DNA of 64,000 nt from Nitrospirota bacterium (lineage in GTDB: Bacteria; Nitrospirota; Thermodesulfovibrionia; Thermodesulfovibrionales; Magnetobacteriaceae): NCBI GenBank assembly GCA_015233895.1, contig JADFXG010000001.1, forward strand, positions 372,001 through 436,000, given 5' to 3'. The stretch's first letter is position 1; each line of letters opens with the position of its first letter. Below are positions 1-64,000 of the stretch, piece after piece. The position numbers and the translations under genes are program-made. The notes below the pieces were generated by a model. It ran no database searches. It had not been told where the DNA came from and was given only the letters and a program-made list of their open reading frames with translations.

Positions 1-2
1 CT

Positions 3-1478
3 ATTAATAACAACTACGTTCAATCAATACGCACTATAGAACCTCTGCTGGCTTCTCTTAATGAGGAGGCTTTCAACAGCGTTATTGCCTCAAGACAAGA
101 AAGAGAGGAAAGCGGGGATACAATATCCTTAATAAGGTGGGGTTGCGGTTTTCTTATTCTTTTAGGCACGTTAATCATTGCGTACATTATATCCACCGTA
201 ATATCGAGAGATGTGAAGGAGTGCAAGTCTTTTGCTGAAGAGATATCTACCGGCAACCTTACTAACAGATTACGGCTAAAAGGAAAAAATGAATTTACCT
301 CGCTTGCCATTGCCTTAAATAAAATGGCGGAATCCCTTTCGTCATATGCCACTAAAATGACGTCAAGCACGGAACAATATCGCGCACTGGTTGAAAACAG
401 CCAGGACTTAATCATTCGATACGACAACAATTACATTTGTCTTTATATGAACCCCGTTTGCAGCAGGCTTGACAGCTCTGTTGACCTCGATTATTTTATA
501 GGTGAACCGATAGATTCTAAAATATTTCTGTCTAAAGACATTGCTTTATCGTGGAAAGAGATGCTGCAAAAGGTCTTTAATACCTGTCAAACACAAGAGG
601 CTTATTACGACTTTGAAACACCCGGCGGAACAATCTATTTTCACGCAAGGTTCTTTCCGGAGTATGCCGAGGGCGGAGAGATGAAAGGTGTTGTAATAAC
701 AGCCCGCGATATAACCATGCAAAAACTTGAGGAGCAAAAAAACAAACATAAGGAGCAATTGCTCATTCAACAGTCTAAGATGGCAAGTATGGGGGAAATG
801 ATTGGACTGATTGCGCATCAGTGGAGGCAGCCTCTGAATGCTCTGGCTCTAAATGTTAATGATGTGAAGGATGCTTATACTTTTGGTGAACTGGATGCAA
901 GATACATCGAGGAATCAGTTAGTGCCTCGTTACAACAAATTGAATTTATGTCTAAGACAATAGATGATTTTAGAAATTTTTTCATACCGGCAAAAAAGAA
1001 AGTCCATTTTTATGTAAACACTGCCATAGAAGAATTACTCTCGATGTTTTTGCAGATATTTAACAAAAGCCATATAGATATTTTTATAAAAGCTGAACAG
1101 GGCACAGCACTGCTCACAGATGGATATCCCAACGAGTTCAAGCAGGTGCTGCTAAACATTTTGAATAACTCAAAAGATGCAATTATTTCTAAAAAGAGGA
1201 CCGATACTCAACTTCAGGGGAAAATAGAAATCTCTATCGGCAACAACGAGGACAACTCTGAAATTATTGTCTCAATAAAAGACAATGGCGGTGGAATTCC
1301 TGATGATGTAATAGGAAAAATATTTGACTCTTACTTTTCAACAAAAGGCTCTGAGGGCACAGGGGTTGGCCTTTATATGTCAAAAACGATCATAGAAGAA
1401 AAGATGCACGGGAAAATATCTGTTTCAAACATAGAGGATGGAGCACAGTTTATCATACAACTACCAGTTGCAACATAA
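3..1478 (+). CDS. Membrane sensor histidine kinase (HAMP-PAS-HisKA-HATPase), 5' end outside window
   Basis: The reading frame is open to the left edge, so the N-terminus, probably including the periplasmic sensor, is missing. What remains starts with a short extracytoplasmic stretch, then a transmembrane helix (about nt 129-195), a HAMP linker (nt 195-350) and a PAS domain (nt 380-720). A dimerisation/phosphoacceptor helix follows, with HQWRQPLNAL; the phospho-His codon is near nt 817. The C-terminus is a HATPase_c domain with N box NILNNSKDA and G boxes DNGGGIP and GTGVGLYMSK. The HQWRQPLN motif is typical of the two-component kinases common in delta/epsilonproteobacteria and Nitrospirota. 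No response regulator lies beside it, so its partner is unknown. The next gene is convergent. Class assignment is firm; the signal is unknown. Confidence 0.9.
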   Translation: MNNNYVQSIRTIEPLLASLNEEAFNSVIASRQEREESGDTISLIRWGCGFLILLGTLIIAYIISTVISRDVKECKSFAEEISTGNLTNRLRLKGKNEFTSLAIALNKMAESLSSYATKMTSSTEQYRALVENSQDLIIRYDNNYICLYMNPVCSRLDSSVDLDYFIGEPIDSKIFLSKDIALSWKEMLQKVFNTCQTQEAYYDFETPGGTIYFHARFFPEYAEGGEMKGVVITARDITMQKLEEQKNKHKEQLLIQQSKMASMGEMIGLIAHQWRQPLNALALNVNDVKDAYTFGELDARYIEESVSASLQQIEFMSKTIDDFRNFFIPAKKKVHFYVNTAIEELLSMFLQIFNKSHIDIFIKAEQGTALLTDGYPNEFKQVLLNILNNSKDAIISKKRTDTQLQGKIEISIGNNEDNSEIIVSIKDNGGGIPDDVIGKIFDSYFSTKGSEGTGVGLYMSKTIIEEKMHGKISVSNIEDGAQFIIQLPVAT

Positions 1479-1509
1479 AATAAAGTTTAATATTCATAAT
1501 TAAGATTAC

Positions 1510-2634
1510 TCACTTCTTTTTAGACGAACACATTTTGTTATTAGCAATTTTATTCATTATGGGAGCATACTTTAACCCTTTCCAGAACTTTTTCATAAGC
1601 CAAACATATATGAAATAGGTCTTTTCGCAAAGCTCATGGTAAGTATCCGGCGGTATCACAGCACTTGCAACAACTGAGATTCGCTTTAATAACCTGTAAG
1701 ACAGCGGAGGGCTTATCTGGGCAAAATCTTTATACAAAATTGCCTCCTTAAGAGCCTTAAGTTTTTCACCGTTGCCGTTATAAAAAAATATTTTTTTTCT
1801 GTTTATTGCCATCTGCATTTTGTTTAATATCAGTCTGTTATTTATAGCCATGTCGTCCATCCACTTCTGCAGGTCATGTAAGTTGAGTGATTCTTTTTCA
1901 ATTATCCTCTCTATAGTAAAGGTATCGTGATTTGACCAGCAGTTTTTACCATGGATTCTATAGCCGCCCAGAGGCTTAGGGATGTAAAGAATATTTCTTG
2001 CAACAAGAGGCAATACCGTGTGCAGATATGAGTCGGCACAGACTCTGTAGGATTGTGGAACAGGCAGAGTTTTTTTAAGGCAATCCATCCTGAAACTATT
2101 TCCGGATGTCGGTACAACAGGAATAAATACACCTCTGAGGTAATCTTCACAGTTATATTGCCTGAATGCAACATCGCCCTCATCCTGGTTCCACAGGTAT
2201 TCATCTCCACCGTTTTCATCCAATATGCTGAGATTGTGGTTAATAACGTCCACCGTATCGAATTTTTCAAAGTGTTCGGCCACAACCTTTAACTTATCTT
2301 TATACCAATAGTCATCCGCATCCAAAAGTGAGACAAGCGAGCCCTTTGCACGTGAAAAGCCGGCATTTAAGGCCGAAGCCTGTCCACCGTTTTCCTTATA
2401 TACATAGGTTATTGCCTTGTTGAATCTCTTAACACGCGTGGATGTATCATCGGTAGAACCGTCATCAACCACAATTATCTCTACATCTTTTAGGGGAAAC
2501 GATTGACTTAAGACCGATTCAATTGCCTGCTCTAAATAATTACCATAATTGTAAGTATCTATGACGACTGAAAAAAACGGTACTGACACCTTATTGCCAT
2601 CTTCTCCTTGGCATTTATAGGTACAAGCGTGCAA
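1510..2634 (-). CDS. Family 2 glycosyltransferase
   Basis: This 374-residue protein begins with a GT-A fold: FFSVVIDTYNYG at the N-terminus, EIIVVDDGSTDDT (nucleotide binding) and SLLDADDYW (the DxD-type metal/sugar-nucleotide motif). This is the GT2 signature of an inverting sugar transferase. The C-terminal 100 residues are helical and basic and end in KKK. There is no convincing transmembrane segment, so it is probably cytosolic or membrane-peripheral. It likely adds a sugar to a polysaccharide, lipid or O-antigen precursor; the substrate cannot be read from sequence. The outermost start is TTG at 2634; an internal GTG at 2586, just before the conserved SVPFFSVV, is an equally possible start. 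It stands alone: about 150 bases without a gene separate it from dxs upstream. Confidence 0.88.
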   Translation of the reverse strand: MHACTYKCQGEDGNKVSVPFFSVVIDTYNYGNYLEQAIESVLSQSFPLKDVEIIVVDDGSTDDTSTRVKRFNKAITYVYKENGGQASALNAGFSRAKGSLVSLLDADDYWYKDKLKVVAEHFEKFDTVDVINHNLSILDENGGDEYLWNQDEGDVAFRQYNCEDYLRGVFIPVVPTSGNSFRMDCLKKTLPVPQSYRVCADSYLHTVLPLVARNILYIPKPLGGYRIHGKNCWSNHDTFTIERIIEKESLNLHDLQKWMDDMAINNRLILNKMQMAINRKKIFFYNGNGEKLKALKEAILYKDFAQISPPLSYRLLKRISVVASAVIPPDTYHELCEKTYFIYVWLMKKFWKGLKYAPIMNKIANNKMCSSKKK

Positions 2635-2783
2635 AACCTCGCCGCGGCACCATCATTTAAGCTCATACGGCAAACTACCTCTACGTAAAACATACCAGAG
2701 CTTGATCAGCCTTTTAATTGTAAACGATTACCTACACAAATTGCAATAAGTGTCTTTCTTTGCAATACATATAGGCTCATGTA

Positions 2784-4682
2784 TCATTTACTAAGAACAC
2801 CCATAACAGTCTGATAAATTCCATCATCATCAATGCCGTACAATTTCCTTAATATATCTTGTCTGCCGTGTTCGACAAACTTATCAGCAATTCCCAACAC
2901 CTTAACTGCTACGTTGTTAAGGCCTGTGGCATTAAGGAATTCCAGTACGAGGCTTCCAAATCCTCCTGCCGTTACGTTTTCCTCTACTGTAACGATTGCT
3001 TTCACTTTCTGTGACAGTTTTACAATCAAGTCTCCGTCAAGAGGTTTTATAAATCTCATATTGACAACACTTGCCGACACTCCGGAGCTCTCTAACCGCT
3101 TTGCAGCTAAGAGCGCATAACTGACGCTTTGCCCGGAGGCTAAAATTGCGACATCCGTGCCGTCTCTGATGATTTCACCCTTTCCTGGTTCCAGTGTTGA
3201 GTTAATCTCCTCAAGCTCGTCCGGCACCGTGTCTCTTGAGTATCGGATAGCGCACGGAGTGGCAAGTTTAAAGGCAAGCGCAAGCATATCTTTCATCTCA
3301 GTTGAGTTTTTAGGGGTCATGATGGTCAGATTTGGAATACTTCTTAGAAATGAAATATCAAAAAGACCGTGATGTGTTGGGCCATCCTCTCCTACGATTC
3401 CCGTCCTGTCTATTGCAAACACAACCGGCAGATTCTGAAGGCATACGTCATGAATAACCTCATCATACGCCCTCTGCAGAAATGTTGAATACACTGCAAC
3501 CACAGGTTTAATTCCGGATGCGGCAAGCCCTGCGGCAAACGTGACGGCATGTTGTTCGGCTATACCAACATCATAGAATCTGCCTGGAAACGTTTCAGCA
3601 AACTCTCTTAGCCCGGTTCCCTCTTTCATAGCAGCCGTTATCGCTACCACTTTAGGATCAGCCTTAGCTGCCTCTGTCAGTGCTCTGCCAAAGATCTCGC
3701 TAAAAGACGGACATTGTGCACACTTTTTGGGTTCACCGGTATCTGTCTCAAATGGCCCGACACCATGAAACCGCGACGGTTTCATCTCTGAAAACTCATA
3801 TCCTTTGCCTTTTTTTGTGATAGCATGAATAAGTATTGGGCCCTGCTGGGTTTTTACGCTTTCAAAGGCGTCAATCAATCCCGCTATGTCGTGGCCGTCA
3901 ACCGGCCCCATGTAGGTAAACCCCAGCTCTTCAAATAACATCCCGGGAATGAAAAAACACTTCAGAGTGTCTTCAGTGCGTTGGGCTAATTTTGAGAAAT
4001 GGCCTCCCACCTTTGGGATTATTTCAAATATAGTCTTTGTTTCTTTTTTGAATTTCTGATATATACTGCTCCCCATGGCGCGTGTCAGGTAGGTGGACAG
4101 AGCGCCCACGTTTTTAGATATAGACATCTCATTGTCATTTAACACAACAATCAGGTCCCGCTTTAAATGTCCGGCATTGTTTAAGCCCTCAAAGGCAAGT
4201 CCACCCGTAAGAGCGCCGTCACCGATTACGGCTATAACCTTGTTGTATCTGCCAAGTCTGTATCCGCCCTCTGCCATCCCCAGTGCTGCCGAAATAGAGG
4301 TTGAACTGTGGCCGGTTCCAAAGGCGTCATGGGGGTTTTCATCCCGGCGCGGGAAGCCGGAAAGCCCTCCGTGTTGCCTCAGAGTATGAAAACGCCCAAA
4401 GCGTCCGGTTATAAGCTTATGAGGGTAGCACTGATGTCCGACATCCCATATGATTTTATCCACAGGACTCCTAAACACGTAGTGAAGCGCAAGTGTAAGC
4501 TCAATCACGCCCAGTGAGGATGCCAAATGCCCACCGTTTATAGATACCCGCTTGATTATAACATCACGTATCTCACGGGCTAAGTCTGAAAGCTCTTCTA
4601 ACGAAAGTAGTTTTATGTCTTCAGGTGATTTTACCTCTGATAGTATGGAAAAGTAGTCGTCACTGTCATTTGAAACTGTCAA
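2784..4682 (-). CDS. dxs: 1-deoxy-D-xylulose-5-phosphate synthase
   Basis: DXP synthase condenses pyruvate and glyceraldehyde 3-phosphate with thiamine diphosphate, the first step of the MEP isoprenoid pathway. Visible hallmarks are GHQCYPHKLITGR, the thiamine-diphosphate motif GDGALTGG, the transketolase pyrimidine-domain stretch YSTFLQRAYDEVIHDV and GIAEQHAVTFAAG. The start chosen is TTG at 4682 (632 aa, the usual family size). It overlaps the ispA stop codon in the arrangement TTGA and has AGAGGA just upstream, which fits translational coupling. An ATG at 4724 would add 14 residues and a 46-base overlap but has no clear ribosome binding site. ispA-dxs is a common bacterial pairing. Function is very secure; only the start is debatable. 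Confidence 0.97.
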   Translation of the reverse strand: MTVSNDSDDYFSILSEVKSPEDIKLLSLEELSDLAREIRDVIIKRVSINGGHLASSLGVIELTLALHYVFRSPVDKIIWDVGHQCYPHKLITGRFGRFHTLRQHGGLSGFPRRDENPHDAFGTGHSSTSISAALGMAEGGYRLGRYNKVIAVIGDGALTGGLAFEGLNNAGHLKRDLIVVLNDNEMSISKNVGALSTYLTRAMGSSIYQKFKKETKTIFEIIPKVGGHFSKLAQRTEDTLKCFFIPGMLFEELGFTYMGPVDGHDIAGLIDAFESVKTQQGPILIHAITKKGKGYEFSEMKPSRFHGVGPFETDTGEPKKCAQCPSFSEIFGRALTEAAKADPKVVAITAAMKEGTGLREFAETFPGRFYDVGIAEQHAVTFAAGLAASGIKPVVAVYSTFLQRAYDEVIHDVCLQNLPVVFAIDRTGIVGEDGPTHHGLFDISFLRSIPNLTIMTPKNSTEMKDMLALAFKLATPCAIRYSRDTVPDELEEINSTLEPGKGEIIRDGTDVAILASGQSVSYALLAAKRLESSGVSASVVNMRFIKPLDGDLIVKLSQKVKAIVTVEENVTAGGFGSLVLEFLNATGLNNVAVKVLGIADKFVEHGRQDILRKLYGIDDDGIYQTVMGVLSK

Positions 4683-5578
4683 TTTGTCCTCTTTAGAAGA
4701 TAATTTGCTATCTCCTTTAGCCATATTGCTTTGTCTTTAAAAAACTCCGCCGATTCTAAACCCCGGTTTATTAATTCCCGGGCTATTTCCTTTGACCGTT
4801 CTATTCCATACAGGGCAGGATAGGTCATTTTATCTTTATTGTCATCGGATCCTTGTGGCTTTCCCAGTTCCTCAGTAGTGCCAGTTACGTCTAAGATGTC
4901 ATCAACTACCTGAAAGGCAAGCCCTATGGCCTCTCCGTAGTTGCTAAGAGCGTCCATCTCAGGTTTTTGGGCTCCATAGAGAATGCCGCCAAGACGCACC
5001 GAGGCCTTAAGCAACGCTGCTGTCTTATTTCTGTGAATAAACTCAAGAGTAGTTTTATCAGGTGTCTTACCCTCTGAGATAATATCAAGTGCTTGTCCTG
5101 CCACCATCCCGTATAGTCCGGCTGAGGCGGCAAGCTCTTTAATAGCAGGTATTATGTATTTAGTGATGTCGTAATCACCTGCCACAACTGTAAACATTCT
5201 AAAAGCCTCGGTTAAAAGCCCATCTCCGGCTAAAATAGCCATTGCATCGCCATACACCTTATGATTTGTGGGCTTACCGCGCCTTAAGTCATCGTTATCC
5301 ATAGCGGGGAGATCGTCATGTATCAGCGAGTATGTGTGAATCAACTCAAGGGCACATGCCTGAGGCAGTATGTCTGTGCCGACTCCACCACAAGCCTCAA
5401 AGGCAGTTATGCAAAGAATCGGCCTGATTCTCTTTCCACCGGCAAACAGAGAATACCGCATCGCATCAAAGAGCACCTCCGGTTCTCCGGGCTGCCGAAA
5501 ATACATCTTTAAAAAATCCTCTGTCAGAGACTTTGTTTCAGCTAAATATGTGTTTAAGTCCATTGCGCCTTTTGCCAT
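4679..5578 (-). CDS. ispA: Polyprenyl diphosphate synthase (farnesyl/geranylgeranyl type)
   Basis: This is a short-chain E-type prenyltransferase of 299 aa. The first aspartate-rich motif is in HDDLPAMDNDDLRRG and the second is FQVVDDILD; the GKRIRP substrate motif lies near residue 50. It elongates DMAPP with IPP to make C15 or C20 chains for undecaprenyl, quinone or other isoprenoids. The chain length is not certain from sequence. It is translationally coupled to dxs downstream, so the operon covers the first step and a late step of isoprenoid synthesis. A second ATG 15 bases inside (MDLNTY), preceded by AAAAGG, may be the true start. The xseA/xseB genes that often precede it in other bacteria are not here. 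Confidence 0.94.
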   Translation of the reverse strand: MAKGAMDLNTYLAETKSLTEDFLKMYFRQPGEPEVLFDAMRYSLFAGGKRIRPILCITAFEACGGVGTDILPQACALELIHTYSLIHDDLPAMDNDDLRRGKPTNHKVYGDAMAILAGDGLLTEAFRMFTVVAGDYDITKYIIPAIKELAASAGLYGMVAGQALDIISEGKTPDKTTLEFIHRNKTAALLKASVRLGGILYGAQKPEMDALSNYGEAIGLAFQVVDDILDVTGTTEELGKPQGSDDNKDKMTYPALYGIERSKEIARELINRGLESAEFFKDKAIWLKEIANYLLKRTN

Positions 5579-5747
5579 AAAACTACTGACGTTAAATTAA
5601 CCGTTTTATTGTTCAAATCCGGTATAGTGTTTATCACACCCTAATTGTATCACGAAAGCAGATTTCTTTTCAACGAAAAAAAGGAACGAACCCCTGTCGC
5701 CTTAAAAACAGCAGCCATGGGGTCAGCCATTTTACTTACACTTTATA

Positions 5748-6410
5748 TCAACTCTCAGCTTCAGAAAGTTGGGTATTTAATGCTACATTCATTGATTCGA
5801 TTTCTTTCAAATAGCTTGCTATTAACCTCTCATGTCCCATCTCAGCTTTAGAAAGTTGGATCTTTAATGCTGTATTTATTGATTCTATTTCTTTCAGATA
5901 GTTTTTTATTAGCCTCTGCTGATTTTTGCGGGCAGTTATATCTGATACAATAGCAAAAGCACCTATAATGTTTCCTTTTTCGTCTATGGTAGGGGAGGCA
6001 GCGACAAGTACATCAATTATCGAGCCATCTTTACATATTAAACGACTTTCAATTCTTTCTCCTATTCCATCTCTTTGACGTATTACATGTTTTTCAGCCT
6101 TATGTTTTTCCTCTTCCTCCATAAAACTAAACAGTGGCGCACCAAGCATTTCACTATATGGGTACCCAAGCATATTAATCATCGCATTGTTAACAAATAT
6201 GGTAATGTTTTCTTCATCAATAGCCCATATGCCCTCTTGTGAAAGCTGTACAAGTTGACGATAGTTTTTCTCATTAAGTGCAATCTGTTCAAGCTTATAT
6301 TGCATTTCCTTTTGGGTTAACATGGCTATTTGTAGAGACTTTTCAAGTTTCACACGTTCAGCTATCTCTTTAGACAGTTCTATGTTAAGGCTGTTGTTTT
6401 CTACTAACAT
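5748..6410 (-). CDS. Stand-alone PAS protein with coiled-coil flanks and a 29-residue tandem repeat
   Basis: About 220 aa. Residues 1-55 form a heptad-like helix, followed by one PAS domain (QLVQLSQEGIWAIDEEN through AFAIVSDITARK). The C-terminal helix contains two near-copies of YLKEIESxNxALxxQLSxAE. There is no kinase, GGDEF, helix-turn-helix or other output domain, so it is either a small partner of another signalling protein or a truncated sensor. It follows guaA by only about 50 bases but seems to have its own promoter. An extended -10 box (TGGTATAAT) sits 6 bases before ATG 6410, with no ribosome binding site, which suggests a leaderless transcript. A start at 6434 would place the promoter inside the coding region. 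The PAS fold is clear; the role is unknown. Confidence 0.75.
   Translation of the reverse strand: MLVENNSLNIELSKEIAERVKLEKSLQIAMLTQKEMQYKLEQIALNEKNYRQLVQLSQEGIWAIDEENITIFVNNAMINMLGYPYSEMLGAPLFSFMEEEEKHKAEKHVIRQRDGIGERIESRLICKDGSIIDVLVAASPTIDEKGNIIGAFAIVSDITARKNQQRLIKNYLKEIESINTALKIQLSKAEMGHERLIASYLKEIESMNVALNTQLSEAES
5754..5927. repeat. Imperfect 87-base tandem duplication within the PAS gene
   Basis: Two copies begin at 5754 and 5841, a period of 87 bases or 29 codons. Both share the ctcagct..agaaagttgg start and the matching attgatt..atttctttca end. The duplication keeps the reading frame and gives the two helical repeats at the C-terminus of the PAS protein. Confidence 0.75.
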
Positions 6411-6416
6411 TGATAT

Positions 6417-6425
6417 ATTATACCA
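6417..6425 (-). promoter_or_regulatory. Extended -10 promoter element of the PAS gene
   Basis: Read on the minus strand this is TGGTATAAT, a TGn extended -10 box, ending 6 bases before ATG 6410. The expected transcription start falls on or next to the ATG. No convincing -35 box was seen. Confidence 0.4.
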
Positions 6426-6458
6426 TATAAGCAATAACTGCAGACTATTAGAAAAACC

Positions 6459-7996
6459 TTACTCCCACTCTATCGTTCCGGGAGGTTTGCTGGTTATATC
6501 ATAAACAACCCGGTTTACGCCCTTTACCTCATTTATTATCCTGTTGGATATATTTGATAAGACGTCATAAGGGAACTTTGCCCAGTCTGCCGTCATCCCA
6601 TCCACGCTGTTTACAGCACGAATTGCAATCACATGCTCGTAGGTTCTTTCATCACCCATAACCCCTACGGTTTTTATTGGTAAAAGGACGGCAAACGATT
6701 GCCATGTGTCTTTGTAGAGGCCTGCCTTTTTTACCTCTTCAAGCACTATGGCATCCGCTTCTCTGAGAATATGGAGACGCTCCGCTGTAATCTCACCGAT
6801 ACACCTTATGGCAAGCCCAGGGCCTGGAAAAGGCTGACGAAAGCAGATTTCCTCAGGAAGCCCCAGCTCAAGCCCAATTAACCTGACCTCGTCTTTAAAT
6901 AGCTCCCTGAGAGGTTCAACAAGTTTAAGTTTCATCACATCAGGAAGTCCGCCGACATTATGGTGGGATTTTATTGTGGCCGATGGTCCCTTAAAAGATA
7001 CGCTTTCTATAACGTCAGGATACAGTGTTCCCTGAGCAAGATAATCCACACCCTCTATCTTATGGGCCTCCTCCTCAAACACCGTAATAAACTCATTTCC
7101 GATGATTTTTCTCTTTTTCTCCGGGTCGGTTACTCCGGCAAGTTTAGTCAGAAATCGTTCTGATGCTTCAACCGTTATCAGGTTAATATGGTAATACTTC
7201 TGAAAGGTTTCAACAACCTTTTCCCGCTCGTTTTTTCTTAAAAGCCCGTTATCCACAAATATACAGGTCAGTTGCTTACCTATGGCTTTGTGAATAAGAA
7301 GTGCCGCCACAGAGGAGTCCACCCCTCCGCTTAAAGCGCAAATTACCTTATTGCCGCCCACTGTGTTTTGAATTTCTGACGTTGCCCATTCAATAAAGGA
7401 TGCCATCTCCCACGAGGCAGTACAGTTGCATATATTAAAAAGAAAATTACTGATTATAGTAGCGCCCTGTGCTGTATGTGCGACCTCGGGATGGAACTGA
7501 AGAGCGTAGAGTTTATCGTCCTTTGCCGCTGCTGCAGCAAAGGGAGCATTCTGTGTCCGCCCTATCACTTTAAAGCCACCAGGCAGTGTAACCACATTAT
7601 CGCCGTGGCTCATCCACACGGTTGAGGTTTTACTCACTCCCTGCAGCAAATCCGTATCATCGGTGGCTATTAGCTCAGTTTTACCGTATTCCCGTCTTGA
7701 GGATTTCTCTACAGTGCCGCCTAAAAGATGCGCCATAAGCTGCATACCGTAGCATATACCCAAAATTGGAACGCCGAGAGAAAATATCTCCATGCCAATC
7801 AGATGGGCATCTGAGTCAAACACACTAGCAGGCCCCCCGGAAAGTATTATCCCCCTGGGGTTAAATTTTTCAATTTTGTCAAACGGCGCATTAAATGGGA
7901 AAATCTCTGAATAAACATGTCGTTCCCGAATGCGGCGCGCTATAAGCTGAGTGTATTGAGAGCCAAAGTCAAGTATCAGGATTTTATCTTCAAACA

Positions 7997-7997
<1 letters not shown>
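6459..7997 (-). CDS. guaA: GMP synthase (glutamine-hydrolysing)
   Basis: GuaA converts XMP to GMP using ATP and glutamine-derived ammonia. The N-terminal class I amidotransferase domain has the nucleophile in [15 protein letters not shown] and the His-Glu pair in [10 protein letters not shown]. The ATP-pyrophosphatase domain has the PP-loop [14 protein letters not shown], and the C-terminal dimerisation domain ends in PPGTIEWE. Its 512 aa is the normal length. The start ATG shares its A with the guaB stop (TAATG), so the two genes are one translationally coupled guanine-nucleotide operon. No purine riboswitch is evident upstream of the operon. Confidence 0.98.
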
Positions 7998-9481
<1,484 letters not shown>

Positions 9482-9668
9482 TTATAAATTTTTAAGATAT
9501 TTATTCTAACATCATAGCTGTAATTTTATCAATTCCCAAAAAGGTTTTTTGCAATAGTAAATTGAAATCTTAAAAAAAGAAAATTGTTAACACATACTAA
9601 TTATCTTTTTAATCACCAAATATTTTAAAATATACTCCGATAGAAACATTAAAGAAAGGCGGACTCTT

Positions 9669-10916
9669 ATGACTTCAAAAAAAGAAGACATTCTTAACAC
9701 TTGCATACTGTCAGCGCTTGCTGTAGTTATTTTTCTCAGAGCGCCTATCCTTCTTACAGCTCCAAGATTTTATGACGAAGACGGTTGGTGTTTTTTTAAA
9801 TATGCCTATGAGAATTCTTTTTTTAAATCTCTTTTTGTAGTTCATCCTCATAAAGGATATTTAGACGTTTTTTTAAATATATCGGCGTATCTGTCCTCTT
9901 TAGTACCACTAACGTTTGCTCCCGCTATATTCGCTTTCATAGCTTTTTTCGTTCAACTGATTCCCCTTGCCATTGTTTTATGGGGACGCTCTTTTTTCTT
10001 TGATACCTACTTAAAAAAAATAATTACAACATTAATAACAATATTTGTTATATCAACTGGAGATATGTGGATAGCACCAGCAACCTCGCAGTATTTCCTG
10101 TTTCTCGCCGCTTTTTTAATTTTAGTTTCAGAGGTTGAAGGAGAGACTAAATTCAAAATATGGGCTTACCGCCTGCTGCTTTTAATTGCAGGTTTTGCTG
10201 GCATACCCTCGTGTTATCTTACTCCGATTTTTATTTTACGTGCTTTTCACAGGAAATGCCGTGAGCATACAATTCATGCCGCCATACAGGTTTTTACGTC
10301 TGTTTGCCAAATAGCAGTAATAATTCACTCATACTATACAACTGGATTTCCACAAAGGTTTAATAACAGAGATCTTCATAGTGTCCTGTCACTTTATCTT
10401 GTAGAAAACTATATGTTGCCTATTTTTGGCTATACTTTTACACAGTTAATTTTAAGTAATCTTATATATCTAATATTTGTTGTACCGGTTGCCATATATT
10501 TAATCTGGCTGGTTTATAAATCAATTTCAGATTTAAACAGAAGGTTATTGGTTATTGGAATAACATTTTGTTCAATAATGCTTATGCTAACCTCAATGGA
10601 TATTATAGGGGGGGCAAGGTATGCGTATGCCCCCGGAGTGATGCTAATGGTACTAATACTATCTTATGTTAAATTTAATAAGAACTCTTTTCTGAAAGTA
10701 TCATCCATAGTAGCTTTTGCCCTGACGGTAACCGCACTAACCACATCAATGGCAGAATACAGAGCCAGAATGAAAGCAACTGTTAATGAACATTGGCCGG
10801 ATTGGAGAACTGAAATAGCTATATGGGAGAAGGACCCAAACCACCCTATAAAATTATGGCCGCAGTTTGATGATTACAAGCCAGTGCTTAAACTCAGCCG
10901 CAAAAGTGATAAATGA
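9669..10916 (+). CDS. Polytopic membrane protein, possible GT-C-type glycosyltransferase
   Basis: This 415-aa protein has around ten hydrophobic helices. An acidic motif, RFYDEDGW, lies just after the first helix, where GT-C enzymes (lipid-linked sugar transferases) carry their catalytic Asp/Glu. It is clearly related to the protein at 57066-58361. Shared features are the (D/E)DG loop, a motif of the form AYxSxxxxxxxAPxIFxxIA, a GxRY/GNRY loop and a soluble C-terminal tail. It starts at ATG with AAAGGCGG upstream. Its end overlaps the acyl-CoA synthetase start by four bases (ATGA), so the two genes are probably co-translated. No sugar substrate can be named, and the GT-C assignment is inference from topology. 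Confidence 0.6.
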   Translation: MTSKKEDILNTCILSALAVVIFLRAPILLTAPRFYDEDGWCFFKYAYENSFFKSLFVVHPHKGYLDVFLNISAYLSSLVPLTFAPAIFAFIAFFVQLIPLAIVLWGRSFFFDTYLKKIITTLITIFVISTGDMWIAPATSQYFLFLAAFLILVSEVEGETKFKIWAYRLLLLIAGFAGIPSCYLTPIFILRAFHRKCREHTIHAAIQVFTSVCQIAVIIHSYYTTGFPQRFNNRDLHSVLSLYLVENYMLPIFGYTFTQLILSNLIYLIFVVPVAIYLIWLVYKSISDLNRRLLVIGITFCSIMLMLTSMDIIGGARYAYAPGVMLMVLILSYVKFNKNSFLKVSSIVAFALTVTALTTSMAEYRARMKATVNEHWPDWRTEIAIWEKDPNHPIKLWPQFDDYKPVLKLSRKSDK

Positions 10917-12628
10917 TACAAAACATTACTGACAGCCGGCAGTATAAATCTGATGCCGCTATCCTTTATGAGCGAGGGCTCCAAACTCCCGATGCTCCAC
11001 GGTTTATGTCCTCAGATGGCACAAACGGCTGGATAACTACCACGTGGGGAGAGTTCCTTAAAAACTCCGCAGCGCTTGCGCTCTATCTGAAATCTATCGG
11101 AGCAGGGCCCGGCGTAAAGGTATCAATATTTGCAAAAAACCGTATCGAGTGGACTTTTTCTCTAATGGCAATACATGCTTGCCGCAGTGTGTTTGTTCCC
11201 GCGTATCACTCCAACACTCCTCATGAGGCCGGGTATATAATCAATCACTGCGATGCACAAGTGCTTATAACTGAGACTGATATGCTGCCGGTTGTTTTAA
11301 AAGCTCTACCTGATATTCCTAACGTTAAAAATATAATTGTAATGGGAACTCAGGCGGAATCTTACAGAGAATTAGAAAATAAAGCGATCTTTTTTAACGA
11401 TGCGCTAAGTGCAGGCTTTGCCATGTCAGAGAGTGTTGCGGATGAGTTCAAAAAACTTGTGGATGAGTTTAACGTCGATGACGTTGCAGCAATTTTATAC
11501 ACATCCGGAACCACGGGCAGGCCCAAAGGGGTGGTGCTGACACACAGAAACCTCTATGAAAATGCCACCGATTGGATAAATACCCTTGGCTCTCTTATTC
11601 CGGAGGTGCGTGTGGATTTACTGTGGCTTCCTATGTCTCACATATTTGGCTGGGGGGAGTACGGGTTAGGAAACACGCTTGGGTTTACCACGTATCTGAC
11701 AACTCCGGCTGAAGTGCTGACAAAGATGCCGGAGGTCAGGCCGACTGTTTTTATGAGTGTTCCTGCTTATTGGGAAAAACTGTACCTTGACTCAATAAAT
11801 TCATCTCGCGATGAAAATGCCCAAATTGATAAGCTGCGTGAACTAACCGGAGGAAGGCTTGGGTTTTGTCTCTCTGGCGGCGCTGGCCTTAAGCGTGAGG
11901 CAAAGGAGTTTTTTCTTAAAGCCGGCATGTTAATAATTGAGGGATATGGCCTTACCGAGTGTTCCCCAACGCTTACTATGAACAGACCCAATGATTTTGA
12001 TTTTAACACTGTTGGAAAACCGTTTCCCTCTGTTGAGTTAAAGTTATCATCGGATGGTGAGATTTTAGCAAAAGGCCCAAATATTTTCAGTCAATACTAC
12101 AAAGACCCTGAGGCTACAGCAGAGACATTTGCAGAAGACGGATGGTTTAAAACCGGTGACCTGGGTGAGTTTAATGAGCATGAGTTTTTAAAAATCAAAG
12201 GCAGAAAAAAAGAAATCATAGTAACCTCAGGCGGTAAAAACATATCCCCGCAGTTAATTGAGGTACAGTTTAAAGATGACCCTCTTATTGAACACATTGT
12301 GCTCTATGGAAATGAAAGAAAATACCTTACAGCACTTATTACTCTTAAAGAGGCGGCCGTTAAATCTTATGCAGCTACGATTGGGATTAACTTTTCAACC
12401 TACAGTGAACTGATTAACCATACATCCATGCGGGAAACAGTCCAAAAAAGTATAGACAGAGTCAACAGAAATCTGGCGTCGTTTGAAACAATCAAAAAAT
12501 TCTATATTCATAGCGGCCACTTGACAGTCTCAGAGGGATTTCTGACCCCCTCTCTTAAACTAAAACGAAACCGGGTCTGTGATACATTTAAAAAACTCCT
12601 TGACTCAATGTATGAAGAGACAAAATAA
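10913..12628 (+). CDS. Long-chain fatty acid-CoA ligase (AMP-binding, FadD15-like)
   Basis: This is an ANL-superfamily adenylate-forming enzyme of 571 aa. The P-loop A3 motif is YTSGTTGRPKGVVLTH, A5 is IEGYGLTECSP, A8 is WFKTGDLGE and the C-terminal lysine region is GRKKEIIVTSGGKNI. It activates a fatty acid to acyl-AMP and then acyl-CoA. The architecture resembles long-chain acyl-CoA synthetases of the FAA1/FadD15 group. It overlaps the upstream membrane protein by four bases. The acyl-CoA could feed lipid remodelling, possibly the ceramide genes 20 kb away, but nothing here proves that link. Chain length is not determinable. Confidence 0.92.
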   Translation: MIQNITDSRQYKSDAAILYERGLQTPDAPRFMSSDGTNGWITTTWGEFLKNSAALALYLKSIGAGPGVKVSIFAKNRIEWTFSLMAIHACRSVFVPAYHSNTPHEAGYIINHCDAQVLITETDMLPVVLKALPDIPNVKNIIVMGTQAESYRELENKAIFFNDALSAGFAMSESVADEFKKLVDEFNVDDVAAILYTSGTTGRPKGVVLTHRNLYENATDWINTLGSLIPEVRVDLLWLPMSHIFGWGEYGLGNTLGFTTYLTTPAEVLTKMPEVRPTVFMSVPAYWEKLYLDSINSSRDENAQIDKLRELTGGRLGFCLSGGAGLKREAKEFFLKAGMLIIEGYGLTECSPTLTMNRPNDFDFNTVGKPFPSVELKLSSDGEILAKGPNIFSQYYKDPEATAETFAEDGWFKTGDLGEFNEHEFLKIKGRKKEIIVTSGGKNISPQLIEVQFKDDPLIEHIVLYGNERKYLTALITLKEAAVKSYAATIGINFSTYSELINHTSMRETVQKSIDRVNRNLASFETIKKFYIHSGHLTVSEGFLTPSLKLKRNRVCDTFKKLLDSMYEETK

Positions 12629-12770
12629 AAGGGATTTCTATGGAAAATTTTTGAACTATTAAGCAAAAAACTATTTAAGTTAAATTTGAAAAAATCCAGA
12701 TATTTTTTGTATTATAGACACATAGGTTGTTAACTTGGGAATTGTTTAACTATGTTTGAAAGGGCTATTA

Positions 12771-13151
12771 ATGGGGAAATATGGAATACTTTTGGTGGAT
12801 GATGATTCGCATTTGAGGAAGTTATATAAGGGAGAACTAGAGGACGAGGGTTATGCGGTTCATACGGCTGCCTCCGGTATGGAAGCCTTACAAATACTTG
12901 AGGAGGATTTGATATTACACAATTGGGGTATTGACTTGGTTACTTTGGATATTTTAATGCCTGGGATGGATGGGATAGAAGTTTTAAGGAGAATAAAAGA
13001 AAAGTCACCATGTTTTCCTGTTATCATGAGTACGGCTTATGATTATCAAGATGATTTTTCTGTGTGGGCTTCAGATGCGTATGTTATAAAAAGTGCTGAC
13101 CTAGTAAAATTAAAACAAACTTTAAAAACACTTTTAGGAAGAAACAGATAA
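12771..13151 (+). CDS. Single-domain response regulator
   Basis: A stand-alone CheY-like receiver of 126 aa. The acidic pocket is D10-D12 (LLVDDD), the phospho-Asp is D60 (TLDILMPGMDG), the Thr is in MSTAY and the Lys is in YVIKS. There is no output domain, so it must act by docking to a partner or as a phosphorelay intermediate. ATG 12771 is chosen because GAAAGG sits about 8 bases upstream; a TTG at 12756 is less likely. It leads a compact three-gene unit: nine bases separate it from a histidine kinase, which in turn overlaps a second receiver fused to a TIR-like domain. Confidence 0.93.
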   Translation: MGKYGILLVDDDSHLRKLYKGELEDEGYAVHTAASGMEALQILEEDLILHNWGIDLVTLDILMPGMDGIEVLRRIKEKSPCFPVIMSTAYDYQDDFSVWASDAYVIKSADLVKLKQTLKTLLGRNR

Positions 13152-13160
13152 AAATAAAAA

Positions 13161-14027
13161 ATGAATACAGCGACTGAACAGGAAAAGAAAGTAGAATATT
13201 TGGAAGAAAGTATCAAACGATTGGTGCGGGAAAAATTAGAATGGGAAAACAGAGCGCGCCAACTTGAGAAAAAAATTCGCACCACTGATGATGTAATCAA
13301 GATTGCTAATGAAAAAGAAGACGATTCAGAATTTTTACAGCAGATTGGTGAATTTACAAACCAGTTTGTACATGACTTGAGCACTCTTCTTTCAAAAATA
13401 TCTAGCCTCATTAATATAATAGAGATGTCTTTTAAGAATAAAACAATCGAAAATGACCCAGAGAAGATAGATGACTTAATTTCTGAAAACAAAAAACGTT
13501 TAGAATCTATCCACAGACAACTGAGAGGCTTAAGCTATTTAAACAAAAAATATGTTCAGGGATTTGACAAGGTAAATCTAAATGAAGTCATAAGTGAAAA
13601 CATAGAGATGATTCGGTTACATTATGAAAAGTGCAGCATAGAAGTTAATATGTCAGATGAGCCGATAGTAATTCAGGCTGACAGGGAGTCCTTAAATCAA
13701 ATTGTTTCCAACCTTGTTATAAATGCGGTAGAGGCAAGTGACCCCGATAAAATAAATATTACCGTAACTGCTAAACAAACCGAAGGACAGATTGAGCTTA
13801 CAGTTACCGACACCGGCATAGGAATTTATGAAAGAGAGAAAGACAAGATTTTCAACTTACACTATACAACAAAAAAGACTGGTTTTGGTATTGGGCTTCA
13901 TTTGGTAAAGAAGGCTGTGGAACTTCACAGGGGACAGATACAAGTAGAAAGTAATCCTGGGGTTGGCACCACTTTTACGGTCATACTACCCGTTAATCAG
14001 GAGAGCAATGATGGCAATAATACCTAA
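13161..14027 (+). CDS. Cytosolic histidine kinase of the TIR-like phosphorelay
   Basis: 288 aa with no transmembrane segment. Residues 1-60 form an acidic/basic coiled coil. The phosphoacceptor is probably H71 in QFVHDLSTLL, which resembles the HisKA H-box but is divergent. A HATPase_c domain follows with NLVINAVEAS (N box), DTGIGI (G1), GFGIGLHLVKKAVE (G2) and a VGTTFTVILP ending. It contains no sensor domain, so the input may come through the preceding receiver or through the coiled coil. Its 3' end overlaps the next gene by 17 bases, and that gene's ribosome binding site (AGGAGAG, 13999-14005) lies within it, implying coupled translation. Confidence 0.88.
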   Translation: MNTATEQEKKVEYLEESIKRLVREKLEWENRARQLEKKIRTTDDVIKIANEKEDDSEFLQQIGEFTNQFVHDLSTLLSKISSLINIIEMSFKNKTIENDPEKIDDLISENKKRLESIHRQLRGLSYLNKKYVQGFDKVNLNEVISENIEMIRLHYEKCSIEVNMSDEPIVIQADRESLNQIVSNLVINAVEASDPDKINITVTAKQTEGQIELTVTDTGIGIYEREKDKIFNLHYTTKKTGFGIGLHLVKKAVELHRGQIQVESNPGVGTTFTVILPVNQESNDGNNT

Positions 14028-14802
14028 AATTCTTCTTATTGATGATGACGTGGAATTTAACGCATCAGTCAAAAATTTTCTTCAAGCCGCTAATTATCAT
14101 GTTACAAGTTTTATTAACGCCAATGAGGCTCTCATGGCAAGCCGTGAGGAATTCTTTGACATTGTAATTTGTGACGTTTACATTCCATTTTATGGGATGG
14201 AGGTTGGCGGTCTTGAGGTAGCAAAAATAATTATAGAAAAAAATCCAGCATGTTTTGTAATTATAATATCTCAGTATGCATCTGCAAGTCTTTTCAATAA
14301 GTTTCTTAAAGCACCATCTAATCGAAATCTCAGATATTTAGAAAAAACACCCATCGTTGAAAGGCAGTTGTCAGAATTTAACGAACCCCTTTTAAATCTT
14401 GTAAGAGAAGGGCTCAATAGTAAATTTATTTTTGTTTGCATGCCATATGATGATAAGTTTAACGATGTTTATGAACTTGGTATTAGAGGTGCGGTAACGG
14501 AGCTTGGGTTTACATGTATGAAAGCTAATGAAATGCAATATACTGGCGGGATAATTCAGAAAGTTTATGAATCTATAAATACAGCTCACCTGATCATTGC
14601 AGATATGACAGACGAGGATCCGAATGTATTTTATGAAGTCGGATACGCACATGCAATGGGCAAGGATGTTATCCTGATTACGCAAAATGCTGACAAGATA
14701 CCAACAAACTTAAGTAATTTCGTGCATACAATATACGACTCTTCAAAAGTAAGAGTTCTCAAAGAAAACTTGAAACAAAAAATACAAGAATTGCTCTCAT
14801 AG
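14011..14802 (+). CDS. Receiver domain fused to a TIR/nucleoside deoxyribosyltransferase-like domain
   Basis: 263 aa. Residues 1-130 are a CheY-like receiver: D11-D13 in LLIDDD, phospho-Asp D55 in VICDVYIPF, IISQY and EKTPI (Lys). Residues about 140-260 form a second alpha/beta domain with FIFVCMPYDDKF, then ADMTDEDPNVFYEVGYAHA and KDVILITQNADKIP. The NPNVFYE(L/V)GYAHA pattern with its conserved Glu is the hallmark of the nucleoside 2-deoxyribosyltransferase/TIR-like superfamily. Members cleave N-glycosidic bonds or bind nucleotides; several TIR relatives are NADases in immunity. Here the domain looks like the phosphorylation-controlled output of the preceding kinase. Start ATG 14011 has AGGAGAG 5 bases upstream. 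The domain calls are firm; enzymatic activity is inference. Confidence 0.82.
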   Translation: MAIIPKILLIDDDVEFNASVKNFLQAANYHVTSFINANEALMASREEFFDIVICDVYIPFYGMEVGGLEVAKIIIEKNPACFVIIISQYASASLFNKFLKAPSNRNLRYLEKTPIVERQLSEFNEPLLNLVREGLNSKFIFVCMPYDDKFNDVYELGIRGAVTELGFTCMKANEMQYTGGIIQKVYESINTAHLIIADMTDEDPNVFYEVGYAHAMGKDVILITQNADKIPTNLSNFVHTIYDSSKVRVLKENLKQKIQELLS

Positions 14803-14919
14803 CATTATACAAAACTGAATAATCAAGATTTTTAATTTCTATGCGAAAAATCATTGAATTTTATTATGAAAAAATGTTTTCATCACTACATAAATCTATA
14901 AAAACGGAGGTTTGGACAA

Positions 14920-15423
14920 TTGCAGGATAACCCGCTTGTGGGAATAGTTATGGGAAGCGACAGTGACAGTCTGGTTGTGGAAAAGGCCGTCTCAGTGCTC
15001 AGGGAGTTGGGACTGCCCTTTGAGGTAACGTTGTCATCGGCTCACCGCATGCCTGAAGAGACTGCTCTCTACGCCAAAAGTGCCCGACAAAGGGGTATCG
15101 AGGTAATCATAGCGGCAGCAGGCATGGCAGCTCATCTGGCGGGAGCAATAGCTGCTAACACAACACTTCCTGTTATAGGAATTCCCATTAAATCAGGCGA
15201 ACTAAACGGCCTTGACGCTCTTTACGCTACCGTACAGATGCCCACAGGAGTTCCGGTTGCAACAGTTGCCATAAACGGTGCTGCTAATGCCGCATATCTT
15301 GCCGCCTCAATCTTATCCATCAAGTATCCTGAAATTATGGATAAACTTAAGGACTACAGAGAAAACACAAGGAAATCGCTTGTTGAACAATCAAAAGCCT
15401 CCTGGGCAGTGGAATCCCCTTAA
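14920..15423 (+). CDS. purE: N5-carboxyaminoimidazole ribonucleotide mutase
   Basis: Class I PurE, 167 aa, moves the carboxyl group of N5-CAIR to give CAIR in purine synthesis. Visible motifs are MGSDSDSLV (phosphate binding), SAHRMPEE (catalytic His/Arg loop) and IAAAGMAAHLAG. The start is TTG with a strong ACGGAGG nine bases upstream. purK is not adjacent. The gene lies between the phosphorelay and the formate dehydrogenase genes; formyl-THF made by the downstream Fhs is used in purine synthesis, but the linkage may be accidental. About 110 bases without a gene follow before the next cluster. Confidence 0.97.
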   Translation: MQDNPLVGIVMGSDSDSLVVEKAVSVLRELGLPFEVTLSSAHRMPEETALYAKSARQRGIEVIIAAAGMAAHLAGAIAANTTLPVIGIPIKSGELNGLDALYATVQMPTGVPVATVAINGAANAAYLAASILSIKYPEIMDKLKDYRENTRKSLVEQSKASWAVESP

Positions 15424-15531
15424 AGTAACGATGACCCCTAAAAAGTTTGTGGGTAATTGAAATTTTTATCAGTTTTATGGTAATAATATAGTTTAGCGGC
15501 TTAAAATCTTAGTTTTTGGAGCAAGAATGCT

Positions 15532-15987
15532 ATGGAAGAAGTGCTTGACAGAATAATTGACGATTTTGTAAAGAATGAGGGCAATCTGGTTTCCGTATTG
15601 CAGCATATTCAGGATGAGCTTAACTATATTTCAGAGGAGGCCGTGTATTACGTATCAGAGAGACTGAATATACCGGCAGGGAAATTCTTTGGAGTAGCAA
15701 CCTTTTACTCGCAGTTTTATCTTAAACCGCGGGGCAAAAACATCGTGACACTTTGTTGTGGCACGGCTTGTCATGTTAAGGGATCGGCTAAGCTCATTGA
15801 CAGAACACGGCAGGAGCTTCAGCTTGCCTCAGATGAGGAAACCACTAAAGACGGCAATTTCACGGTTGAAAAGGTAGCCTGTGTTGGCGCCTGCAGTATT
15901 GCCCCTGTGGCAATTATTAACAAAAAGGTGCACGGTAAGGTAAACATTAACCAGCTTCTTAAGAAAATTAAAGAATTGAGTTCTTAA
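15532..15987 (+). CDS. NuoE-like [2Fe-2S] subunit of NAD-dependent formate dehydrogenase
   Basis: A thioredoxin-like ferredoxin of the NuoE/HoxE/FdhC family, 151 aa. Four cysteines match the cluster ligands: C75 and C80 in LCCGTACHVKG, and C117 and C121 in CVGACSIAP. It would pass electrons between the NuoF-like flavoprotein and the catalytic FdhA. The next two genes are NuoF-like and FdhA, which is the standard composition of a soluble NAD(P)-linked formate dehydrogenase. NuoE homologues also occur in complex I and in HydABC hydrogenases; the FdhA gene downstream decides the call. The complex is likely cytosolic, as no signal peptide is visible. Confidence 0.92.
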   Translation: MEEVLDRIIDDFVKNEGNLVSVLQHIQDELNYISEEAVYYVSERLNIPAGKFFGVATFYSQFYLKPRGKNIVTLCCGTACHVKGSAKLIDRTRQELQLASDEETTKDGNFTVEKVACVGACSIAPVAIINKKVHGKVNINQLLKKIKELSS

Positions 15988-16025
15988 GAGCGCTTAAAAA
16001 CAAAAAAAGTGTTAAGGTACGAATA

Positions 16026-17804
16026 ATGAAAAAAAGAATCAGCATTAATGTTTGCATGGGCACGGGCGGAATGGCTGCCGGAGGCAAAGAGGTGCTGGAC
16101 AGGTTTGCCGAGGAATTTAACAAAGAAGGCATATCTGCTAAGTTTCAGGACAGCCCCTATATACACAAGGTGGGTTGCCGCGGCTTTTGCGCAAGAGATG
16201 TTCTTGTTGATATTGTTATTGATGGCAATAAGACTACCTACGAGCACGTCACACCCGACCATGTCCCACAGATTGTCTCAGAACATATAGTAGGCGGAGT
16301 CGTGGTTGCCGCTCTTTCGGTTAAAGAGGACTACCATGCCTTTAAGGATAAGCAGGTTAAGGTAGTGCTTTCCGATTGCGGCGAGTTAGACCCGGAAGAC
16401 ATTGACGCATATATAAAGAGCGCCGGGTATCAGTCTATAAAAAGAGTGCTTGACGGCATGACCCCCGATGATGTTATCGGAATTATCAAAGACTCAGGGT
16501 TAAGAGGCCGCGGAGGGGCCGGATTTCCAACCGGTCTTAAGTGGGAGTATGGGCGCCGTGAAAAGTCTCCTGTTAAGTATTTAATCTGCAACGCCGATGA
16601 AGGAGACCCCGGGGCATTTATGGACAGGTCAGTGGTTGAGGGAAACCCGCATCTCCTGATAGAGGGCATGGCTATCGGCGCTTACGCTATCGGCGCGGAA
16701 CACGGATACGTCTATATCAGGGCTGAGTATCCGCTTGCGGTGGACAGACTCCGGTTGGCGCTTAATCAGTCAAGAGAGCGTGGGTATTTGGGTAAGAACA
16801 TTCTTAATTCAGGGTTTAATTTTGATATAAAGGTAAAACTCGGTGCCGGTGCTTTTGTATGCGGTGAAGAGACTGCCCTTATTGCCTCCATTGAGGGTAA
16901 GCGCGGAATGCCAAAGGCTAAACCGCCCTTTCCGGCTCAAAAGGGACTCTTTGGAAAACCCACAATCATAAACAACGTGGAAACCCTTGCCAATGTGCCC
17001 TATATAATCAGAAACGGCGCGGAATGGTTTGCCTCTATGGGAACGGAAAAGAGCAAGGGCACAAAGGTGTTTGCTTTGACCGGTAAAGTGAAAAACACAG
17101 GCCTCATAGAGGTCCCCATGGGAATAACACTGCGAGAGATAATTTATGACATAGGCGGGGGAATCGAAAAGGACAAGAAGTTTAAGGCGGTACAAACTGG
17201 GGGCCCATCGGGAGGCTGCCTTACCGAGGACCTTCTTGATATTAGCGTGGATTATGAATCACTGGGCCAGGCCGGCTCCATAATGGGCTCAGGCGGTATG
17301 GTTGTTCTTGATGAGGACAACTGTATGGTAAACATGGCCAGGTACTTTTTAGAGTTTACCCAAAATGAGTCCTGCGGAAAATGTACACCGTGCAGAGTTG
17401 GCACAAAGCGGCTGCTTGAGATTCTTGACAGAATAACCGAGGGCAGAGGCAAAACAAACGACATGGAACTGCTTGAGGATCTTTCAAGAGACATCATAGC
17501 TGCCAGTCTCTGCGGACTTGGCCAGACGGCACCTAATCCAGTGCTAAGCACCCTCAAGCGCTTCAGAGGCGAGTACGAGGCGCACATAGTGGAAAAACGG
17601 TGTCCGGCAGGCGTTTGTAAAGCCCTGATTACTTATACCATAAATGCGGATAAATGCACCGGCTGTACAGCCTGTGCAAGGGTATGCCCGGTTACAGCCA
17701 TTACCGGTGAGAAAAAGAAACCCCATAGAATTGACCAGGCCCTGTGTGTTAAGTGTAATTCATGTTTTGAGGCTTGTAAGTTCAATTCCATAAAAAAGAT
17801 TTGA
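16026..17804 (+). CDS. NuoF-like flavoprotein (NADH-binding) subunit of formate dehydrogenase
   Basis: 592 aa with three parts: an N-terminal thioredoxin-like segment (1-95), the NuoF core, and a C-terminal 2x[4Fe-4S] ferredoxin domain (CTGCTACARVCP and CVKCNSCFEACK). The core has the NADH/FMN motifs GLRGRGGAGFPTGLKW and CNADEGDPGAFMDR, and the cluster motif ESCGKCTPCRVGTKR. This domain order is typical of HndC/HydB/FdhB proteins, some of which take part in flavin-based electron bifurcation. The N-terminal cluster is unusual: C10, C51 and C55 are present, but the fourth expected ligand position (family pattern CxGTGC) is G15. Nineteen bases separate it from fdhA. Confidence 0.94.
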   Translation: MKKRISINVCMGTGGMAAGGKEVLDRFAEEFNKEGISAKFQDSPYIHKVGCRGFCARDVLVDIVIDGNKTTYEHVTPDHVPQIVSEHIVGGVVVAALSVKEDYHAFKDKQVKVVLSDCGELDPEDIDAYIKSAGYQSIKRVLDGMTPDDVIGIIKDSGLRGRGGAGFPTGLKWEYGRREKSPVKYLICNADEGDPGAFMDRSVVEGNPHLLIEGMAIGAYAIGAEHGYVYIRAEYPLAVDRLRLALNQSRERGYLGKNILNSGFNFDIKVKLGAGAFVCGEETALIASIEGKRGMPKAKPPFPAQKGLFGKPTIINNVETLANVPYIIRNGAEWFASMGTEKSKGTKVFALTGKVKNTGLIEVPMGITLREIIYDIGGGIEKDKKFKAVQTGGPSGGCLTEDLLDISVDYESLGQAGSIMGSGGMVVLDEDNCMVNMARYFLEFTQNESCGKCTPCRVGTKRLLEILDRITEGRGKTNDMELLEDLSRDIIAASLCGLGQTAPNPVLSTLKRFRGEYEAHIVEKRCPAGVCKALITYTINADKCTGCTACARVCPVTAITGEKKKPHRIDQALCVKCNSCFEACKFNSIKKI

Positions 17805-17823
17805 TTTCAGAGGTACTTAGGAT

Positions 17824-20490
17824 ATGGATATAAATTTAACAATTAACGGCAAGAAGTTAATAGCACAAGAGGGAAAGACAATCCTTCAGGCTGCTCGTGA
17901 AAACGGGATTTTTATTCCAACCCTGTGTGACAACCCTCATCTTGAGCCATACGGAGGCTGCCGCCTCTGTCTTGTTGAACTTGAGGGGGTAAGAAGACCA
18001 TTTTCCTCATGCACCACACCAGTCACCGAGGGAATGAAGGTAAGGACTGATACCCCTTATATAGAGAAACTAAGAAAAACTGTGGTAGAGCTGCTTCTTT
18101 CCGACCATCCCAATGACTGTATGGTTTGTGAGAGTGCAGGCAACTGTAAACTCCAGGAGCTTGCCTACCTGTACGGCCTTCGGTCAAACCGCTTCTACGG
18201 CCAAAGACGCCAGTATCATGTCAAAGACGGTAATCCGTTTCTTGAACGGGACATGGAAAAGTGTATACTTTGCGGCTTGTGCGTTCGGGTGTGTGATGAG
18301 GTACAAGGGGTCGGTGCAATTGACATATCCTATAGGGGTTTTAAGTCCAAAGTTTGTCCGCCTTTTGAGAAGGATTTAAACTGCGAATTTTGCGGCCAGT
18401 GTGTTTCAGTGTGCCCTACAGGAGCGTTAACCGGAAAGATTTGGGCTAAAAGGGGACGCCAGCACCTAAAGAAGGTTGACACAACGTGTGCATACTGCGG
18501 CACTGGCTGCAGCATTACTCTTGAGGTTAAAGATAACGAGGTGGCACGGATTTACTCCAAACCGGACACCCACAATCAGGGATGGCTCTGCGTTAAGGGG
18601 CGTTTTGGGTTTGAATTCATTAAAAGCAAAGACAGGCTGAAAACTCCTCTTATCAAAAAAGACGGCAAATTGCAGGAGGCCGGCTGGGATGAAGCACTTA
18701 GCCTTATTGCAGATAAATTTACAGAGATAAAGAAACAGCACGGAGCTGATGCTCTTGCCGGGCTTTCCTCGGCACGGTGTACAAACGAGGATAACTATAT
18801 ATTTCAAAAATTTATGAGGGCGGCAGTTGGTACTAATAACGTTGACCACTGCGCCAGGTTTTGACACAGCCCTACTGTGGCCGGTCTGGCCACCGTGTTT
18901 GGTTCAGGAGCTATGTCTAATTCTGTGCGTGAGACAGAGGATAACGATGTGATTTTTGTTATTGGCTCAAACACCAAAGAAAATCACCCCGTGGTGGCTT
19001 TGCGGATGATTAAGGCGGTTAAAAAGGGAGCTAAACTCATCATAGCCGACCCACGTAAGGTGCCCCTTGTTAAAAACTCACACCTGTGGCTTCAACAACT
19101 GCCGGGCACTGACGTTGCCCTGATTAACGGCATCATGCACGTCATATATAAAGAGGGATTAATGGATAAGTCCTTTATAGCAGAACGTACTGAGGATTTT
19201 GAAAAAATAATCCCAATTATAGAAAAATTTACGCCAGAGGCCGCTGAAAAAATCACCCGCGTGCCTAAAGAGAAAATCATAGAGGCGGCACGTATCTACG
19301 GAGGCGCTAAAAGTGCCGGTGTTTACTACACCATGGGAATAACTCAGCACTCTCACGGCACAGACAACGTGTTTTCACTTGCTAACCTTGTTCTTATGAC
19401 AGGCAATATTGGTAAGCCTAATGCCGGTTTAAATCCGCTAAGGGGACAAAATAATGTACAAGGCTCATCTGACATGGCCTGCGCTCCTAACGTCTATCCT
19501 GGGTATCAGAAGGTGGATGATGAGGCTGTTCAGAAAAAATTTGAAGCAGCCTGGGGTGTACCGCTTTCCAACAAAGTCGGCCTTAACGCCGTTGACATGA
19601 TGTATGCCGCAGAGGCAGGCAAAATCAAAGGCATGTACATAATGGGTGAAAATCCGGTAATGAGCGACCCCGATAAGGAACACACTGAAAAGGTGCTAAA
19701 AGGGATAGATTTTCTCGTAGTGCAGGACATTTTTATGACAGAAACCGGACGTCTTGCCGATGTGGTGTTACCTGCCACATGTTTTGCCGAAAAAGAAGGT
19801 ACATTTACAAACACCGACCGGACGGTGCAAAGAGTGAGAAAGGCGCTTGAGCCGCCTGGTGATGCTAAAGATGACATGTCGGTAATAGTTGAGCTCTCTA
19901 AGCGGCTTGGGCTTGAAATGCCCAACACTACAGCCGAAACGGTTTTTGGCGAAATCGGCAGTGTGTGGACCAATATGAAGGGGATGAACTATAACAGGCT
20001 TGAAAAAGGCGGGCTTCAATGGCCCTGCCCGGATGAAAACCATCCCGGAACGCCGTATCTCTTTAAAGACACTTTTCCGCGCGGTAAGGGCAGATTTACT
20101 CCGGTTGACTTTCGCCCTTCGGAGGAGTTGCCAGACGATGAGTATCCATTGATGCTGACCACAGGGAGACAGCTTTTCCACTACCACACCGGCACTATGT
20201 CCCGACGGGTTCGGGCGCTTTCAACGGTATCACCAAAAGCTTATATTGAAATTCATCCGCTGGATGCCGAGCGCTTAAGCATTAGAGAGGGAGAGATGCT
20301 AAAAGTCTCTTCACGGCGCGGCTCAATAGTGCTTAAAGCCAGGGTGATTAAAAGCCCTGATGTCGGAGTGGTGTTTATCCCATTTCATTTCAAAGAGGCA
20401 GCAGCTAATGAGCTGACCAATCCGGTGTATGACCCAATATGCAAAATACCGGAGTTTAAGGTATGTGCAGTTAAAATAGAAAAACTGTAA
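17824..20490 (+). CDS. fdhA: Formate dehydrogenase alpha subunit, selenocysteine-containing
   Basis: An 888-residue molybdopterin oxidoreductase read through an in-frame TGA at 18862-18864, which is selenocysteine 347. The frame is open on both sides. [14 protein letters not shown] aligns with the known Sec site of bacterial formate dehydrogenases, and a SECIS-like hairpin follows at the E. coli fdhF spacing. Domains in order: [2Fe-2S] ferredoxin (C35, C46, C49, C63), a His/Cys3 [4Fe-4S] site ([14 protein letters not shown]), two [4Fe-4S] motifs ([22 protein letters not shown]), the bis-MGD domain with its own cluster (CAYCGTGC), [12 protein letters not shown], and a C-terminal MGD-binding barrel ([14 protein letters not shown]). 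It interconverts CO2 and formate with the two upstream NADH subunits. selA, selB and tRNA-Sec are not in the window and must lie elsewhere. Confidence 0.96.
18862..18900 (+). promoter_or_regulatory. Bacterial SECIS element with selenocysteine UGA
   Basis: The UGA at 18862-18864 is followed 18 bases later by the loop GGTCT (18883-18887). The loop closes a perfect 6-bp stem, GTGGCC (18877-18882) with GGCCAC (18888-18893). E. coli fdhF has the same GGUCU apical loop at the same 18-base spacing, which is what SelB recognises. This supports recoding rather than termination. Confidence 0.88.
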
Positions 20491-20504
20491 GGAGGATTGT
20501 AACA

Positions 20505-22268
20505 GTGCCACTTGATCCAACAAAACACGCTGACTGGGAGATAGCCGAGGCAGCAGAAAAAAACATGAAGACCGTATATCAGTTGGCAGATGAGCTTGGG
20601 CTTGAAAAGAGCGAGCTTTTGCCGCATGGTCATTATGTTGCAAAATTGGACTTTAAGAGTATCCTTAAACGTCTGTCCAGTAAGCCTGACGGTAAGTATA
20701 TTGACGTTACCGCAATAACTCCGACCCCTCTTGGCGAGGGCAAATCCACAACCACAATGGGGCTCACTCAAGGACTTGGCAAACGGAAAAAGAATGTTAT
20801 AGCGGCAATAAGACAACCCTCCGGCGGCCCCACAATGAACATTAAAGGTTCAGCAGCAGGTGGCGGGCTTTCTCAGTGTGTGCCTCTGACTCCATTTTCA
20901 CTTGGGTTAACCGGTGACATTAACGCCATAGTGAATGCCCATAACCTCTCAATGGTCGCTCTTACCTCCAGAATGCAACACGAGCTTAACTACTCGGATG
21001 AGCAACTGGCAAAGAGGAATCTCAAACGTCTTGGCGTTGATCCAAACAACGTGCAGCAGGGGTGGATAATGGACTTCTGCGCTCAGTCCTTACGGAAAAT
21101 GATAATCGGAATGGGCGGAAAAATGAACGGGTACATGATGGAGAGCCGCTTTGACATAGCGGTGTCATCGGAGATTATGGCTATCCTTGCAGTTGCCAAT
21201 GATCTAAAAGATTTCAGAGAAAGAATGGGTAAAATCGTAGTTGCCTATGACAAACAGGGCAGACCGATTTCAACCTCCGACCTGGAGGTGGCAGGAGCTA
21301 TGACCGCCTGGATGGTTCAGGCACTGAATCCAAACCTGATGCAGACCATAGAGGGACAGCCGGTGTTGGTTCATGCCGGACCTTTTGCTAATATTGCAAT
21401 CGGACAGTCCTCAATTATTGCAGACAGAGTGGGATTAAAACTTGCAGATTACCATGTTACTGAATCAGGGTTTGGCGCAGACATTGGTTTTGAGAAATTC
21501 TGGAACCTGAAGTGCAGGTACTCTGCCCTAAAGCCTCATGCTGCGGTCATCGTTGCCACAATCCGGGCACTAAAGTGTCACGGTGGAGCACCTATTCCGG
21601 TACCGGGTAAGCCCATTCCTGAAGAGTATAAGGGTGAAAACGTAGAGTGGGTTGATAAGGGCTGTGTAAACCTTATTCATCACATAAAGACGATTAAATC
21701 ATCAGGGATTAACCCTGTTGTGTGTATCAATGCTTTCTTTACGGATACGGATAATGAGATTGCAACGGTGAGAAGGAATGCCGAGGCAGCAGGAGCTCGT
21801 GTGGCTCTGTCCAGACATTGGGAAAAGGGCGGCGAGGGTGCACTTGAGTTAGCCGATGCCGTAGTGGATGCTTGTAACGAGGAAAACCAGTTCAAATTCC
21901 TCTATCCATTAGAGATGCCGCTTACCCAAAGGATCGATAAAATCGCTAAAGAGATATATAATGCAGACGGAGCTGACTTCTCACCTGAGGCCCTTAAAAA
22001 GGCTAAGACTATCGAGTCTGACCCTGAATTAAGCAAGCTTGGCACCTGTATGGTTAAAACCCACCTGAGTGTCTCCGACAATCCTAACAAAAAAGGACTT
22101 CCTAAAGACTGGCGGCTCTTTGTACGGGATATACTGACTTTCAAAGGGGCCGGGTTTGTCGTACCGGTAGCAGGTGATATTAAGCTTATGCCTGGGACCT
22201 CATCAGACCCAGCATACAGACGCGTTGACGTTGACGTTGAAACAGGAAAAGTTAAAGGACTGTTCTAA
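20505..22268 (+). CDS. fhs: Formate-tetrahydrofolate ligase
   Basis: Fhs makes 10-formyl-THF from formate, THF and ATP. The 587-aa sequence has the ATP-binding P-loop [19 protein letters not shown], the family signature around [10 protein letters not shown], and full-length coverage. The start is GTG at 20505 with a strong AAGGAGG, 14 bases after the fdhA stop, so it is surely in the formate dehydrogenase operon. Together FdhA and Fhs carry out the first two steps of the methyl branch of the Wood-Ljungdahl pathway or of the reductive glycine route. The following folD/metF steps are not in this window. A GC-rich hairpin follows the stop. Confidence 0.98.
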
Positions 22269-22285
22269 AGAAAATGAGTCAATAA

Positions 22286-22324
22286 GGGAGAGGCACTGCC
22301 CATATTAGTGGGGGCGCCTCTCCC
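22286..22324 (+). terminator. Hairpin after fhs
   Basis: A perfect 9-bp stem, GGGAGAGGC (22286-22294) with GCCTCTCCC (22316-22324), and an inner GCCC/GGGC stem. The T-rich stretch comes about 20 bases later (TTTATTTTTC), so it may be an imperfect intrinsic terminator. It separates the formate operon from the cobalamin riboswitch. Confidence 0.6.
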
Positions 22325-22399
22325 CCTCCCCTTTAAACCTTGCTTTATTTTTCTTTTGTTTTCATATAAGTTGACTATTCAAACAACTATAGTGTAAAT

Positions 22400-22560
22400 T
22401 AAAAGATACGCGGTAAAGGACATTGAGTAATCTTACGCAGCCCCGCAGCCGTGGTGGGAACGAAAACCCTTAACTGCCACTGGGATAGAACCTGGGAAGG
22501 CGGGTAAGCAGGACACCCTAAGCCGGAAAACCTGACCGCATGCAGTAGAGGTAATTTGTC
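22400..22560 (+). promoter_or_regulatory. Cobalamin riboswitch upstream of the cobalt operon
   Basis: This leader contains the conserved blocks of the AdoCbl riboswitch in order: GCAGCCCCGCAGCCGTGG (22437-22454, counterpart of the CCCGCnACTGT core), AACTGCCACTGGG, CTGGGAAGGCGGG (22493-22505) and AAGCCGGAAAACCTGACC (22520-22537). The gene it precedes is a cobalt chelatase followed by cobalt transport genes, the expected regulon. Binding of adenosylcobalamin would be expected to repress the operon, probably by masking the GGGAGGAG ribosome binding site at 22651-22658. No obvious intrinsic terminator with a T-run was seen in the leader, so translational control is my guess. Boundaries are approximate. 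Confidence 0.9.
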
Positions 22561-22664
22561 TCTTATTAACTACGAGGGTGGTCAAATGAAGTTTTTGTTG
22601 TTTAATTATTTTGAGCAATATACTTTAATCATCTCTTTGCCACAACGCGTGGGAGGAGCTCATC

Positions 22665-23501
22665 TTGAAAGAAAGAAAACTTAAAAAAAGAAATTTACAA
22701 CAAAATCCCGCTATTGTTATAGCTGCCTTTGGCACCACTTCACGTGGCAAGGCTGCTTATGACAGATTTGATAAAAAAGTCAGGGAGCAGTATCCTGCAT
22801 ACGAAATCCGATGGGCATACACGTCTGAGATAATACGCGAAAAAACCGGAATACCAGGAATTCTCCAGACTTTGGCACAATTGGAGGACAGCGGTTACAG
22901 AAAGGCCATAATCCAGCCGCTTCAGATTTTTCCGGGTACCGAATACCATGAGTTAATTGAAACCTGCCGTTCCTTTCCAGGAATGCGTATCGTAGCCGGA
23001 GAGACTCTCCTTCACAGATGGCAGCACGTGCATGAGGTGTTTGCTCTTGTCTCACAGAGCTTTCTTAAAAAGGATGAAGGATTTAATATCGTTGTTGCCC
23101 ACGGAACACCTCTTTGTGCTGACCCCGCTAATATCCTCTACCTGTCTCTTGAATCCTATATTTCTCAGCAGGTTTCTAATTCTTTTTTTGCTACAGTTGA
23201 CGGATTCCCTGATAAATTACATGCGCTAAATAAACTCTTTGCTCACTCGGACGCCAAAAAAATCAAAAATGTGCGCTTAATCCCTTTTATGTTTATCTCA
23301 GGACTTCACTTTGAGCACGATTTGATGGGTGATAACGACAGTTTTAAAACAGCTCTGCAAAACATGGGTTACAAGGTTGAATGTCTTACAATCACACACG
23401 AAAATCAGATTTACTCCAAAGGTCTAGGTTTTTATGAAGGAATACCTGAAATGTTTATTAACAGAATTGAACGCGCTATGTCGCTTATGGAGGTTTATTA
23501 A
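22665..23501 (+). CDS. cbiK: Anaerobic sirohydrochlorin cobaltochelatase, CbiK type
   Basis: 278 aa. CbiK inserts Co2+ into sirohydrochlorin, the entry step of the early-cobalt (anaerobic) cobalamin pathway. Typical features are FGTTSRGKAAYD, QPLQIFPGTEYHE, the metal-binding VVAHGTP histidine and GLHFEHDLMGD. There is no N-terminal signal peptide, so unlike periplasmic CbiK(P) forms it should be cytosolic. The start is TTG, with GGGAGGAG six bases upstream. It is the first gene after the cobalamin riboswitch and is followed directly by cbiM, so cobalt import and insertion are controlled together. Confidence 0.93.
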   Translation: MKERKLKKRNLQQNPAIVIAAFGTTSRGKAAYDRFDKKVREQYPAYEIRWAYTSEIIREKTGIPGILQTLAQLEDSGYRKAIIQPLQIFPGTEYHELIETCRSFPGMRIVAGETLLHRWQHVHEVFALVSQSFLKKDEGFNIVVAHGTPLCADPANILYLSLESYISQQVSNSFFATVDGFPDKLHALNKLFAHSDAKKIKNVRLIPFMFISGLHFEHDLMGDNDSFKTALQNMGYKVECLTITHENQIYSKGLGFYEGIPEMFINRIERAMSLMEVY

Positions 23502-23502
23502 T

Positions 23503-24255
23503 ATGGAAATCAAGAAAATTGTGTTTTTATTGACATTTATACTATTAACATCGGTTTTCCCGGGAACTGTCTATGCAATGCACATTTCAGAGGGTATTTT
23601 ACCGCTCAAATGGGCTGCTCTGTGGTCTTTTGTAGCACTACCGTTTGTTTTATATGGGCTTTACAGGTTTAAAAAAATATCGTCTATAGATATTTCATTT
23701 AAACCGCTGGTGGGGCTTATGGCTGCGGTGGTGTTTATAATATCCTGTATGCCTGTGCCTGTGCCAACGGCGGGAACCTGTTCGCATCCATGCGGAACGG
23801 GGCTTGCTGCCATTTTGCTTGGCCCCTCAATAAGCGCTGTGGTAAGTGCCGTGGCTCTTCTTATCCAGGCGCTGTTTCTCTCTCACGGAGGACTTACCAC
23901 ATGGGGCGCTAATATCGTTTCCATGGGAGTTGTGGGCTCCTTTGCCGGTTTTTTCACTTTTAAGGCTTTACGGGTAATGAAAATAAAACTTGCCGTTGCG
24001 GGTTTTTTAGCTGGGCTCATTGCCGATTGGGCAACATACTTTTCTACCTCTGTCGAGCTTGCCTCCGGTATAAAAGGAGACTCTCCCTTTTTGCCCCTTT
24101 TTTGGAAAATTCTGATTTCCTTTATTCCCACTCAGTTGCCGCTTGGGATTTTAGAGGGCGCTATAACCGCTGGGATGGTTGTCCTTCTTTCTAAAAAGAG
24201 ACCCGATCTTCTTGTAAAAATGCGTGTGCTGAAACCGGAGGATGTAACGGTATGA
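23503..24255 (+). CDS. cbiM: Cobalt ECF transporter substrate-binding subunit CbiM
   Basis: 250 aa. CbiM is the integral-membrane S component that captures Co2+. A cleavable signal peptide (about residues 1-25, ending VYA) precedes the conserved MHISEGILP. After cleavage the Met-His N-terminus provides the metal ligands, as established for this family. Later motifs include PVPTAGTCSHPCGTGLAA with its conserved His, and several transmembrane helices. I start it at ATG 23503, one base after the cbiK stop, with ATGGAGG upstream; an earlier in-frame ATG at 23434 lies inside cbiK and has no ribosome binding site. The stop overlaps the next gene by four bases. Confidence 0.95.
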   Translation: MEIKKIVFLLTFILLTSVFPGTVYAMHISEGILPLKWAALWSFVALPFVLYGLYRFKKISSIDISFKPLVGLMAAVVFIISCMPVPVPTAGTCSHPCGTGLAAILLGPSISAVVSAVALLIQALFLSHGGLTTWGANIVSMGVVGSFAGFFTFKALRVMKIKLAVAGFLAGLIADWATYFSTSVELASGIKGDSPFLPLFWKILISFIPTQLPLGILEGAITAGMVVLLSKKRPDLLVKMRVLKPEDVTV

Positions 24256-24566
24256 CTTCTCTAAAAAGAAATATTTATATAATATCTTTAACTATTGTAT
24301 TTGTTTTAACAGTTTTTTTGTCAGTCTCTTTTGCCGGCCAATGGACAGGAGTTGACCAATCTGTAGTACAAAAATATGCAGAGGAACACGGAAGGAAAGC
24401 GTGGAAACCATTTATAAACACAGACCAGGGCGACCTCTTGCTTTTTGTTTTCCTCATTGCCGGAGCTGCCGGAGGATTTGTTGCCGGTTATTCATGGAAA
24501 AAACTTATGGATCAAAAACAACCTGAAGCTAAAAAAGAGGAAAAAACAAATGCACTCCCTCACTGA
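24252..24566 (+). CDS. CbiN-like small membrane subunit of the cobalt transporter (divergent)
   Basis: 104 aa with two transmembrane helices. One is N-terminal (about 8-28, possibly signal-like, ending VSFAGQ); the second is at about 62-82 (LLFVFLIAGAAGGFVAGY). The 35-residue extracytoplasmic loop between them, with W, H and D residues, matches the topology of CbiN, which lies between cbiM and cbiQ in other bacteria and aids metal loading. The sequence is not a good match to classical CbiN, so the call rests on position and topology. It overlaps cbiM by ATGA and cbiQ by 17 bases. Confidence 0.65.
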   Translation: MTSLKRNIYIISLTIVFVLTVFLSVSFAGQWTGVDQSVVQKYAEEHGRKAWKPFINTDQGDLLLFVFLIAGAAGGFVAGYSWKKLMDQKQPEAKKEEKTNALPH

Positions 24567-25302
24567 GTATTCAAACAAAAACTACTGGATTTGCAGGGTT
24601 GACTCCAGGGTAAAACTCGTTGTCACCTTTGTGCTTTTAGTTATGATCTTAACTTATAAGGGGTTTACATTTCCTTTGCTTATGTTTTTTCTATGTTTAA
24701 TGTTGTGTTTTAGAATAAAAATACCTTTAAACACTTTTGTCCTCAGATTTTCTGAGCCAGCTTTTATAGCAGCTGTGCTACTGGTATTAAAAATTTTCTT
24801 TACCGGTCATGATGTACTTTTTCATATAAATCTCTACAGCGTATCTGTTACCGGATACCGGGACGGACTGATGACTGGGCTTGCCATAGTAGGGAGAATA
24901 ATCGGAGCGGTGTCTGTTGTCGTAACACTTGGCTTTACCACGCAATTTGCCGAGATAATGGCGGCTCTTTCGTGGTTTAGGATACCTAAAAGCTTCGTCG
25001 AAATATCCATGTTTGCCCTCAGATACATTTTTGTGTTGATAGATGATGCTACGGTAATCTATAGCGCTCAAAAAAACCGTCTTGGCTACTCCTCTATTAA
25101 AAGGGGTCTCAAGTCCTTTGGCACACTTGCTGGCTCTCTGACCCTGAAAGCATTCGAGCACAGTCAAAACCTGACCACAGCCATGGTTCAAAGAGGATAC
25201 GACGGCTACATTCCATTGCCTGAAACCCTGCCGCTAAAACATACTGACATCATTGTTTCCATCCTGTTTCTTATACTTATGGGGGCAGCGTGGAGAATCT
25301 AA
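24550..25302 (+). CDS. cbiQ: Cobalt ECF transporter T component CbiQ
   Basis: 250 aa. CbiQ is the transmembrane coupling protein that links the ATPase to CbiM. It has several hydrophobic helices and the cytosolic coupling signature around AFEHSQNLTTAMVQRGYDG, the conserved A-R-G type motif of T components. VDSRVKLVVTF near the N-terminus is also typical. The start at ATG 24550 (MHSLTEY) has AGAGGAAA upstream and overlaps the previous gene; a longer frame from 24445 lacks a plausible start signal. The 3' end overlaps cbiO by 13 bases, so the operon is tightly coupled. Confidence 0.93.
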   Translation: MHSLTEYSNKNYWICRVDSRVKLVVTFVLLVMILTYKGFTFPLLMFFLCLMLCFRIKIPLNTFVLRFSEPAFIAAVLLVLKIFFTGHDVLFHINLYSVSVTGYRDGLMTGLAIVGRIIGAVSVVVTLGFTTQFAEIMAALSWFRIPKSFVEISMFALRYIFVLIDDATVIYSAQKNRLGYSSIKRGLKSFGTLAGSLTLKAFEHSQNLTTAMVQRGYDGYIPLPETLPLKHTDIIVSILFLILMGAAWRI

Positions 25303-26144
25303 TTAAATCTTTAACAGTCAGACTCTCAATAACAGTTGACTCTTATAAATACCCTGACGGCACAAAGGCGCTTTCTGCAATTGACTTAAAGATAAAACAG
25401 GGCGAATTTGTGGGCATACTGGGTGCTAACGGCTCAGGGAAAACCACGCTGCTTAAGATAATGGACGGAATAATTAAGGACTATGACGGAACGTCATTTT
25501 TAGACGGCAAGGATTTACGGAAACTGTCCCCACGTGAAATTTATAGCAAAGTGGGTATGGTTTTTCAAAATCCTGACGATCAACTCTTTGCCTCAACTGT
25601 GTTTGAGGATGTCTCTTTTGGCCCTGTAAACATGGGGGTCTCTAATGAAGAGACCATACACCTTGTACAAAAAGCGCTTAAAGCAGTTGAGATGGACCCC
25701 TTTGCAAAAAAATCAATCCATAATCTTAGTTACGGACAGAAAAAAAGAGTCTGCATAGCAGGACTTTTGGCAATGGGACACGAAATACTGCTCCTTGATG
25801 AGCCAACCTCCGGGTTAGACCCCATGGGTGAATACAAGATGATGTCTCTTCTAAATAAATTAAATAAGGAAAACTCTGTAACAATTGTTATGGCAACTCA
25901 CAGCGTTGAGCTAATCCCCTTGTTCCTTCATAATCTCTACATACTAAGCAGAGGCAGTGTCACCAGGGGAGGTAAACCGGAGGAGGTCTTTACAGCCCCG
26001 GAGGATATGGAGGATGTTAAGCTCCGTCTCCCTCAAATAGCCGAGCTTATTTATAAACTAAAAAATGAGGATGCCCTGCCCTTTAGCAAACTCCCGCTTA
26101 CTATCGGAGAGGCCAGAAGGGAAATACTTAAATTGTACTCATGA
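25290..26144 (+). CDS. cbiO: Cobalt ECF transporter ATPase CbiO
   Basis: 284-aa ABC ATPase that powers Co2+ uptake with CbiM/CbiQ. Walker A is GANGSGKTT, the Q-loop region is VFQNPDDQLF (an ECF/CbiO hallmark), the signature is LSYGQKKR, Walker B is EILLLDEPTSGLDP, and the H-loop is ATHSVE. The start is GTG at 25290 inside cbiQ. The first dozen residues are non-conserved, so a slightly later start is possible. It ends the cobalt operon; the next gene is convergent and begins 40 bases on. Confidence 0.94.
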   Translation: MENLIKSLTVRLSITVDSYKYPDGTKALSAIDLKIKQGEFVGILGANGSGKTTLLKIMDGIIKDYDGTSFLDGKDLRKLSPREIYSKVGMVFQNPDDQLFASTVFEDVSFGPVNMGVSNEETIHLVQKALKAVEMDPFAKKSIHNLSYGQKKRVCIAGLLAMGHEILLLDEPTSGLDPMGEYKMMSLLNKLNKENSVTIVMATHSVELIPLFLHNLYILSRGSVTRGGKPEEVFTAPEDMEDVKLRLPQIAELIYKLKNEDALPFSKLPLTIGEARREILKLYS

Positions 26145-26183
26145 GTCAAGGCAGAGCCACGCTATCCATGTGAAGTTTCTCCC

Positions 26184-26861
26184 TTATATCAATTGCGGAT
26201 CGGCAATTGCGGCCTCTTTAAAACCCCTCTCTCTTATTAAGCAGCTTTGGCACTCTCCACAAGGAGTACCTGTGGGGCCTGGATCATAGCAACTCAAAGT
26301 TAAAGCAAAGTCAACTCCAAGGGAGACGCCAAGCGTTATAATTTCTGCCTTAGACATGTACAGTAGCGGCGCATGGATTTTAAACTCCGAGGTATGCTCA
26401 ACTCCGGCCTTTGTTGCCAGATTTGCCATAGCCTCAAAAGCCCTGAGATACTCCGGGCGGCAGTCAGGATAACCGCTATAGTCAACTGCATTGGCTCCAA
26501 TAAAGATATCTTCTGCCCCGGCAGCTTCAGCTAAGGAAAGGGCAAAGGAAAGAAAAATCGTGTTTCTTGCCGGTACGTATGTTACCGGTATGGACTCGGA
26601 GGTATCCTGAGGTACGCCCTTAGGAACTGCAATGTCAGAGGTAAGAGCTGAGCCTCCGATTGCTCTTAAATTAAAACTCAAAACAGTGTGTTTTTTTACA
26701 TTAAAGAGTTCAGCTATGCGGCTTGAAAATTGCAACTCAATCTTGTGTCTTTGCCCGTAATCAAACGACAGTGCATGTACGTCATACCCCTCAGAGAGTG
26801 CAACAGCAAGGGTTGTAGAGGAATCCACCCCGCCGCTAAGTAGGAGTATCGCTTTTTTCAC
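26184..26861 (-). CDS. queC: 7-cyano-7-deazaguanine synthase
   Basis: QueC makes preQ0 from 7-carboxy-7-deazaguanine, ammonia and ATP, for queuosine tRNA modification. PP-loop ATPase motif: [18 protein letters not shown]. The zinc site is at the C-terminus: CYDPGPTGTPCGECQSC, followed by RERGF. The start is taken as GTG 26861 (225 aa) because the conserved sequence begins there; a frame from 26912 would overlap plsY by 77 bases. It lies after pgsA-plsY in one minus-strand run. No queD/queE genes are near, and no preQ1 riboswitch was recognised. Confidence 0.95.
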   Translation of the reverse strand: MKKAILLLSGGVDSSTTLAVALSEGYDVHALSFDYGQRHKIELQFSSRIAELFNVKKHTVLSFNLRAIGGSALTSDIAVPKGVPQDTSESIPVTYVPARNTIFLSFALSLAEAAGAEDIFIGANAVDYSGYPDCRPEYLRAFEAMANLATKAGVEHTSEFKIHAPLLYMSKAEIITLGVSLGVDFALTLSCYDPGPTGTPCGECQSCLIRERGFKEAAIADPQLI

Positions 26862-27447
26862 AGCTCTTTTTTCCGATTTTAGGTTCCTCGCCACTGAGTA
26901 GCTTCCGGACATTTACCTTGTGTTTATAAAAAATCAGAAGGGCCAGTATCAGGCTGAAGTTAAATTTATCAAACGTCTGGCCATATATAAAAACAGATGC
27001 AAACGGGAGCACTGTAAAGGCAACCAGTGCCGACAAAGAAGAGTACCGTGTAAGCACTGCTGTTATAAGCCACGCCAGTATTACAACCACACCGGCATAG
27101 GGCATAAAAAACAAAACTGTTCCAATGCTTGTTGCAACCCCCTTGCCGCCCTTAAATTTCATAAATATTGAAAAATCATGGCCTAATACGGCAAAAATGC
27201 CCATAAGGCCTACGGCAATTTCGCTCTGTCCGGTTAGTTTGCCTATTAATATGGCAACAGCGCCCTTAAGTGTATCCCCAAGGAGAGTAAAGAGGGCTGG
27301 CAGTTTTCCAACTGATCTCAGTACGTTTGTGGCGCCAATGTTACAGCTTCCTGTTTTTGTCAAATCCACACCTTTGGTTTTGGCTATCAGCACCCCAAAG
27401 GGAACTGAGCCTAAAAGAAAAGAAAGTATGAGCAGCAAAACTATCAT
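26836..27447 (-). CDS. plsY: Acyl-phosphate:glycerol-3-phosphate acyltransferase
   Basis: PlsY transfers an acyl group from acyl-phosphate to glycerol-3-phosphate, the first step of phospholipid synthesis in most bacteria. 203 aa and five or more membrane helices. The three conserved cytoplasmic motifs are present: SVPFG near the N-terminus, SCNIGATNVLRSVGK, and FKGGKGVATSIGT. ATG 27447 is chosen because it overlaps the pgsA stop as ATGA with TTGGAG upstream. It is followed by queC with a 26-base overlap. plsX is not in the window. Confidence 0.96.
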   Translation of the reverse strand: MIVLLLILSFLLGSVPFGVLIAKTKGVDLTKTGSCNIGATNVLRSVGKLPALFTLLGDTLKGAVAILIGKLTGQSEIAVGLMGIFAVLGHDFSIFMKFKGGKGVATSIGTVLFFMPYAGVVVILAWLITAVLTRYSSLSALVAFTVLPFASVFIYGQTFDKFNFSLILALLIFYKHKVNVRKLLSGEEPKIGKKSCEKSDTPT

Positions 27448-27998
27448 ATTTTTCTCCAAAACACCACCGTATATTGTACACCTGAGACAACGGCAAGAAA
27501 CACAGAAATCCAGATAAACATAAGCCCTGTGGTGTAGAAGTTAAATCCGGTAAAGAGATTGCCCTCCACTATCATACATAGTATTCCGGCTATCTGGGTT
27601 GCTGTCTTAAGTTTGCCTCCCAGTTCTGCCTTTATAACAATATCCTTAGTGAGGGCTACGACTCTGAGAGTAGTAACAAGAAACTCCCTGACAATTATTA
27701 TCACAGCAGGCCATATTGACAGATACCCCATATCAACAAGAAGGATAAGAGCCGCTATGACTAAAAACTTATCTGCTATCGGGTCCATAATTATCCCAAA
27801 CGTTGTAACCTGCCCGGAACGCCTTGCCAGATAACCGTCCAGAAAATCCGTAATTGCTGCCAGTCCAAACACCGCAGCCCCAGCTAACGGCTGAGTCGGA
27901 GTTACGTACAAAAACACGGGAATCAACAAAATCCTGCTTAACGTCAACACTGTTGGAGCATTAAGACGTATTGTTTTCATTTCGATTTCATGTGCCAT
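27444..27998 (-). CDS. pgsA: CDP-diacylglycerol-glycerol-3-phosphate 3-phosphatidyltransferase
   Basis: A CDP-alcohol phosphatidyltransferase of 184 aa with the diagnostic motif DG-x2-AR-x8-G-x3-D-x3-D, seen as DGYLARRSGQVTTFG followed by MDPIAD. It makes phosphatidylglycerol phosphate from CDP-DAG and glycerol-3-phosphate in the inner membrane. PgsA is the most likely member because of N-terminal LNAPTVLTLSRILLIPVF; other CDP-alcohol transferases cannot be fully excluded. It is coupled to plsY through an ATGA overlap, giving a small phospholipid operon. A second ATG (MKTIRLN) could be the start. The roughly 260 bases upstream are AT-rich with no gene. Confidence 0.93.
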   Translation of the reverse strand: MAHEIEMKTIRLNAPTVLTLSRILLIPVFLYVTPTQPLAGAAVFGLAAITDFLDGYLARRSGQVTTFGIIMDPIADKFLVIAALILLVDMGYLSIWPAVIIIVREFLVTTLRVVALTKDIVIKAELGGKLKTATQIAGILCMIVEGNLFTGFNFYTTGLMFIWISVFLAVVSGVQYTVVFWRKI

Positions 27999-28262
27999 TT
28001 ACGTTTTATCTTTTTCTCTGCAGACATCCACTAAATAGTTTAACATATTGATGAGCAGTCAGAGTGTTTTATAACAAAAATCTGTCAACATAAGCAATAG
28101 AAAGCATAATTTTTTTTATAAATGACGACAAAAATCATGCCAATTTTACTGACTTTAAGTACATTCATCTTTTTAATAAATATGCATAGAACCTTCTTTT
28201 ACAAATCATCCGGCACATCATTAAAAACTTATGTAATAAAAGGTTGGACTCACCAGTCAGCT

Positions 28263-28895
28263 TTAATGGTCTCCTTTATGTTCCATAGCCATCATTAAAA
28301 AGCCGGAAAAGTATCCATTATCCGGAGCAAGTGAAGGATCAACATGTTCTTTCATCTCATTTATGGCATCCCGGTATTTTTTGTAGAATTGATATGTTGG
28401 GTTAGGTTTATACTCAAACCCTTCCAATTCAAAAAACTCAATAACACCCTTAACTGTAGTAGGCTTCATGAATACTTCCGTTTTAGGAAATACATAGAAA
28501 GGGCATACGGTCACCAAAGACCACGTAGCCAGTTTTATATTTTTTAATGCTTTAACAAGCAGTTCAAAACCTGAATCTTGATTGGAGTAGAGAAATTTAT
28601 ACAAGGCATTAGCCATTTGCTCCTGCATATATGAGGGTAAGATTTTTGCAGAATCTCGAAATTTAGGCTTTTCAAATATTGAAATAAGCGAGGAACGAGT
28701 AACTACCTGGATCATTGCGCTAACAATATCAAGTGGATTTTCAAAATTTGCTTTATCAAAAAGTTTGGATGCAAGTTCTGTCATTTGTACAGGTTTATGT
28801 TTTTTTGCAATTTGTTGCATAATGGGGTTTGAAAATCCATCTGGATAGATATCAAAAAAATCCTGCTCAGCCTGCTTAAGTTTTGATATATTCAC
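28263..28895 (-). CDS. Conserved-looking protein of unknown function
   Basis: 210 aa, soluble, mostly helical by composition, with no signal peptide and no transmembrane segment. I do not recognise a family. Noticeable features are an N-terminal helix rich in Q and K, the stretch ATWSLVTVCPFYVFP in the middle, and a C-terminal half rich in aromatic residues (FFELEGFEYKPNPTYQFYKKYR). It sits alone between pgsA and a region of gene fragments. Codon use and length suggest a real gene, and the opposite strand has no competing frame. No function is proposed. Confidence 0.6.
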   Translation of the reverse strand: MNISKLKQAEQDFFDIYPDGFSNPIMQQIAKKHKPVQMTELASKLFDKANFENPLDIVSAMIQVVTRSSLISIFEKPKFRDSAKILPSYMQEQMANALYKFLYSNQDSGFELLVKALKNIKLATWSLVTVCPFYVFPKTEVFMKPTTVKGVIEFFELEGFEYKPNPTYQFYKKYRDAINEMKEHVDPSLAPDNGYFSGFLMMAMEHKGDH

Positions 28896-29005
28896 TATTA
28901 AACCATCTTTTTTCTATATTATTTACGCTCACAATTTTACACTTATAGTCTATAATATACCATATTTACAGCACTATTATGATTAAAAAAATCGGGAGGT
29001 AACCT

Positions 29006-29149
29006 GTGTCGATAAATCCATGGATTGATGTAACATTAACCCTTAGTACGGATATGGTGGTGTGGAGGGGGGATCCGCCTTTTTACATTAGAAAAAAAAT
29101 GAGTAGCGATGGCTCTCCTGTAAGAGCAATTTTGAGAAAGTTGCAGTAA
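29006..29149 (+). pseudogene. N-terminal fragment of a cyclase/kynurenine-formamidase-like gene
   Basis: A 47-codon remnant with an intact start signal (GGGAGG six bases before GTG). It encodes INPWIDVTLTLSTDMVVWRG followed by DPPF. That pattern (WxDVTxxLSxDMVxWxGDPP) is the N-terminus of the metal-dependent cyclase family (PF04199), normally over 200 aa. Here it stops at TAA 29147-29149 and no continuation is visible. It is therefore a decayed or recombined gene end. Identity rests on this short motif only. Confidence 0.6.
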
Positions 29150-29212
29150 TATGGAAGCCTTCTAATCTGGAGTAATCTTGCTTGCGGTACTACAGAATAT
29201 ACCTCTAAGTAC

Positions 29213-29344
29213 TCCCACTATATAGCTTTTTCAAAAATTCTGCAGGAGACTGGTTAATTTGATCCTCCCTGCCACAGCATCAAAATAGCGCTTTGGCAAC
29301 GAACTTATCAGCTGTAGAGTCATAAAATCCAAAAAATCCAACAC
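29213..29344 (-). pseudogene. Decayed remnant of a ceramide-synthase-like (GNAT) gene
   Basis: On the minus strand 29344-29291 encodes VGFFGFYDSTADKFVAK, matching GVGFFGFYDSIDDKSVTT of the intact gene at 31428-32555. Then, after a frameshift, ALFDAVAGRIK-like residues follow, and 29239-29213 encodes RIFEKAI-stop, matching the intact RIFEKPI-stop. The middle two-thirds (over 200 codons) is missing. The same downstream sequence, CCCACTATAT, surrounds both stop codons. This is a relic of a second copy of the acyltransferase gene, in the same orientation. Confidence 0.7.
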
Positions 29345-29361
29345 GAGCTATGACTTTTATT

Positions 29362-29391
29362 TTGATATTTTTTTAGTAATTTTTGTATAAT
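29362..29391 (+). promoter_or_regulatory. Sigma-70-type promoter of the GAF sensor gene
   Basis: TTGATA (29362-29367), an 18-base spacer, then TATAAT (29386-29391). It lies about 60 bases before the chosen ATG at 29452, which has its own AGGAG. Confidence 0.55.
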
Positions 29392-29451
29392 TAAGATACA
29401 TAGGTGAGGGATGTTTTTGGGCAGAAGCGTAACGAGCAAACAGGAGTAAAC

Positions 29452-31317
29452 ATGGAATCGTTAGAGCTGTTTTTTAGAAATAATATGGACTTCGTGTTTC
29501 TTGTGTATGGATTTTCTTTTGTTTTTATGGGTGTTGCCTTATTGTTACGGCAAAAAAGTGACGGACAATTTAAACTGGCAAAAGTCATCTGGCTATTGTC
29601 CTTATTTGCCGTGCTTCATGGTACAAATGAGTGGCTTGATATGTTGTTATTAACACACACTTCTTACAAAGTGCTAAAGATCGCATCACTTTTGTTTTTA
29701 ATTTCATCATTTTGTTTTCTATTTGAGTTTGGCAGGAAAACTTTGAGAATATGCGAGGATGAATCTGTAAGAAAAATTTCTCAATATTTAACGTGGTGGT
29801 TAGTGCCGGTGCTTTTAACATTTATCTTTATTGTCTCGTTTAATTCAGAATCGCCAATAAATACAGTTGGGACACTATCAAGATATTTTTTAGCGGTATC
29901 GGGTTCTTTTTTAACTGCAATCGGGTTGAGATTATACTGTAAAGAAACAGAATTAATAGAAAAATTAAACGTTAGAAAATATTTTTTAATTACTATAACA
30001 TTTTTTATACTCTATGGTTTTTTAGCTGGATTTATTGTTCCCAAAAGCGATTTTTTCCCTGCTAATATCATTAATACTGATACTTTCTTATCTTTTACAG
30101 GTATTCCTGTTCAGGTATTCAGGGCAATTACTGCTTTTGTGATTGCTTTTTCTATGATTGGGGTACTTAAAATATTTAATTATGAAACAAAACAGAAGCT
30201 GCAAGAGACAATACAGGAATTACGTCTGCGGCAAGAGGATATAAGCCAAAACGCGAGAGTACATGAAGTTTTAAATTCAATACTTCGTGTATCACTATTG
30301 TCTGTTTCTCTGAGAAAGCAGCTTGAAGAGATTTTAGAAATCTTAATGTCAGTTCCGTGGTTGTCTTTACAAAAAAAAGGGTGTATATTCCTTTATGACG
30401 AAAAGTACGATGATCTCAGAATTGCAGCATATCATAATTTAAGTGATGCGCATTTATCGGCATGTGCCTCTGTTTCCCCTGGTAAATGTCTTTGTGGATT
30501 GTCTGCCTCTATGAAAGACGTAGTGTTTTCATCAGATTCTACAGATGAGAGGCACACCATCAGGTACAAAAACATGGAACCTCACGGCCACTATTGTGTC
30601 CCTGTTATACTGGACGAAAAACTTGTTGGAATACTAACTGTTTATTTAAATCATGGCCATATAAGAAATCACAATGAAGAGGTCTTTTTAAAAACAGTAG
30701 CAAACACTATAGCTGGAATAATAGTCAGAAAGAGATCTGAGCAAAAGATACATGACAGTGCTTTGACCCAAAATGTTATGAATCTGATATTAAACGTATC
30801 ACTTGAACTGATTCCATTAAATGAAAAACTACAGAAAGTGCTTGATATACTCAGTAACGTATCGTGGATTTCTGCAACATCATCAATGGGATGTATATTT
30901 ATAATTGAGGGCAACCCTGAAATGCTTGTAATGAAAGCCCACAGACAAATGCCTTTAAATGTATTCAGCACTTGCACCAGCCTCCCTCTGGGCAGGTGTT
31001 TATGCGGAACTGTTGCTAAGACTGGTAAAACGATATTTAAATCCTCGCTGGATGAAGACCATGACATTGTACTTAAAGGTATAGATAATCACGGACACTA
31101 TTGTATTCCCATAAAATCAAATACAAAAGTTTTAGGAGTTATAAATATATATGTAAAAGCCGGACATCAATATGACAAGCCGGAGGAAACTTTTTTAACG
31201 TCTGTTGCTGACATATTGGCCAGCGTAATTGAGCGTAAAGCCGTAGAGGATAAGATTGGACAGATGATGATTTTGGAGCGCTCACTTAAGGAAAGTGAAA
31301 AAAATACCGTCTGTTAG
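29452..31317 (+). CDS. Membrane sensor with tandem GAF domains, truncated by frameshift
   Basis: 621 aa. Residues 1-240 hold about seven hydrophobic helices, a 7TM-type sensor module. A coiled-coil linker follows, then two similar GAF domains (about 275-440 and 450-610). Each GAF has the same Cys/His pattern: G(K/R)CLCG, then D(E)RH or DEDHD, then HGHYC(V/I)P. The protein stops at SLKESEKNTVC. One base out of frame at the A7 tract near 31300, the sequence continues as a PAS start (KKYRLLVELAQEGIMAIDKN), so the original gene was longer and likely carried PAS and kinase or other output domains. ATG 29452 has AGGAG upstream; 29404 is a weaker start. As it stands it has no output domain. Confidence 0.75.
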   Translation: MESLELFFRNNMDFVFLVYGFSFVFMGVALLLRQKSDGQFKLAKVIWLLSLFAVLHGTNEWLDMLLLTHTSYKVLKIASLLFLISSFCFLFEFGRKTLRICEDESVRKISQYLTWWLVPVLLTFIFIVSFNSESPINTVGTLSRYFLAVSGSFLTAIGLRLYCKETELIEKLNVRKYFLITITFFILYGFLAGFIVPKSDFFPANIINTDTFLSFTGIPVQVFRAITAFVIAFSMIGVLKIFNYETKQKLQETIQELRLRQEDISQNARVHEVLNSILRVSLLSVSLRKQLEEILEILMSVPWLSLQKKGCIFLYDEKYDDLRIAAYHNLSDAHLSACASVSPGKCLCGLSASMKDVVFSSDSTDERHTIRYKNMEPHGHYCVPVILDEKLVGILTVYLNHGHIRNHNEEVFLKTVANTIAGIIVRKRSEQKIHDSALTQNVMNLILNVSLELIPLNEKLQKVLDILSNVSWISATSSMGCIFIIEGNPEMLVMKAHRQMPLNVFSTCTSLPLGRCLCGTVAKTGKTIFKSSLDEDHDIVLKGIDNHGHYCIPIKSNTKVLGVINIYVKAGHQYDKPEETFLTSVADILASVIERKAVEDKIGQMMILERSLKESEKNTVC

Positions 31318-31373
31318 TGGAACTTGCACAAGAGGGCATAATGGCTATTGATAAAAACGGCATGGAGTCATAA
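31296..31373 (+). pseudogene. Out-of-frame start of the lost PAS domain of the GAF sensor
   Basis: In the +1-shifted frame after the A7 run this stretch encodes KKYRLLVELAQEGIMAIDKN, closely matching the PAS start of the protein at 5748-6410 (NYRQLVQLSQEGIWAIDEEN). It ends after GMES at TAA 31371-31373. At GGAGTCATAAAACCC the sequence changes to a fragment of the acyltransferase gene, which marks the recombination junction. Confidence 0.65.
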
Positions 31374-31411
31374 AACCCAAAACTAACACTGTAAAACTCC
31401 TGATGCGTAGG
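31364..31411 (-). pseudogene. Third fragment of the ceramide-synthase-like gene
   Basis: On the minus strand it reads PTHQEFYSVSFGFYDS, matching RRHLEFHNDGVGFFGFYDS of the intact gene (32313-32256) with a small in-frame deletion. It lies just downstream of the intact gene's stop and forms the junction with the truncated sensor gene. It is too short to encode anything on its own. Confidence 0.65.
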
Positions 31412-31427
31412 CATTTAGTAAACCCCA

Positions 31428-32555
31428 CTATATCGGTTTTTCAAAAATCCTGAACGTTTTGTATAGCGAGCCGCCAATCATTTTAACCAGCATCTGAACC
31501 GGCAGGTTATCTTCTAAAATCCATGAAAATTCAACGGATGTAAATCCGTGTTTGCGGCATCCCTTAAATCCCTCCCTGAAAAGCAACGCGTCAACTCCCC
31601 GGTTTCTGTACCCGGCCTTGATACCCAAAAGCAAGAGTCTTGTCCCTTTTACCTTGCGTGAGTAATACAGTGCTTTGGCTATTGTCAGAGGGTTAAGTTT
31701 CCCCTTCATTTTTCTTAAAACTATATTAAAATCAGGAATGAGGCCTAAAAAACCTATCGGCTCACCGTTTTTTGAAGCTACTAAAGCCGTATCCGGCTCA
31801 ACCACCTGTTTAAGCCGTTTACCAAGGTACAAAAGTTCATCATCCGTAAGGGGGATGAATCCCCAGTTTTTCTCCCAGGCGCTGTTGTACACCTCTTTGA
31901 ATTTAGCAAGCTCCTCATAAAAGTGTCGCTTATCTACCTTTGTAACATAGACGCCGCTTTTTTCAGCTATCTGTGCCACTCGCTCCACTTTTTCAGGCAG
32001 CGCCTCCGGTATATCCGTTATGTAGGCATAGAGGTCCTTAGATTTACTCATTCCGTTAGATTCCATAAGCTCAATGTAGTAAGGCGGATTGTGCGGAGTC
32101 ATCAAAACCGGAGGATACTCAAACCCCTTGATAACAAAGCCACACTCCTCATTTGTTGAGAAATTCATAGGGCCTCGCATTACAGAGAGCCCGTGCGATT
32201 TCAGCTGAACCGCAACAGTATCAAGCAGTGCAGTGGTAACAGATTTATCATCTATTGAGTCATAAAACCCAAAAAATCCAACACCATCGTTATGAAACTC
32301 CAGATGCCTCCGGTTTACTATTGAGGCTATGCGGCCAACATAAGTATTGTCCCTAAGGGCAAGAAAATACTTAACATCGGCGTGTTTAAAGAAGGGGTTT
32401 TTCTCTGCCGAAAAATGCTCTTTGAGGTCATGGGTCAGTTCCGGGGTAAAAAAAGGGTCATCTTTGTGGAGCGTAAGTGGAAATTTAATAAAATCCACCA
32501 GCTGCCGTTTATCCGTTACCTCTTGTATCTGTATTGTATTATTTGATAACACCAA
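31428..32555 (-). CDS. GNAT-type N-acyltransferase, probable bacterial ceramide synthase (bCerS, YghO-like)
   Basis: 375 aa of the YghO-like GNAT group. Features are VGRIASIVNRRHLEFHND and GVGFFGFYDS at residues 73-103, MRGPMNFSTNEECGF near 130, and a C-terminal GNAT fold (PIGFLGLIPDFN, and LGIKAGYRNRGVDALLF as acyl-CoA loop). In Caulobacter a protein of this group is the ceramide synthase that N-acylates the sphingoid base. Here it overlaps the serine palmitoyltransferase gene by 17 bases, and a dehydrogenase of the CerR type comes first, so the three-gene context strongly favours that role. The start is TTG at 32555, with AGGG just upstream. No membrane segment is obvious. Function by context, not proven. 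Confidence 0.78.
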   Translation of the reverse strand: MVLSNNTIQIQEVTDKRQLVDFIKFPLTLHKDDPFFTPELTHDLKEHFSAEKNPFFKHADVKYFLALRDNTYVGRIASIVNRRHLEFHNDGVGFFGFYDSIDDKSVTTALLDTVAVQLKSHGLSVMRGPMNFSTNEECGFVIKGFEYPPVLMTPHNPPYYIELMESNGMSKSKDLYAYITDIPEALPEKVERVAQIAEKSGVYVTKVDKRHFYEELAKFKEVYNSAWEKNWGFIPLTDDELLYLGKRLKQVVEPDTALVASKNGEPIGFLGLIPDFNIVLRKMKGKLNPLTIAKALYYSRKVKGTRLLLLGIKAGYRNRGVDALLFREGFKGCRKHGFTSVEFSWILEDNLPVQMLVKMIGGSLYKTFRIFEKPI

Positions 32556-33774
32556 ATGCCCTGCCTGTTTTTTGAAAAGCGCTCAGAATAATATCAAGGT
32601 GTTCATCGGTGTGTGTTGCCATATAACTAGTTCTGACAAGTGACATTCCGGGGGAGACAGCAGGGGAGACTGCCACATTTACAAATACCCCCTCATCATG
32701 TAGCATCTTGCACATCTTATAAGCCAGTTCATCCTCTCCAACGATTACAGGCACAATGGGAGTCTGTGTGTGGCCTATTTTAAACCCCATTGACTTAAAC
32801 CCCTCCATCATCTTTCTTGTGTTTTTCCACAGATTTTCCATTCGCTCCGGTTCACTCTCTATAATATCCAGCGCTGCGCTTACTGTGGCTGTTGCTGCCG
32901 GAGTTGGGCTAGCACTGAACATTAAGGACCTCGCACAGTGTTTTATGTAATGTATTATATCCTCTTTGCCGGCTATAAAGCCGCCTACAGAGGCCAGTGA
33001 TTTGCTGTAAGTACCCATGATGAGATCCACCTCGCTCTCTAAACCAAAGTGCTCCGCCGTTCCCCGTCCAGTACGGCCCAGCACTCCTATTCCATGAGCG
33101 TCATCCACCATTACTTTGGAATTGTACTTTTTGGCCACAGTTACAAGGCCGGGCAGGTTTACAATGTCACCCTCCATGCTAAAAACGCCATCCACCACAG
33201 TAAGAGTGCTTCTACCACTCTCTGAGACCTCTTTTAGCACTCGTTCATAGTCCTCCATGTTGTTATGGCGAAACTTTTTAACCTCTCCGTAGGAAAGCCT
33301 GCAACCGTCTATTATACTTGCATGGTTCATCTTATCCAGGACAGCGGTATCATCTTTTCCGACAAGGGCTGAAATAACGCCAAGGTTTACCTGAAAACCT
33401 GTTGTAAAAATCAGAGCCGCCTCTGTCTTCATAAATTTAGCCAACTTATTTTCCAAAGCAACGTGTATATCCAGAGTGCCATTTAAAAATCTGGAACCGG
33501 CACAACCTGTACCGTATAGCCTGGTTGCCTCTATAGCCGCTTCTTTTACCTTAGGATGACTGGTAAGCCCCAGATAGTTATTTGAGCCTGCCATGACAAC
33601 CTGCCGCCCGTTTATTGTCACCATAGGGTCCTGAGCACTCTCTATCATTCTGAAATACGGATAAAGCCCCAGCGCCATAACATCTTTTGCTCTGGTAAAC
33701 TTATAGCACTTATCAAATATTGATTTTGAGTTTTCTATAGCCATTTGTGTATTTTGTACCAGTTTGCCGTCCAC
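32539..33774 (-). CDS. spt: Serine palmitoyltransferase (PLP-dependent alpha-oxoamine synthase)
   Basis: 411 aa. It condenses L-serine with acyl-CoA or acyl-ACP to 3-ketosphinganine. Alpha-oxoamine synthase features: GSNNYLGL, GTGCAGSRFLNGT, VDDAHGIGVLGRTGRG and the PLP lysine K258 in MGTYSKSLASVGGF. GTYSKSLAS(V/L)GG and the N-terminal GLYPYFR are typical of bacterial SPT rather than of KBL or BioF (which carry GTLGKA). The flanking genes, a CerR-like reductase and a bCerS-like acyltransferase, support SPT over glycine C-acetyltransferase. GTG 33774 has AGAGGG six bases upstream; ATG 33744 is an alternative. The cerR and bCerS frames overlap it at both ends. Confidence 0.88.
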   Translation of the reverse strand: MDGKLVQNTQMAIENSKSIFDKCYKFTRAKDVMALGLYPYFRMIESAQDPMVTINGRQVVMAGSNNYLGLTSHPKVKEAAIEATRLYGTGCAGSRFLNGTLDIHVALENKLAKFMKTEAALIFTTGFQVNLGVISALVGKDDTAVLDKMNHASIIDGCRLSYGEVKKFRHNNMEDYERVLKEVSESGRSTLTVVDGVFSMEGDIVNLPGLVTVAKKYNSKVMVDDAHGIGVLGRTGRGTAEHFGLESEVDLIMGTYSKSLASVGGFIAGKEDIIHYIKHCARSLMFSASPTPAATATVSAALDIIESEPERMENLWKNTRKMMEGFKSMGFKIGHTQTPIVPVIVGEDELAYKMCKMLHDEGVFVNVAVSPAVSPGMSLVRTSYMATHTDEHLDIILSAFQKTGRAFGVIK

Positions 33775-34697
33775 TTAATTCCCTCTCTCAGAGTTATCTC
33801 CGGTTTAAATGAAAAATCATTCACCGCATCTTCGCAATTGCATGTCCAGTGTGTGTGTTTAAGTTCAGCCATCTTGTCAGGGTTTATTATGCTTGATTTT
33901 GTCAGTTTTTGTATTATTTTGGCAATGAAAGGAATTGCACCTTGCGGAATTCTGAGTTTAATGTATTTGCAGTTAAGCTCAGTGGCTATTGTATCGGCAA
34001 GAAACTCGTTAGAATACGTTTCAGTATCGGTAAGATAGTATGTTTTCCCGACAGTGTTTTCGGTCTTTACCGAGTTTGCGATGCCTCTTGCCAGATCCTC
34101 CACATAGATAAAGGAATAGAAGGATGTACCCCAAAAGGGCAGATATCCGCTTTTAACCATCTTAAACAACATATAGAAGTCCTTGTCTCTGGGGCCATAA
34201 ACCGCAGGCGGTCTTATTATGGTAACCGGAATCTCATCACTTTGCCTTATGACAGCCTCCTCACCCTGAAGCTTACTTCTGCCGTATTCGGAGACAGGAT
34301 TAGGAGGTGAACAGGGACAAAGCGGCACGCCATTCAAAGACGGCCCTCCAACTGCAAGACTGCTGATATAGACAAATCTTTTTACGTTTTTATTATACCG
34401 GATCACATTTTTAATCAGATTATCCGTGCCGGTTACGTTTGTAGAATAGAAATCCCCTATGTTTGCAGCCTTTGTAAGCCCCGCAAGGTGAAACACATAA
34501 TCAAACTCCTCAGTAATTTTGGGCAGAATCTCCTGTTGCAAACAGTCACCCAGCATCTTTTTAACCGGATGATTCTCAATCCACTTCAAATTAGAGTCGC
34601 CTCTGACAAGACATGTGACATTGTACCTCTGCCTCACCAATTCCTCAACAAGGTGGCTTCCTATAAAACCAGTTGCTCCGGTTACGAGTGCTTTCAT
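33735..34697 (-). CDS. NAD(P)-dependent reductase of the extended SDR family, CerR-like
   Basis: 320 aa. The N-terminal Rossmann motif is VTGATGFIGSHLVEEL, the catalytic pair is YGRSK (Tyr and Lys), and the SSLAVGG serine region is present. It is an extended short-chain dehydrogenase, usually annotated as a NAD-dependent epimerase. Upstream of spt and bCerS the best candidate function is ceramide reductase (CerR), which in Caulobacter reduces the 3-keto group of the acylated product. It could instead act on a sugar nucleotide, but the overlapping gene order argues against that. A -10 box, TATAAT, lies ten bases before its ATG with no ribosome binding site. Confidence 0.8.
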   Translation of the reverse strand: MKALVTGATGFIGSHLVEELVRQRYNVTCLVRGDSNLKWIENHPVKKMLGDCLQQEILPKITEEFDYVFHLAGLTKAANIGDFYSTNVTGTDNLIKNVIRYNKNVKRFVYISSLAVGGPSLNGVPLCPCSPPNPVSEYGRSKLQGEEAVIRQSDEIPVTIIRPPAVYGPRDKDFYMLFKMVKSGYLPFWGTSFYSFIYVEDLARGIANSVKTENTVGKTYYLTDTETYSNEFLADTIATELNCKYIKLRIPQGAIPFIAKIIQKLTKSSIINPDKMAELKHTHWTCNCEDAVNDFSFKPEITLREGIKWTANWYKIHKWL

Positions 34698-34707
34698 AAT
34701 TATTACA

Positions 34708-34713
34708 ATTATA
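34708..34713 (-). promoter_or_regulatory. -10 element of the ceramide operon
   Basis: TATAAT on the minus strand (within GTATATAATTG), 10 bases before the cerR ATG. No ribosome binding site separates it from the start, so a very short leader is expected. The -35 is not clear. Confidence 0.4.
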
Positions 34714-34798
34714 TACGATTTCAGAGTCTTTTTTCTTGTGTTTTTGTTTATACTATGAAAATATTATTTTTGGTTTAATATAAAGGGATACATTCAGC

Positions 34799-35323
34799 GT
34801 GGAAAAGGCCGAACAAACAGCAATAATCGAAGCTCTGTTATTTATAGCCGGAGACCCTCTGTCTATTGATGATATAAAAAGACATACCAATTTAACGGAT
34901 GCTGAGATATTATCCTCCTTGACAACCCTTATAAATGCCTATAAGGACAGAAATGGCGGGATACTGGTAGCAGAGATAGCCGGCGGCTATCAAATGACAA
35001 CAAATCCTGCTTATGCGCAGTGGGCAAAGGTGCTAAAAAAAAATAAATCTATGGGGAAACTCTCCATTGCTGCCCTTGAAACGCTTTCCATTGTGGCATA
35101 CAAACAGCCCATTACAAGAGTTGAGATTGAGGAAATACGAGGGGTGGGTTCCGACTGGACTCTTAAGATTTTACTTGAAAGAAATTTAGTAAAAATCACA
35201 GGCCGCAAAGATGCACCCGGAAAGCCCCTTCTTTTTGGTACCACAAGGGAGTTCCTTCAGTACTTTGGCCTTAAAAACATAGCAGATTTGCCAACACTTA
35301 AGGAATTCACTAAAGATGTGTAA
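34799..35323 (+). CDS. scpB: Segregation and condensation protein B
   Basis: 174 aa. ScpB is the winged-helix partner of the SMC-ScpA condensin in chromosome segregation. Diagnostic stretches: IIEALLFIAGDPLS at the N-terminus, SIAALETLSIVAYKQPITR and IEEIRGVGSDWTLKILLERNL, then GRKDAPGKPLLFGTT. GTG 34799 with AAAGGGAT upstream is the start. scpA is not beside it, which is unusual because the two often pair. The 435 bases downstream hold only a transposase fragment before leuS. Confidence 0.95.
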   Translation: MEKAEQTAIIEALLFIAGDPLSIDDIKRHTNLTDAEILSSLTTLINAYKDRNGGILVAEIAGGYQMTTNPAYAQWAKVLKKNKSMGKLSIAALETLSIVAYKQPITRVEIEEIRGVGSDWTLKILLERNLVKITGRKDAPGKPLLFGTTREFLQYFGLKNIADLPTLKEFTKDV

Positions 35324-35508
35324 TGCAATTGTGTATGTAACTGGCTAAATCTCAACATTTACTCAAGGCCATCAACGATTTAAACCTTAACCCCTAAATC
35401 CGTTATAGAGGTGTGAAAAAAAGTTAAAAGCCCTCGTGCTTCAATGTATTCAGAAGATATAAAATATCTACTTGCAAGGTTAACAAAAAAATCAGCGGGG
35501 CTAATATT

Positions 35509-35709
35509 ATGATACACGAAAGATTATTTCAGTTCAAATTTGGGAGGACCCATGAAAATTTAACAGTGCATGGAGAGTTGGCGCTGATGGCAGAATTCAA
35601 CAACGGTTTAAGGCTAAGAGAGTTAGTAAATAAATATTTACCAATTATCGGAGAACTACATTTCCTATATCGGATTTCGGGAGAATGTTTACATAGGTAT
35701 GGCGGTTAG
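35509..35709 (+). pseudogene. Transposase N-terminal fragment, IS1380-like
   Basis: 66 codons with FQFKFGRTHENLTVHGELAL followed by MAEFNNGLRLRELVNKYLP. This matches the pattern at the N-terminus of IS1380-family transposases (FxxxxTxExLTxHxGLxLxxEF...GLxxLxxxxLPxPG). The remainder of a transposase (about 400 aa, with the DDE residues) is missing; the frame ends after GECLHRYGG. The rest of 35324-35758 is AT-rich with no other feature recognised, and no clear terminal inverted repeats were seen. An old insertion remnant is likely. Confidence 0.6.
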
Positions 35710-35758
35710 TTTAGTATATACACGCAGGCTATGAAATTGTTTTTGGGAGGTTACTCTT

Positions 35759-38281
35759 TTGGACGAAAAATATAATGCTTTAAAAATAGAGTCAAAATGG
35801 CAAAGATTTTGGCAGGAGACAGGGCTCAATAAGACTGTATCCAAAAGCAGCAAGCCAAAATTTTACTGCCTTGAGATGTTTCCCTATCCATCCGGTAAAA
35901 TCCACATGGGTCACATCAGAAATTACGTAATCGGCGATGTCATCACACGCTATAAGCGAATGCGCGGGTATAATGTGCTTCATCCGATGGGATGGGATGC
36001 TTTTGGTCTGCCTGCCGAAAACGCTGCCATAAACAGCGGCACACATCCATCTAAGTGGACATTTGAAAACATTGAGTACATGAAAGCTCAGATTAATAAA
36101 ATCGGATGCAGCTACGACTGGGACAGAGAGGTCACCACCTGCAGCCCGGAGTATTATAAGTGGAACCAGTGGTTCTTTATCCAGATGCTTAAACGCGGAC
36201 TTGCCTATAAGAAAAACTCCTTTGTCAACTGGTGCAGTCACTGTGCCACGGTGCTTGCAAACGAACAGGTGATTGACACCCGGTGCTGGAGATGCGATAC
36301 GGTGGTAGAGCAAAAGGAACTTGAGCAGTGGTTTTTTAAAATCACGGCTTATGCCGAGGAGTTACTGGCTGCCTGTGATACGCTAAACGGCTGGCCTCAG
36401 CATGTGGTAGCCATGCAGAGGAACTGGATAGGGAAAAGCCGTGGCGTTGAGATGGATTTCCCGATAGACGGATCTGATTTAAAGATAAAAATATTCACCA
36501 CACGCCCGGATACCCTCTTTGGCGCAACATTTGTCTGCGTTGCTCCGATTCATCCCATAGCCGACATCATAATGGACGATAAGAATGCCCTTAATGATGT
36601 GAAATCATTTTATGGTAATGAAGAGGAAAAGCGAGGGGTTTTTACCGGTAAGTACGCAATTAATCCGATAAATAACGAAAAAATTCCAATTTATGCCGCT
36701 AATTTTGTTCTAATGGATTATGGCACAGGCGCCATAATGTCGGTACCGGCACATGACCAGAGGGATTACGATTTTGCAAAGAAATACGGGTTACCAGTAA
36801 GAGAGGTTATTGTGCGTGAGAAAAATGCCGCCCCATCAACTGAGCTTACCGAGGCATACGAGGATGAGGGGTATCTTATAAACTCAGGGCAATTCAGTGG
36901 GCTTCATAATAAAACTGCAATTGAGCAAATTGGCCAGCATATAGAGAGTACCTCTATGGGCAGAGTCGTAACCAACTACAAGCTAAGAGACTGGGGCATA
37001 TCCCGGCAGCGGTACTGGGGAACTCCTATACCGGTTGTTTACTGTAAAAACTGCGGTGTGGTGCCGGTAAAGGATGAGGATCTTCCGGTAATACTGCCTG
37101 ATAACGTCACACTTAAAGGAATGGGAGGCTCACCGCTTTCCGGGGTTTCCGGTTTTATAAATGCAACGTGTCCCACTTGCGGATCAGCTGCACGGCGTGA
37201 GACCGACACTATGGATACGTTTGTGGATTCCTCGTGGTACTTTGTACGGTACTGTTCGGAAAAAGATGCTGCACCCCTGGATAAGAACAATATAGACTTG
37301 TTTATGCCGGTAGATCAGTACATTGGAGGTGTTGAGCATGCCGTGCTTCATCTGCTGTATTCAAGATTTTTTAGCCGTGTTCTGAGAGACATAGGCATTG
37401 TGAGTTTTGATGAACCTTTTAAAAATCTCCTTACTCAGGGAATGGTCTGTAAGGAAACCCTGAAGTGTAACGAGCATGGCTGGCTTTTTCCCGATGAAAC
37501 CCAAAACGGAAACTGCATTCATTGCAAAAACGCTGTGATACGTGGCCGAACTGAGAAAATGTCCAAGTCAAAGAAAAATCTGGTGACTCCGGATGAGATA
37601 ACCGGCAGGTACGGCGCCGATACGGCACGGGTGTTTTCACTGTTTGCAGCACCTCCGGAAAAAGACATTGAGTGGTCGGCTCAGGGAGTTGAGGGCGCCT
37701 ACAGATTTCTTAACAGGCTTTGGAATCTGTTATATAGTTATGCTGATAAAATAAAAACTATTAACATAAACCCAGAAAAATTAAGCGGTAAATTAGTAAG
37801 AAAAACCCATCAGACAATAAAAAAAGTGACAGGCTCAATTGAGCGTGATTACCACTTTAACACGGCTATTGCGTCCCTGATGGAGCTTCTTAACGAAATA
37901 TCGGCATTTAAACCCGCGGATATGGCAGATTACGCCTCCCTTAAGTTTGCCTTTAAATCCCTGACGCTGCTGCTTAGTCCGTTTGCGCCGCATCTGTGTG
38001 AGGAGTTGTGGGCACTAATAGGTGATGGGAGGTCAATATTTTTAGCGCAATGGCCGGCCTATGATGAAATTGCAGCTAAAGAAGAGGAAATTGAGCTGGT
38101 GGTTCAGATTAACGGCAAGGTCAGGGCAAAGATGATGATACCTGCCGATTCCGATGATAATGCAGTAAAAGAGGCCGCCCTTAGCCATGAAAAAATACAA
38201 GACTCCGTTACGGGTAAAAAAATAAAGCAACTGCATGTCATCAGGGGCAGACTTGTAAACATTGTATTAGAGAATGTTTAA
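35759..38281 (+). CDS. leuS: Leucine-tRNA ligase
   Basis: 840 aa, class I aminoacyl-tRNA synthetase. The HIGH motif appears as HMGH in PYPSGKIHMGHIRNY, and the KMSKS motif is KMSKSKKN. The zinc-ribbon CSHCATVLANEQV and the CP1 editing domain with TTRPDTLFGATFV and GTGAIMSVPAHD are present, as is the C-terminal domain ending in IVLEN. TTG 35759, just after a GGGAGG, is the start. The leuS-lptE-holA order is a widely conserved bacterial cluster; leuS overlaps lptE by eight bases. Confidence 0.98.
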   Translation: MDEKYNALKIESKWQRFWQETGLNKTVSKSSKPKFYCLEMFPYPSGKIHMGHIRNYVIGDVITRYKRMRGYNVLHPMGWDAFGLPAENAAINSGTHPSKWTFENIEYMKAQINKIGCSYDWDREVTTCSPEYYKWNQWFFIQMLKRGLAYKKNSFVNWCSHCATVLANEQVIDTRCWRCDTVVEQKELEQWFFKITAYAEELLAACDTLNGWPQHVVAMQRNWIGKSRGVEMDFPIDGSDLKIKIFTTRPDTLFGATFVCVAPIHPIADIIMDDKNALNDVKSFYGNEEEKRGVFTGKYAINPINNEKIPIYAANFVLMDYGTGAIMSVPAHDQRDYDFAKKYGLPVREVIVREKNAAPSTELTEAYEDEGYLINSGQFSGLHNKTAIEQIGQHIESTSMGRVVTNYKLRDWGISRQRYWGTPIPVVYCKNCGVVPVKDEDLPVILPDNVTLKGMGGSPLSGVSGFINATCPTCGSAARRETDTMDTFVDSSWYFVRYCSEKDAAPLDKNNIDLFMPVDQYIGGVEHAVLHLLYSRFFSRVLRDIGIVSFDEPFKNLLTQGMVCKETLKCNEHGWLFPDETQNGNCIHCKNAVIRGRTEKMSKSKKNLVTPDEITGRYGADTARVFSLFAAPPEKDIEWSAQGVEGAYRFLNRLWNLLYSYADKIKTININPEKLSGKLVRKTHQTIKKVTGSIERDYHFNTAIASLMELLNEISAFKPADMADYASLKFAFKSLTLLLSPFAPHLCEELWALIGDGRSIFLAQWPAYDEIAAKEEEIELVVQINGKVRAKMMIPADSDDNAVKEAALSHEKIQDSVTGKKIKQLHVIRGRLVNIVLENV

Positions 38282-38777
38282 ATCACATATAAAAATAACA
38301 CTTGCACTATTGGTTTGCTTAAGCCTGTTAGCTGGGTGCGGTTACAGGGTAATAGGCAAAGACTCGTTACCGTTTACCACGGTAAAAATTGGGAGAATTA
38401 AAAACACCACACCAGAGCCTAAACTTGAAGATATGTTTTATACGGCTTTGGCTGAAGAGTTTTTAAAAAGAGGCATCACTGTAACTGACTCAGCAGAGAA
38501 CACGATAGAGGGGGAAATTAACTCGTTTCAGTTAACGATTGCTGCTGAAAAGGTGGGCTTTGCCACTGATTACAACATAACCATGAGCGGGGATTTTGTC
38601 TTAAAGAGCATTGACGGGAAAAAGAGAGAGCTTAAAGGAGTGAAATCACCGTTTTATGAGTCTGTCAGCGCACCTGATACAGTAAATGATATAGTAGCGT
38701 CAAAAGAAGTGGCTGCGGCAGGGGCAATAAAACGGCTTGCCGCCTCGTTGGTTTTTGAGCTTATGATGTCAAAGTGA
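38274..38777 (+). CDS. lptE: LPS-assembly lipoprotein LptE
   Basis: 167 aa. The N-terminal lipobox LSLLAGC (Cys about residue 22) is followed by GYRV, the typical start of mature LptE. The family's signature is PKLEDMFYTALAEEFLKRG and the T-x-x-E linked beta strands in the middle. LptE is an outer-membrane lipoprotein that plugs the LptD barrel for LPS export, so it shows the organism has LPS. It lies between leuS and holA with an eight-base overlap upstream. Sequence conservation in this family is low, so gene context matters. Confidence 0.88.
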   Translation: MFKSHIKITLALLVCLSLLAGCGYRVIGKDSLPFTTVKIGRIKNTTPEPKLEDMFYTALAEEFLKRGITVTDSAENTIEGEINSFQLTIAAEKVGFATDYNITMSGDFVLKSIDGKKRELKGVKSPFYESVSAPDTVNDIVASKEVAAAGAIKRLAASLVFELMMSK

Positions 38778-38793
38778 GGACTAACACTTAGCA

Positions 38794-39657
38794 ATGAGCT
38801 TAAAAACACTTCAGGAGGAAAAACAGAAAGGATTCCCGGAGCCTGTGTATGTGGTTCGGTATGAGGATCCTTTTTTTGAAAAACAAGCTATTTCTGTTAT
38901 CAGGGACGATGTGTTTTCCATGGACGTTTATGACACCCTTGACACAGAGCATCCACTTTTAATACAAACTATAGCAGATAGCCTGTGTGTGATGCCGATG
39001 TTTTCATCCAAAACTATGGCAGCAATCAGAAATGTACAGAAACTTAAAGTAAAAGAACTGGAGAACCTCAACAGATATGTGTCAAAGCCATCAGAGGGCT
39101 CAGCGCTGTTCCTTTTTTATGCACTGCCGCGTGGTGGCAGTAAAAAAGAGGAGACAATGAAGCTTGCCTGTAAGTTTAAGCTGATTGATCTGACCCTCGG
39201 CGGGAGATATGCCCTAAACGACTGGTTAATGGGCGAGTGTGACCGGAGAGGAATCGTGCTGGAGACGGAAGCAGCGAAGTTTCTAAAGGAAATCTATGGC
39301 GATGACCTTGAGCTATTTAGTAACGAGCTTGAAAAACTAAGTCTTCTGGGCAGCAAAAAGATCACACTTTCCGATACGTATGAAACTTGTTTTGGCAGCA
39401 AAGACTTCAACATTTTTGGTTTTGTCGGGATGATTACAAAAGGTGACACGGCAGGGGCGTTGTCTATGATTGAGGGAATGGCAGATGCCTTTGATGACAA
39501 ATTCCACGGAGCCGTAAATTATGGTTTATCAAAGGGAAATACTCCTCCGGAGGCTTTTAAAACACACCTTATGCTGCATATCGCCATGCGTCTTAATCCC
39601 GATTATCCGCATGAATTGTTTGTCACAGAGTTAAGCAAAGCCTGCAAAAGAAAGTGA
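38794..39657 (+). CDS. holA: DNA polymerase III delta subunit
   Basis: 287 aa. HolA opens the sliding clamp as part of the clamp loader. Recognisable are the N-terminal PVYVVRYEDPFFEKQAI, an AAA+-like core, and the FGSKDFNIFGFVGMITKG segment that resembles the holA motif with D-x-x-x-F. Shorter than most HolA (about 330-340 aa). It follows lptE as in many genomes, with ATG 38794 as start. The 3' end overlaps a convergent gene by 27 bases, so the C-terminus may have been altered by that insertion. Confidence 0.86.
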   Translation: MSLKTLQEEKQKGFPEPVYVVRYEDPFFEKQAISVIRDDVFSMDVYDTLDTEHPLLIQTIADSLCVMPMFSSKTMAAIRNVQKLKVKELENLNRYVSKPSEGSALFLFYALPRGGSKKEETMKLACKFKLIDLTLGGRYALNDWLMGECDRRGIVLETEAAKFLKEIYGDDLELFSNELEKLSLLGSKKITLSDTYETCFGSKDFNIFGFVGMITKGDTAGALSMIEGMADAFDDKFHGAVNYGLSKGNTPPEAFKTHLMLHIAMRLNPDYPHELFVTELSKACKRK

Positions 39658-40518
39658 AACCTGTCCACAACTATGGGCTCGAAGTAGCCTATAATCACGT
39701 TCATACTGGAGAAGTTCTTGATTAATTTCCTCCACCCTTTTGGGGGATGCTTCGCCTTTTAGAACACTTTCGAGTTTTTCATAAAGAAAAATGGATAGGA
39801 GCTCATCCAATAAATCAGAAAAACGGACTGGGAAACCTTGTGGGCGCATCGCTGTGGTTACAGATACACCTTCACGATCGTTTATCTGGATATACTCGAT
39901 ACCTCTCATTACATTATTCTTATCAACTCCTATAAAGCCAAATGAAACAGGGTATTTTATTTTATTCGCTTTGTGTAAGCGCTGGAGGTTTATTCTAACG
40001 TCACGAGACAGAAAATAAGGAAATTCCTTTTCAGGAAAGGTTGCGTTTGCTAAAATTAAGAATGGATCGAAAAGTTCATCGTATGGAATATACCCTTTTT
40101 CCTGGGCATCGTAAAAGGCTATCTGGATGAGATAAACATCAATAATCCAGGAAAGGATAGTCATATCACTATATTTTTTGGAAACATAATTTAGACCTAT
40201 CCGTAAAATGGGGCAATCAAACCGTTTGCAGAGCTCATTTTTATAGCAATCTTTTTGTACTTGTTGGCTGATGCTATGAGATGGGCCATCAAATTCAACA
40301 ACGAAAACCGGCTTGAAATCACTATTTACAACGACAAAATCAAAGTGTGCACGAAGAGCGTAACTGTATTGTTTGTCCGAAATGCCGCTATTTTCGATAG
40401 GCAAAACATCGACCACTCGGACTTTAGTGTAAACCTTTAACCCGTGCCGATCAGAAACCCTTTCGAGTTCGCTGAGAGTCTTTTCCTCAGAGTAATTAAC
40501 AAGTCTTTTTAACGTCAC
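39631..40518 (-). CDS. DUF2726-like protein with a PD-(D/E)XK nuclease-like core
   Basis: 295 aa. Residues about 55-115 carry ALRAHFDFVVVN and PVFVVEFDGPSH, followed by KDCYKNELCKRFDCPILRIG. This D...E-x-D pattern with a downstream Lys/Arg resembles DUF2726-type PD-(D/E)XK-like proteins, which may act on nucleic acids. The second half (PYFLSRDVRINLQRLHKANK, and FGFIGVDKNN) is not assigned. It converges on holA and overlaps it by 27 bases. Nearby are toxin-like genes, so this looks like accessory DNA. Nuclease activity is inference. Confidence 0.6.
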   Translation of the reverse strand: MTLKRLVNYSEEKTLSELERVSDRHGLKVYTKVRVVDVLPIENSGISDKQYSYALRAHFDFVVVNSDFKPVFVVEFDGPSHSISQQVQKDCYKNELCKRFDCPILRIGLNYVSKKYSDMTILSWIIDVYLIQIAFYDAQEKGYIPYDELFDPFLILANATFPEKEFPYFLSRDVRINLQRLHKANKIKYPVSFGFIGVDKNNVMRGIEYIQINDREGVSVTTAMRPQGFPVRFSDLLDELLSIFLYEKLESVLKGEASPKRVEEINQELLQYERDYRLLRAHSCGQVSLSFAGFA

Positions 40519-40704
40519 ATTTTTCCCTACTGGCTGATAAGTTCCTCATCCCGCCAGTTAAATGATGCTGGATGGTGGAAAACTTATGGCTATGTTTGGC
40601 TTGAAAATCATAGGCGTAGCCTCCCTTTGTATCCTCATACTAATAATATATAATACTTATGGATAATACTGCACATTCTGGGTAAAGTTTTTACAGGGCT
40701 TTTC

Positions 40705-41304
40705 TCAAGACACTAAAGCAAGGGCGTGGTCAACGGCGGGGTTTATACCGAAAGCATGGTATTTTAGCGGCTCATTGTTTGCGCGGGAGGCCAGCAAAAC
40801 AGGGCGGTATTTTAAGCTATTATCGAAAGCCATGAAGACATCGGCTTGCGGAGCAAACCAGCGTAATTGTTCATGGGACTTGTGATGCCGCTGTATTGCT
40901 TTTTCAGTATTGACATTATGCCCACCCATTGCCACGCGTTCACTAACGCGTTGTGGCGATAGTTCAGGCGGATAAAGTGAAATGTAAATCAGGCCAATCT
41001 TAAAACCATTTTCTTTCGCAGCCAGAACATCATCCCGGTACTTTGGGGATGTTAGTACTGTCTCAACAACAAAACTGACACGGGATTTGATGCAGTCCTC
41101 CACTTCCTTATCAATTTCAATTGCAGCCTTCAAGTTGAGTTCATCTTGTAACGCCTCAGGAAATTTCTTACGCAACTCAATCGTACGTTCATCTGCATTC
41201 AATTTTACAAGATTCTTGTACCCGAGGTTTACAAGATATTCTCCGGCAAAACTGGATTTTCCAGCCCCGTTTGGTCCGGCTATAATCCACATCCATTTTA
41301 ACAC
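40705..41304 (-). CDS. Zeta-toxin-like P-loop kinase
   Basis: 199 aa. Walker A is WIIAGPNGAGKSSFA at the N-terminus. Then come VKLNADE, the VVETVL glutamate/threonine motif and YISLYPPELSPQRVSERVAMGGHNV, as in zeta-toxin relatives. Zeta toxins phosphorylate UDP-N-acetylglucosamine and block cell-wall synthesis. Many relatives outside plasmids are chromosomal with unknown targets. The gene follows an 85-aa protein by eight bases, as a two-gene module. GTG 41304 or ATG 41292 may be the start. Confidence 0.78.
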   Translation of the reverse strand: MLKWMWIIAGPNGAGKSSFAGEYLVNLGYKNLVKLNADERTIELRKKFPEALQDELNLKAAIEIDKEVEDCIKSRVSFVVETVLTSPKYRDDVLAAKENGFKIGLIYISLYPPELSPQRVSERVAMGGHNVNTEKAIQRHHKSHEQLRWFAPQADVFMAFDNSLKYRPVLLASRANNEPLKYHAFGINPAVDHALALVS

Positions 41305-41312
41305 GATATAGA

Positions 41313-41570
41313 TTATCGCTGCGAGCGGGTTGTTTTATTACAAGGCGGCGTATAGACTTCAAGTTTGCCGCCCACAGAGTAGTGAGTAGGAATACCGAGA
41401 GCGTCATGTTTGGCAGCAGCCTTCTTTGCTGCTTCTGTAAACGATTTTTGCGCAAGCTCAATCAAAGCATCAGCATTATCGAAAACGCTGTCGTCATCAC
41501 GGGAGGGTGTGCGTTTCTCCGCGAATTTTACAAAGCGTTTAACTTTGTTTGTTGATTTTGCAATCGTCAT
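41313..41570 (-). CDS. Small protein paired with the zeta-like kinase, probable antitoxin
   Basis: 85 aa, highly charged: basic N-terminus (MTIAKSTNKVKRFVKF), acidic middle (RDDDSVFDNADAL), an alanine/lysine-rich helix (AAKKAAAKHDALGIP) and a C-terminal tail with VGGKLEVYTPP. It does not resemble classical epsilon antitoxin. Its position directly upstream of the zeta-like gene, with an eight-base gap, suggests it is the cognate partner. The helix-turn-LGIP-GG pattern resembles small proteins often linked with such kinases. Assignment by context. Confidence 0.6.
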   Translation of the reverse strand: MTIAKSTNKVKRFVKFAEKRTPSRDDDSVFDNADALIELAQKSFTEAAKKAAAKHDALGIPTHYSVGGKLEVYTPPCNKTTRSQR

Positions 41571-41641
41571 ATAAATACTATAGCATGTTTTGTAGTTTTC
41601 TGCAATTGAATGCTGCTTGTGGTATCGCTATTTATACCAAT

Positions 41642-41943
41642 TTGAGACCGTTGCAAAAATCATTTTTCAGCCAAAACTTTACAAAAAACACAATTGTAAA
41701 TATACCAAAATTCAAAAAGATATTCATATTGATTATTTAAAAGGATGAGATTGCCACGCCCCCTGCGGGGGCTCGCAATGACGATAAATAATAGTTTTTA
41801 CTGTGTTTTTTATTCGTCATTGCGAGGAGCGATAGCGACGTGGCAATCTCAGCCTTTAAAAATAATTAACGTAATTATGCATATCGCTATAAGAGTTTTT
41901 TTATTGTGAAAATTCAAAATATCGAATTATGCAACGGTCTCAA
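41642..41943. repeat. Nested palindromic repeat element (MITE-like)
   Basis: Outer inverted repeat: TTGAGACCGTTGCA (41642-41655) against TGCAACGGTCTCAA (41930-41943), with 18 of 20 bases matching when extended. Inside is a second palindrome: TGAGATTGCCACG (41746-41758) with CGTGGCAATCTCA (41839-41851), and CTCGCAATGACGA (41772-41784) with TCGTCATTGCGAG (41814-41826). A local GCCCCC-TGC-GGGGGC hairpin sits in the left arm (41758-41772). The cgtcattgcgag...gtggcaatctc type is a repeat common in several bacterial phyla. No protein gene is in the roughly 410 bases between the antitoxin gene and gspF, so this element fills most of that spacer. Confidence 0.85.
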
Positions 41944-41980
41944 GTTGCCGTCAAAAAAGTAGATTAACAAAAAAAGTCCA

Positions 41981-43147
41981 TCATTTAATCAATTGATTAA
42001 GCTCAAACACCGGCAATAGAACTGCAAACACGATAAAGCCAACAATGAAGCCCATAAGCAGCACAATTATAGGCTCAAGGGCAGAAAGCGCACGCTTTGT
42101 GCCTGCCTTGAACTCCTTTTCATACGTAAGGGACGTCTTTAGGAGCATCTCTGAAAGCGCCCCAGTGCGCTCACCGGTTGATATGATTTCTTTCACAATT
42201 GGTGGAAAATCCGATAGTGCCAAAGATAGTGAAAGTCCCTCGGAAACTGCCCTCTCAGCTTCAAGAATCTGCTTTTCGTAAAAGGCATTCCCTACGGTTT
42301 TTGACGAGAGCCTCAACGTCTTTAACATCGGAACCCCGTTTTTAAGCAGTGATCCGGTTGTTTTTAAAAACCTCGATACGTAAAGTGAATTCAAAACCGG
42401 TATTTTTGTAAGTATTTCTCCCACCCTTAAAGCATGGCTTTTAATGTAACGCTTTATGAAATACGTTAAACATATAATACCCACAATTAATGCCCAGAGG
42501 TAATTCTTTAAGAAATTGCTCATAGTTATTAAAATTACAGTGGCAAGAGGAAGCGCCTTATCTGAGTCCTCAAATATCTTAACCAGTTTTGGCACCACAA
42601 AGACAAATACAAAGGTTAACACCAAAGTGCCCACCGTTAGCATTATGGCAGGGTATATAGCGGCTGATTTAACGGCGGAGTCCATTTCGTCACGGCTTTC
42701 AAGAAAATCGGCCAATTCATTAAGCACACTGTCCAGGCAGCCGCCGGTTTCGCCCGCGTTTATCATGCTTATATAGAAATCAGGGAAAAATTTGGGGTAA
42801 TCCTCCATAGCGCGCGAAAGACTGGCACCTGCCCGCAGACGTTCCTTAATTGACACAAGCATTGACCGGAGCTTTCCCCCCCGTCTTTCTGAAAGAGTAT
42901 CCACAGCATCTACAATTGCTACCCCCGATGAGACTAACACTGCCAAATGTGCGGTTAATGTCTTTAAAGCTCCGGCATCACTCGTAACAGAAAACGTGAA
43001 TCCTGTCTTGTTTTCATGTATAATCATCTCCGGATAAATGTCTTTTAACTTAAGAAGTTTTAGAGCTTCACTTACACTATCTGCCTCAAGTGTGCCGGAG
43101 TGCCGCCTGCCCTCTGAGTTATACCCCCTGTACTTAAATACCGGCAT
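41981..43147 (-). CDS. gspF: Type II secretion inner-membrane protein GspF
   Basis: 388 aa with two T2SSF domains. Motifs in the first half: VFKYRGYNSEGRRHSGTLEA, GASLSRAMEDYPKFFPDFY and MINAGETGGCLDSVLNEL. The second copy contains LSLALSDFPPIVKEIISTGE. Three transmembrane helices. GspF is the polytopic platform protein of the secretion system, next to the ATPase GspE. It overlaps gspE by 14 bases, so the two are coupled. PilC is a homologue, but the C/D/E/F set here fits GSP. Confidence 0.95.
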   Translation of the reverse strand: MPVFKYRGYNSEGRRHSGTLEADSVSEALKLLKLKDIYPEMIIHENKTGFTFSVTSDAGALKTLTAHLAVLVSSGVAIVDAVDTLSERRGGKLRSMLVSIKERLRAGASLSRAMEDYPKFFPDFYISMINAGETGGCLDSVLNELADFLESRDEMDSAVKSAAIYPAIMLTVGTLVLTFVFVFVVPKLVKIFEDSDKALPLATVILITMSNFLKNYLWALIVGIICLTYFIKRYIKSHALRVGEILTKIPVLNSLYVSRFLKTTGSLLKNGVPMLKTLRLSSKTVGNAFYEKQILEAERAVSEGLSLSLALSDFPPIVKEIISTGERTGALSEMLLKTSLTYEKEFKAGTKRALSALEPIIVLLMGFIVGFIVFAVLLPVFELNQLIK

Positions 43148-44663
43148 CGTCTTTTTGAGTCACTCTGAGCACCTCTTGTAAAGAGGTCTGTCCGGTTGCC
43201 GCCTTAATAAGGCCATCCTGTCGCAGTGTTTTCATTCCATGTTCTATCGCATAATTCTTAATTGCCGTGGAATCGGTGTTTGAATTTATAAGCGGTAGCA
43301 CGCCCGGCTCTATAGCAAAAAGCTCAAATATCCCAATTCTTCCAAAGTAACCGGTATTATTACAGCGCGGGCATCCTTTTCCTCTGAAAAGCGTCTCTAC
43401 CGGAAAACTAAAATAACTTCTCTCAAGCTCAGTGGGTTCATATTGCTCTTTACACTCAGAGCAGACAACTCTGATAAGCCTCTCGGCAACAACCCCACAC
43501 AGCGACGACGCTATCAGAAACGGCTCCACCCCCATGTCAATAAGTCTGGTAACTGAGGAGACGGCATCGTTTGTGTGCAGGGTGCTAAGCACAAGATGTC
43601 CGGTCAGGGAGGCCTGAACCGCAATCTCTGCCGTATCGAAGTCACGAATCTCACCCACCATTATAACGTCCGGATCGTGTCTCAGCACAGAGCGAAGGCC
43701 ACTTGCAAAGGTTAACCCGATACGCGTATTTACTCCTATCTGAGCTATCCCCCTTATCTGATACTCTACGGGGTCTTCAATCGTTATGATGTTTTTCTCT
43801 TCGGAGTAGATATGATTTAATGCGGCATAGAGGGTTGTGGTTTTTCCGCTTCCGGTGGGACCTGTAACAAGAAAAATCCCGTGAGGGCGACTTAGGAGAG
43901 TTTCCAGCTTGCCCTTTGTAACGTCATCAAATCCCAGAGCGCTAAGCCCCATAAGGCCCTGCTTTCTGTCCAGAATTCTCAGCACCGCACGCTCTCCAAA
44001 CACCGATGGAATTATGGACACCCGAACGTCTATATCTTTTCCGCTGATAAGAAGCCGGATTCTGCCGTCTTGAGGAAGTCTCCTTTGGGCAATGTCCATG
44101 TTGGCCATTATTTTGACTCTGCTAATGAGAGCATCCTGGATTATTTTTGGAGGCGTCAGGATTTTTCTTAAAATCCCGTCAATACGCATCCGTACCTGCA
44201 GATCGTTTTCGTACGGCTCGATGTGAATATCCGAGGCGTTTTCCTTAACCGCCTGCTGAAGGAGAGCATTTAGGAGTCTGATTATAGGGGCATCCCCGGT
44301 TAGTTCCATGATGTCTTTAGGAGATTCAAACTCGGTAGCCACAGTGTCAAAATCTCCCTCACTCATGTTATCCATTACCTCGGCAGCACTCCCTGCCATG
44401 GCGTATATGCGGTTTATCAGAGCAAGCAGTTTTTCCCGGTCTATCAGGATTGGCTTAGGTTTAAGGGCTAAGGACGCTGCTATCTCACTAAGCGCAAATG
44501 CTCCCTGCATATCGCTGACATAGCCCTCAAGCACAGAGGCATCTCTCCTCACAGGCAAAACCATGTTGGTTTTGGCAAACGTAAGGGGTATGTGTTTTAT
44601 GAGGCTTAAATCAAAGGCGGTTTCCTCTGTCGTATCCGGTGTTATCATTTTTTTTATGCTCAT
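43134..44663 (-). CDS. gspE: Type II secretion ATPase GspE
   Basis: 509 aa. Walker A: GPTGSGKTTTLYAAL; Asp box and Walker B: IITIEDPVEYQ and DPDVIMVGEIRD; His box: VLSTLHTND. The zinc-binding tetracysteine is CSECKEQY ... KGCPRCNN, characteristic of GspE/PilB. The N-terminal 150 residues form the N1E-type domain. It powers assembly of the pseudopilus. Upstream on the same strand, after a break of about 150 bases and a convergent small gene, lie gspD and gspC. PilB is a homologue, but gspC/D context supports T2SS. Confidence 0.95.
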   Translation of the reverse strand: MSIKKMITPDTTEETAFDLSLIKHIPLTFAKTNMVLPVRRDASVLEGYVSDMQGAFALSEIAASLALKPKPILIDREKLLALINRIYAMAGSAAEVMDNMSEGDFDTVATEFESPKDIMELTGDAPIIRLLNALLQQAVKENASDIHIEPYENDLQVRMRIDGILRKILTPPKIIQDALISRVKIMANMDIAQRRLPQDGRIRLLISGKDIDVRVSIIPSVFGERAVLRILDRKQGLMGLSALGFDDVTKGKLETLLSRPHGIFLVTGPTGSGKTTTLYAALNHIYSEEKNIITIEDPVEYQIRGIAQIGVNTRIGLTFASGLRSVLRHDPDVIMVGEIRDFDTAEIAVQASLTGHLVLSTLHTNDAVSSVTRLIDMGVEPFLIASSLCGVVAERLIRVVCSECKEQYEPTELERSYFSFPVETLFRGKGCPRCNNTGYFGRIGIFELFAIEPGVLPLINSNTDSTAIKNYAIEHGMKTLRQDGLIKAATGQTSLQEVLRVTQKDDAGI

Positions 44664-44812
44664 ATTGTAACGGTTGATGGTAAAGGAAAGTCAAGAGTGC
44701 TGGGGAGGTTTCATTTAATCTATGGCTTTGTGGTATTATGTTTGTGATGTTACATCAGAAAACCACCGGCATCATAGAATGGTGGTAGCTTAATACACAA
44801 GGAGGGGTATAT

Positions 44813-45148
44813 ATGAAGAAAGCGGCATTAGCGGTGATGTTAGTTGTAGTAATGCTTGGTTTGGTTGCGGTTGCCTATGCTGAAGAGGATTGGCACGGAG
44901 GAATACACAAAAGGGTTAAGCATGCAAAGGAAAGGATTGAAAACGGGATTAAAGACAGATCTCTCTCAGAGCAAGAAGCAAAAAGGCTCCATAAAGAATT
45001 TGACAGGGTTATTGATGAAATTGATCGCATGAAAGCAGATGGAAAACTTACTCCTCATGAAAAAGAGCGAATAAATCATGACCTTGATAAATTGGACAAT
45101 GACATTAGCAGGCTAAAGCATAATGATGAGCATCGCGACAGGCACTAG
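44813..45148 (+). CDS. Small secreted helical protein, unknown function
   Basis: 111 aa. A signal peptide (MKKAALAVMLVVVMLGLVAV, cleaved after AYA) is followed by an all-helical, heavily charged, His/Lys/Asp/Glu-rich mature protein (about 86 aa). AKERIENGIKDRSLSEQEAK and two D-x-x-x-D-like stretches near RVIDEIDRMKADGKLTPHEK suggest an anti-parallel helical pair. The SLSEQEA and KLTPHEK segments look like EF-hand-lacking turn repeats. Strong SD AAGGAGGGG at 44800. It is transcribed opposite to gspC-gspF and lies between gspD and gspE. A periplasmic regulator or metal-binding role is possible but unsupported. Confidence 0.7.
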   Translation: MKKAALAVMLVVVMLGLVAVAYAEEDWHGGIHKRVKHAKERIENGIKDRSLSEQEAKRLHKEFDRVIDEIDRMKADGKLTPHEKERINHDLDKLDNDISRLKHNDEHRDRH

Positions 45149-45231
45149 CGTTGAGTAGCAGTAGTGTGCTGTGGTAGTTGACTCAGAGCCCTGTGTATTA
45201 TTGGTTAGAATTAATATTTAGGATTCGATAA

Positions 45232-45278
45232 GAGTGATACCAGAGTTGCAGGCGGTAGGATGCAGCTTGGTATCACTC
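45232..45278 (+). terminator. Intrinsic terminator of the small secreted protein gene
   Basis: A perfect 11-bp inverted repeat: GAGTGATACCA (45232-45242) with TGGTATCACTC (45268-45278), followed by ATTTTTATC. The right arm contains the gspD stop codon, so transcripts from gspD pass through the same hairpin; it may act in both directions. Confidence 0.75.
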
Positions 45279-47447
45279 ATTTTTATCGTTATTTTTTTCC
45301 TCTTTAACTCGTTCCATAAAATACTCTTTTTCAACATACTTAACCTCAGACATCAGCTCTAAATCCGATTTAGCTACTGAGACTGTTTTCCCCTTAGGCA
45401 ATTCTATTAAAAACAGATTTGGAGTTGAGAATTCGCTTATAAGACGTGCTTTATAATCATCAATTATTTTAAGAGATTGTTCTTTGTTGACAGAGTCTTT
45501 GAACCTGACAATAACCCTCTCAGTGGTCTTTGTTTTCCCGGATGTGTAATCGTCAACCACACTTGCACCTTTTGTGTTTGTAATAGTGGCAGCGTTATCA
45601 TGTGTATCCACAATGTGGGGAGTAAGAAAGACCATGAGATTTATCTTTGCTTTTGTAGTTTCTTTTTGTTTAAATAACAGGCCAAGAACAGGAATATCAC
45701 CTAAAACAGGCACCTTGTGTACACTGTTTTCTTCACGCTCCTGCAAGAGGCCGCCTATCACAATTGTCTCGTTGTCTTTGGCAAAAATTGTAGTCTTTGT
45801 GGAACGCTTTGAAGTGGTCGGACCCAGGCTTATTGTTATATCTGCATTAGTTTCGGCTAACACTGCTGATATTTCCTGATAGACTTCAAGCTTGATTACA
45901 TCTCCCTCAGTAATGTGTGGCGTTATCTTAAGAGAAATACCAACGTCTTTTCTCTCTATGCTGTTAAATACCGAGGCAGTTCTGGTTGGATCAGATTCTC
46001 TTTTAGCAACAAACGGTACATTTTCGCCAACCATAATCTCAGCCTCTTTGTTGTCAGAGGTCAGAATCTGGGGGGTGGAAAGGACATTGATAACGTCCTT
46101 GAAATCGCTTATGTTAAACAAAGCGGCAAACCCCGGCACCGACAACGTGGAGGATGTCACAGAACCGTCTGCGTTTGTTACTGAGTAAGGGACATCAACA
46201 AACTTACCAAGACCGCCTATACTAAAGCCGCTTAACCCTGTTATGACGTTTTGCAACGCAGAGGTAGTGATAGAGCCCACACCGCCTATGAGCATGGTGC
46301 TGCCCTGAGCGCCAAGTCCGCGCCAATTCATGCCAAGATCGGCTAATTTACTCGTTGATACCTCTATAATCAGTGCCTCTACGTAAACCTGCTTGCGTCT
46401 CCTGTCAAGCTTTCTTATGACCTCAACTATGTTTTTGTAGTCCGAGGAGGAGGCCATGATGACCAATGAGTTGGTGGCAACATCCGGTGTTACGGAAATA
46501 TCCGCAGAAGAGTTAAAGGCAGCGGTTTGTGGCCTTTGTACGGCTTTATCCTGAGGCTGCTGCTGAGCTTTTTTTATGAGATTATCCAACACTTTTGAAA
46601 GCTCCTCGGCATTGGCATGTTCAAGAAAATACACATTTATACCGCCGTTAGCCTCAGGAGACGGTACATCCAGGAGCCCGATAAGCTTCTTAATCGGTGT
46701 TCTGTCACTCTTAGCGCCAAACACTACTATTGCATTGAGTCTATGGTCAGCCACAACATATGCCTCTTCAAATTCTCCCTTTTTTGCAACCGCAGGACGT
46801 GTTTGTCCGCGCTTTAACCCATCATTGATGGTCTTGGCAAGGTTTTCTGCATTGGCGTTTTTAAGATATATTATATCTGGCACATCCTCTTGAGACGGTC
46901 TGTCTATGGTTTTGATTATTTTAAGAATTTTTTCAAGATTTGAGCCGGAATCCATAACAAGGATCATATTCCTGGGTGAAAACTCCGAGACAAAACCATC
47001 TTTTGTCATAATCGGTTTAAGCAGTTTAACAGCATCATCAGACGATATATGCTCTAACTGAATAAGCCGTGCAATGTAGTTTTCATTTAAAATTTTATCA
47101 GAAGTAAGATCAACTCCTTTTTGTTTAGCCTCAGCGGTTGTGATGATTTTATAGGTGTTTGAACCAGCAGAAATTACTGTAAAACCTTTTAGTTCCAGCA
47201 CAGAAGTAAACAGTTTAAACGCCTCTGACTTATAAATGGGAGCCGGGGCAATTATTGTGATTTTGCCCTTAAACTGGTCGTCAAAAATAATATTTTTACC
47301 GGTTAAATCGCTTACAAACTTTGCTATAGCAGGTAAATCGGCCCCGACAAAGTTGAAAGTTATCCTTTCCTCCTCAGCCCATGCCTGTAGAGTAAAAGTC
47401 AGTATAAAAACAACGGGTACTAATTTTATAAACAGTCTTTTTGTCAT
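45273..47447 (-). CDS. gspD: Type II secretion secretin GspD with an extra C-terminal domain
   Basis: 724 aa. A signal peptide (to about residue 24, WAEEERITF) is followed by N0-N3 domains (the repeats with ITIIAPAPIYKSEAF, VIYLKNANAENLAKTIND and NVYFLEHANAEELSKVLDN). The secretin core ends with VPVLGDIPVLGLLFK and INLMVFLTPHIV. It forms the outer-membrane pore. After the secretin domain come about 80 extra residues (ERVIVRFKDSVNKEQSLKII ... SEVKYVEKEYFME). These resemble the inhibitor-I9/fervidolysin-type prodomain fold of subtilases, which is unusual for a secretin. gspC lies directly upstream. Confidence 0.94.
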   Translation of the reverse strand: MTKRLFIKLVPVVFILTFTLQAWAEEERITFNFVGADLPAIAKFVSDLTGKNIIFDDQFKGKITIIAPAPIYKSEAFKLFTSVLELKGFTVISAGSNTYKIITTAEAKQKGVDLTSDKILNENYIARLIQLEHISSDDAVKLLKPIMTKDGFVSEFSPRNMILVMDSGSNLEKILKIIKTIDRPSQEDVPDIIYLKNANAENLAKTINDGLKRGQTRPAVAKKGEFEEAYVVADHRLNAIVVFGAKSDRTPIKKLIGLLDVPSPEANGGINVYFLEHANAEELSKVLDNLIKKAQQQPQDKAVQRPQTAAFNSSADISVTPDVATNSLVIMASSSDYKNIVEVIRKLDRRRKQVYVEALIIEVSTSKLADLGMNWRGLGAQGSTMLIGGVGSITTSALQNVITGLSGFSIGGLGKFVDVPYSVTNADGSVTSSTLSVPGFAALFNISDFKDVINVLSTPQILTSDNKEAEIMVGENVPFVAKRESDPTRTASVFNSIERKDVGISLKITPHITEGDVIKLEVYQEISAVLAETNADITISLGPTTSKRSTKTTIFAKDNETIVIGGLLQEREENSVHKVPVLGDIPVLGLLFKQKETTKAKINLMVFLTPHIVDTHDNAATITNTKGASVVDDYTSGKTKTTERVIVRFKDSVNKEQSLKIIDDYKARLISEFSTPNLFLIELPKGKTVSVAKSDLELMSEVKYVEKEYFMERVKEEKNNDKNE

Positions 47448-47465
47448 AGTATCAAAACCTCATCA

Positions 47466-48326
47466 TCACATAATGTTGTAGTTAAGGGTCATTTTATTTC
47501 CACCACGAATAATATCAAGGTGGATTTCACTTACGCCTCTAAGCGCCGTGAAAGCCTGAAGAGCAGCCTCCGGATCTGTAATATCGTAACTGTTAATCTT
47601 TAACAGGACATCATCATTTTTTATGCCGAGGGTGTCGTAAATCCCGCCCGGTTTAACTTCTTTCAGAATGAACCCTGCCTGTTTGCCGTTCACCAGATTT
47701 GGCTGCAGCCGTGCCTCAGTCATAAGTTGTTTCGGGTTTTCGAGTGCTTGTTGAACCTTTTTGTCATCCAGTACGTAGTTGGATGAGTCTATTTTTTTTC
47801 CTAAGGCATTTGTGCCGATTTGGGTTTCTTTAGTTTTAGGTGACGGCATTTCAGAGAGGGAAATTGAGGTGCCGTCTGAAAAAACAACCCCCTTTGCTAA
47901 GACCTCTTTAAGGACAGGGCCGTCAAAAACACGCTGGCCGGTTCTGAAAATCTCCTGCTTACCGCCTCCGTCTTCAAATATGGCATACCCTGTTCCTTTG
48001 TCACCGGATATAACTCCCATAAGTTTATATTTAGAAATATTAGCTGTGGTTTTTGTTCCCTTAACCGGTACAATCGGTGTGAATTTTAAATCTCTGAGGC
48101 CAAATGCGTTTTTTTCAACAATCGGAGCAAACCCTGCTAATTCCTTTGGTGCGGTTTTTTCTGCTGAGTTAATGTTGATAGGAGGCGGCTCATGGTTTTT
48201 AGAGGCAAAGGTAACAGCGTCTCTTACAATTATGAGTGCAGAGACAATAAGCACTATACCGCCTAAAACGGCAGTAAGGCCAGAGACATTCCCTCTTGAT
48301 AAAATGGACAGATATTTCTTTAGCAT
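47466..48326 (-). CDS. gspC: Type II secretion protein GspC with PDZ domain
   Basis: 286 aa. A single N-terminal transmembrane helix (VLGGIVLIVSALIIVRDAV) is followed by the homology region (ISKYKLMGVISGDKGTGYAI) and a C-terminal PDZ domain (GFILKEVKPGGIYDTLGIKN). GspC couples the inner-membrane platform to GspD. The start is taken at ATG 48326 (MLKKYLS). A TATAAT -10 box (48338-48333) lies six bases upstream without a ribosome binding site, so the frame start at 48365 would be untranscribed. It leads the gspC-gspD operon, 18 bases from gspD. Confidence 0.9.
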   Translation of the reverse strand: MLKKYLSILSRGNVSGLTAVLGGIVLIVSALIIVRDAVTFASKNHEPPPININSAEKTAPKELAGFAPIVEKNAFGLRDLKFTPIVPVKGTKTTANISKYKLMGVISGDKGTGYAIFEDGGGKQEIFRTGQRVFDGPVLKEVLAKGVVFSDGTSISLSEMPSPKTKETQIGTNALGKKIDSSNYVLDDKKVQQALENPKQLMTEARLQPNLVNGKQAGFILKEVKPGGIYDTLGIKNDDVLLKINSYDITDPEAALQAFTALRGVSEIHLDIIRGGNKMTLNYNIM

Positions 48327-48332
48327 ATCAAA

Positions 48333-48338
48333 ATTATA
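48333..48338 (-). promoter_or_regulatory. -10 element of gspC
   Basis: TATAAT on the minus strand, six bases before ATG 48326, implying a leaderless or very short-leader gspC mRNA. A weak TAAAAT sits 17 bases further upstream. It is divergent from the tRNA promoter. Confidence 0.4.
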
Positions 48339-48350
48339 CAAAAACCGTGA

Positions 48351-48379
48351 TTGACATTTTAACATAGAAAGGATTAAAT
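48351..48379 (+). promoter_or_regulatory. Promoter of tRNA-Pro
   Basis: TTGACA (48351-48356), a 17-base spacer, then TTAAAT (48374-48379), 14 bases before the tRNA 5' end. The perfect -35 box and ideal spacing support it. Confidence 0.5.
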
Positions 48380-48393
48380 TATAAAGTCTATGT

Positions 48394-48468
48394 CGGGGCG
48401 TAGCGCAGTCTGGTTAGCGCACCTGCCTTGGGAGCAGGGGGCCGGAGGTTCGAATCCTCTCGCCCCGA
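48394..48468 (+). tRNA. tRNA-Pro (anticodon UGG)
   Basis: 75 nt. The acceptor stem is CGGGGCG (48394-48400) pairing with CGCCCCG (48461-48467), with discriminator A. The D arm contains AGCGCAGTCTGGTTAGCGC, the anticodon loop CTTGGGA gives TGG, and the T arm is GGAGGTTCGAATCCTC. CCA is not encoded. A T7 run follows directly and probably ends transcription. Confidence 0.95.
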
Positions 48469-48534
48469 CTTTTTTTCTTAAGGTTAATATACTGGCGCGC
48501 TACGTAAAATAAATATATACCGCAAATTTGCTCG

Positions 48535-48681
48535 TTGAAAAACAGAGTACCTATAAGCCCTATTGGTTTCAGGTTAATTCCAGATAAAATAACCGTAACT
48601 TACAATAAAGTTAGCAACACACGTGATGTTTGGTTTAATGAACCAAAAACATTAACGATGAAATTGGAGGATGTGTTATAA
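48535..48681 (+). other. Short open frame of 48 codons, uncertain
   Basis: The only candidate in the roughly 330 bases between tRNA-Pro and the MntA gene. It would start TTG 48535 and encode a sequence ending FNEPKTLTMKLEDVL. There is no good ribosome binding site and no recognised family. It could be a gene remnant, given the neighbouring accessory genes. Confidence 0.2.
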
Positions 48682-48745
48682 TTAAAGGAAGGTTCAAGTG
48701 TGCATATCATCGTTTATAGGAAGTTGAATTATAAAACAAATACCC

Positions 48746-48772
48746 CTGACAAAATAACAATTAGAATATAAT
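48746..48772 (+). promoter_or_regulatory. Likely promoter of the mntA-hepT pair
   Basis: CTGACA (48746-48751), a 15-base spacer, then TATAAT (48767-48772), 24 bases before the mntA ATG. The spacer is short for a strong promoter. Confidence 0.4.
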
Positions 48773-48795
48773 ATCAAAAAATAAGGTGATGAGTA

Positions 48796-49080
48796 ATGAG
48801 TGCTATTGAAATATTAAAAAAACATGAACAAACAATAAATCAAAAATATGGTGTCAGGAAAATCGGCATCTTTGGCTCCTTTTCCCGTGGGGAGGAAAGA
48901 GAGTTTAGTGATATAGATATTCTTGTTGATTTTAACGAAGGGGCAAAAAACTTTGACAACTTTATGGAACTCAAATTTTTCCTTGAAGACCTTTTCGGCA
49001 GAAAGGTGGATTTAGTAACGGTTTATGCGCTACGGCCACAATTTAAAGAAAGTATCTTAAGTGAAATAACTTATGCATAG
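48796..49080 (+). CDS. mntA: MNT-type nucleotidyltransferase antitoxin
   Basis: 94 aa minimal nucleotidyltransferase. The active-site pattern is GIFGSFSRGEEREFSDIDIL with the third Asp later in RKVDLVT. In MntA-HepT systems, MntA adds AMP groups to the HEPN toxin HepT and so neutralises it. It has AAGGTGATG upstream. It overlaps the HEPN gene by eight bases. The short length and position leave little doubt. Confidence 0.92.
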   Translation: MSAIEILKKHEQTINQKYGVRKIGIFGSFSRGEEREFSDIDILVDFNEGAKNFDNFMELKFFLEDLFGRKVDLVTVYALRPQFKESILSEITYA

Positions 49081-49417
49081 AAATTATTGGCTATACCTTG
49101 AAGATATACTTATGGCAAGCAAAAAAATTATAAAATATGCCGGAGATATTTCTTATGAAAATCTTTTACAGGATGAAATGCGTATAGACGCCATAATTAG
49201 AAATTTTGAGATAATAGGAGAGGCAGCAAGCAAAGTTCCATCAGACATAATTGAGAAATACCCATTCATTTCATGGCGTAAAATAACTGACTTCAGAAAT
49301 ATACTTGCCCACGAGTATTTTGGAATAGATTATGATATTATGTGGGAGATTATCAAAGATAAACTTCCTGCGCTTCAAAACGATATTATGAGTATTTTAG
49401 ATAATGAACATAAGTAA
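49073..49417 (+). CDS. hepT: HEPN-domain ribonuclease toxin HepT
   Basis: 114 aa, all-helical. The HEPN catalytic motif R-x4-H is seen as RNILAHEYF near residue 83, and the upstream RIDAIIRNFEIIGEA is typical of HepT. HepT cleaves RNA when not modified by MntA. It follows mntA with an eight-base overlap. Downstream to 49569 there is no gene. The pair is placed just after tRNA-Pro, a usual site for acquired DNA. Confidence 0.93.
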   Translation: MHRNYWLYLEDILMASKKIIKYAGDISYENLLQDEMRIDAIIRNFEIIGEAASKVPSDIIEKYPFISWRKITDFRNILAHEYFGIDYDIMWEIIKDKLPALQNDIMSILDNEHK

Positions 49418-49569
49418 ACATATTCGCAGGAAATATAACAAGGGTTGTGAATTCAAAGAGCAACATGAGAAAGAAATAAACGTAAATTCTGGTGCCGCAA
49501 AAATGCTGCAAAAGTTTCTATTTTGCAAATTGAGTAGCTTAAATATGTGTCCACTGAATCGGGGGAAGA

Positions 49570-51294
49570 TCATTTTTTTTGTTGCTCATAGCTTTTTTTG
49601 GCATTGAACACCGTGCTCAGGTCCTCTACCTTTTCATCCCTGCTGCCAAGTGGTACCAGATTAAAGCGGTGTGCGATGGTGGCCATGATCGAGGTCGTAT
49701 CGTGCTCTTGATGATCTATAGCAAACTTATTGCGCAAGTTTGGTGCGATGATAAGCACAGGAATACGCGTACCTGGTCCCCATTGGTCATAAGGACCCTT
49801 GGAATTGGCTGCATCCGGAGGGGTGACGTGATCAGCCTGACCGCCGAACTCATCATAGGCGACAATAACCATCGTGTCCCTGGCGCAAACGCTATTTTCA
49901 ACAGCCTTTATAAGGTCTATCAAGTGTGCGTTGCTGTTCCATTCGCTGCTGTACCCTGGGTGTTCGTTTTCATTGCCGAGGGGTTTAACGAAACTTACAG
50001 GTTTTAGGTTGCAGTGTTTATGTTTAGAGGATTTCGCCAGCTGGATGAATTCGACCTCGTCACGCAAGTGTTTTTTTCGTGCCTCAGTACCTGGGGCATA
50101 GGCTGCGAAATAGTTAAACGGCTGATGATGGAACTGAAAGAGTCTGTCTGGACATTTCGGCCAGCTCGAACCCTTAATGGCGCTTTCGGGGCAAGACGGG
50201 CCGTTGCCGGCTGTGTAACCAGGCTGCGTGTTATCGCCCTCGGCGCTTGCCCAGCCACCGGAGTACCATGCCCAATCCACACCAGCGTCGTTAAGGCGAT
50301 CCCCAATGGTAGGGTACGTAAGCGGGGGCAGACGCATGGAGTCTTTATCAGCCTTTGGATTGTAAGGCCAGGCACCTGGTTGAATAGTGTTGACGGCGTA
50401 ATCTCCACACACAACTGTAGGTGGTGTTGAATTGCGGCCTTCACCCGGATAGCAGGAGGCTGTCAGAGGGTTGTCTTTTAACGCCTCTTTGGTTGGGGAA
50501 GCGTACAGAGGGGTGTTCTTTGGCATGCCGTTTAAGTCCACAACAGCATGCAAATCAGCTTTTGAGCCGTCATTAACTGCTTCTAACCACAGGGGAGTTT
50601 TCGCTGCAATAAGCCACTGGTGATTGAGGAATGAACCGCCAAAGGCCGCCTGAAAGAAATTGTCGGCGATGACGTAGTTGGGATGACCTTTTGCATGCAG
50701 ATAGACGTATATGGGTAGGCGCTTAGTATTGTAATAGCCCATCGTCAGCCCTGCGGCATTGCTGCCAACGACATAACGGTCCATCTTGCCGCCATCTATC
50801 TGGTAAATCTCCTGATAAAAGCGATGGTCGAGATCCATAGTGCATCCGCCACTTTCGCCATTGCCTTTGGCAATGCCGTTTTCAGACTTGTCGTCAGGTT
50901 TTGGACATGTATTGTCCTTGGGTGAGATGAAATCATCTATGGGAAACAGGGCATTAGTGAAGTGGCTGTCAATATTGTGGCCGTAGCCATGATAAGAGCA
51001 GGTTACCGGCAGCGGCTCTGGTGATAATAAGTTGACGTCCACCTGGGGCAAGCAACCCAAAACTATACCATTTTGGCCGATCTGGGGTATATGGGCTTTG
51101 TTCAACCCATTGACGCCCTCCCATAGCCCATAAAGATTGTCAAAGCTGTGATTCTCCTGATAGAGAACCACTATATGATTGATTTTATGCAATGCATCCT
51201 TCTTATCACCAGCATCGGCTGTTACCACACAACATAGTCCCATCATAATGACCACTGCTATAACCGTCATGGCTCTACGTAACAAAACTGGCAT
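49570..51294 (-). CDS. Secreted phosphoesterase (phospholipase C/acid phosphatase family)
   Basis: 574 aa. A signal peptide (hydrophobic AMTVIAVVIMMGLCCVV to ADAG) precedes the PF04185 domain. Its core signatures are NHIVVLYQENHSFDNLYG at the N-terminus and YDEFGGQADHVTPP at the C-terminus, with metal-binding Asp/His. Members are phospholipases C or acid phosphatases and are exported. The start is ATG 51294 with AAAGGAGG four bases upstream; 51312 is too far. GC content and codon use seem higher than in flanking genes, which could mean transfer. The 200 bases on its 5' side are AT-rich with no gene. Confidence 0.88.
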   Translation of the reverse strand: MPVLLRRAMTVIAVVIMMGLCCVVTADAGDKKDALHKINHIVVLYQENHSFDNLYGLWEGVNGLNKAHIPQIGQNGIVLGCLPQVDVNLLSPEPLPVTCSYHGYGHNIDSHFTNALFPIDDFISPKDNTCPKPDDKSENGIAKGNGESGGCTMDLDHRFYQEIYQIDGGKMDRYVVGSNAAGLTMGYYNTKRLPIYVYLHAKGHPNYVIADNFFQAAFGGSFLNHQWLIAAKTPLWLEAVNDGSKADLHAVVDLNGMPKNTPLYASPTKEALKDNPLTASCYPGEGRNSTPPTVVCGDYAVNTIQPGAWPYNPKADKDSMRLPPLTYPTIGDRLNDAGVDWAWYSGGWASAEGDNTQPGYTAGNGPSCPESAIKGSSWPKCPDRLFQFHHQPFNYFAAYAPGTEARKKHLRDEVEFIQLAKSSKHKHCNLKPVSFVKPLGNENEHPGYSSEWNSNAHLIDLIKAVENSVCARDTMVIVAYDEFGGQADHVTPPDAANSKGPYDQWGPGTRIPVLIIAPNLRNKFAIDHQEHDTTSIMATIAHRFNLVPLGSRDEKVEDLSTVFNAKKSYEQQKK

Positions 51295-51520
51295 ATCAAC
51301 CTCCTTTATCATCTGTTAAGACAAACCGCATTTAAATCTGTATAACACTACAGCATGCTAAATTAAGCATTTCCCCTATTTTAAATAAAATACTTCATCA
51401 AAAGAGAATAAGTCAACGTGGCCAGTGGTAACCTGCCTATTATTAAATCCATAACTTAGCCCAAAGCCACATGCCTTGGGAGCATTAGAATGTAGGTAAT
51501 TACGATAAAAAGATAAAAAT

Positions 51521-52345
51521 TTAAGAATTGCACGGTTTTACAAAAGAAGCCGGCTTTCTGAAGATATTACTAATTACAATTACTGCAACAATAGCAGAAC
51601 TTATGTACTGTGATGTGGAAAAACCGAAATATATTCCACGAGGAGTATCTCCCCGTAAAAATTCAAGAAAAAACCTTACCACGCTATATGTAATAAGATA
51701 GACCTTTATAATAGTTCCGTTTTTAACCCCTCCCTTATTGTACATTATGTAAAGTACAGTAAAAATGCAAAGGTTACATATTGATTCAACAATCTGAACC
51801 GGAAATACCGGTAGCGAAACATGGCTGGTATAATTAATAAGACCCTCTCTTATCTGTTCCCTGTAGGCATGTGACCAAAGGGGATATTCAATGCACAATG
51901 GGCCGTTACAAACCACACCAAAACAACAACCTGCAAGAAAACATCCTATCCGGCCAAAGGAGTGGGCAAGAGGGATATAAACACAAACAATATCCAGAAA
52001 CGGATACATCTTCATTTTCGATACCGTGATTAATATTAGAAGTACACCAAAAGTTCCTAAAAGACCGCCAAAAAAGACAAATCCTCCCCTTAACGTAATT
52101 AATCCGGTATCTGAATAGTTATTTACCACTGAAGGTATCTTTGACAATAGAAGGCCCATGATTAGGCTTACAATAAGAAATAAAAGATATTTCAAAGATA
52201 AAGCATGTAGCCTTAATTCTCTGTGGATAAAGTATAAAAAAACACAGGTGCCAATTGCTGCAAAAACCCAATAACCGTGTAAAAATATCTTAGCGAAAGT
52301 AACCCCGAAGTAACTGAAGAAATAGTAGAAAAACGCTCTTCCCAC
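51521..52345 (-). CDS. Lgt-like prolipoprotein diacylglyceryl transferase homologue
   Basis: 274 aa, six or seven transmembrane helices. Lgt family landmarks are GGFVFFGGLLG, AHSFGRIGCFLAGCCFG and FSTSQYISS near the C-terminus, with FFLEFLRGDTPRG as the distal arginine motif. Lgt adds diacylglycerol to the lipobox Cys of prolipoproteins. This copy follows a Cys-rich small protein gene by 28 bases, so it may be a dedicated paralogue for that substrate. Whether it is the only Lgt in the genome cannot be told here. Start GTG 52345 has no strong ribosome binding site. Family is clear; substrate is inference. Confidence 0.82.
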   Translation of the reverse strand: MGRAFFYYFFSYFGVTFAKIFLHGYWVFAAIGTCVFLYFIHRELRLHALSLKYLLFLIVSLIMGLLLSKIPSVVNNYSDTGLITLRGGFVFFGGLLGTFGVLLILITVSKMKMYPFLDIVCVYIPLAHSFGRIGCFLAGCCFGVVCNGPLCIEYPLWSHAYREQIREGLINYTSHVSLPVFPVQIVESICNLCIFTVLYIMYNKGGVKNGTIIKVYLITYSVVRFFLEFLRGDTPRGIYFGFSTSQYISSAIVAVIVISNIFRKPASFVKPCNS

Positions 52346-52373
52346 AGATTAGGTTAAACTCTTAAAACGCAGG

Positions 52374-52715
52374 CTAACAACCTCCAAGGTCGCAAGCATC
52401 GCAACCTCCGCAATCACAGCTGTCGATGCAGCCCCATTCACATCCTGAGACAAACGTGTCGCCGCAGCCGCCATCGCAGCCACCGGAATTACCATTTGGA
52501 GTATCTTTTCCGGGTAGTTCTTTCTTTGTTTTCATATGTCCCGATACTCTTGAGGCCCCAATGTGATAAGTATTTAATTGTTGATTTAAATTATCGCTCT
52601 GACCATTAAGATAATAAGAAAAAGCAAGAAATCCAATGGAAAAGCAAATATTTACAATACATACTAAAATTACTTTAGAATGTCTTACAAATGTTATCCT
52701 CAAGAAATCATTCAT
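52374..52715 (-). CDS. Membrane-anchored peptide with a Cys/Gly/Asp-rich C-terminus
   Basis: 113 aa. A positively charged N-terminus and one transmembrane helix (about 14-35) are followed by a 40-residue hydrophilic linker and a 34-residue tail from residue 80 to 113. This tail has nine cysteines (80, 84, 92, 96, 100, 102, 105, 108, 113), Gly and Asp, and ends in GGC. There is no recognised lipobox near the helix. It precedes the Lgt-like gene in what looks like a two-gene operon. The tail could be a metal-binding or post-translationally modified element. I do not recognise a family. A start at ATG 52715 is assumed. Confidence 0.65.
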   Translation of the reverse strand: MNDFLRITFVRHSKVILVCIVNICFSIGFLAFSYYLNGQSDNLNQQLNTYHIGASRVSGHMKTKKELPGKDTPNGNSGGCDGGCGDTFVSGCEWGCIDSCDCGGCDACDLGGC

Positions 52716-52863
52716 GATTTAATATACCATCCTCATAACCCTTGGTTTAAGTTAGATCACTCCCTTTGTTATTGCAACATATTGATTATTCCTGTGTCAA
52801 CAAATTTTGTTCGATTCCCAATAGAACAAATATCTGATTGGGTTACACCTTCTAATCATAATC

Positions 52864-52872
52864 TGGTATAAT
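52864..52872 (+). promoter_or_regulatory. Extended -10 promoter of the RNase H-like gene
   Basis: TGGTATAAT (52864-52872), 10 bases before ATG 52883 with no ribosome binding site. The same extended -10 sequence occurs before the PAS gene at 6410. Confidence 0.45.
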
Positions 52873-52882
52873 ACTATTGATT

Positions 52883-53668
52883 ATGATAGAGAATAGTTTT
52901 TCAATTTTAGACGGCATAGGGCAAAAGGGTGAGAAGCGCCTTTGGAGCCGCGGAATACATACGTGGCAGGATTTTATAAATGAGCGAAGTATTCCATTTT
53001 TAAACGACACACACAAGGGTGCTCTTGACGGTAAGCTAGCGCGCTTCACACAAAGCCTGAGAGACGGCAATCAGGAGGAGTTTAATAAGTCACTCAAACG
53101 AAAAGAACACTGGAGACTGTTTGAACGATTTAAAGATGAGGCTTTATATCTTGATATAGAAACAAATGGTCTGCCCTCTAAAGGCGGAGGATACGTTACC
53201 ATGGTTGGCCTCTATGATGGTTTTGAGTACAGCTGTCTGATTAGAGGAAATAACCTGAATCGCGAAAATCTCATAAATGCACTAAAACCCTACAAGATGT
53301 TAATAACCTTTTATGGCTCTGTTTTTGACATCCCATTTTTAATTAATAACTTTGCGTTAGAGCTGGATATGCTTCACTTTGACGTGTGTCTTGAGGGCAA
53401 ACGGGTGGGGTTTAATGGGGGATTGAAAAAAATAGAAAGTATCTTAGGAATACTCAGAGACGACGATGTGGTGGGAATGGATGGGTTTGCCGCAGTGAGG
53501 CTCTGGCAGATGTATAAGCGCGGCGATAATGACTCTCTTTCCACTCTGATAAAATATAACAGAGAAGACACCGTTAATCTTCTTACAATCAGTAAGCTTG
53601 TCTATAATGAACTCAAGCGTTCAACCGGCATTTATGATTACATAACTGAGAGCGCTGCCGGTGGGTAA
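52883..53668 (+). CDS. RNase H-like 3'-5' exonuclease (YprB-type)
   Basis: 261 aa. The exonuclease core holds the DEDD residues: YLDIETNG (about 92), FYGSVFDIPFL (about 142) and YNREDTVNL near the end, the Exo I, II and III motifs of the RNase_H_2 family. The N-terminal 80 residues include a possible HhH-like segment (FSILDGIGQKGEKRLWSRG). The likely substrate is single-stranded nucleic acid. Its end overlaps xerD by eight bases, so DNA processing and site-specific recombination genes are linked here. Confidence 0.83.
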   Translation: MIENSFSILDGIGQKGEKRLWSRGIHTWQDFINERSIPFLNDTHKGALDGKLARFTQSLRDGNQEEFNKSLKRKEHWRLFERFKDEALYLDIETNGLPSKGGGYVTMVGLYDGFEYSCLIRGNNLNRENLINALKPYKMLITFYGSVFDIPFLINNFALELDMLHFDVCLEGKRVGFNGGLKKIESILGILRDDDVVGMDGFAAVRLWQMYKRGDNDSLSTLIKYNREDTVNLLTISKLVYNELKRSTGIYDYITESAAGG

Positions 53669-54560
53669 GCAGGCATCAGCTAAAAAACGAAATATCCTGA
53701 AAGAGTTTTTGCTCTACTTAACAGTAGAAAGAGGGGCTGCAGTAAACACGGTAAATTCCTATGAGCTTGATATCGTGCAGTTTCAGGCATATTTGTCCGG
53801 AAATACCGAAACCCTTGAGACATTTACAAGAGAGGATATAGTGGGCTTTATCGAGATGTCTAAGGACAGCCAGTACTCAATGACTTCAATCTGCAGGTTT
53901 ATATCGTCAATCAGAACATTTTGTAAGTTTCTGGTTATTGAGAGAATCAGGGAGGATGATCCGGCTGAGACCATACGGCTTCCTAAGAAGTGGGACTCAA
54001 TTCCAAAGGCGTTAAGTTTTGACGATGTGCTGTTGCTTCTTAGTGCAAAGGTTTCAGGCAGGATGGTTGTAAGGGACAGGGCAATGCTTGAACTCCTGTA
54101 CTCATCCGGGCTTAGAGTTAGCGAGCTTATGGGGGTTGAGGTTGACAGGGTAAATTTTCAGGCCGGCTTTTTAACCATAACCGGAAAAGGCTCAAAGGAT
54201 CGTATCGTGCCTATGAATGTACGGGCTTTGGAGAGCATCAAGGTATATATGGCAGGACTTCGGCAGGATTTACTAAAAGGTAAGACATCTCCGTATCTTT
54301 TTTTAAATTATAAGGGAGAGATTATGACGCGCCAGAGGTTTTGGCAAACTCTTAAAAACTACGGTAAAGCCGCAGGCGTGGAGCTTAGCCCTCACACGTT
54401 AAGACACTGCTTTGCTACACACTTGCTTGATGGCGGAGCTGATCTGCGCTCCGTTCAGAAAATGCTCGGCCACTCAGACATTTCCACAACTCAAATATAC
54501 ACAAAAATAACCACAGACAGAATTAAAACTGAATATAAAAAATACCACCCAAGGGCATAG
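53661..54560 (+). CDS. xerD: Tyrosine recombinase XerD-like
   Basis: 299 aa, standard size. The N-terminal core-binding SAM-like domain is followed by the catalytic domain with Arg in SSGLRVSELMG, Lys in TGKGSKDR, HTLRHCFATHLLDGG (His and Arg), a GH in LGHSDI and the nucleophile Tyr in TTQIYTKI. XerD resolves chromosome dimers at dif with XerC. No dif site is recognised in the window. The start is GTG 53661. Being in a housekeeping run with surE and pcm, it is chromosomal rather than a phage integrase. Confidence 0.92.
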   Translation: MGKQASAKKRNILKEFLLYLTVERGAAVNTVNSYELDIVQFQAYLSGNTETLETFTREDIVGFIEMSKDSQYSMTSICRFISSIRTFCKFLVIERIREDDPAETIRLPKKWDSIPKALSFDDVLLLLSAKVSGRMVVRDRAMLELLYSSGLRVSELMGVEVDRVNFQAGFLTITGKGSKDRIVPMNVRALESIKVYMAGLRQDLLKGKTSPYLFLNYKGEIMTRQRFWQTLKNYGKAAGVELSPHTLRHCFATHLLDGGADLRSVQKMLGHSDISTTQIYTKITTDRIKTEYKKYHPRA

Positions 54561-54573
54561 CTCGGAGAGTTCT

Positions 54574-55332
54574 ATGGCATTAATACTTGTAACAAACGAT
54601 GACGGAGTGTATTCAGAGGGTATATTAAGTCTCCACAGAGCGCTAAGTGAGATAGCTGAGGCTGTGATAATCGCTCCGGACAGGGAACAGAGCGCAACAA
54701 GCCATTCTCTGACTATGCACAGACCGCTTAAGGTGACAGAAATCAAAAAAAATATCTATTCAGTAAATGGAACGCCCACTGATTGTGTGGCGCTGGGAAT
54801 AGGTAAAGTTCTCGGTAGAAAGCCGGATTTGATAGCCTCAGGAATCAACAAAGGCGGCAACCTTGGGGATGACATCACATACTCAGGCACGGTTTCTGCC
54901 GCAATAGAGGGTACAATTTTAGGAGTCTCCTCTTTTGCCATATCAATGGTTGGCGAGAAGGATTATCATTTTGCAGTAGCGTCGGAGTTTGCCCTTAAAT
55001 TAGCTAAAATTATACTCGATAACGGTCTTCCAAAAGATACACTGATTAATGTAAATGTACCCAATGTAGCTAAGGATGAGTTAATGGGACTAAAATTTAC
55101 AAAACAGGGTAAACGGGTATATATCGGTTCTATAAAAGAGACACTTGATCCCTGGAGCAGGCTTCACTACTGGATAGGCGGAGGAACGCCTTCATGGGCA
55201 GATGATGAAAACACAGACTACCTGGCAGTGGAATCAAAGTATATTTCGGTGACTCCGCTTCATCTGGATTTAACAAACTATGATGCTCTCGATTGTATCA
55301 AAGATGACTGGGCTCATATATTACAAATCTGA
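54574..55332 (+). CDS. surE: 5'-nucleotidase SurE
   Basis: 252 aa. SurE is a metal-dependent nucleotidase (5'/3'-nucleotides, exopolyphosphate). Motifs: ILVTNDDGVYSEGI (metal-binding DD) and the GTPTDCVALGI and SGINKGGNLGDDITYSGTV segments. It starts at ATG 54574, 14 bases after xerD, and pcm begins after its stop with four bases between. surE-pcm pairing is common and linked with stress survival and protein repair. Confidence 0.97.
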   Translation: MALILVTNDDGVYSEGILSLHRALSEIAEAVIIAPDREQSATSHSLTMHRPLKVTEIKKNIYSVNGTPTDCVALGIGKVLGRKPDLIASGINKGGNLGDDITYSGTVSAAIEGTILGVSSFAISMVGEKDYHFAVASEFALKLAKIILDNGLPKDTLINVNVPNVAKDELMGLKFTKQGKRVYIGSIKETLDPWSRLHYWIGGGTPSWADDENTDYLAVESKYISVTPLHLDLTNYDALDCIKDDWAHILQI

Positions 55333-55336
55333 GCAT

Positions 55337-55984
55337 ATGGACAGATACGCAAAAGAAAGAGAGCGCATGTGTAAGGAGCAACTGGTAAACCGTGGCATCA
55401 GCGATAAAAAAGTCTTAGATGTGATGTTGAAAGTTCCGCGGCACAATTTTGTTACTGAGGAAAACCTAATTCGCGCCTATGGTGATATGGCTTTAGAGAT
55501 AGACTGTGGCCAGACAATTTCGCAGCCCTACATGGTGGCCGTTATGACAGAGCTGCTTGAGCTAAAGGAAACCGACAGGGTGCTTGAGATAGGCACGGGC
55601 TCCGGGTATCAGGCAGCGGTTCTTTCAGAGCTTGCTAAAGAGGTTTACACCATAGAGAGGATAGAGAAGCTTGCAAAGGGTGCGATGGAAAAATTTGAAC
55701 AAGCAGGGAAAACAAATATTTTTGTAAAGGTGTCGGATGGTACTCTTGGTTTACCAGATTATGCACCATACGATAAGATAATAATAACGGCTGCTGCGCC
55801 TGCCGTGCCTCCACCCCTTATAGAGCAGCTTTCATCGGATGGTGGCATATTGGTAGCACCTGTTGGAGACCGGTATAGCCATAAAATTGTCAAACTCAGA
55901 AAAATCGGCGACAAAACAGAAGAAACTCACCATTTGCAATGTATATTTGTTCCACTGATAGGAGCATTCGGATTCAATCCGTAA
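55337..55984 (+). CDS. pcm: Protein-L-isoaspartate O-methyltransferase
   Basis: 215 aa. PCMT repairs isoaspartyl residues with SAM. The SAM-binding motif is VLEIGTGSGYQAAVLSEL and the QTISQPYMVAVMTELL segment is family-typical. I start it at ATG 55337 (MDRYAKERERM); the longer frame from 55280 would overlap surE by 50 bases. It is the fourth gene of the run that begins at 52883. No catalytic residue is missing by eye. Confidence 0.96.
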   Translation: MDRYAKERERMCKEQLVNRGISDKKVLDVMLKVPRHNFVTEENLIRAYGDMALEIDCGQTISQPYMVAVMTELLELKETDRVLEIGTGSGYQAAVLSELAKEVYTIERIEKLAKGAMEKFEQAGKTNIFVKVSDGTLGLPDYAPYDKIIITAAAPAVPPPLIEQLSSDGGILVAPVGDRYSHKIVKLRKIGDKTEETHHLQCIFVPLIGAFGFNP

Positions 55985-56006
55985 GAGCGTGACAAATGGA
56001 GGATAG

Positions 56007-57014
56007 ATGAATAAAGCTTGTTTTTTTGAACCGCTACCGAACGGTAACGTTAAATGCGGTCTCTGTGCCCACAGATGCACTATTGGGGTTGGGAGACGGG
56101 GACTTTGCGGAGTAAGGGAAAATCAGGACGGCGTTCTTATGAGTCTTGTGTATGGTTCTGTCTGCTCAACACAGGTGGATCCGATAGAGAAAAAACCGCT
56201 CTTTCATTTTAAGCCAGGCTCCCGTACATTTTCAATAGCAAGTGTGGGTTGCAATTTCAGGTGTCTGCACTGTCAGAACAGTTCAATCTCACAGTATCCG
56301 AGGGAACACGACGGTGCCGTGATTGGGTATCCTGTGTCAGCTGAGTCAATCGTTGCGGCAGCAATAGCGGAAAGATGCGAGAGTATTTCATTTACATACA
56401 CAGAGCCAACGATATTTTTTGAGTTTGCACAGGACTGTGCGATTTTGGCGGCAGAGAAGGGACTAAAAAATGTGTTTGTAAGTAATGGGTTTATGACGCC
56501 TGAAAGTGCCGAGGTCATAATCCCCTACCTACACGCCGACAATATAGATTTGAAGGGAGATGCCGGTTTTTATAAGGAAATCTGCGGGGCAGAGGTTGAG
56601 CCGGTAAAGGACACAATACGATTAATGAAAGAGGGCGGGGTTTGGGTTGAGGTTACAACTCTTGTGATTCCCGGGCTTAACGACAGCGAGCAGGTGCTTA
56701 GAGGCATAGCAGAATTCATTGTCTCGGTGGATGCCTCAATCCCGTGGCATGTGAGCCGGTTTTATGGCACCTATAAGATGACAGACCGACCGGGCACTCC
56801 AACAGAGACACTTAAGAGAGCGTGTGATATAGGGTATGAAAGCGGACTTAAGTTTGTATATCAGGGAAATGTTCCTGGCATGGGAGGAGAAAACACAAGT
56901 TGCCCAGCCTGTAAAAAGCTCCTTATCAAAAGAGACGGATTTACCGTAATTTCAAATGCTATAAAAAACGGTAACTGCCCCGCTTGCGGCAGTGCTGTTG
57001 CAGGGGTGTGGTAG
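56007..57014 (+). CDS. amrS: AmmeMemoRadiSam-type radical SAM enzyme
   Basis: 335 aa. The radical SAM motif is CNFRCLHCQN (Cx3Cx2C). An N-terminal Cys pair (CGLCAHRC and GLCGV) and C-terminal zinc-ribbon-like motifs (CPACKK, CPACGS) match AmrS, once annotated as pyruvate formate-lyase activating enzyme. The AmmeMemoRadiSam system pairs it with AMMECR1 and Memo-like proteins, which are not found here; it may operate alone or with genes elsewhere. It follows pcm by 22 bases, so is probably in the same operon. The biochemical role is still unknown in the literature as I know it. Confidence 0.88.
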   Translation: MNKACFFEPLPNGNVKCGLCAHRCTIGVGRRGLCGVRENQDGVLMSLVYGSVCSTQVDPIEKKPLFHFKPGSRTFSIASVGCNFRCLHCQNSSISQYPREHDGAVIGYPVSAESIVAAAIAERCESISFTYTEPTIFFEFAQDCAILAAEKGLKNVFVSNGFMTPESAEVIIPYLHADNIDLKGDAGFYKEICGAEVEPVKDTIRLMKEGGVWVEVTTLVIPGLNDSEQVLRGIAEFIVSVDASIPWHVSRFYGTYKMTDRPGTPTETLKRACDIGYESGLKFVYQGNVPGMGGENTSCPACKKLLIKRDGFTVISNAIKNGNCPACGSAVAGVW

Positions 57015-57065
57015 AGCTCCAGATTGTCTTTATTTTATTTATAACGTGACAACAAACGACATATC

Positions 57066-58361
57066 TTATTTCCTTATGAGTGTCATCCTCCAGCCAGCAG
57101 GGTTTATCAAGAAGGTATATTTTTGCCCGGGTGAGAGTTTTTTGAACTCAATCACCTGCTTTTGAAAGTGATAATTCTCATATGGCATAATGAAGAAATC
57201 TTTCGGTATGCCGACTAATACCATACAAACCAGTAAAACTCCAGCGGTATTTTTTAAAAATTTATTTTGTGCTTTTACAAAAAGCCATATAAGCGCAATA
57301 ACCCATGCAAGGACTGGAAAAAGAAAATATCGGTTTCCTGCATCAGCCCCGAGCATAACCGTCCATTGTGGTTGTACATCAGACACTTGCGGTGTCACAA
57401 GCATTGAAGCAAAAATGAGAATAGAAAGGCTCATTAATAATTTGAGTTCCAACGTACCTCTCCAAAAAGCGTAACCCGTCAAACAGATTCCCAAAGTAGC
57501 AATTATAACCGGAAGCGTACCGCTTTGCCACATATGCCAATTCATCACTACATCATATGTTCTTACGCCAAAAGTTCCTGTCATAAGGACTTTACCGGCT
57601 AAAATTTTGATAAACGTAGAAACCCCAGCACCAAGTGTAGCAGTTGAGCGCAGAGCGCCTGGATTAACTATAAAAATAAAACTATAAACTTGTAAAAGAA
57701 ATGCTCCTGCAAGCACAATGAGATGTGAAATAGAAGTCTTAAACGATTTCAGGTATGATTGGAATAATGCAAGTGGAAACACGAAAAAAACCAATGGGCC
57801 GCTTAGGCCTGCAAGTAGTAAAACAACACAATCAACAATCCTCCACCAAATCTTTTTACTTGTTGATGCAATAACAATAAGAAACATAAGCAGTGCAAGA
57901 CGCCACTGCCCATTAGTTAGGTTAGCATGTGTTTCAAATGCTCCAGGTAAAGTCAGATATACAATCCCTAATAAGAAACGCTGATAGTATTTTGAGACCA
58001 CTTGTTCAAACCGTTCTGAAGTAAAAAACATTGCAGGGAATATCTGGACGGTTATTGCGATTATATTGAATATTAGCGGAGCATACTTAATATCAAAAAA
58101 CATACTAACATAAGCTCCAACACGATTAAGTGTTTGTAAATACCTCTGTACTGGCACTAAAAATGGCTGAAGAGAATTACTTGAAGCATATGCATCTGAA
58201 TACCATATAAATCCATCCTCAGCCCAAAATTGCGGATGTAAAAGCACATCAACTCTTCGTAAAACAGTAATCAGAGAAAAAACAGCGAATGCAATGAAAA
58301 ACAAAATGATTTTTCCATTTTTAGCGCTATCAAAGAAGTTGGCTTTTGTTATGTGTTGCAT
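57066..58361 (-). CDS. Polytopic membrane protein, paralogue of the protein at 9669
   Basis: 431 aa with roughly ten transmembrane helices. The first periplasmic loop carries QFWAEDGFIWYSDAYAS, matching the acidic RFYDEDGW of the 9669 protein. A motif NRVGAYVSMFFDIKYAPLIF matches its NISAYLSSLVPLTFAPAIF, and a GADAGNRYFLF loop aligns with IIGGARYAYAP. Both end with a hydrophilic tail. A GT-C-like glycosyltransferase is possible, with the Glu-Asp motif as candidate catalytic acids. It stands alone, minus strand, between amrS and gatA. The sugar donor and acceptor are unknown. Confidence 0.6.
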   Translation of the reverse strand: MQHITKANFFDSAKNGKIILFFIAFAVFSLITVLRRVDVLLHPQFWAEDGFIWYSDAYASSNSLQPFLVPVQRYLQTLNRVGAYVSMFFDIKYAPLIFNIIAITVQIFPAMFFTSERFEQVVSKYYQRFLLGIVYLTLPGAFETHANLTNGQWRLALLMFLIVIASTSKKIWWRIVDCVVLLLAGLSGPLVFFVFPLALFQSYLKSFKTSISHLIVLAGAFLLQVYSFIFIVNPGALRSTATLGAGVSTFIKILAGKVLMTGTFGVRTYDVVMNWHMWQSGTLPVIIATLGICLTGYAFWRGTLELKLLMSLSILIFASMLVTPQVSDVQPQWTVMLGADAGNRYFLFPVLAWVIALIWLFVKAQNKFLKNTAGVLLVCMVLVGIPKDFFIMPYENYHFQKQVIEFKKLSPGQKYTFLINPAGWRMTLIRK

Positions 58362-58619
58362 TTTGCACGACTATTCACTATCTGTAAGTGTAGTTCCATT
58401 TGTATTGCCATCATACAGAACTGCATGTCTTTATTACTTATTATTGCAGTCTCTATTGCTATCATTTTAGTAATATAACAAATAAAAACACTTAAATCAA
58501 TCAATACAGCACTGCTGCCAGGGTGTGGTATTTCCCGGGGACAGTTGTTGAAAAGTTTCATCATTTAATGATAAACTTAAATTTGTATGAAAATATTAAA
58601 ATCTGCCGGAGGTAATTTG

Positions 58620-60062
58620 GTGGAATATTTCAAGCTTAGCATAAAAGAAGCTCATGCGTTGCTGCAAAATAAAGATATAACAGTCAAAGAACTAACTGAA
58701 AGCGTGTTTCAGCGCATTGAGGCGGTAGAAAGAACTGTAAACGCCTTTGTTACCGTAACCACAGATAAAGCATTTGAGATGGTTGAAAAACTCCCGCCAT
58801 CCCAAAGCTCAAACCTTTTTGGAATACCCATGGCAATAAAAGACAACATGTGCACAAGGGGCATTAAGACCACCTGTTCTTCTAAAATTCTTGCTAACTT
58901 CATTCCTCCGTATGAAAGCACTGTGACAGATAAACTGCTGAAATCAGGTTATATACTGACAGGTAAGGCCAACATGGATGAGTTTGCAATGGGATCATCA
59001 ACGGAAAACTCAGGGTTTTTCACAACCAAAAATCCATGGGATACTGAAAGGGCGCCGGGGGGCAGCAGCGGCGGCTCTGCGGCGGCAGTGTGCGCTGATG
59101 AATGTATTGCAGCTCTTGGCTCTGATACCGGAGGCTCCATTCGTCAGCCGGCATCTTTCTGCGGTGTTGTAGGACTTAAACCCACTTATGGCAGAGTATC
59201 AAGATTTGGACTTGTAGCGTTTGCCTCCTCGCTTGACCAAATCGGCCCCATCACTAAAACAGTTGAGGACTCTGCTATTTTACTTAATGCGATATCCGGT
59301 CATGATCCGCTTGACAGCACATCGGCTACAGTTAGCGTACCGGATTTTACCGCCAGCATCGGCAGGGATATTAAGGGGTTGAGGGTTGGCATCCCGTCTG
59401 AGTACTTTATTGATGGGATGGAAAGAGAGGTGGAGCAATCGGTGAAGGCTGCAATTTCCCACCTCGAAACCCTTGGAGCTCAAATTGTGGATATCTCCCT
59501 TCCTCACACCGGATACGCCGTAGCCGCTTACTACATACTGGCAACATCTGAGGCAAGCTCAAACCTCGCCAGGTTTGACGGCATAAAGTACGGTCTAAGG
59601 GTAAACGCTGATGATTTAATTGATACATACATGAAAAGCCGTGCCGCAGGCTTTGGCACTGAGGTTAAAAGACGAATAATGCTCGGCACATATGCCCTTT
59701 CCTCTGGCTACTACGACGCTTATTATAAAAAAGCCCAACAGGTAAGAACCCTGATAAAACAAGATTTTGACCGTGCGTTTGAAAAGGTTGATATAATTGC
59801 CACTCCAACCGCTCCCACAACGGCATTTAAAATCGGTGAAAAAGTTAACGACCCGCTACAGATGTACCTTAGCGATATCTTTACAATATCGGTAAACCTG
59901 GCAGGAGTGCCTGCCATATCGCTGCCCTGCGGATTTGATCAAAAGGGTCTTCCCATAGGGCTTCAGCTAATTGGAGAGGCATTTGATGAGGAAACTATTC
60001 TAAAAGCCGCTTATGCCTATGAGGCCTCAACCCCACATCATACAAGGAGGCCAACGCTATGA
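58620..60062 (+). CDS. gatA: Asp-tRNA(Asn)/Glu-tRNA(Gln) amidotransferase subunit A
   Basis: 480 aa. The amidase signature is [20 protein letters not shown] with the Ser-cisSer-Lys triad (AIKDN Lys, GGSSGG, and [15 protein letters not shown]). It releases ammonia from glutamine to transamidate misacylated tRNA. GTG 58620 is chosen because CGGAGG is seven bases upstream; the earlier ATG 58587 has no ribosome binding site. Stop and the gatB start overlap as ATGA. gatC is not adjacent in this window. The roughly 225-base spacer upstream contains no gene. Confidence 0.97.
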
Positions 60063-61489
60063 AAAAATATGAGGCCGTTATAGGGCTTGAAATACATGCC
60101 CAGATGCTTACTAAAACTAAGATGTTCTGCGGCTGCAGCACGAAATTTGGCTCAGAGCCTAATTCTCAAACCTGTCCGGTGTGTATCGGAATGCCAGGAG
60201 TGCTGCCGGTTATAAATCAAAAAGCTGTTGAATTTACTGTTAGGGCGGGGCTGGCTCTTGGCTGTAAAATTTCATCATACAACCGGTTTGCAAGAAAAAA
60301 TTATTTTTATCCTGATCTCCCCAAAGGTTACCAGATAAGCCAGTACGAACTGCCCATCTGCTTGGGTGGAGCGGTTGTGCTTAATATGGAAAACGGACAG
60401 AGGACAATTGAACTGACAAGAATCCACATGGAGGAAGACGCTGGGAAAAACATCCACGAGGGAACAGGGGATTACAGTAACGTTGATTTAAACAGAGCCG
60501 GGGTGCCGCTTATGGAAATTGTAACGGAGCCTCAGATTCGCTCTCCAAAAGAGTCCTCTGCGTTTATGAAAAAACTCCGCTCTGTTTTGCGCTATCTTGA
60601 TGTGTGTGATGGTAACATGGAGGAGGGTTCACTGCGCTGCGATGCTAACGTCTCTTTGCGGCCTGTCGGTTCCTCAGAACTCGGCGTTAAAGCGGAAATC
60701 AAAAACATCAACTCCTTCAGATTTGTTGAAAAAGCCATTGAATACGAAATATGGCGTCAGGAGGAGGTACTGAAAGATGGAGGACGTGTCATTCAGGAGA
60801 CCCGTCTTTATAATACATCAACCGGCACTACGGAATCTATGCGCTCAAAAGAAGAGGCTCACGACTACAGATATTTTCCGGAACCTGACCTTGTGCCAAT
60901 TGTCGTTTCCGACGCCATGCTTAAAGAGATAAAAGCTACGATAGTTGAGCTTCCTGATGAGAAAGTGACACGTTATGTTAACAGCTTTGGATTACCCCTC
61001 TATGATGCTGAGCTGCTGTCACAGGATAAGGACACTGCCCATTGGTTTGAAGAGGCGGTAAATAAAGGAGGTAACCCAAAGGCTGTAAGTAACTGGATAA
61101 TGGGTGAGCTGATGAGGCTGCTTAATGAAACCGCTACCCGGATTGAATACTGTAAGCTAACTCCAGAGCACCTCATAGGCCTTATTAAACTTGTGGATAG
61201 CGGCGCTATAAACGTAAAAATAGGGAAAACCGTATTTGAGGAGATGTTTAAAAGCGGAGAGCAAGCCGAAAAAATTGTAAAATCAAAAGGACTGCTTCAG
61301 ATAAGTAACGAGGGAGAGCTTGATAGTGTAATAGATGCTATTTTAAACCGGTACAGTGCCGAGGTGGAGAGATTTAAGGCTGGCGAGGTTAAACTAACCG
61401 GGTTTTTTGTCGGCGAGGTTATGAAACAAACAAAGGGTAAGGCTAACCCCAAACTTGTCAATGAAATCCTGAAAAAGAAACTTGGTTAA
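60059..61489 (+). CDS. gatB: Asp-tRNA(Asn)/Glu-tRNA(Gln) amidotransferase subunit B
   Basis: 476 aa. GatB binds the aminoacyl-tRNA and activates it with ATP. Motifs: [48 protein letters not shown] and the C-terminal YqeY-like domain ([21 protein letters not shown]). It is fully collinear with the family. Coupled to gatA by a four-base overlap. Presence of GatAB indicates Gln- and/or Asn-tRNA are made by transamidation. Confidence 0.98.
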
Positions 61490-61490
61490 T

Positions 61491-62012
61491 ATGAATGATG
61501 TTGGAAATGATCTGCTTGAGGTTGTAACCCCTGATGGAGATATAATAGGAAGCGCACTCAGAAAAGATGTTCACGGCAATAACAAACTATTACACAGGGT
61601 AGTGCATGTGTTTGTTTTTAACAACAGAGGCGAACTTCTCCTTCAGCAGCGATCACTCAACAAAGACGTTGCACCTGGCAAATGGGACACCTCAGTGGGC
61701 GGACACGTTGACTTTGGTGAAAGCATAGAGGTTGCCATGCAAAGGGAAATGGAGGAAGAACTTGGCATAGCCTCAGATAAAAATGTCCCGGTTTTCCTCT
61801 ATAAATACATTCACTCTAACGACTATGAATCGGAACTCGTGTATTCGTACTCGTTTACCCATGACGGACAGATCGTATTTAACAAAGATGAAATAGAATC
61901 AGTAAAATACTATCCTATAAGAGAGATTGAAGAGAAACTCGGAACTGGCCTGTTTAGTGATAACTTTGAACACGAGTTTCATAATTATTTACGATTAGTT
62001 GGTTTTAGTTAA
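61491..62012 (+). CDS. NUDIX hydrolase
   Basis: 173 aa. The Nudix box is GGHVDFGESIEVAMQREMEE followed by ELGI, matching GX5EX7REUXEEXGU. The N-terminal TPDGDIIGSALRKDVHGNN and RVVHVFVF resemble isopentenyl-diphosphate-isomerase-like/YfcD proteins. The hydrolysed substrate is a nucleoside diphosphate derivative or similar and cannot be specified. ATG 61491, one base after the gatB stop, is chosen; TTG 61482 is an alternative. It ends 18 bases inside the convergent TPR gene. Confidence 0.9.
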   Translation: MNDVGNDLLEVVTPDGDIIGSALRKDVHGNNKLLHRVVHVFVFNNRGELLLQQRSLNKDVAPGKWDTSVGGHVDFGESIEVAMQREMEEELGIASDKNVPVFLYKYIHSNDYESELVYSYSFTHDGQIVFNKDEIESVKYYPIREIEEKLGTGLFSDNFEHEFHNYLRLVGFS

Positions 62013-64000
62013 CTCTATGTTTTTTAGTGCCTCTGTATAAGAAGGGTTTATTTTTAAGGCCTTTAAGTAAAATTCCCTGGCCATCGCTTTATCCCCTTTA
62101 AGCAAGTGCATATTGCCTATTGTTGTTAATATTACAAAGCTGTCCGGATTCATTGCTATAGCAGCATTAAGAGTACTGTCTGCCTCGTCAAACATCTTTA
62201 GCCCCATGTAGGCATTAGCGAGATTTTTAAATCCAGTTATATAATCTTTTTTTATTGATAGCGCCCTCTTAAACTCCTTGACAGCATCTGTCATCCTGCC
62301 TGTGTTAGCGTATAAAACGCCGAGATTATTATAGCCATCGTACAGGTTAGGGTTAAGCTTAAGTGCAGTTAAAATTTCTGAGTCAGCCAAAGCAAAATTA
62401 CCTGTCTGAGTGTATAGGTTGCCCAGATTGTTGTGCATTTCAGCATTATTCAAATTTAATTTCAAAGAGTTTTCATACATTTCTATAGCTCCCGTCACAT
62501 CTCCCGTCATATTAAGGGCATCTCCAAGTAAATTGTAAATGTCAGGAGTTTGAATTCCTAATTTCAGAGATAATTTCAGTTCCTTCGCAGCCTCAACCCA
62601 CATTTTCTTATAAACAAGTATCTTACCTTTACTATAATGGGGAAAAGGCAAGGTGGAGTTAATTTCAATAGACTTTTCAAATTCTTCAAGCGCTTTATCA
62701 TACTGTTCAGCTTGCGCATACACACAGCCTATATAATAAGGAATTTCAGGAAAACCCGGTTCCATTTGAGACACTAAATTCAACTCTCTAAGGGCTTCTT
62801 TAAAATGTTTCGCTCTGCCGTAGGCATTCCCCAGCATAATGCGGGCAATCGGATGTAACGGCTCCTTTTTAACGTTGTCCTCCCAAAGACTAACCTCATT
62901 GCGCCAGTTCATGTTCAGATAAAAGGTACATACAGCACTGATTGCTATTATTGCAGGTATAATATATTTAAAAATCAGTTTAATCACAGTTATATTCCTA
63001 ATAAATTTTAATGTTATAAACAGTAATGTTATAAAAACCCCTGGGGAGGCCAAATAAACCCTGTATTCAAAAATAGTCCAGCCATATTTATTAATGAGGC
63101 TTGACTGGGGTAAAATTCCTATAAAAAACCAAAATATCCCAAAAGATGTGAGTTTTTTCATAACATCTTTTTGCTTATTTCCCTGAAAAAACATTATGGC
63201 TCCAAAAAGAAATATTGTTAAAATAAACAAAAGTGAAAGAATTACCTTTAAATCAAAAAAACTTCTCGAAACAGGATAATAATGGATTAATGTCAGGTTA
63301 AGAGGCAGTACAAGCATTCTTAAATAGGTAACGATAACTCTGAATTCTGTAAGAATATACTCCATCCTGGTATTGGCTATCAGAGGGCTTTTTACGTCAT
63401 ACACTATAACGACATCCGGCATATTCCCTGCCGGTATAGACGTGGTTTGCATCTGGCTGTCAAATGATACACTGGATACGCCTAACGCATTAAAAATAAC
63501 GGCTGGTATAATCAAACAAAAAGGCAAAACGTACGCTATCCTTGATTTAATTTTACCACTAAAAAATGTAAATTCAACAAGAGTTATTAAAAATGGTAGT
63601 ACAACAGCTAGTTCTTTAACTTTTACAGACAAAACAGCAATTATCATTGCTAACATGTAAAGTCCAACAGATTTATTTTTAGAATATTCAATTATAGTAT
63701 TGCCACCGTCCATGGGAAAACACCTTCGTCTCCAAAGCACGTATATGTTTAAGGCACTTAAAACAAAAAAAGTGAGAAGTGCAGTACTTCTTTGCGAAAG
63801 AAATGTAACCGCCTGAATCTGTATGGGGTGCAGGAGAAAAGCAAGAGAGATAATAAATGAGTACTTTTTAGCAGCATTATTTGTTATTGAAGAGATTTGT
63901 ATTTTAAACAGTTGCATAATAAGCAAATAGATTAATATTCCATTAAAAGCATGGATGATAATATTTACAAAGTGGTAACCCGGCAGCCAAAGGCCATGGA
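61995..64000 (-). CDS. TMTC-like membrane protein with C-terminal TPR repeats, cut by right edge
   Basis: The frame is open to position 64000 on the minus strand, so its 5' part is outside the window. The visible part (over 660 codons) begins HGLWLPGYHFVNIIIHAFNG, as in GT-C TMTC-type proteins. It continues with about ten transmembrane helices and a luminal loop, and ends with eight or nine TPR units (for example NLLGDALNMTGDVTGAIEMYE and NNLGVLYANTGRMTDAVKEF). Animal TMTCs are O-mannosyltransferases; bacterial relatives are mostly uncharacterised. It overlaps the NUDIX gene end by 18 bases. Confidence 0.78.
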   Translation of the reverse strand, partial: HGLWLPGYHFVNIIIHAFNGILIYLLIMQLFKIQISSITNNAAKKYSFIISLAFLLHPIQIQAVTFLSQRSTALLTFFVLSALNIYVLWRRRCFPMDGGNTIIEYSKNKSVGLYMLAMIIAVLSVKVKELAVVLPFLITLVEFTFFSGKIKSRIAYVLPFCLIIPAVIFNALGVSSVSFDSQMQTTSIPAGNMPDVVIVYDVKSPLIANTRMEYILTEFRVIVTYLRMLVLPLNLTLIHYYPVSRSFFDLKVILSLLFILTIFLFGAIMFFQGNKQKDVMKKLTSFGIFWFFIGILPQSSLINKYGWTIFEYRVYLASPGVFITLLFITLKFIRNITVIKLIFKYIIPAIIAISAVCTFYLNMNWRNEVSLWEDNVKKEPLHPIARIMLGNAYGRAKHFKEALRELNLVSQMEPGFPEIPYYIGCVYAQAEQYDKALEEFEKSIEINSTLPFPHYSKGKILVYKKMWVEAAKELKLSLKLGIQTPDIYNLLGDALNMTGDVTGAIEMYENSLKLNLNNAEMHNNLGNLYTQTGNFALADSEILTALKLNPNLYDGYNNLGVLYANTGRMTDAVKEFKRALSIKKDYITGFKNLANAYMGLKMFDEADSTLNAAIAMNPDSFVILTTIGNMHLLKGDKAMAREFYLKALKINPSYTEALKNIELTKTN

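Follow-up and report, generated by a model that had tools for sequence, protein, structure and literature searches.

Descriptions of Lgt usually present a single housekeeping enzyme that recognizes one N-terminal lipobox; the E. coli enzyme is active on the outer side of the cytoplasmic membrane. In the MYXO-CTERM/myxosortase system, a C-terminal region with a GC-type cysteine is the predicted target of lipidation by an Lgt-like enzyme; there, a membrane span follows the cysteine and is removed by a CPBP protease (PMC11980579). DAG-RiPPs are small cysteine-containing peptides that bear diacylglyceryl-cysteine, formed by the housekeeping lipoprotein pathway at one N-terminal lipobox cysteine after MNIO modification (PMC12636315). 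In Bacillota, DUF4190/CCC-motif proteins (PF13828, NF040945), which are small membrane proteins with C-terminal cysteines, are encoded beside a GCC-type Lgt.

The window analyzed here, a 64,000-nucleotide stretch of a Nitrospirota genome (G000), encodes an Lgt homolog next to a small membrane protein with a cysteine-rich tail. The enzyme resembles Lgt (PF01790, TIGR00544; E. coli structures 5azb/5azc) in fold (Z = 19.6, 249 residues) and in six essential positions, but differs from the housekeeping enzyme in being a second copy, in three active-site changes, in a TIGR00544 score below the cut-off, and in its Cys-tail gene neighbor. The small protein shares with MYXO-CTERM proteins a C-terminal region with GC-type cysteines, but has an N-terminal span and many cysteines at a free C-terminus. 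A MYXO-CTERM-type signal (Cys motif, then a C-terminal span and an Arg-rich end) was not found, the sole span being N-terminal, and no CPBP-type protease gene was seen beside the pair. Unlike the DAG-RiPP system, the pair includes its own, putatively dedicated Lgt, and an MNIO gene was not seen next to it. DUF4190 proteins differ from the peptide in being multi-span and poor in cysteines, and show no sequence similarity to it. In agreement with the initial annotation, which knew of no described system of this form, a literature search (subscription journals outside its reach) gave no pairing of an Lgt paralog with a Cys-tailed protein.

The Lgt paralog and the Cys-tail protein

Both genes lie on the minus strand, with the Lgt homolog 28 bases downstream of the Cys-tail protein gene.

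51521..52345, minus strand: Lgt paralog (PF01790, GRIGCFLAGCCFG type), 274 aa, GTG start; assigned by profile match, AlphaFold2 model, and residue mapping
52346..52373, minus strand: 28-base gap between the Cys-tail gene and the Lgt paralog gene (ORF coordinates)
52374..52715, minus strand: Cys-tail protein, 113 aa, ATG start; ORF with dN/dS of 0.06 versus G003 and without Pfam or NCBIfam match
52374..52478, minus strand: Cys-rich tail (C80-C113, CDGGCGDTFVSGCEWGCIDSCDCGGCDACDLGGC) with stop codon, candidate region for modification; residues unchanged in G003

The initial annotation had described this pair exactly (a single-span protein of 113 aa with nine cysteines in its last 34 residues, a 28-base gap, and an Lgt homolog), and its placing of the pair between a phosphoesterase and core genes matches the PF04185 phosphoesterase found to one side and the RNase H-like and recombinase/surE genes found to the other. 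A promoter/terminator scan gave fewer promoter-like sites than shuffled sequence.

The Cys-tail protein is composed of a short basic N-terminus, one span (approximately residues 14–37), a polar linker, and the Cys tail; no known family was matched in Pfam or NCBIfam. The tail from C80 to C113 makes up the last 34 residues and contains nine cysteines, the last of which terminates the protein (...DLGGC). At a nominal cysteine content of 1.2%, the probability of nine cysteines in 34 residues is approximately 2e-10 for one such stretch, uncorrected for scanning. Comparison with the gene of the congener G003 gave 15 synonymous and four non-synonymous differences (dN/dS of 0.06) with 11/11 cysteines kept, indicating a real gene and ruling out a spurious ORF.

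The Lgt paralog matched PF01790 with an E value of 1.5e-34 and scored 78.2 bits against TIGR00544, below the equivalog cut-off of 118.9; the enzyme belongs to the PF01790 family and has the Lgt fold but is not an equivalog-level TIGR00544 member. Its dN/dS versus G003 was 0.33. The AlphaFold2 model (pTM 0.84, pLDDT 87) aligned with E. coli Lgt (5azb) at Z = 19.6 and an rmsd of 3.5 over 249 residues, the next entry reaching Z = 7.5. Residues Y25, R132, G143, Y220, R224, and R231 align with the essential E. coli residues Y26, R143, G154, Y235, R239, and R246 (the Y25 assignment is from alignments A3/A4; the phmmer alignment begins at residue 86), and the catalytic Arg pair is kept. The likewise essential H103 and N146 of the E. 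coli enzyme are not kept and correspond to F92 and C135, giving the catalytic-cavity changes His103→Phe, Asn146→Cys, and Glu151→Cys. In a 39-sequence alignment, the H103 position was occupied by Tyr in 34 rows and by Phe in three, and the active-site Cys positions were present in every row except canonical Lgt; GCC-type Lgts have mostly Tyr for His103 and always Cys for Asn146. Tyr, Trp, or Phe at H103 and Cys at N146 occur naturally among Lgts according to a 2026 survey, in which the Leptospira N146C Lgt complements E. coli in part (PMC13251419). The combination of Tyr and Cys was also seen here in sole-copy Lgts. As the E. coli variants H103A/N/Q/R/Y are all inactive (Mao et al., PMC4728403), Phe92 could, by analogy, mean a changed or lost activity of the paralog.

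The genome contains three PF01790 genes with scores of 278 bits (canonical), 120 bits (pair Lgt), and 39 bits (very divergent). The canonical lgt, for which the initial annotation had suggested looking, is located on contig 9 and has the motifs GRLGNFINGE and FHGG. The pair Lgt is therefore a paralog, and a housekeeping assignment was ruled out. A dedicated second lspA was also ruled out: the only PF01252 gene of the genome is on another contig, leaving the pair without a dedicated signal peptidase. At least two PF01790 matches were present in 11/11 genomes with a Cys-partnered Lgt, the second match in G097 being a partial gene where a contig begins.

Conservation of the pair in Nitrospirota and Bacillota

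Lgt orthologs were found in three of 60 relatives, namely G003 (88% identity) and G013 and G017 from another genus (approximately 40%), and a Cys-tailed single-span protein is encoded directly upstream in 4/4 Nitrospirota orthologs. Between the two genera, the peptides are only 23–29% identical, with 18 invariant columns, six of which are tail cysteines by alignment. A lipobox ([LVI][ASTVI][GAS]C) at the N-terminal signal was absent from the peptides of G000/G003 and G013, and the G017 peptide had a single lax match (LLSC). Lipobox-like tetrapeptides within the tails (VSGC, LSSC, LAGC, VTGC) were not counted as evidence because they are expected in Gly/Ser/Cys-rich sequence. Among 396 genomes of Nitrospirota, the three with the Lgt subclade (E < 1e-100) were exactly those with the peptide (E < 1e-39); G017, the fourth genome with both genes, derives from the search of the 60 relatives and was not among the matches of the 396-genome draw. 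Pair carriers in Nitrospirota were confined to these four genomes from two genera, and no orphan peptide copies were found in the phylum beyond a marginal match in G010 (E = 0.008). The phosphoesterase gene adjoins lgt in G000, other genes do so in G003, and nucleotide-sugar genes are located upstream in G013/G017. Thus, the pair and not the region is the conserved unit. In G003, the RNase H-like gene is separated from the pair by a Cache-domain sensor gene (PF08269, L135:8887-9405) that the window lacks at this position.

Scanning 84,980 species genomes with the alignment of four Lgt sequences and then surveying ORFs gave Clostridia Lgts with an upstream Cys-rich exported protein at loci L058 and L069. 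Relatives were searched with the Lgt sequences of these two loci, not with the partner sequences, which added L165, L166, L167, L168, and L195 for a total of seven Clostridia pairs (the L167 partner is incomplete, close to a contig end). A Cys-rich gene is located directly upstream of the L058 Lgt, of its four closest homologs found (at least 44% identity), and of both L069-type Lgts, with the partner stop within four bases of the lgt start in most pairs (the L195 lgt start is uncertain). These partners are Cys-rich lipoproteins, the complete ones with 11–17 cysteines and a lipobox or near-lipobox; the standard or near-standard lipoboxes of Bacillota partners (IAGC, LTGC, LGGC, FSGC, LMSC) stand ahead of the Cys-rich body. 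The NF058595 ("lipo-invert") model matched the L069 partner only at a chance-level E value of 0.1.

The pair clade of Nitrospirota (4/4, support 98) and that of Bacillota (7/8, support 97) are placed apart in the Lgt tree, where well-supported branches require the pair label to change at least twice; a single ancestral pairing with many later losses is possible. Under a strict automatic definition, a Cys-rich exported neighbor was found at 8/180 GCC-type Lgts (11 with L069, L167, and L195 added by eye), which is not a natural frequency because the locus set was enriched by searches around known pairs. The informative number is the background of zero: by the same definition, such a neighbor was found at 0/16 canonical Lgts and 0/554 other genes in the same loci. 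The two findings that the initial annotation would have counted against the pairing, a sole lgt in the genome and homologous Lgt genes without the peptide, did not refute it: a canonical lgt is present, and all close homologs have an immediate upstream Cys-rich partner, in Nitrospirota and separately in Bacillota, and more distant homologs have other partners or none. The functional pairing that it proposed is strongly supported by this conservation and by the recurrence in two phyla. The pairing of Lgt and Cys protein is well supported as real and as conserved in both phyla, each with its own Lgt clade.

Among the Bacillota GCC-type Lgts that rank next in closeness, many follow a multi-span DUF4190 protein with an ACVACVG-like end and no N-terminal lipoprotein signal. 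At least two cysteines in the last 40 residues were present in 38/39 Lgt-adjacent DUF4190 proteins versus 1/18 non-adjacent ones (Mann–Whitney p = 3e-9, a value that is too small because the sequences are related); the adjacent set was recognized with an HMM whose seeds were Lgt-adjacent members, a choice that may favor Cys-bearing ends, and Pfam scores were low for several of the proteins. Even so, the cysteines go with the Lgt neighbor and not with the DUF4190 family. The lipobox-like Cys ends (ACVACVG) of Lgt-adjacent DUF4190 proteins at L197, L198, L175, L182, L200, and other Bacillota loci suggest that these proteins are possible Lgt substrates with a C-terminal lipobox. The three partner types have no detectable similarity to each other, and all have cysteines after a membrane span or signal.

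Proposed tail lipidation and competing explanations

We regard the evidence as evenly balanced on whether the two genes constitute a pair dedicated to lipidation, in which a diacylglyceryl transferase would serve the exported cysteines of its neighbor. We infer that the neighbor is the substrate, that a phospholipid is the donor, and that more than one cysteine is used. The full proposal, in which the paralog would attach diacylglyceryl to several cysteines of the partner tail and the enzyme class would serve at least three unrelated Cys-bearing families, is tentative and somewhat unlikely to hold as a whole. In the proposed mechanism, the N-terminal span would hold the small protein in an N-in, C-out topology, as predicted by the charge rule from the basic N-terminus and the single span, and the Cys-rich tail would be exposed at the external surface of the cytoplasmic membrane. 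The second, GCC-type Lgt would then move diacylglyceryl from phosphatidylglycerol to one or more tail thiols, in a reaction like that of housekeeping Lgt on a single lipobox cysteine, and the tail would be pinned to the membrane through a thioether-linked lipid; cleavage would be unnecessary because the tail would already be exposed. Multi-site or C-terminal cysteine lipidation, as suggested in the initial annotation, would fit the predicted topology, the modeled Lgt fold, and the missing lipobox in G000/G003 and G013; overall, the interpretation given there is supported in part. For Bacillota, single-site lipidation by a dedicated Lgt is possible because the partners carry ordinary N-terminal lipoboxes, and their own lipobox may be the modification site.

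If the pair is indeed dedicated to lipidation, thioether lipidation would also be deployed in neighbor-directed ways, with internal, C-terminal, or multiple cysteines as conceivable sites, and with multi-site reading the partner would be a multiply lipidated surface protein. The link of extra Lgts to small exported-Cys proteins of unrelated families and phyla makes the question of Lgt paralog function directly testable.

The Cys-rich tails are likewise compatible with metal binding or disulfides. The partner may thus be a membrane-anchored, metallothionein-like metal or redox protein that the paralog only anchors N-terminally, alone or with few others, its Cys cluster never being lipidated; we consider this a serious possibility, though not a probable one. 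The regular CxxC/GC spacing resembles that of thiol metal sites, and the position of the Bacillota lipoboxes before the Cys-rich body agrees with such anchoring. However, the same enzyme type accompanies peptides without a lipobox near the span in G000/G003 and G013, the DUF4190 partners lack an N-terminal lipoprotein signal, and for ordinary N-terminal lipidation the second copy would be redundant because these genomes have another Lgt.

A repurposed Lgt fold that performs another thiol modification, with another lipid or a prenyl donor or by thiol–thiol transfer via the active-site CxxxxCC cluster, appears improbable. It would account for the three changes in the catalytic cavity, and other donors or mechanisms have been proposed for some divergent Lgts in the 2026 survey (PMC13251419). 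Against it, the same Cys signature is found in sole-copy Lgts, some of which are located downstream of ileS, so that the signature alone is not a sign of new chemistry. In 10/11 Nitrospirota genomes and 10/10 Lachnospiraceae genomes that were tested, a GCC-type Lgt was the sole PF01790 match, so that this type can presumably perform the housekeeping role.

A chance or hitch-hiking neighborhood without joint function would agree with the few Nitrospirota carriers, the accessory location, and the changing flanks, but is strongly disfavored by the recurrence in two separate clades and two phyla, the abutting or overlapping genes, the 0/554 background, and the strict co-occurrence across 396 genomes.

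Other lgt genes and a neighboring module

The third, extremely divergent Lgt-fold protein (355–369 aa, GRLACISFGCCYG) was found in the genome itself (contig 17, L003:1318-3464) and in the congener (L163:264-2409). In both species, its gene is located directly 3' of a phosphatidylserine decarboxylase-like gene (PF02666, E = 5e-39), and a phospholipid-related use of the Lgt fold is possible. The congener G003 has a canonical lgt on each of two contigs (L140 and L150); these genes are closely similar and may reflect a duplication or an assembly artifact. In the window, positions 48796-49417 (plus strand) encode an overlapping MntA-like nucleotidyltransferase (PF01909) and HepT-like HEPN ribonuclease (PF01934), a module of the toxin–antitoxin type that adjoins tRNA-Pro at 48394-48469.
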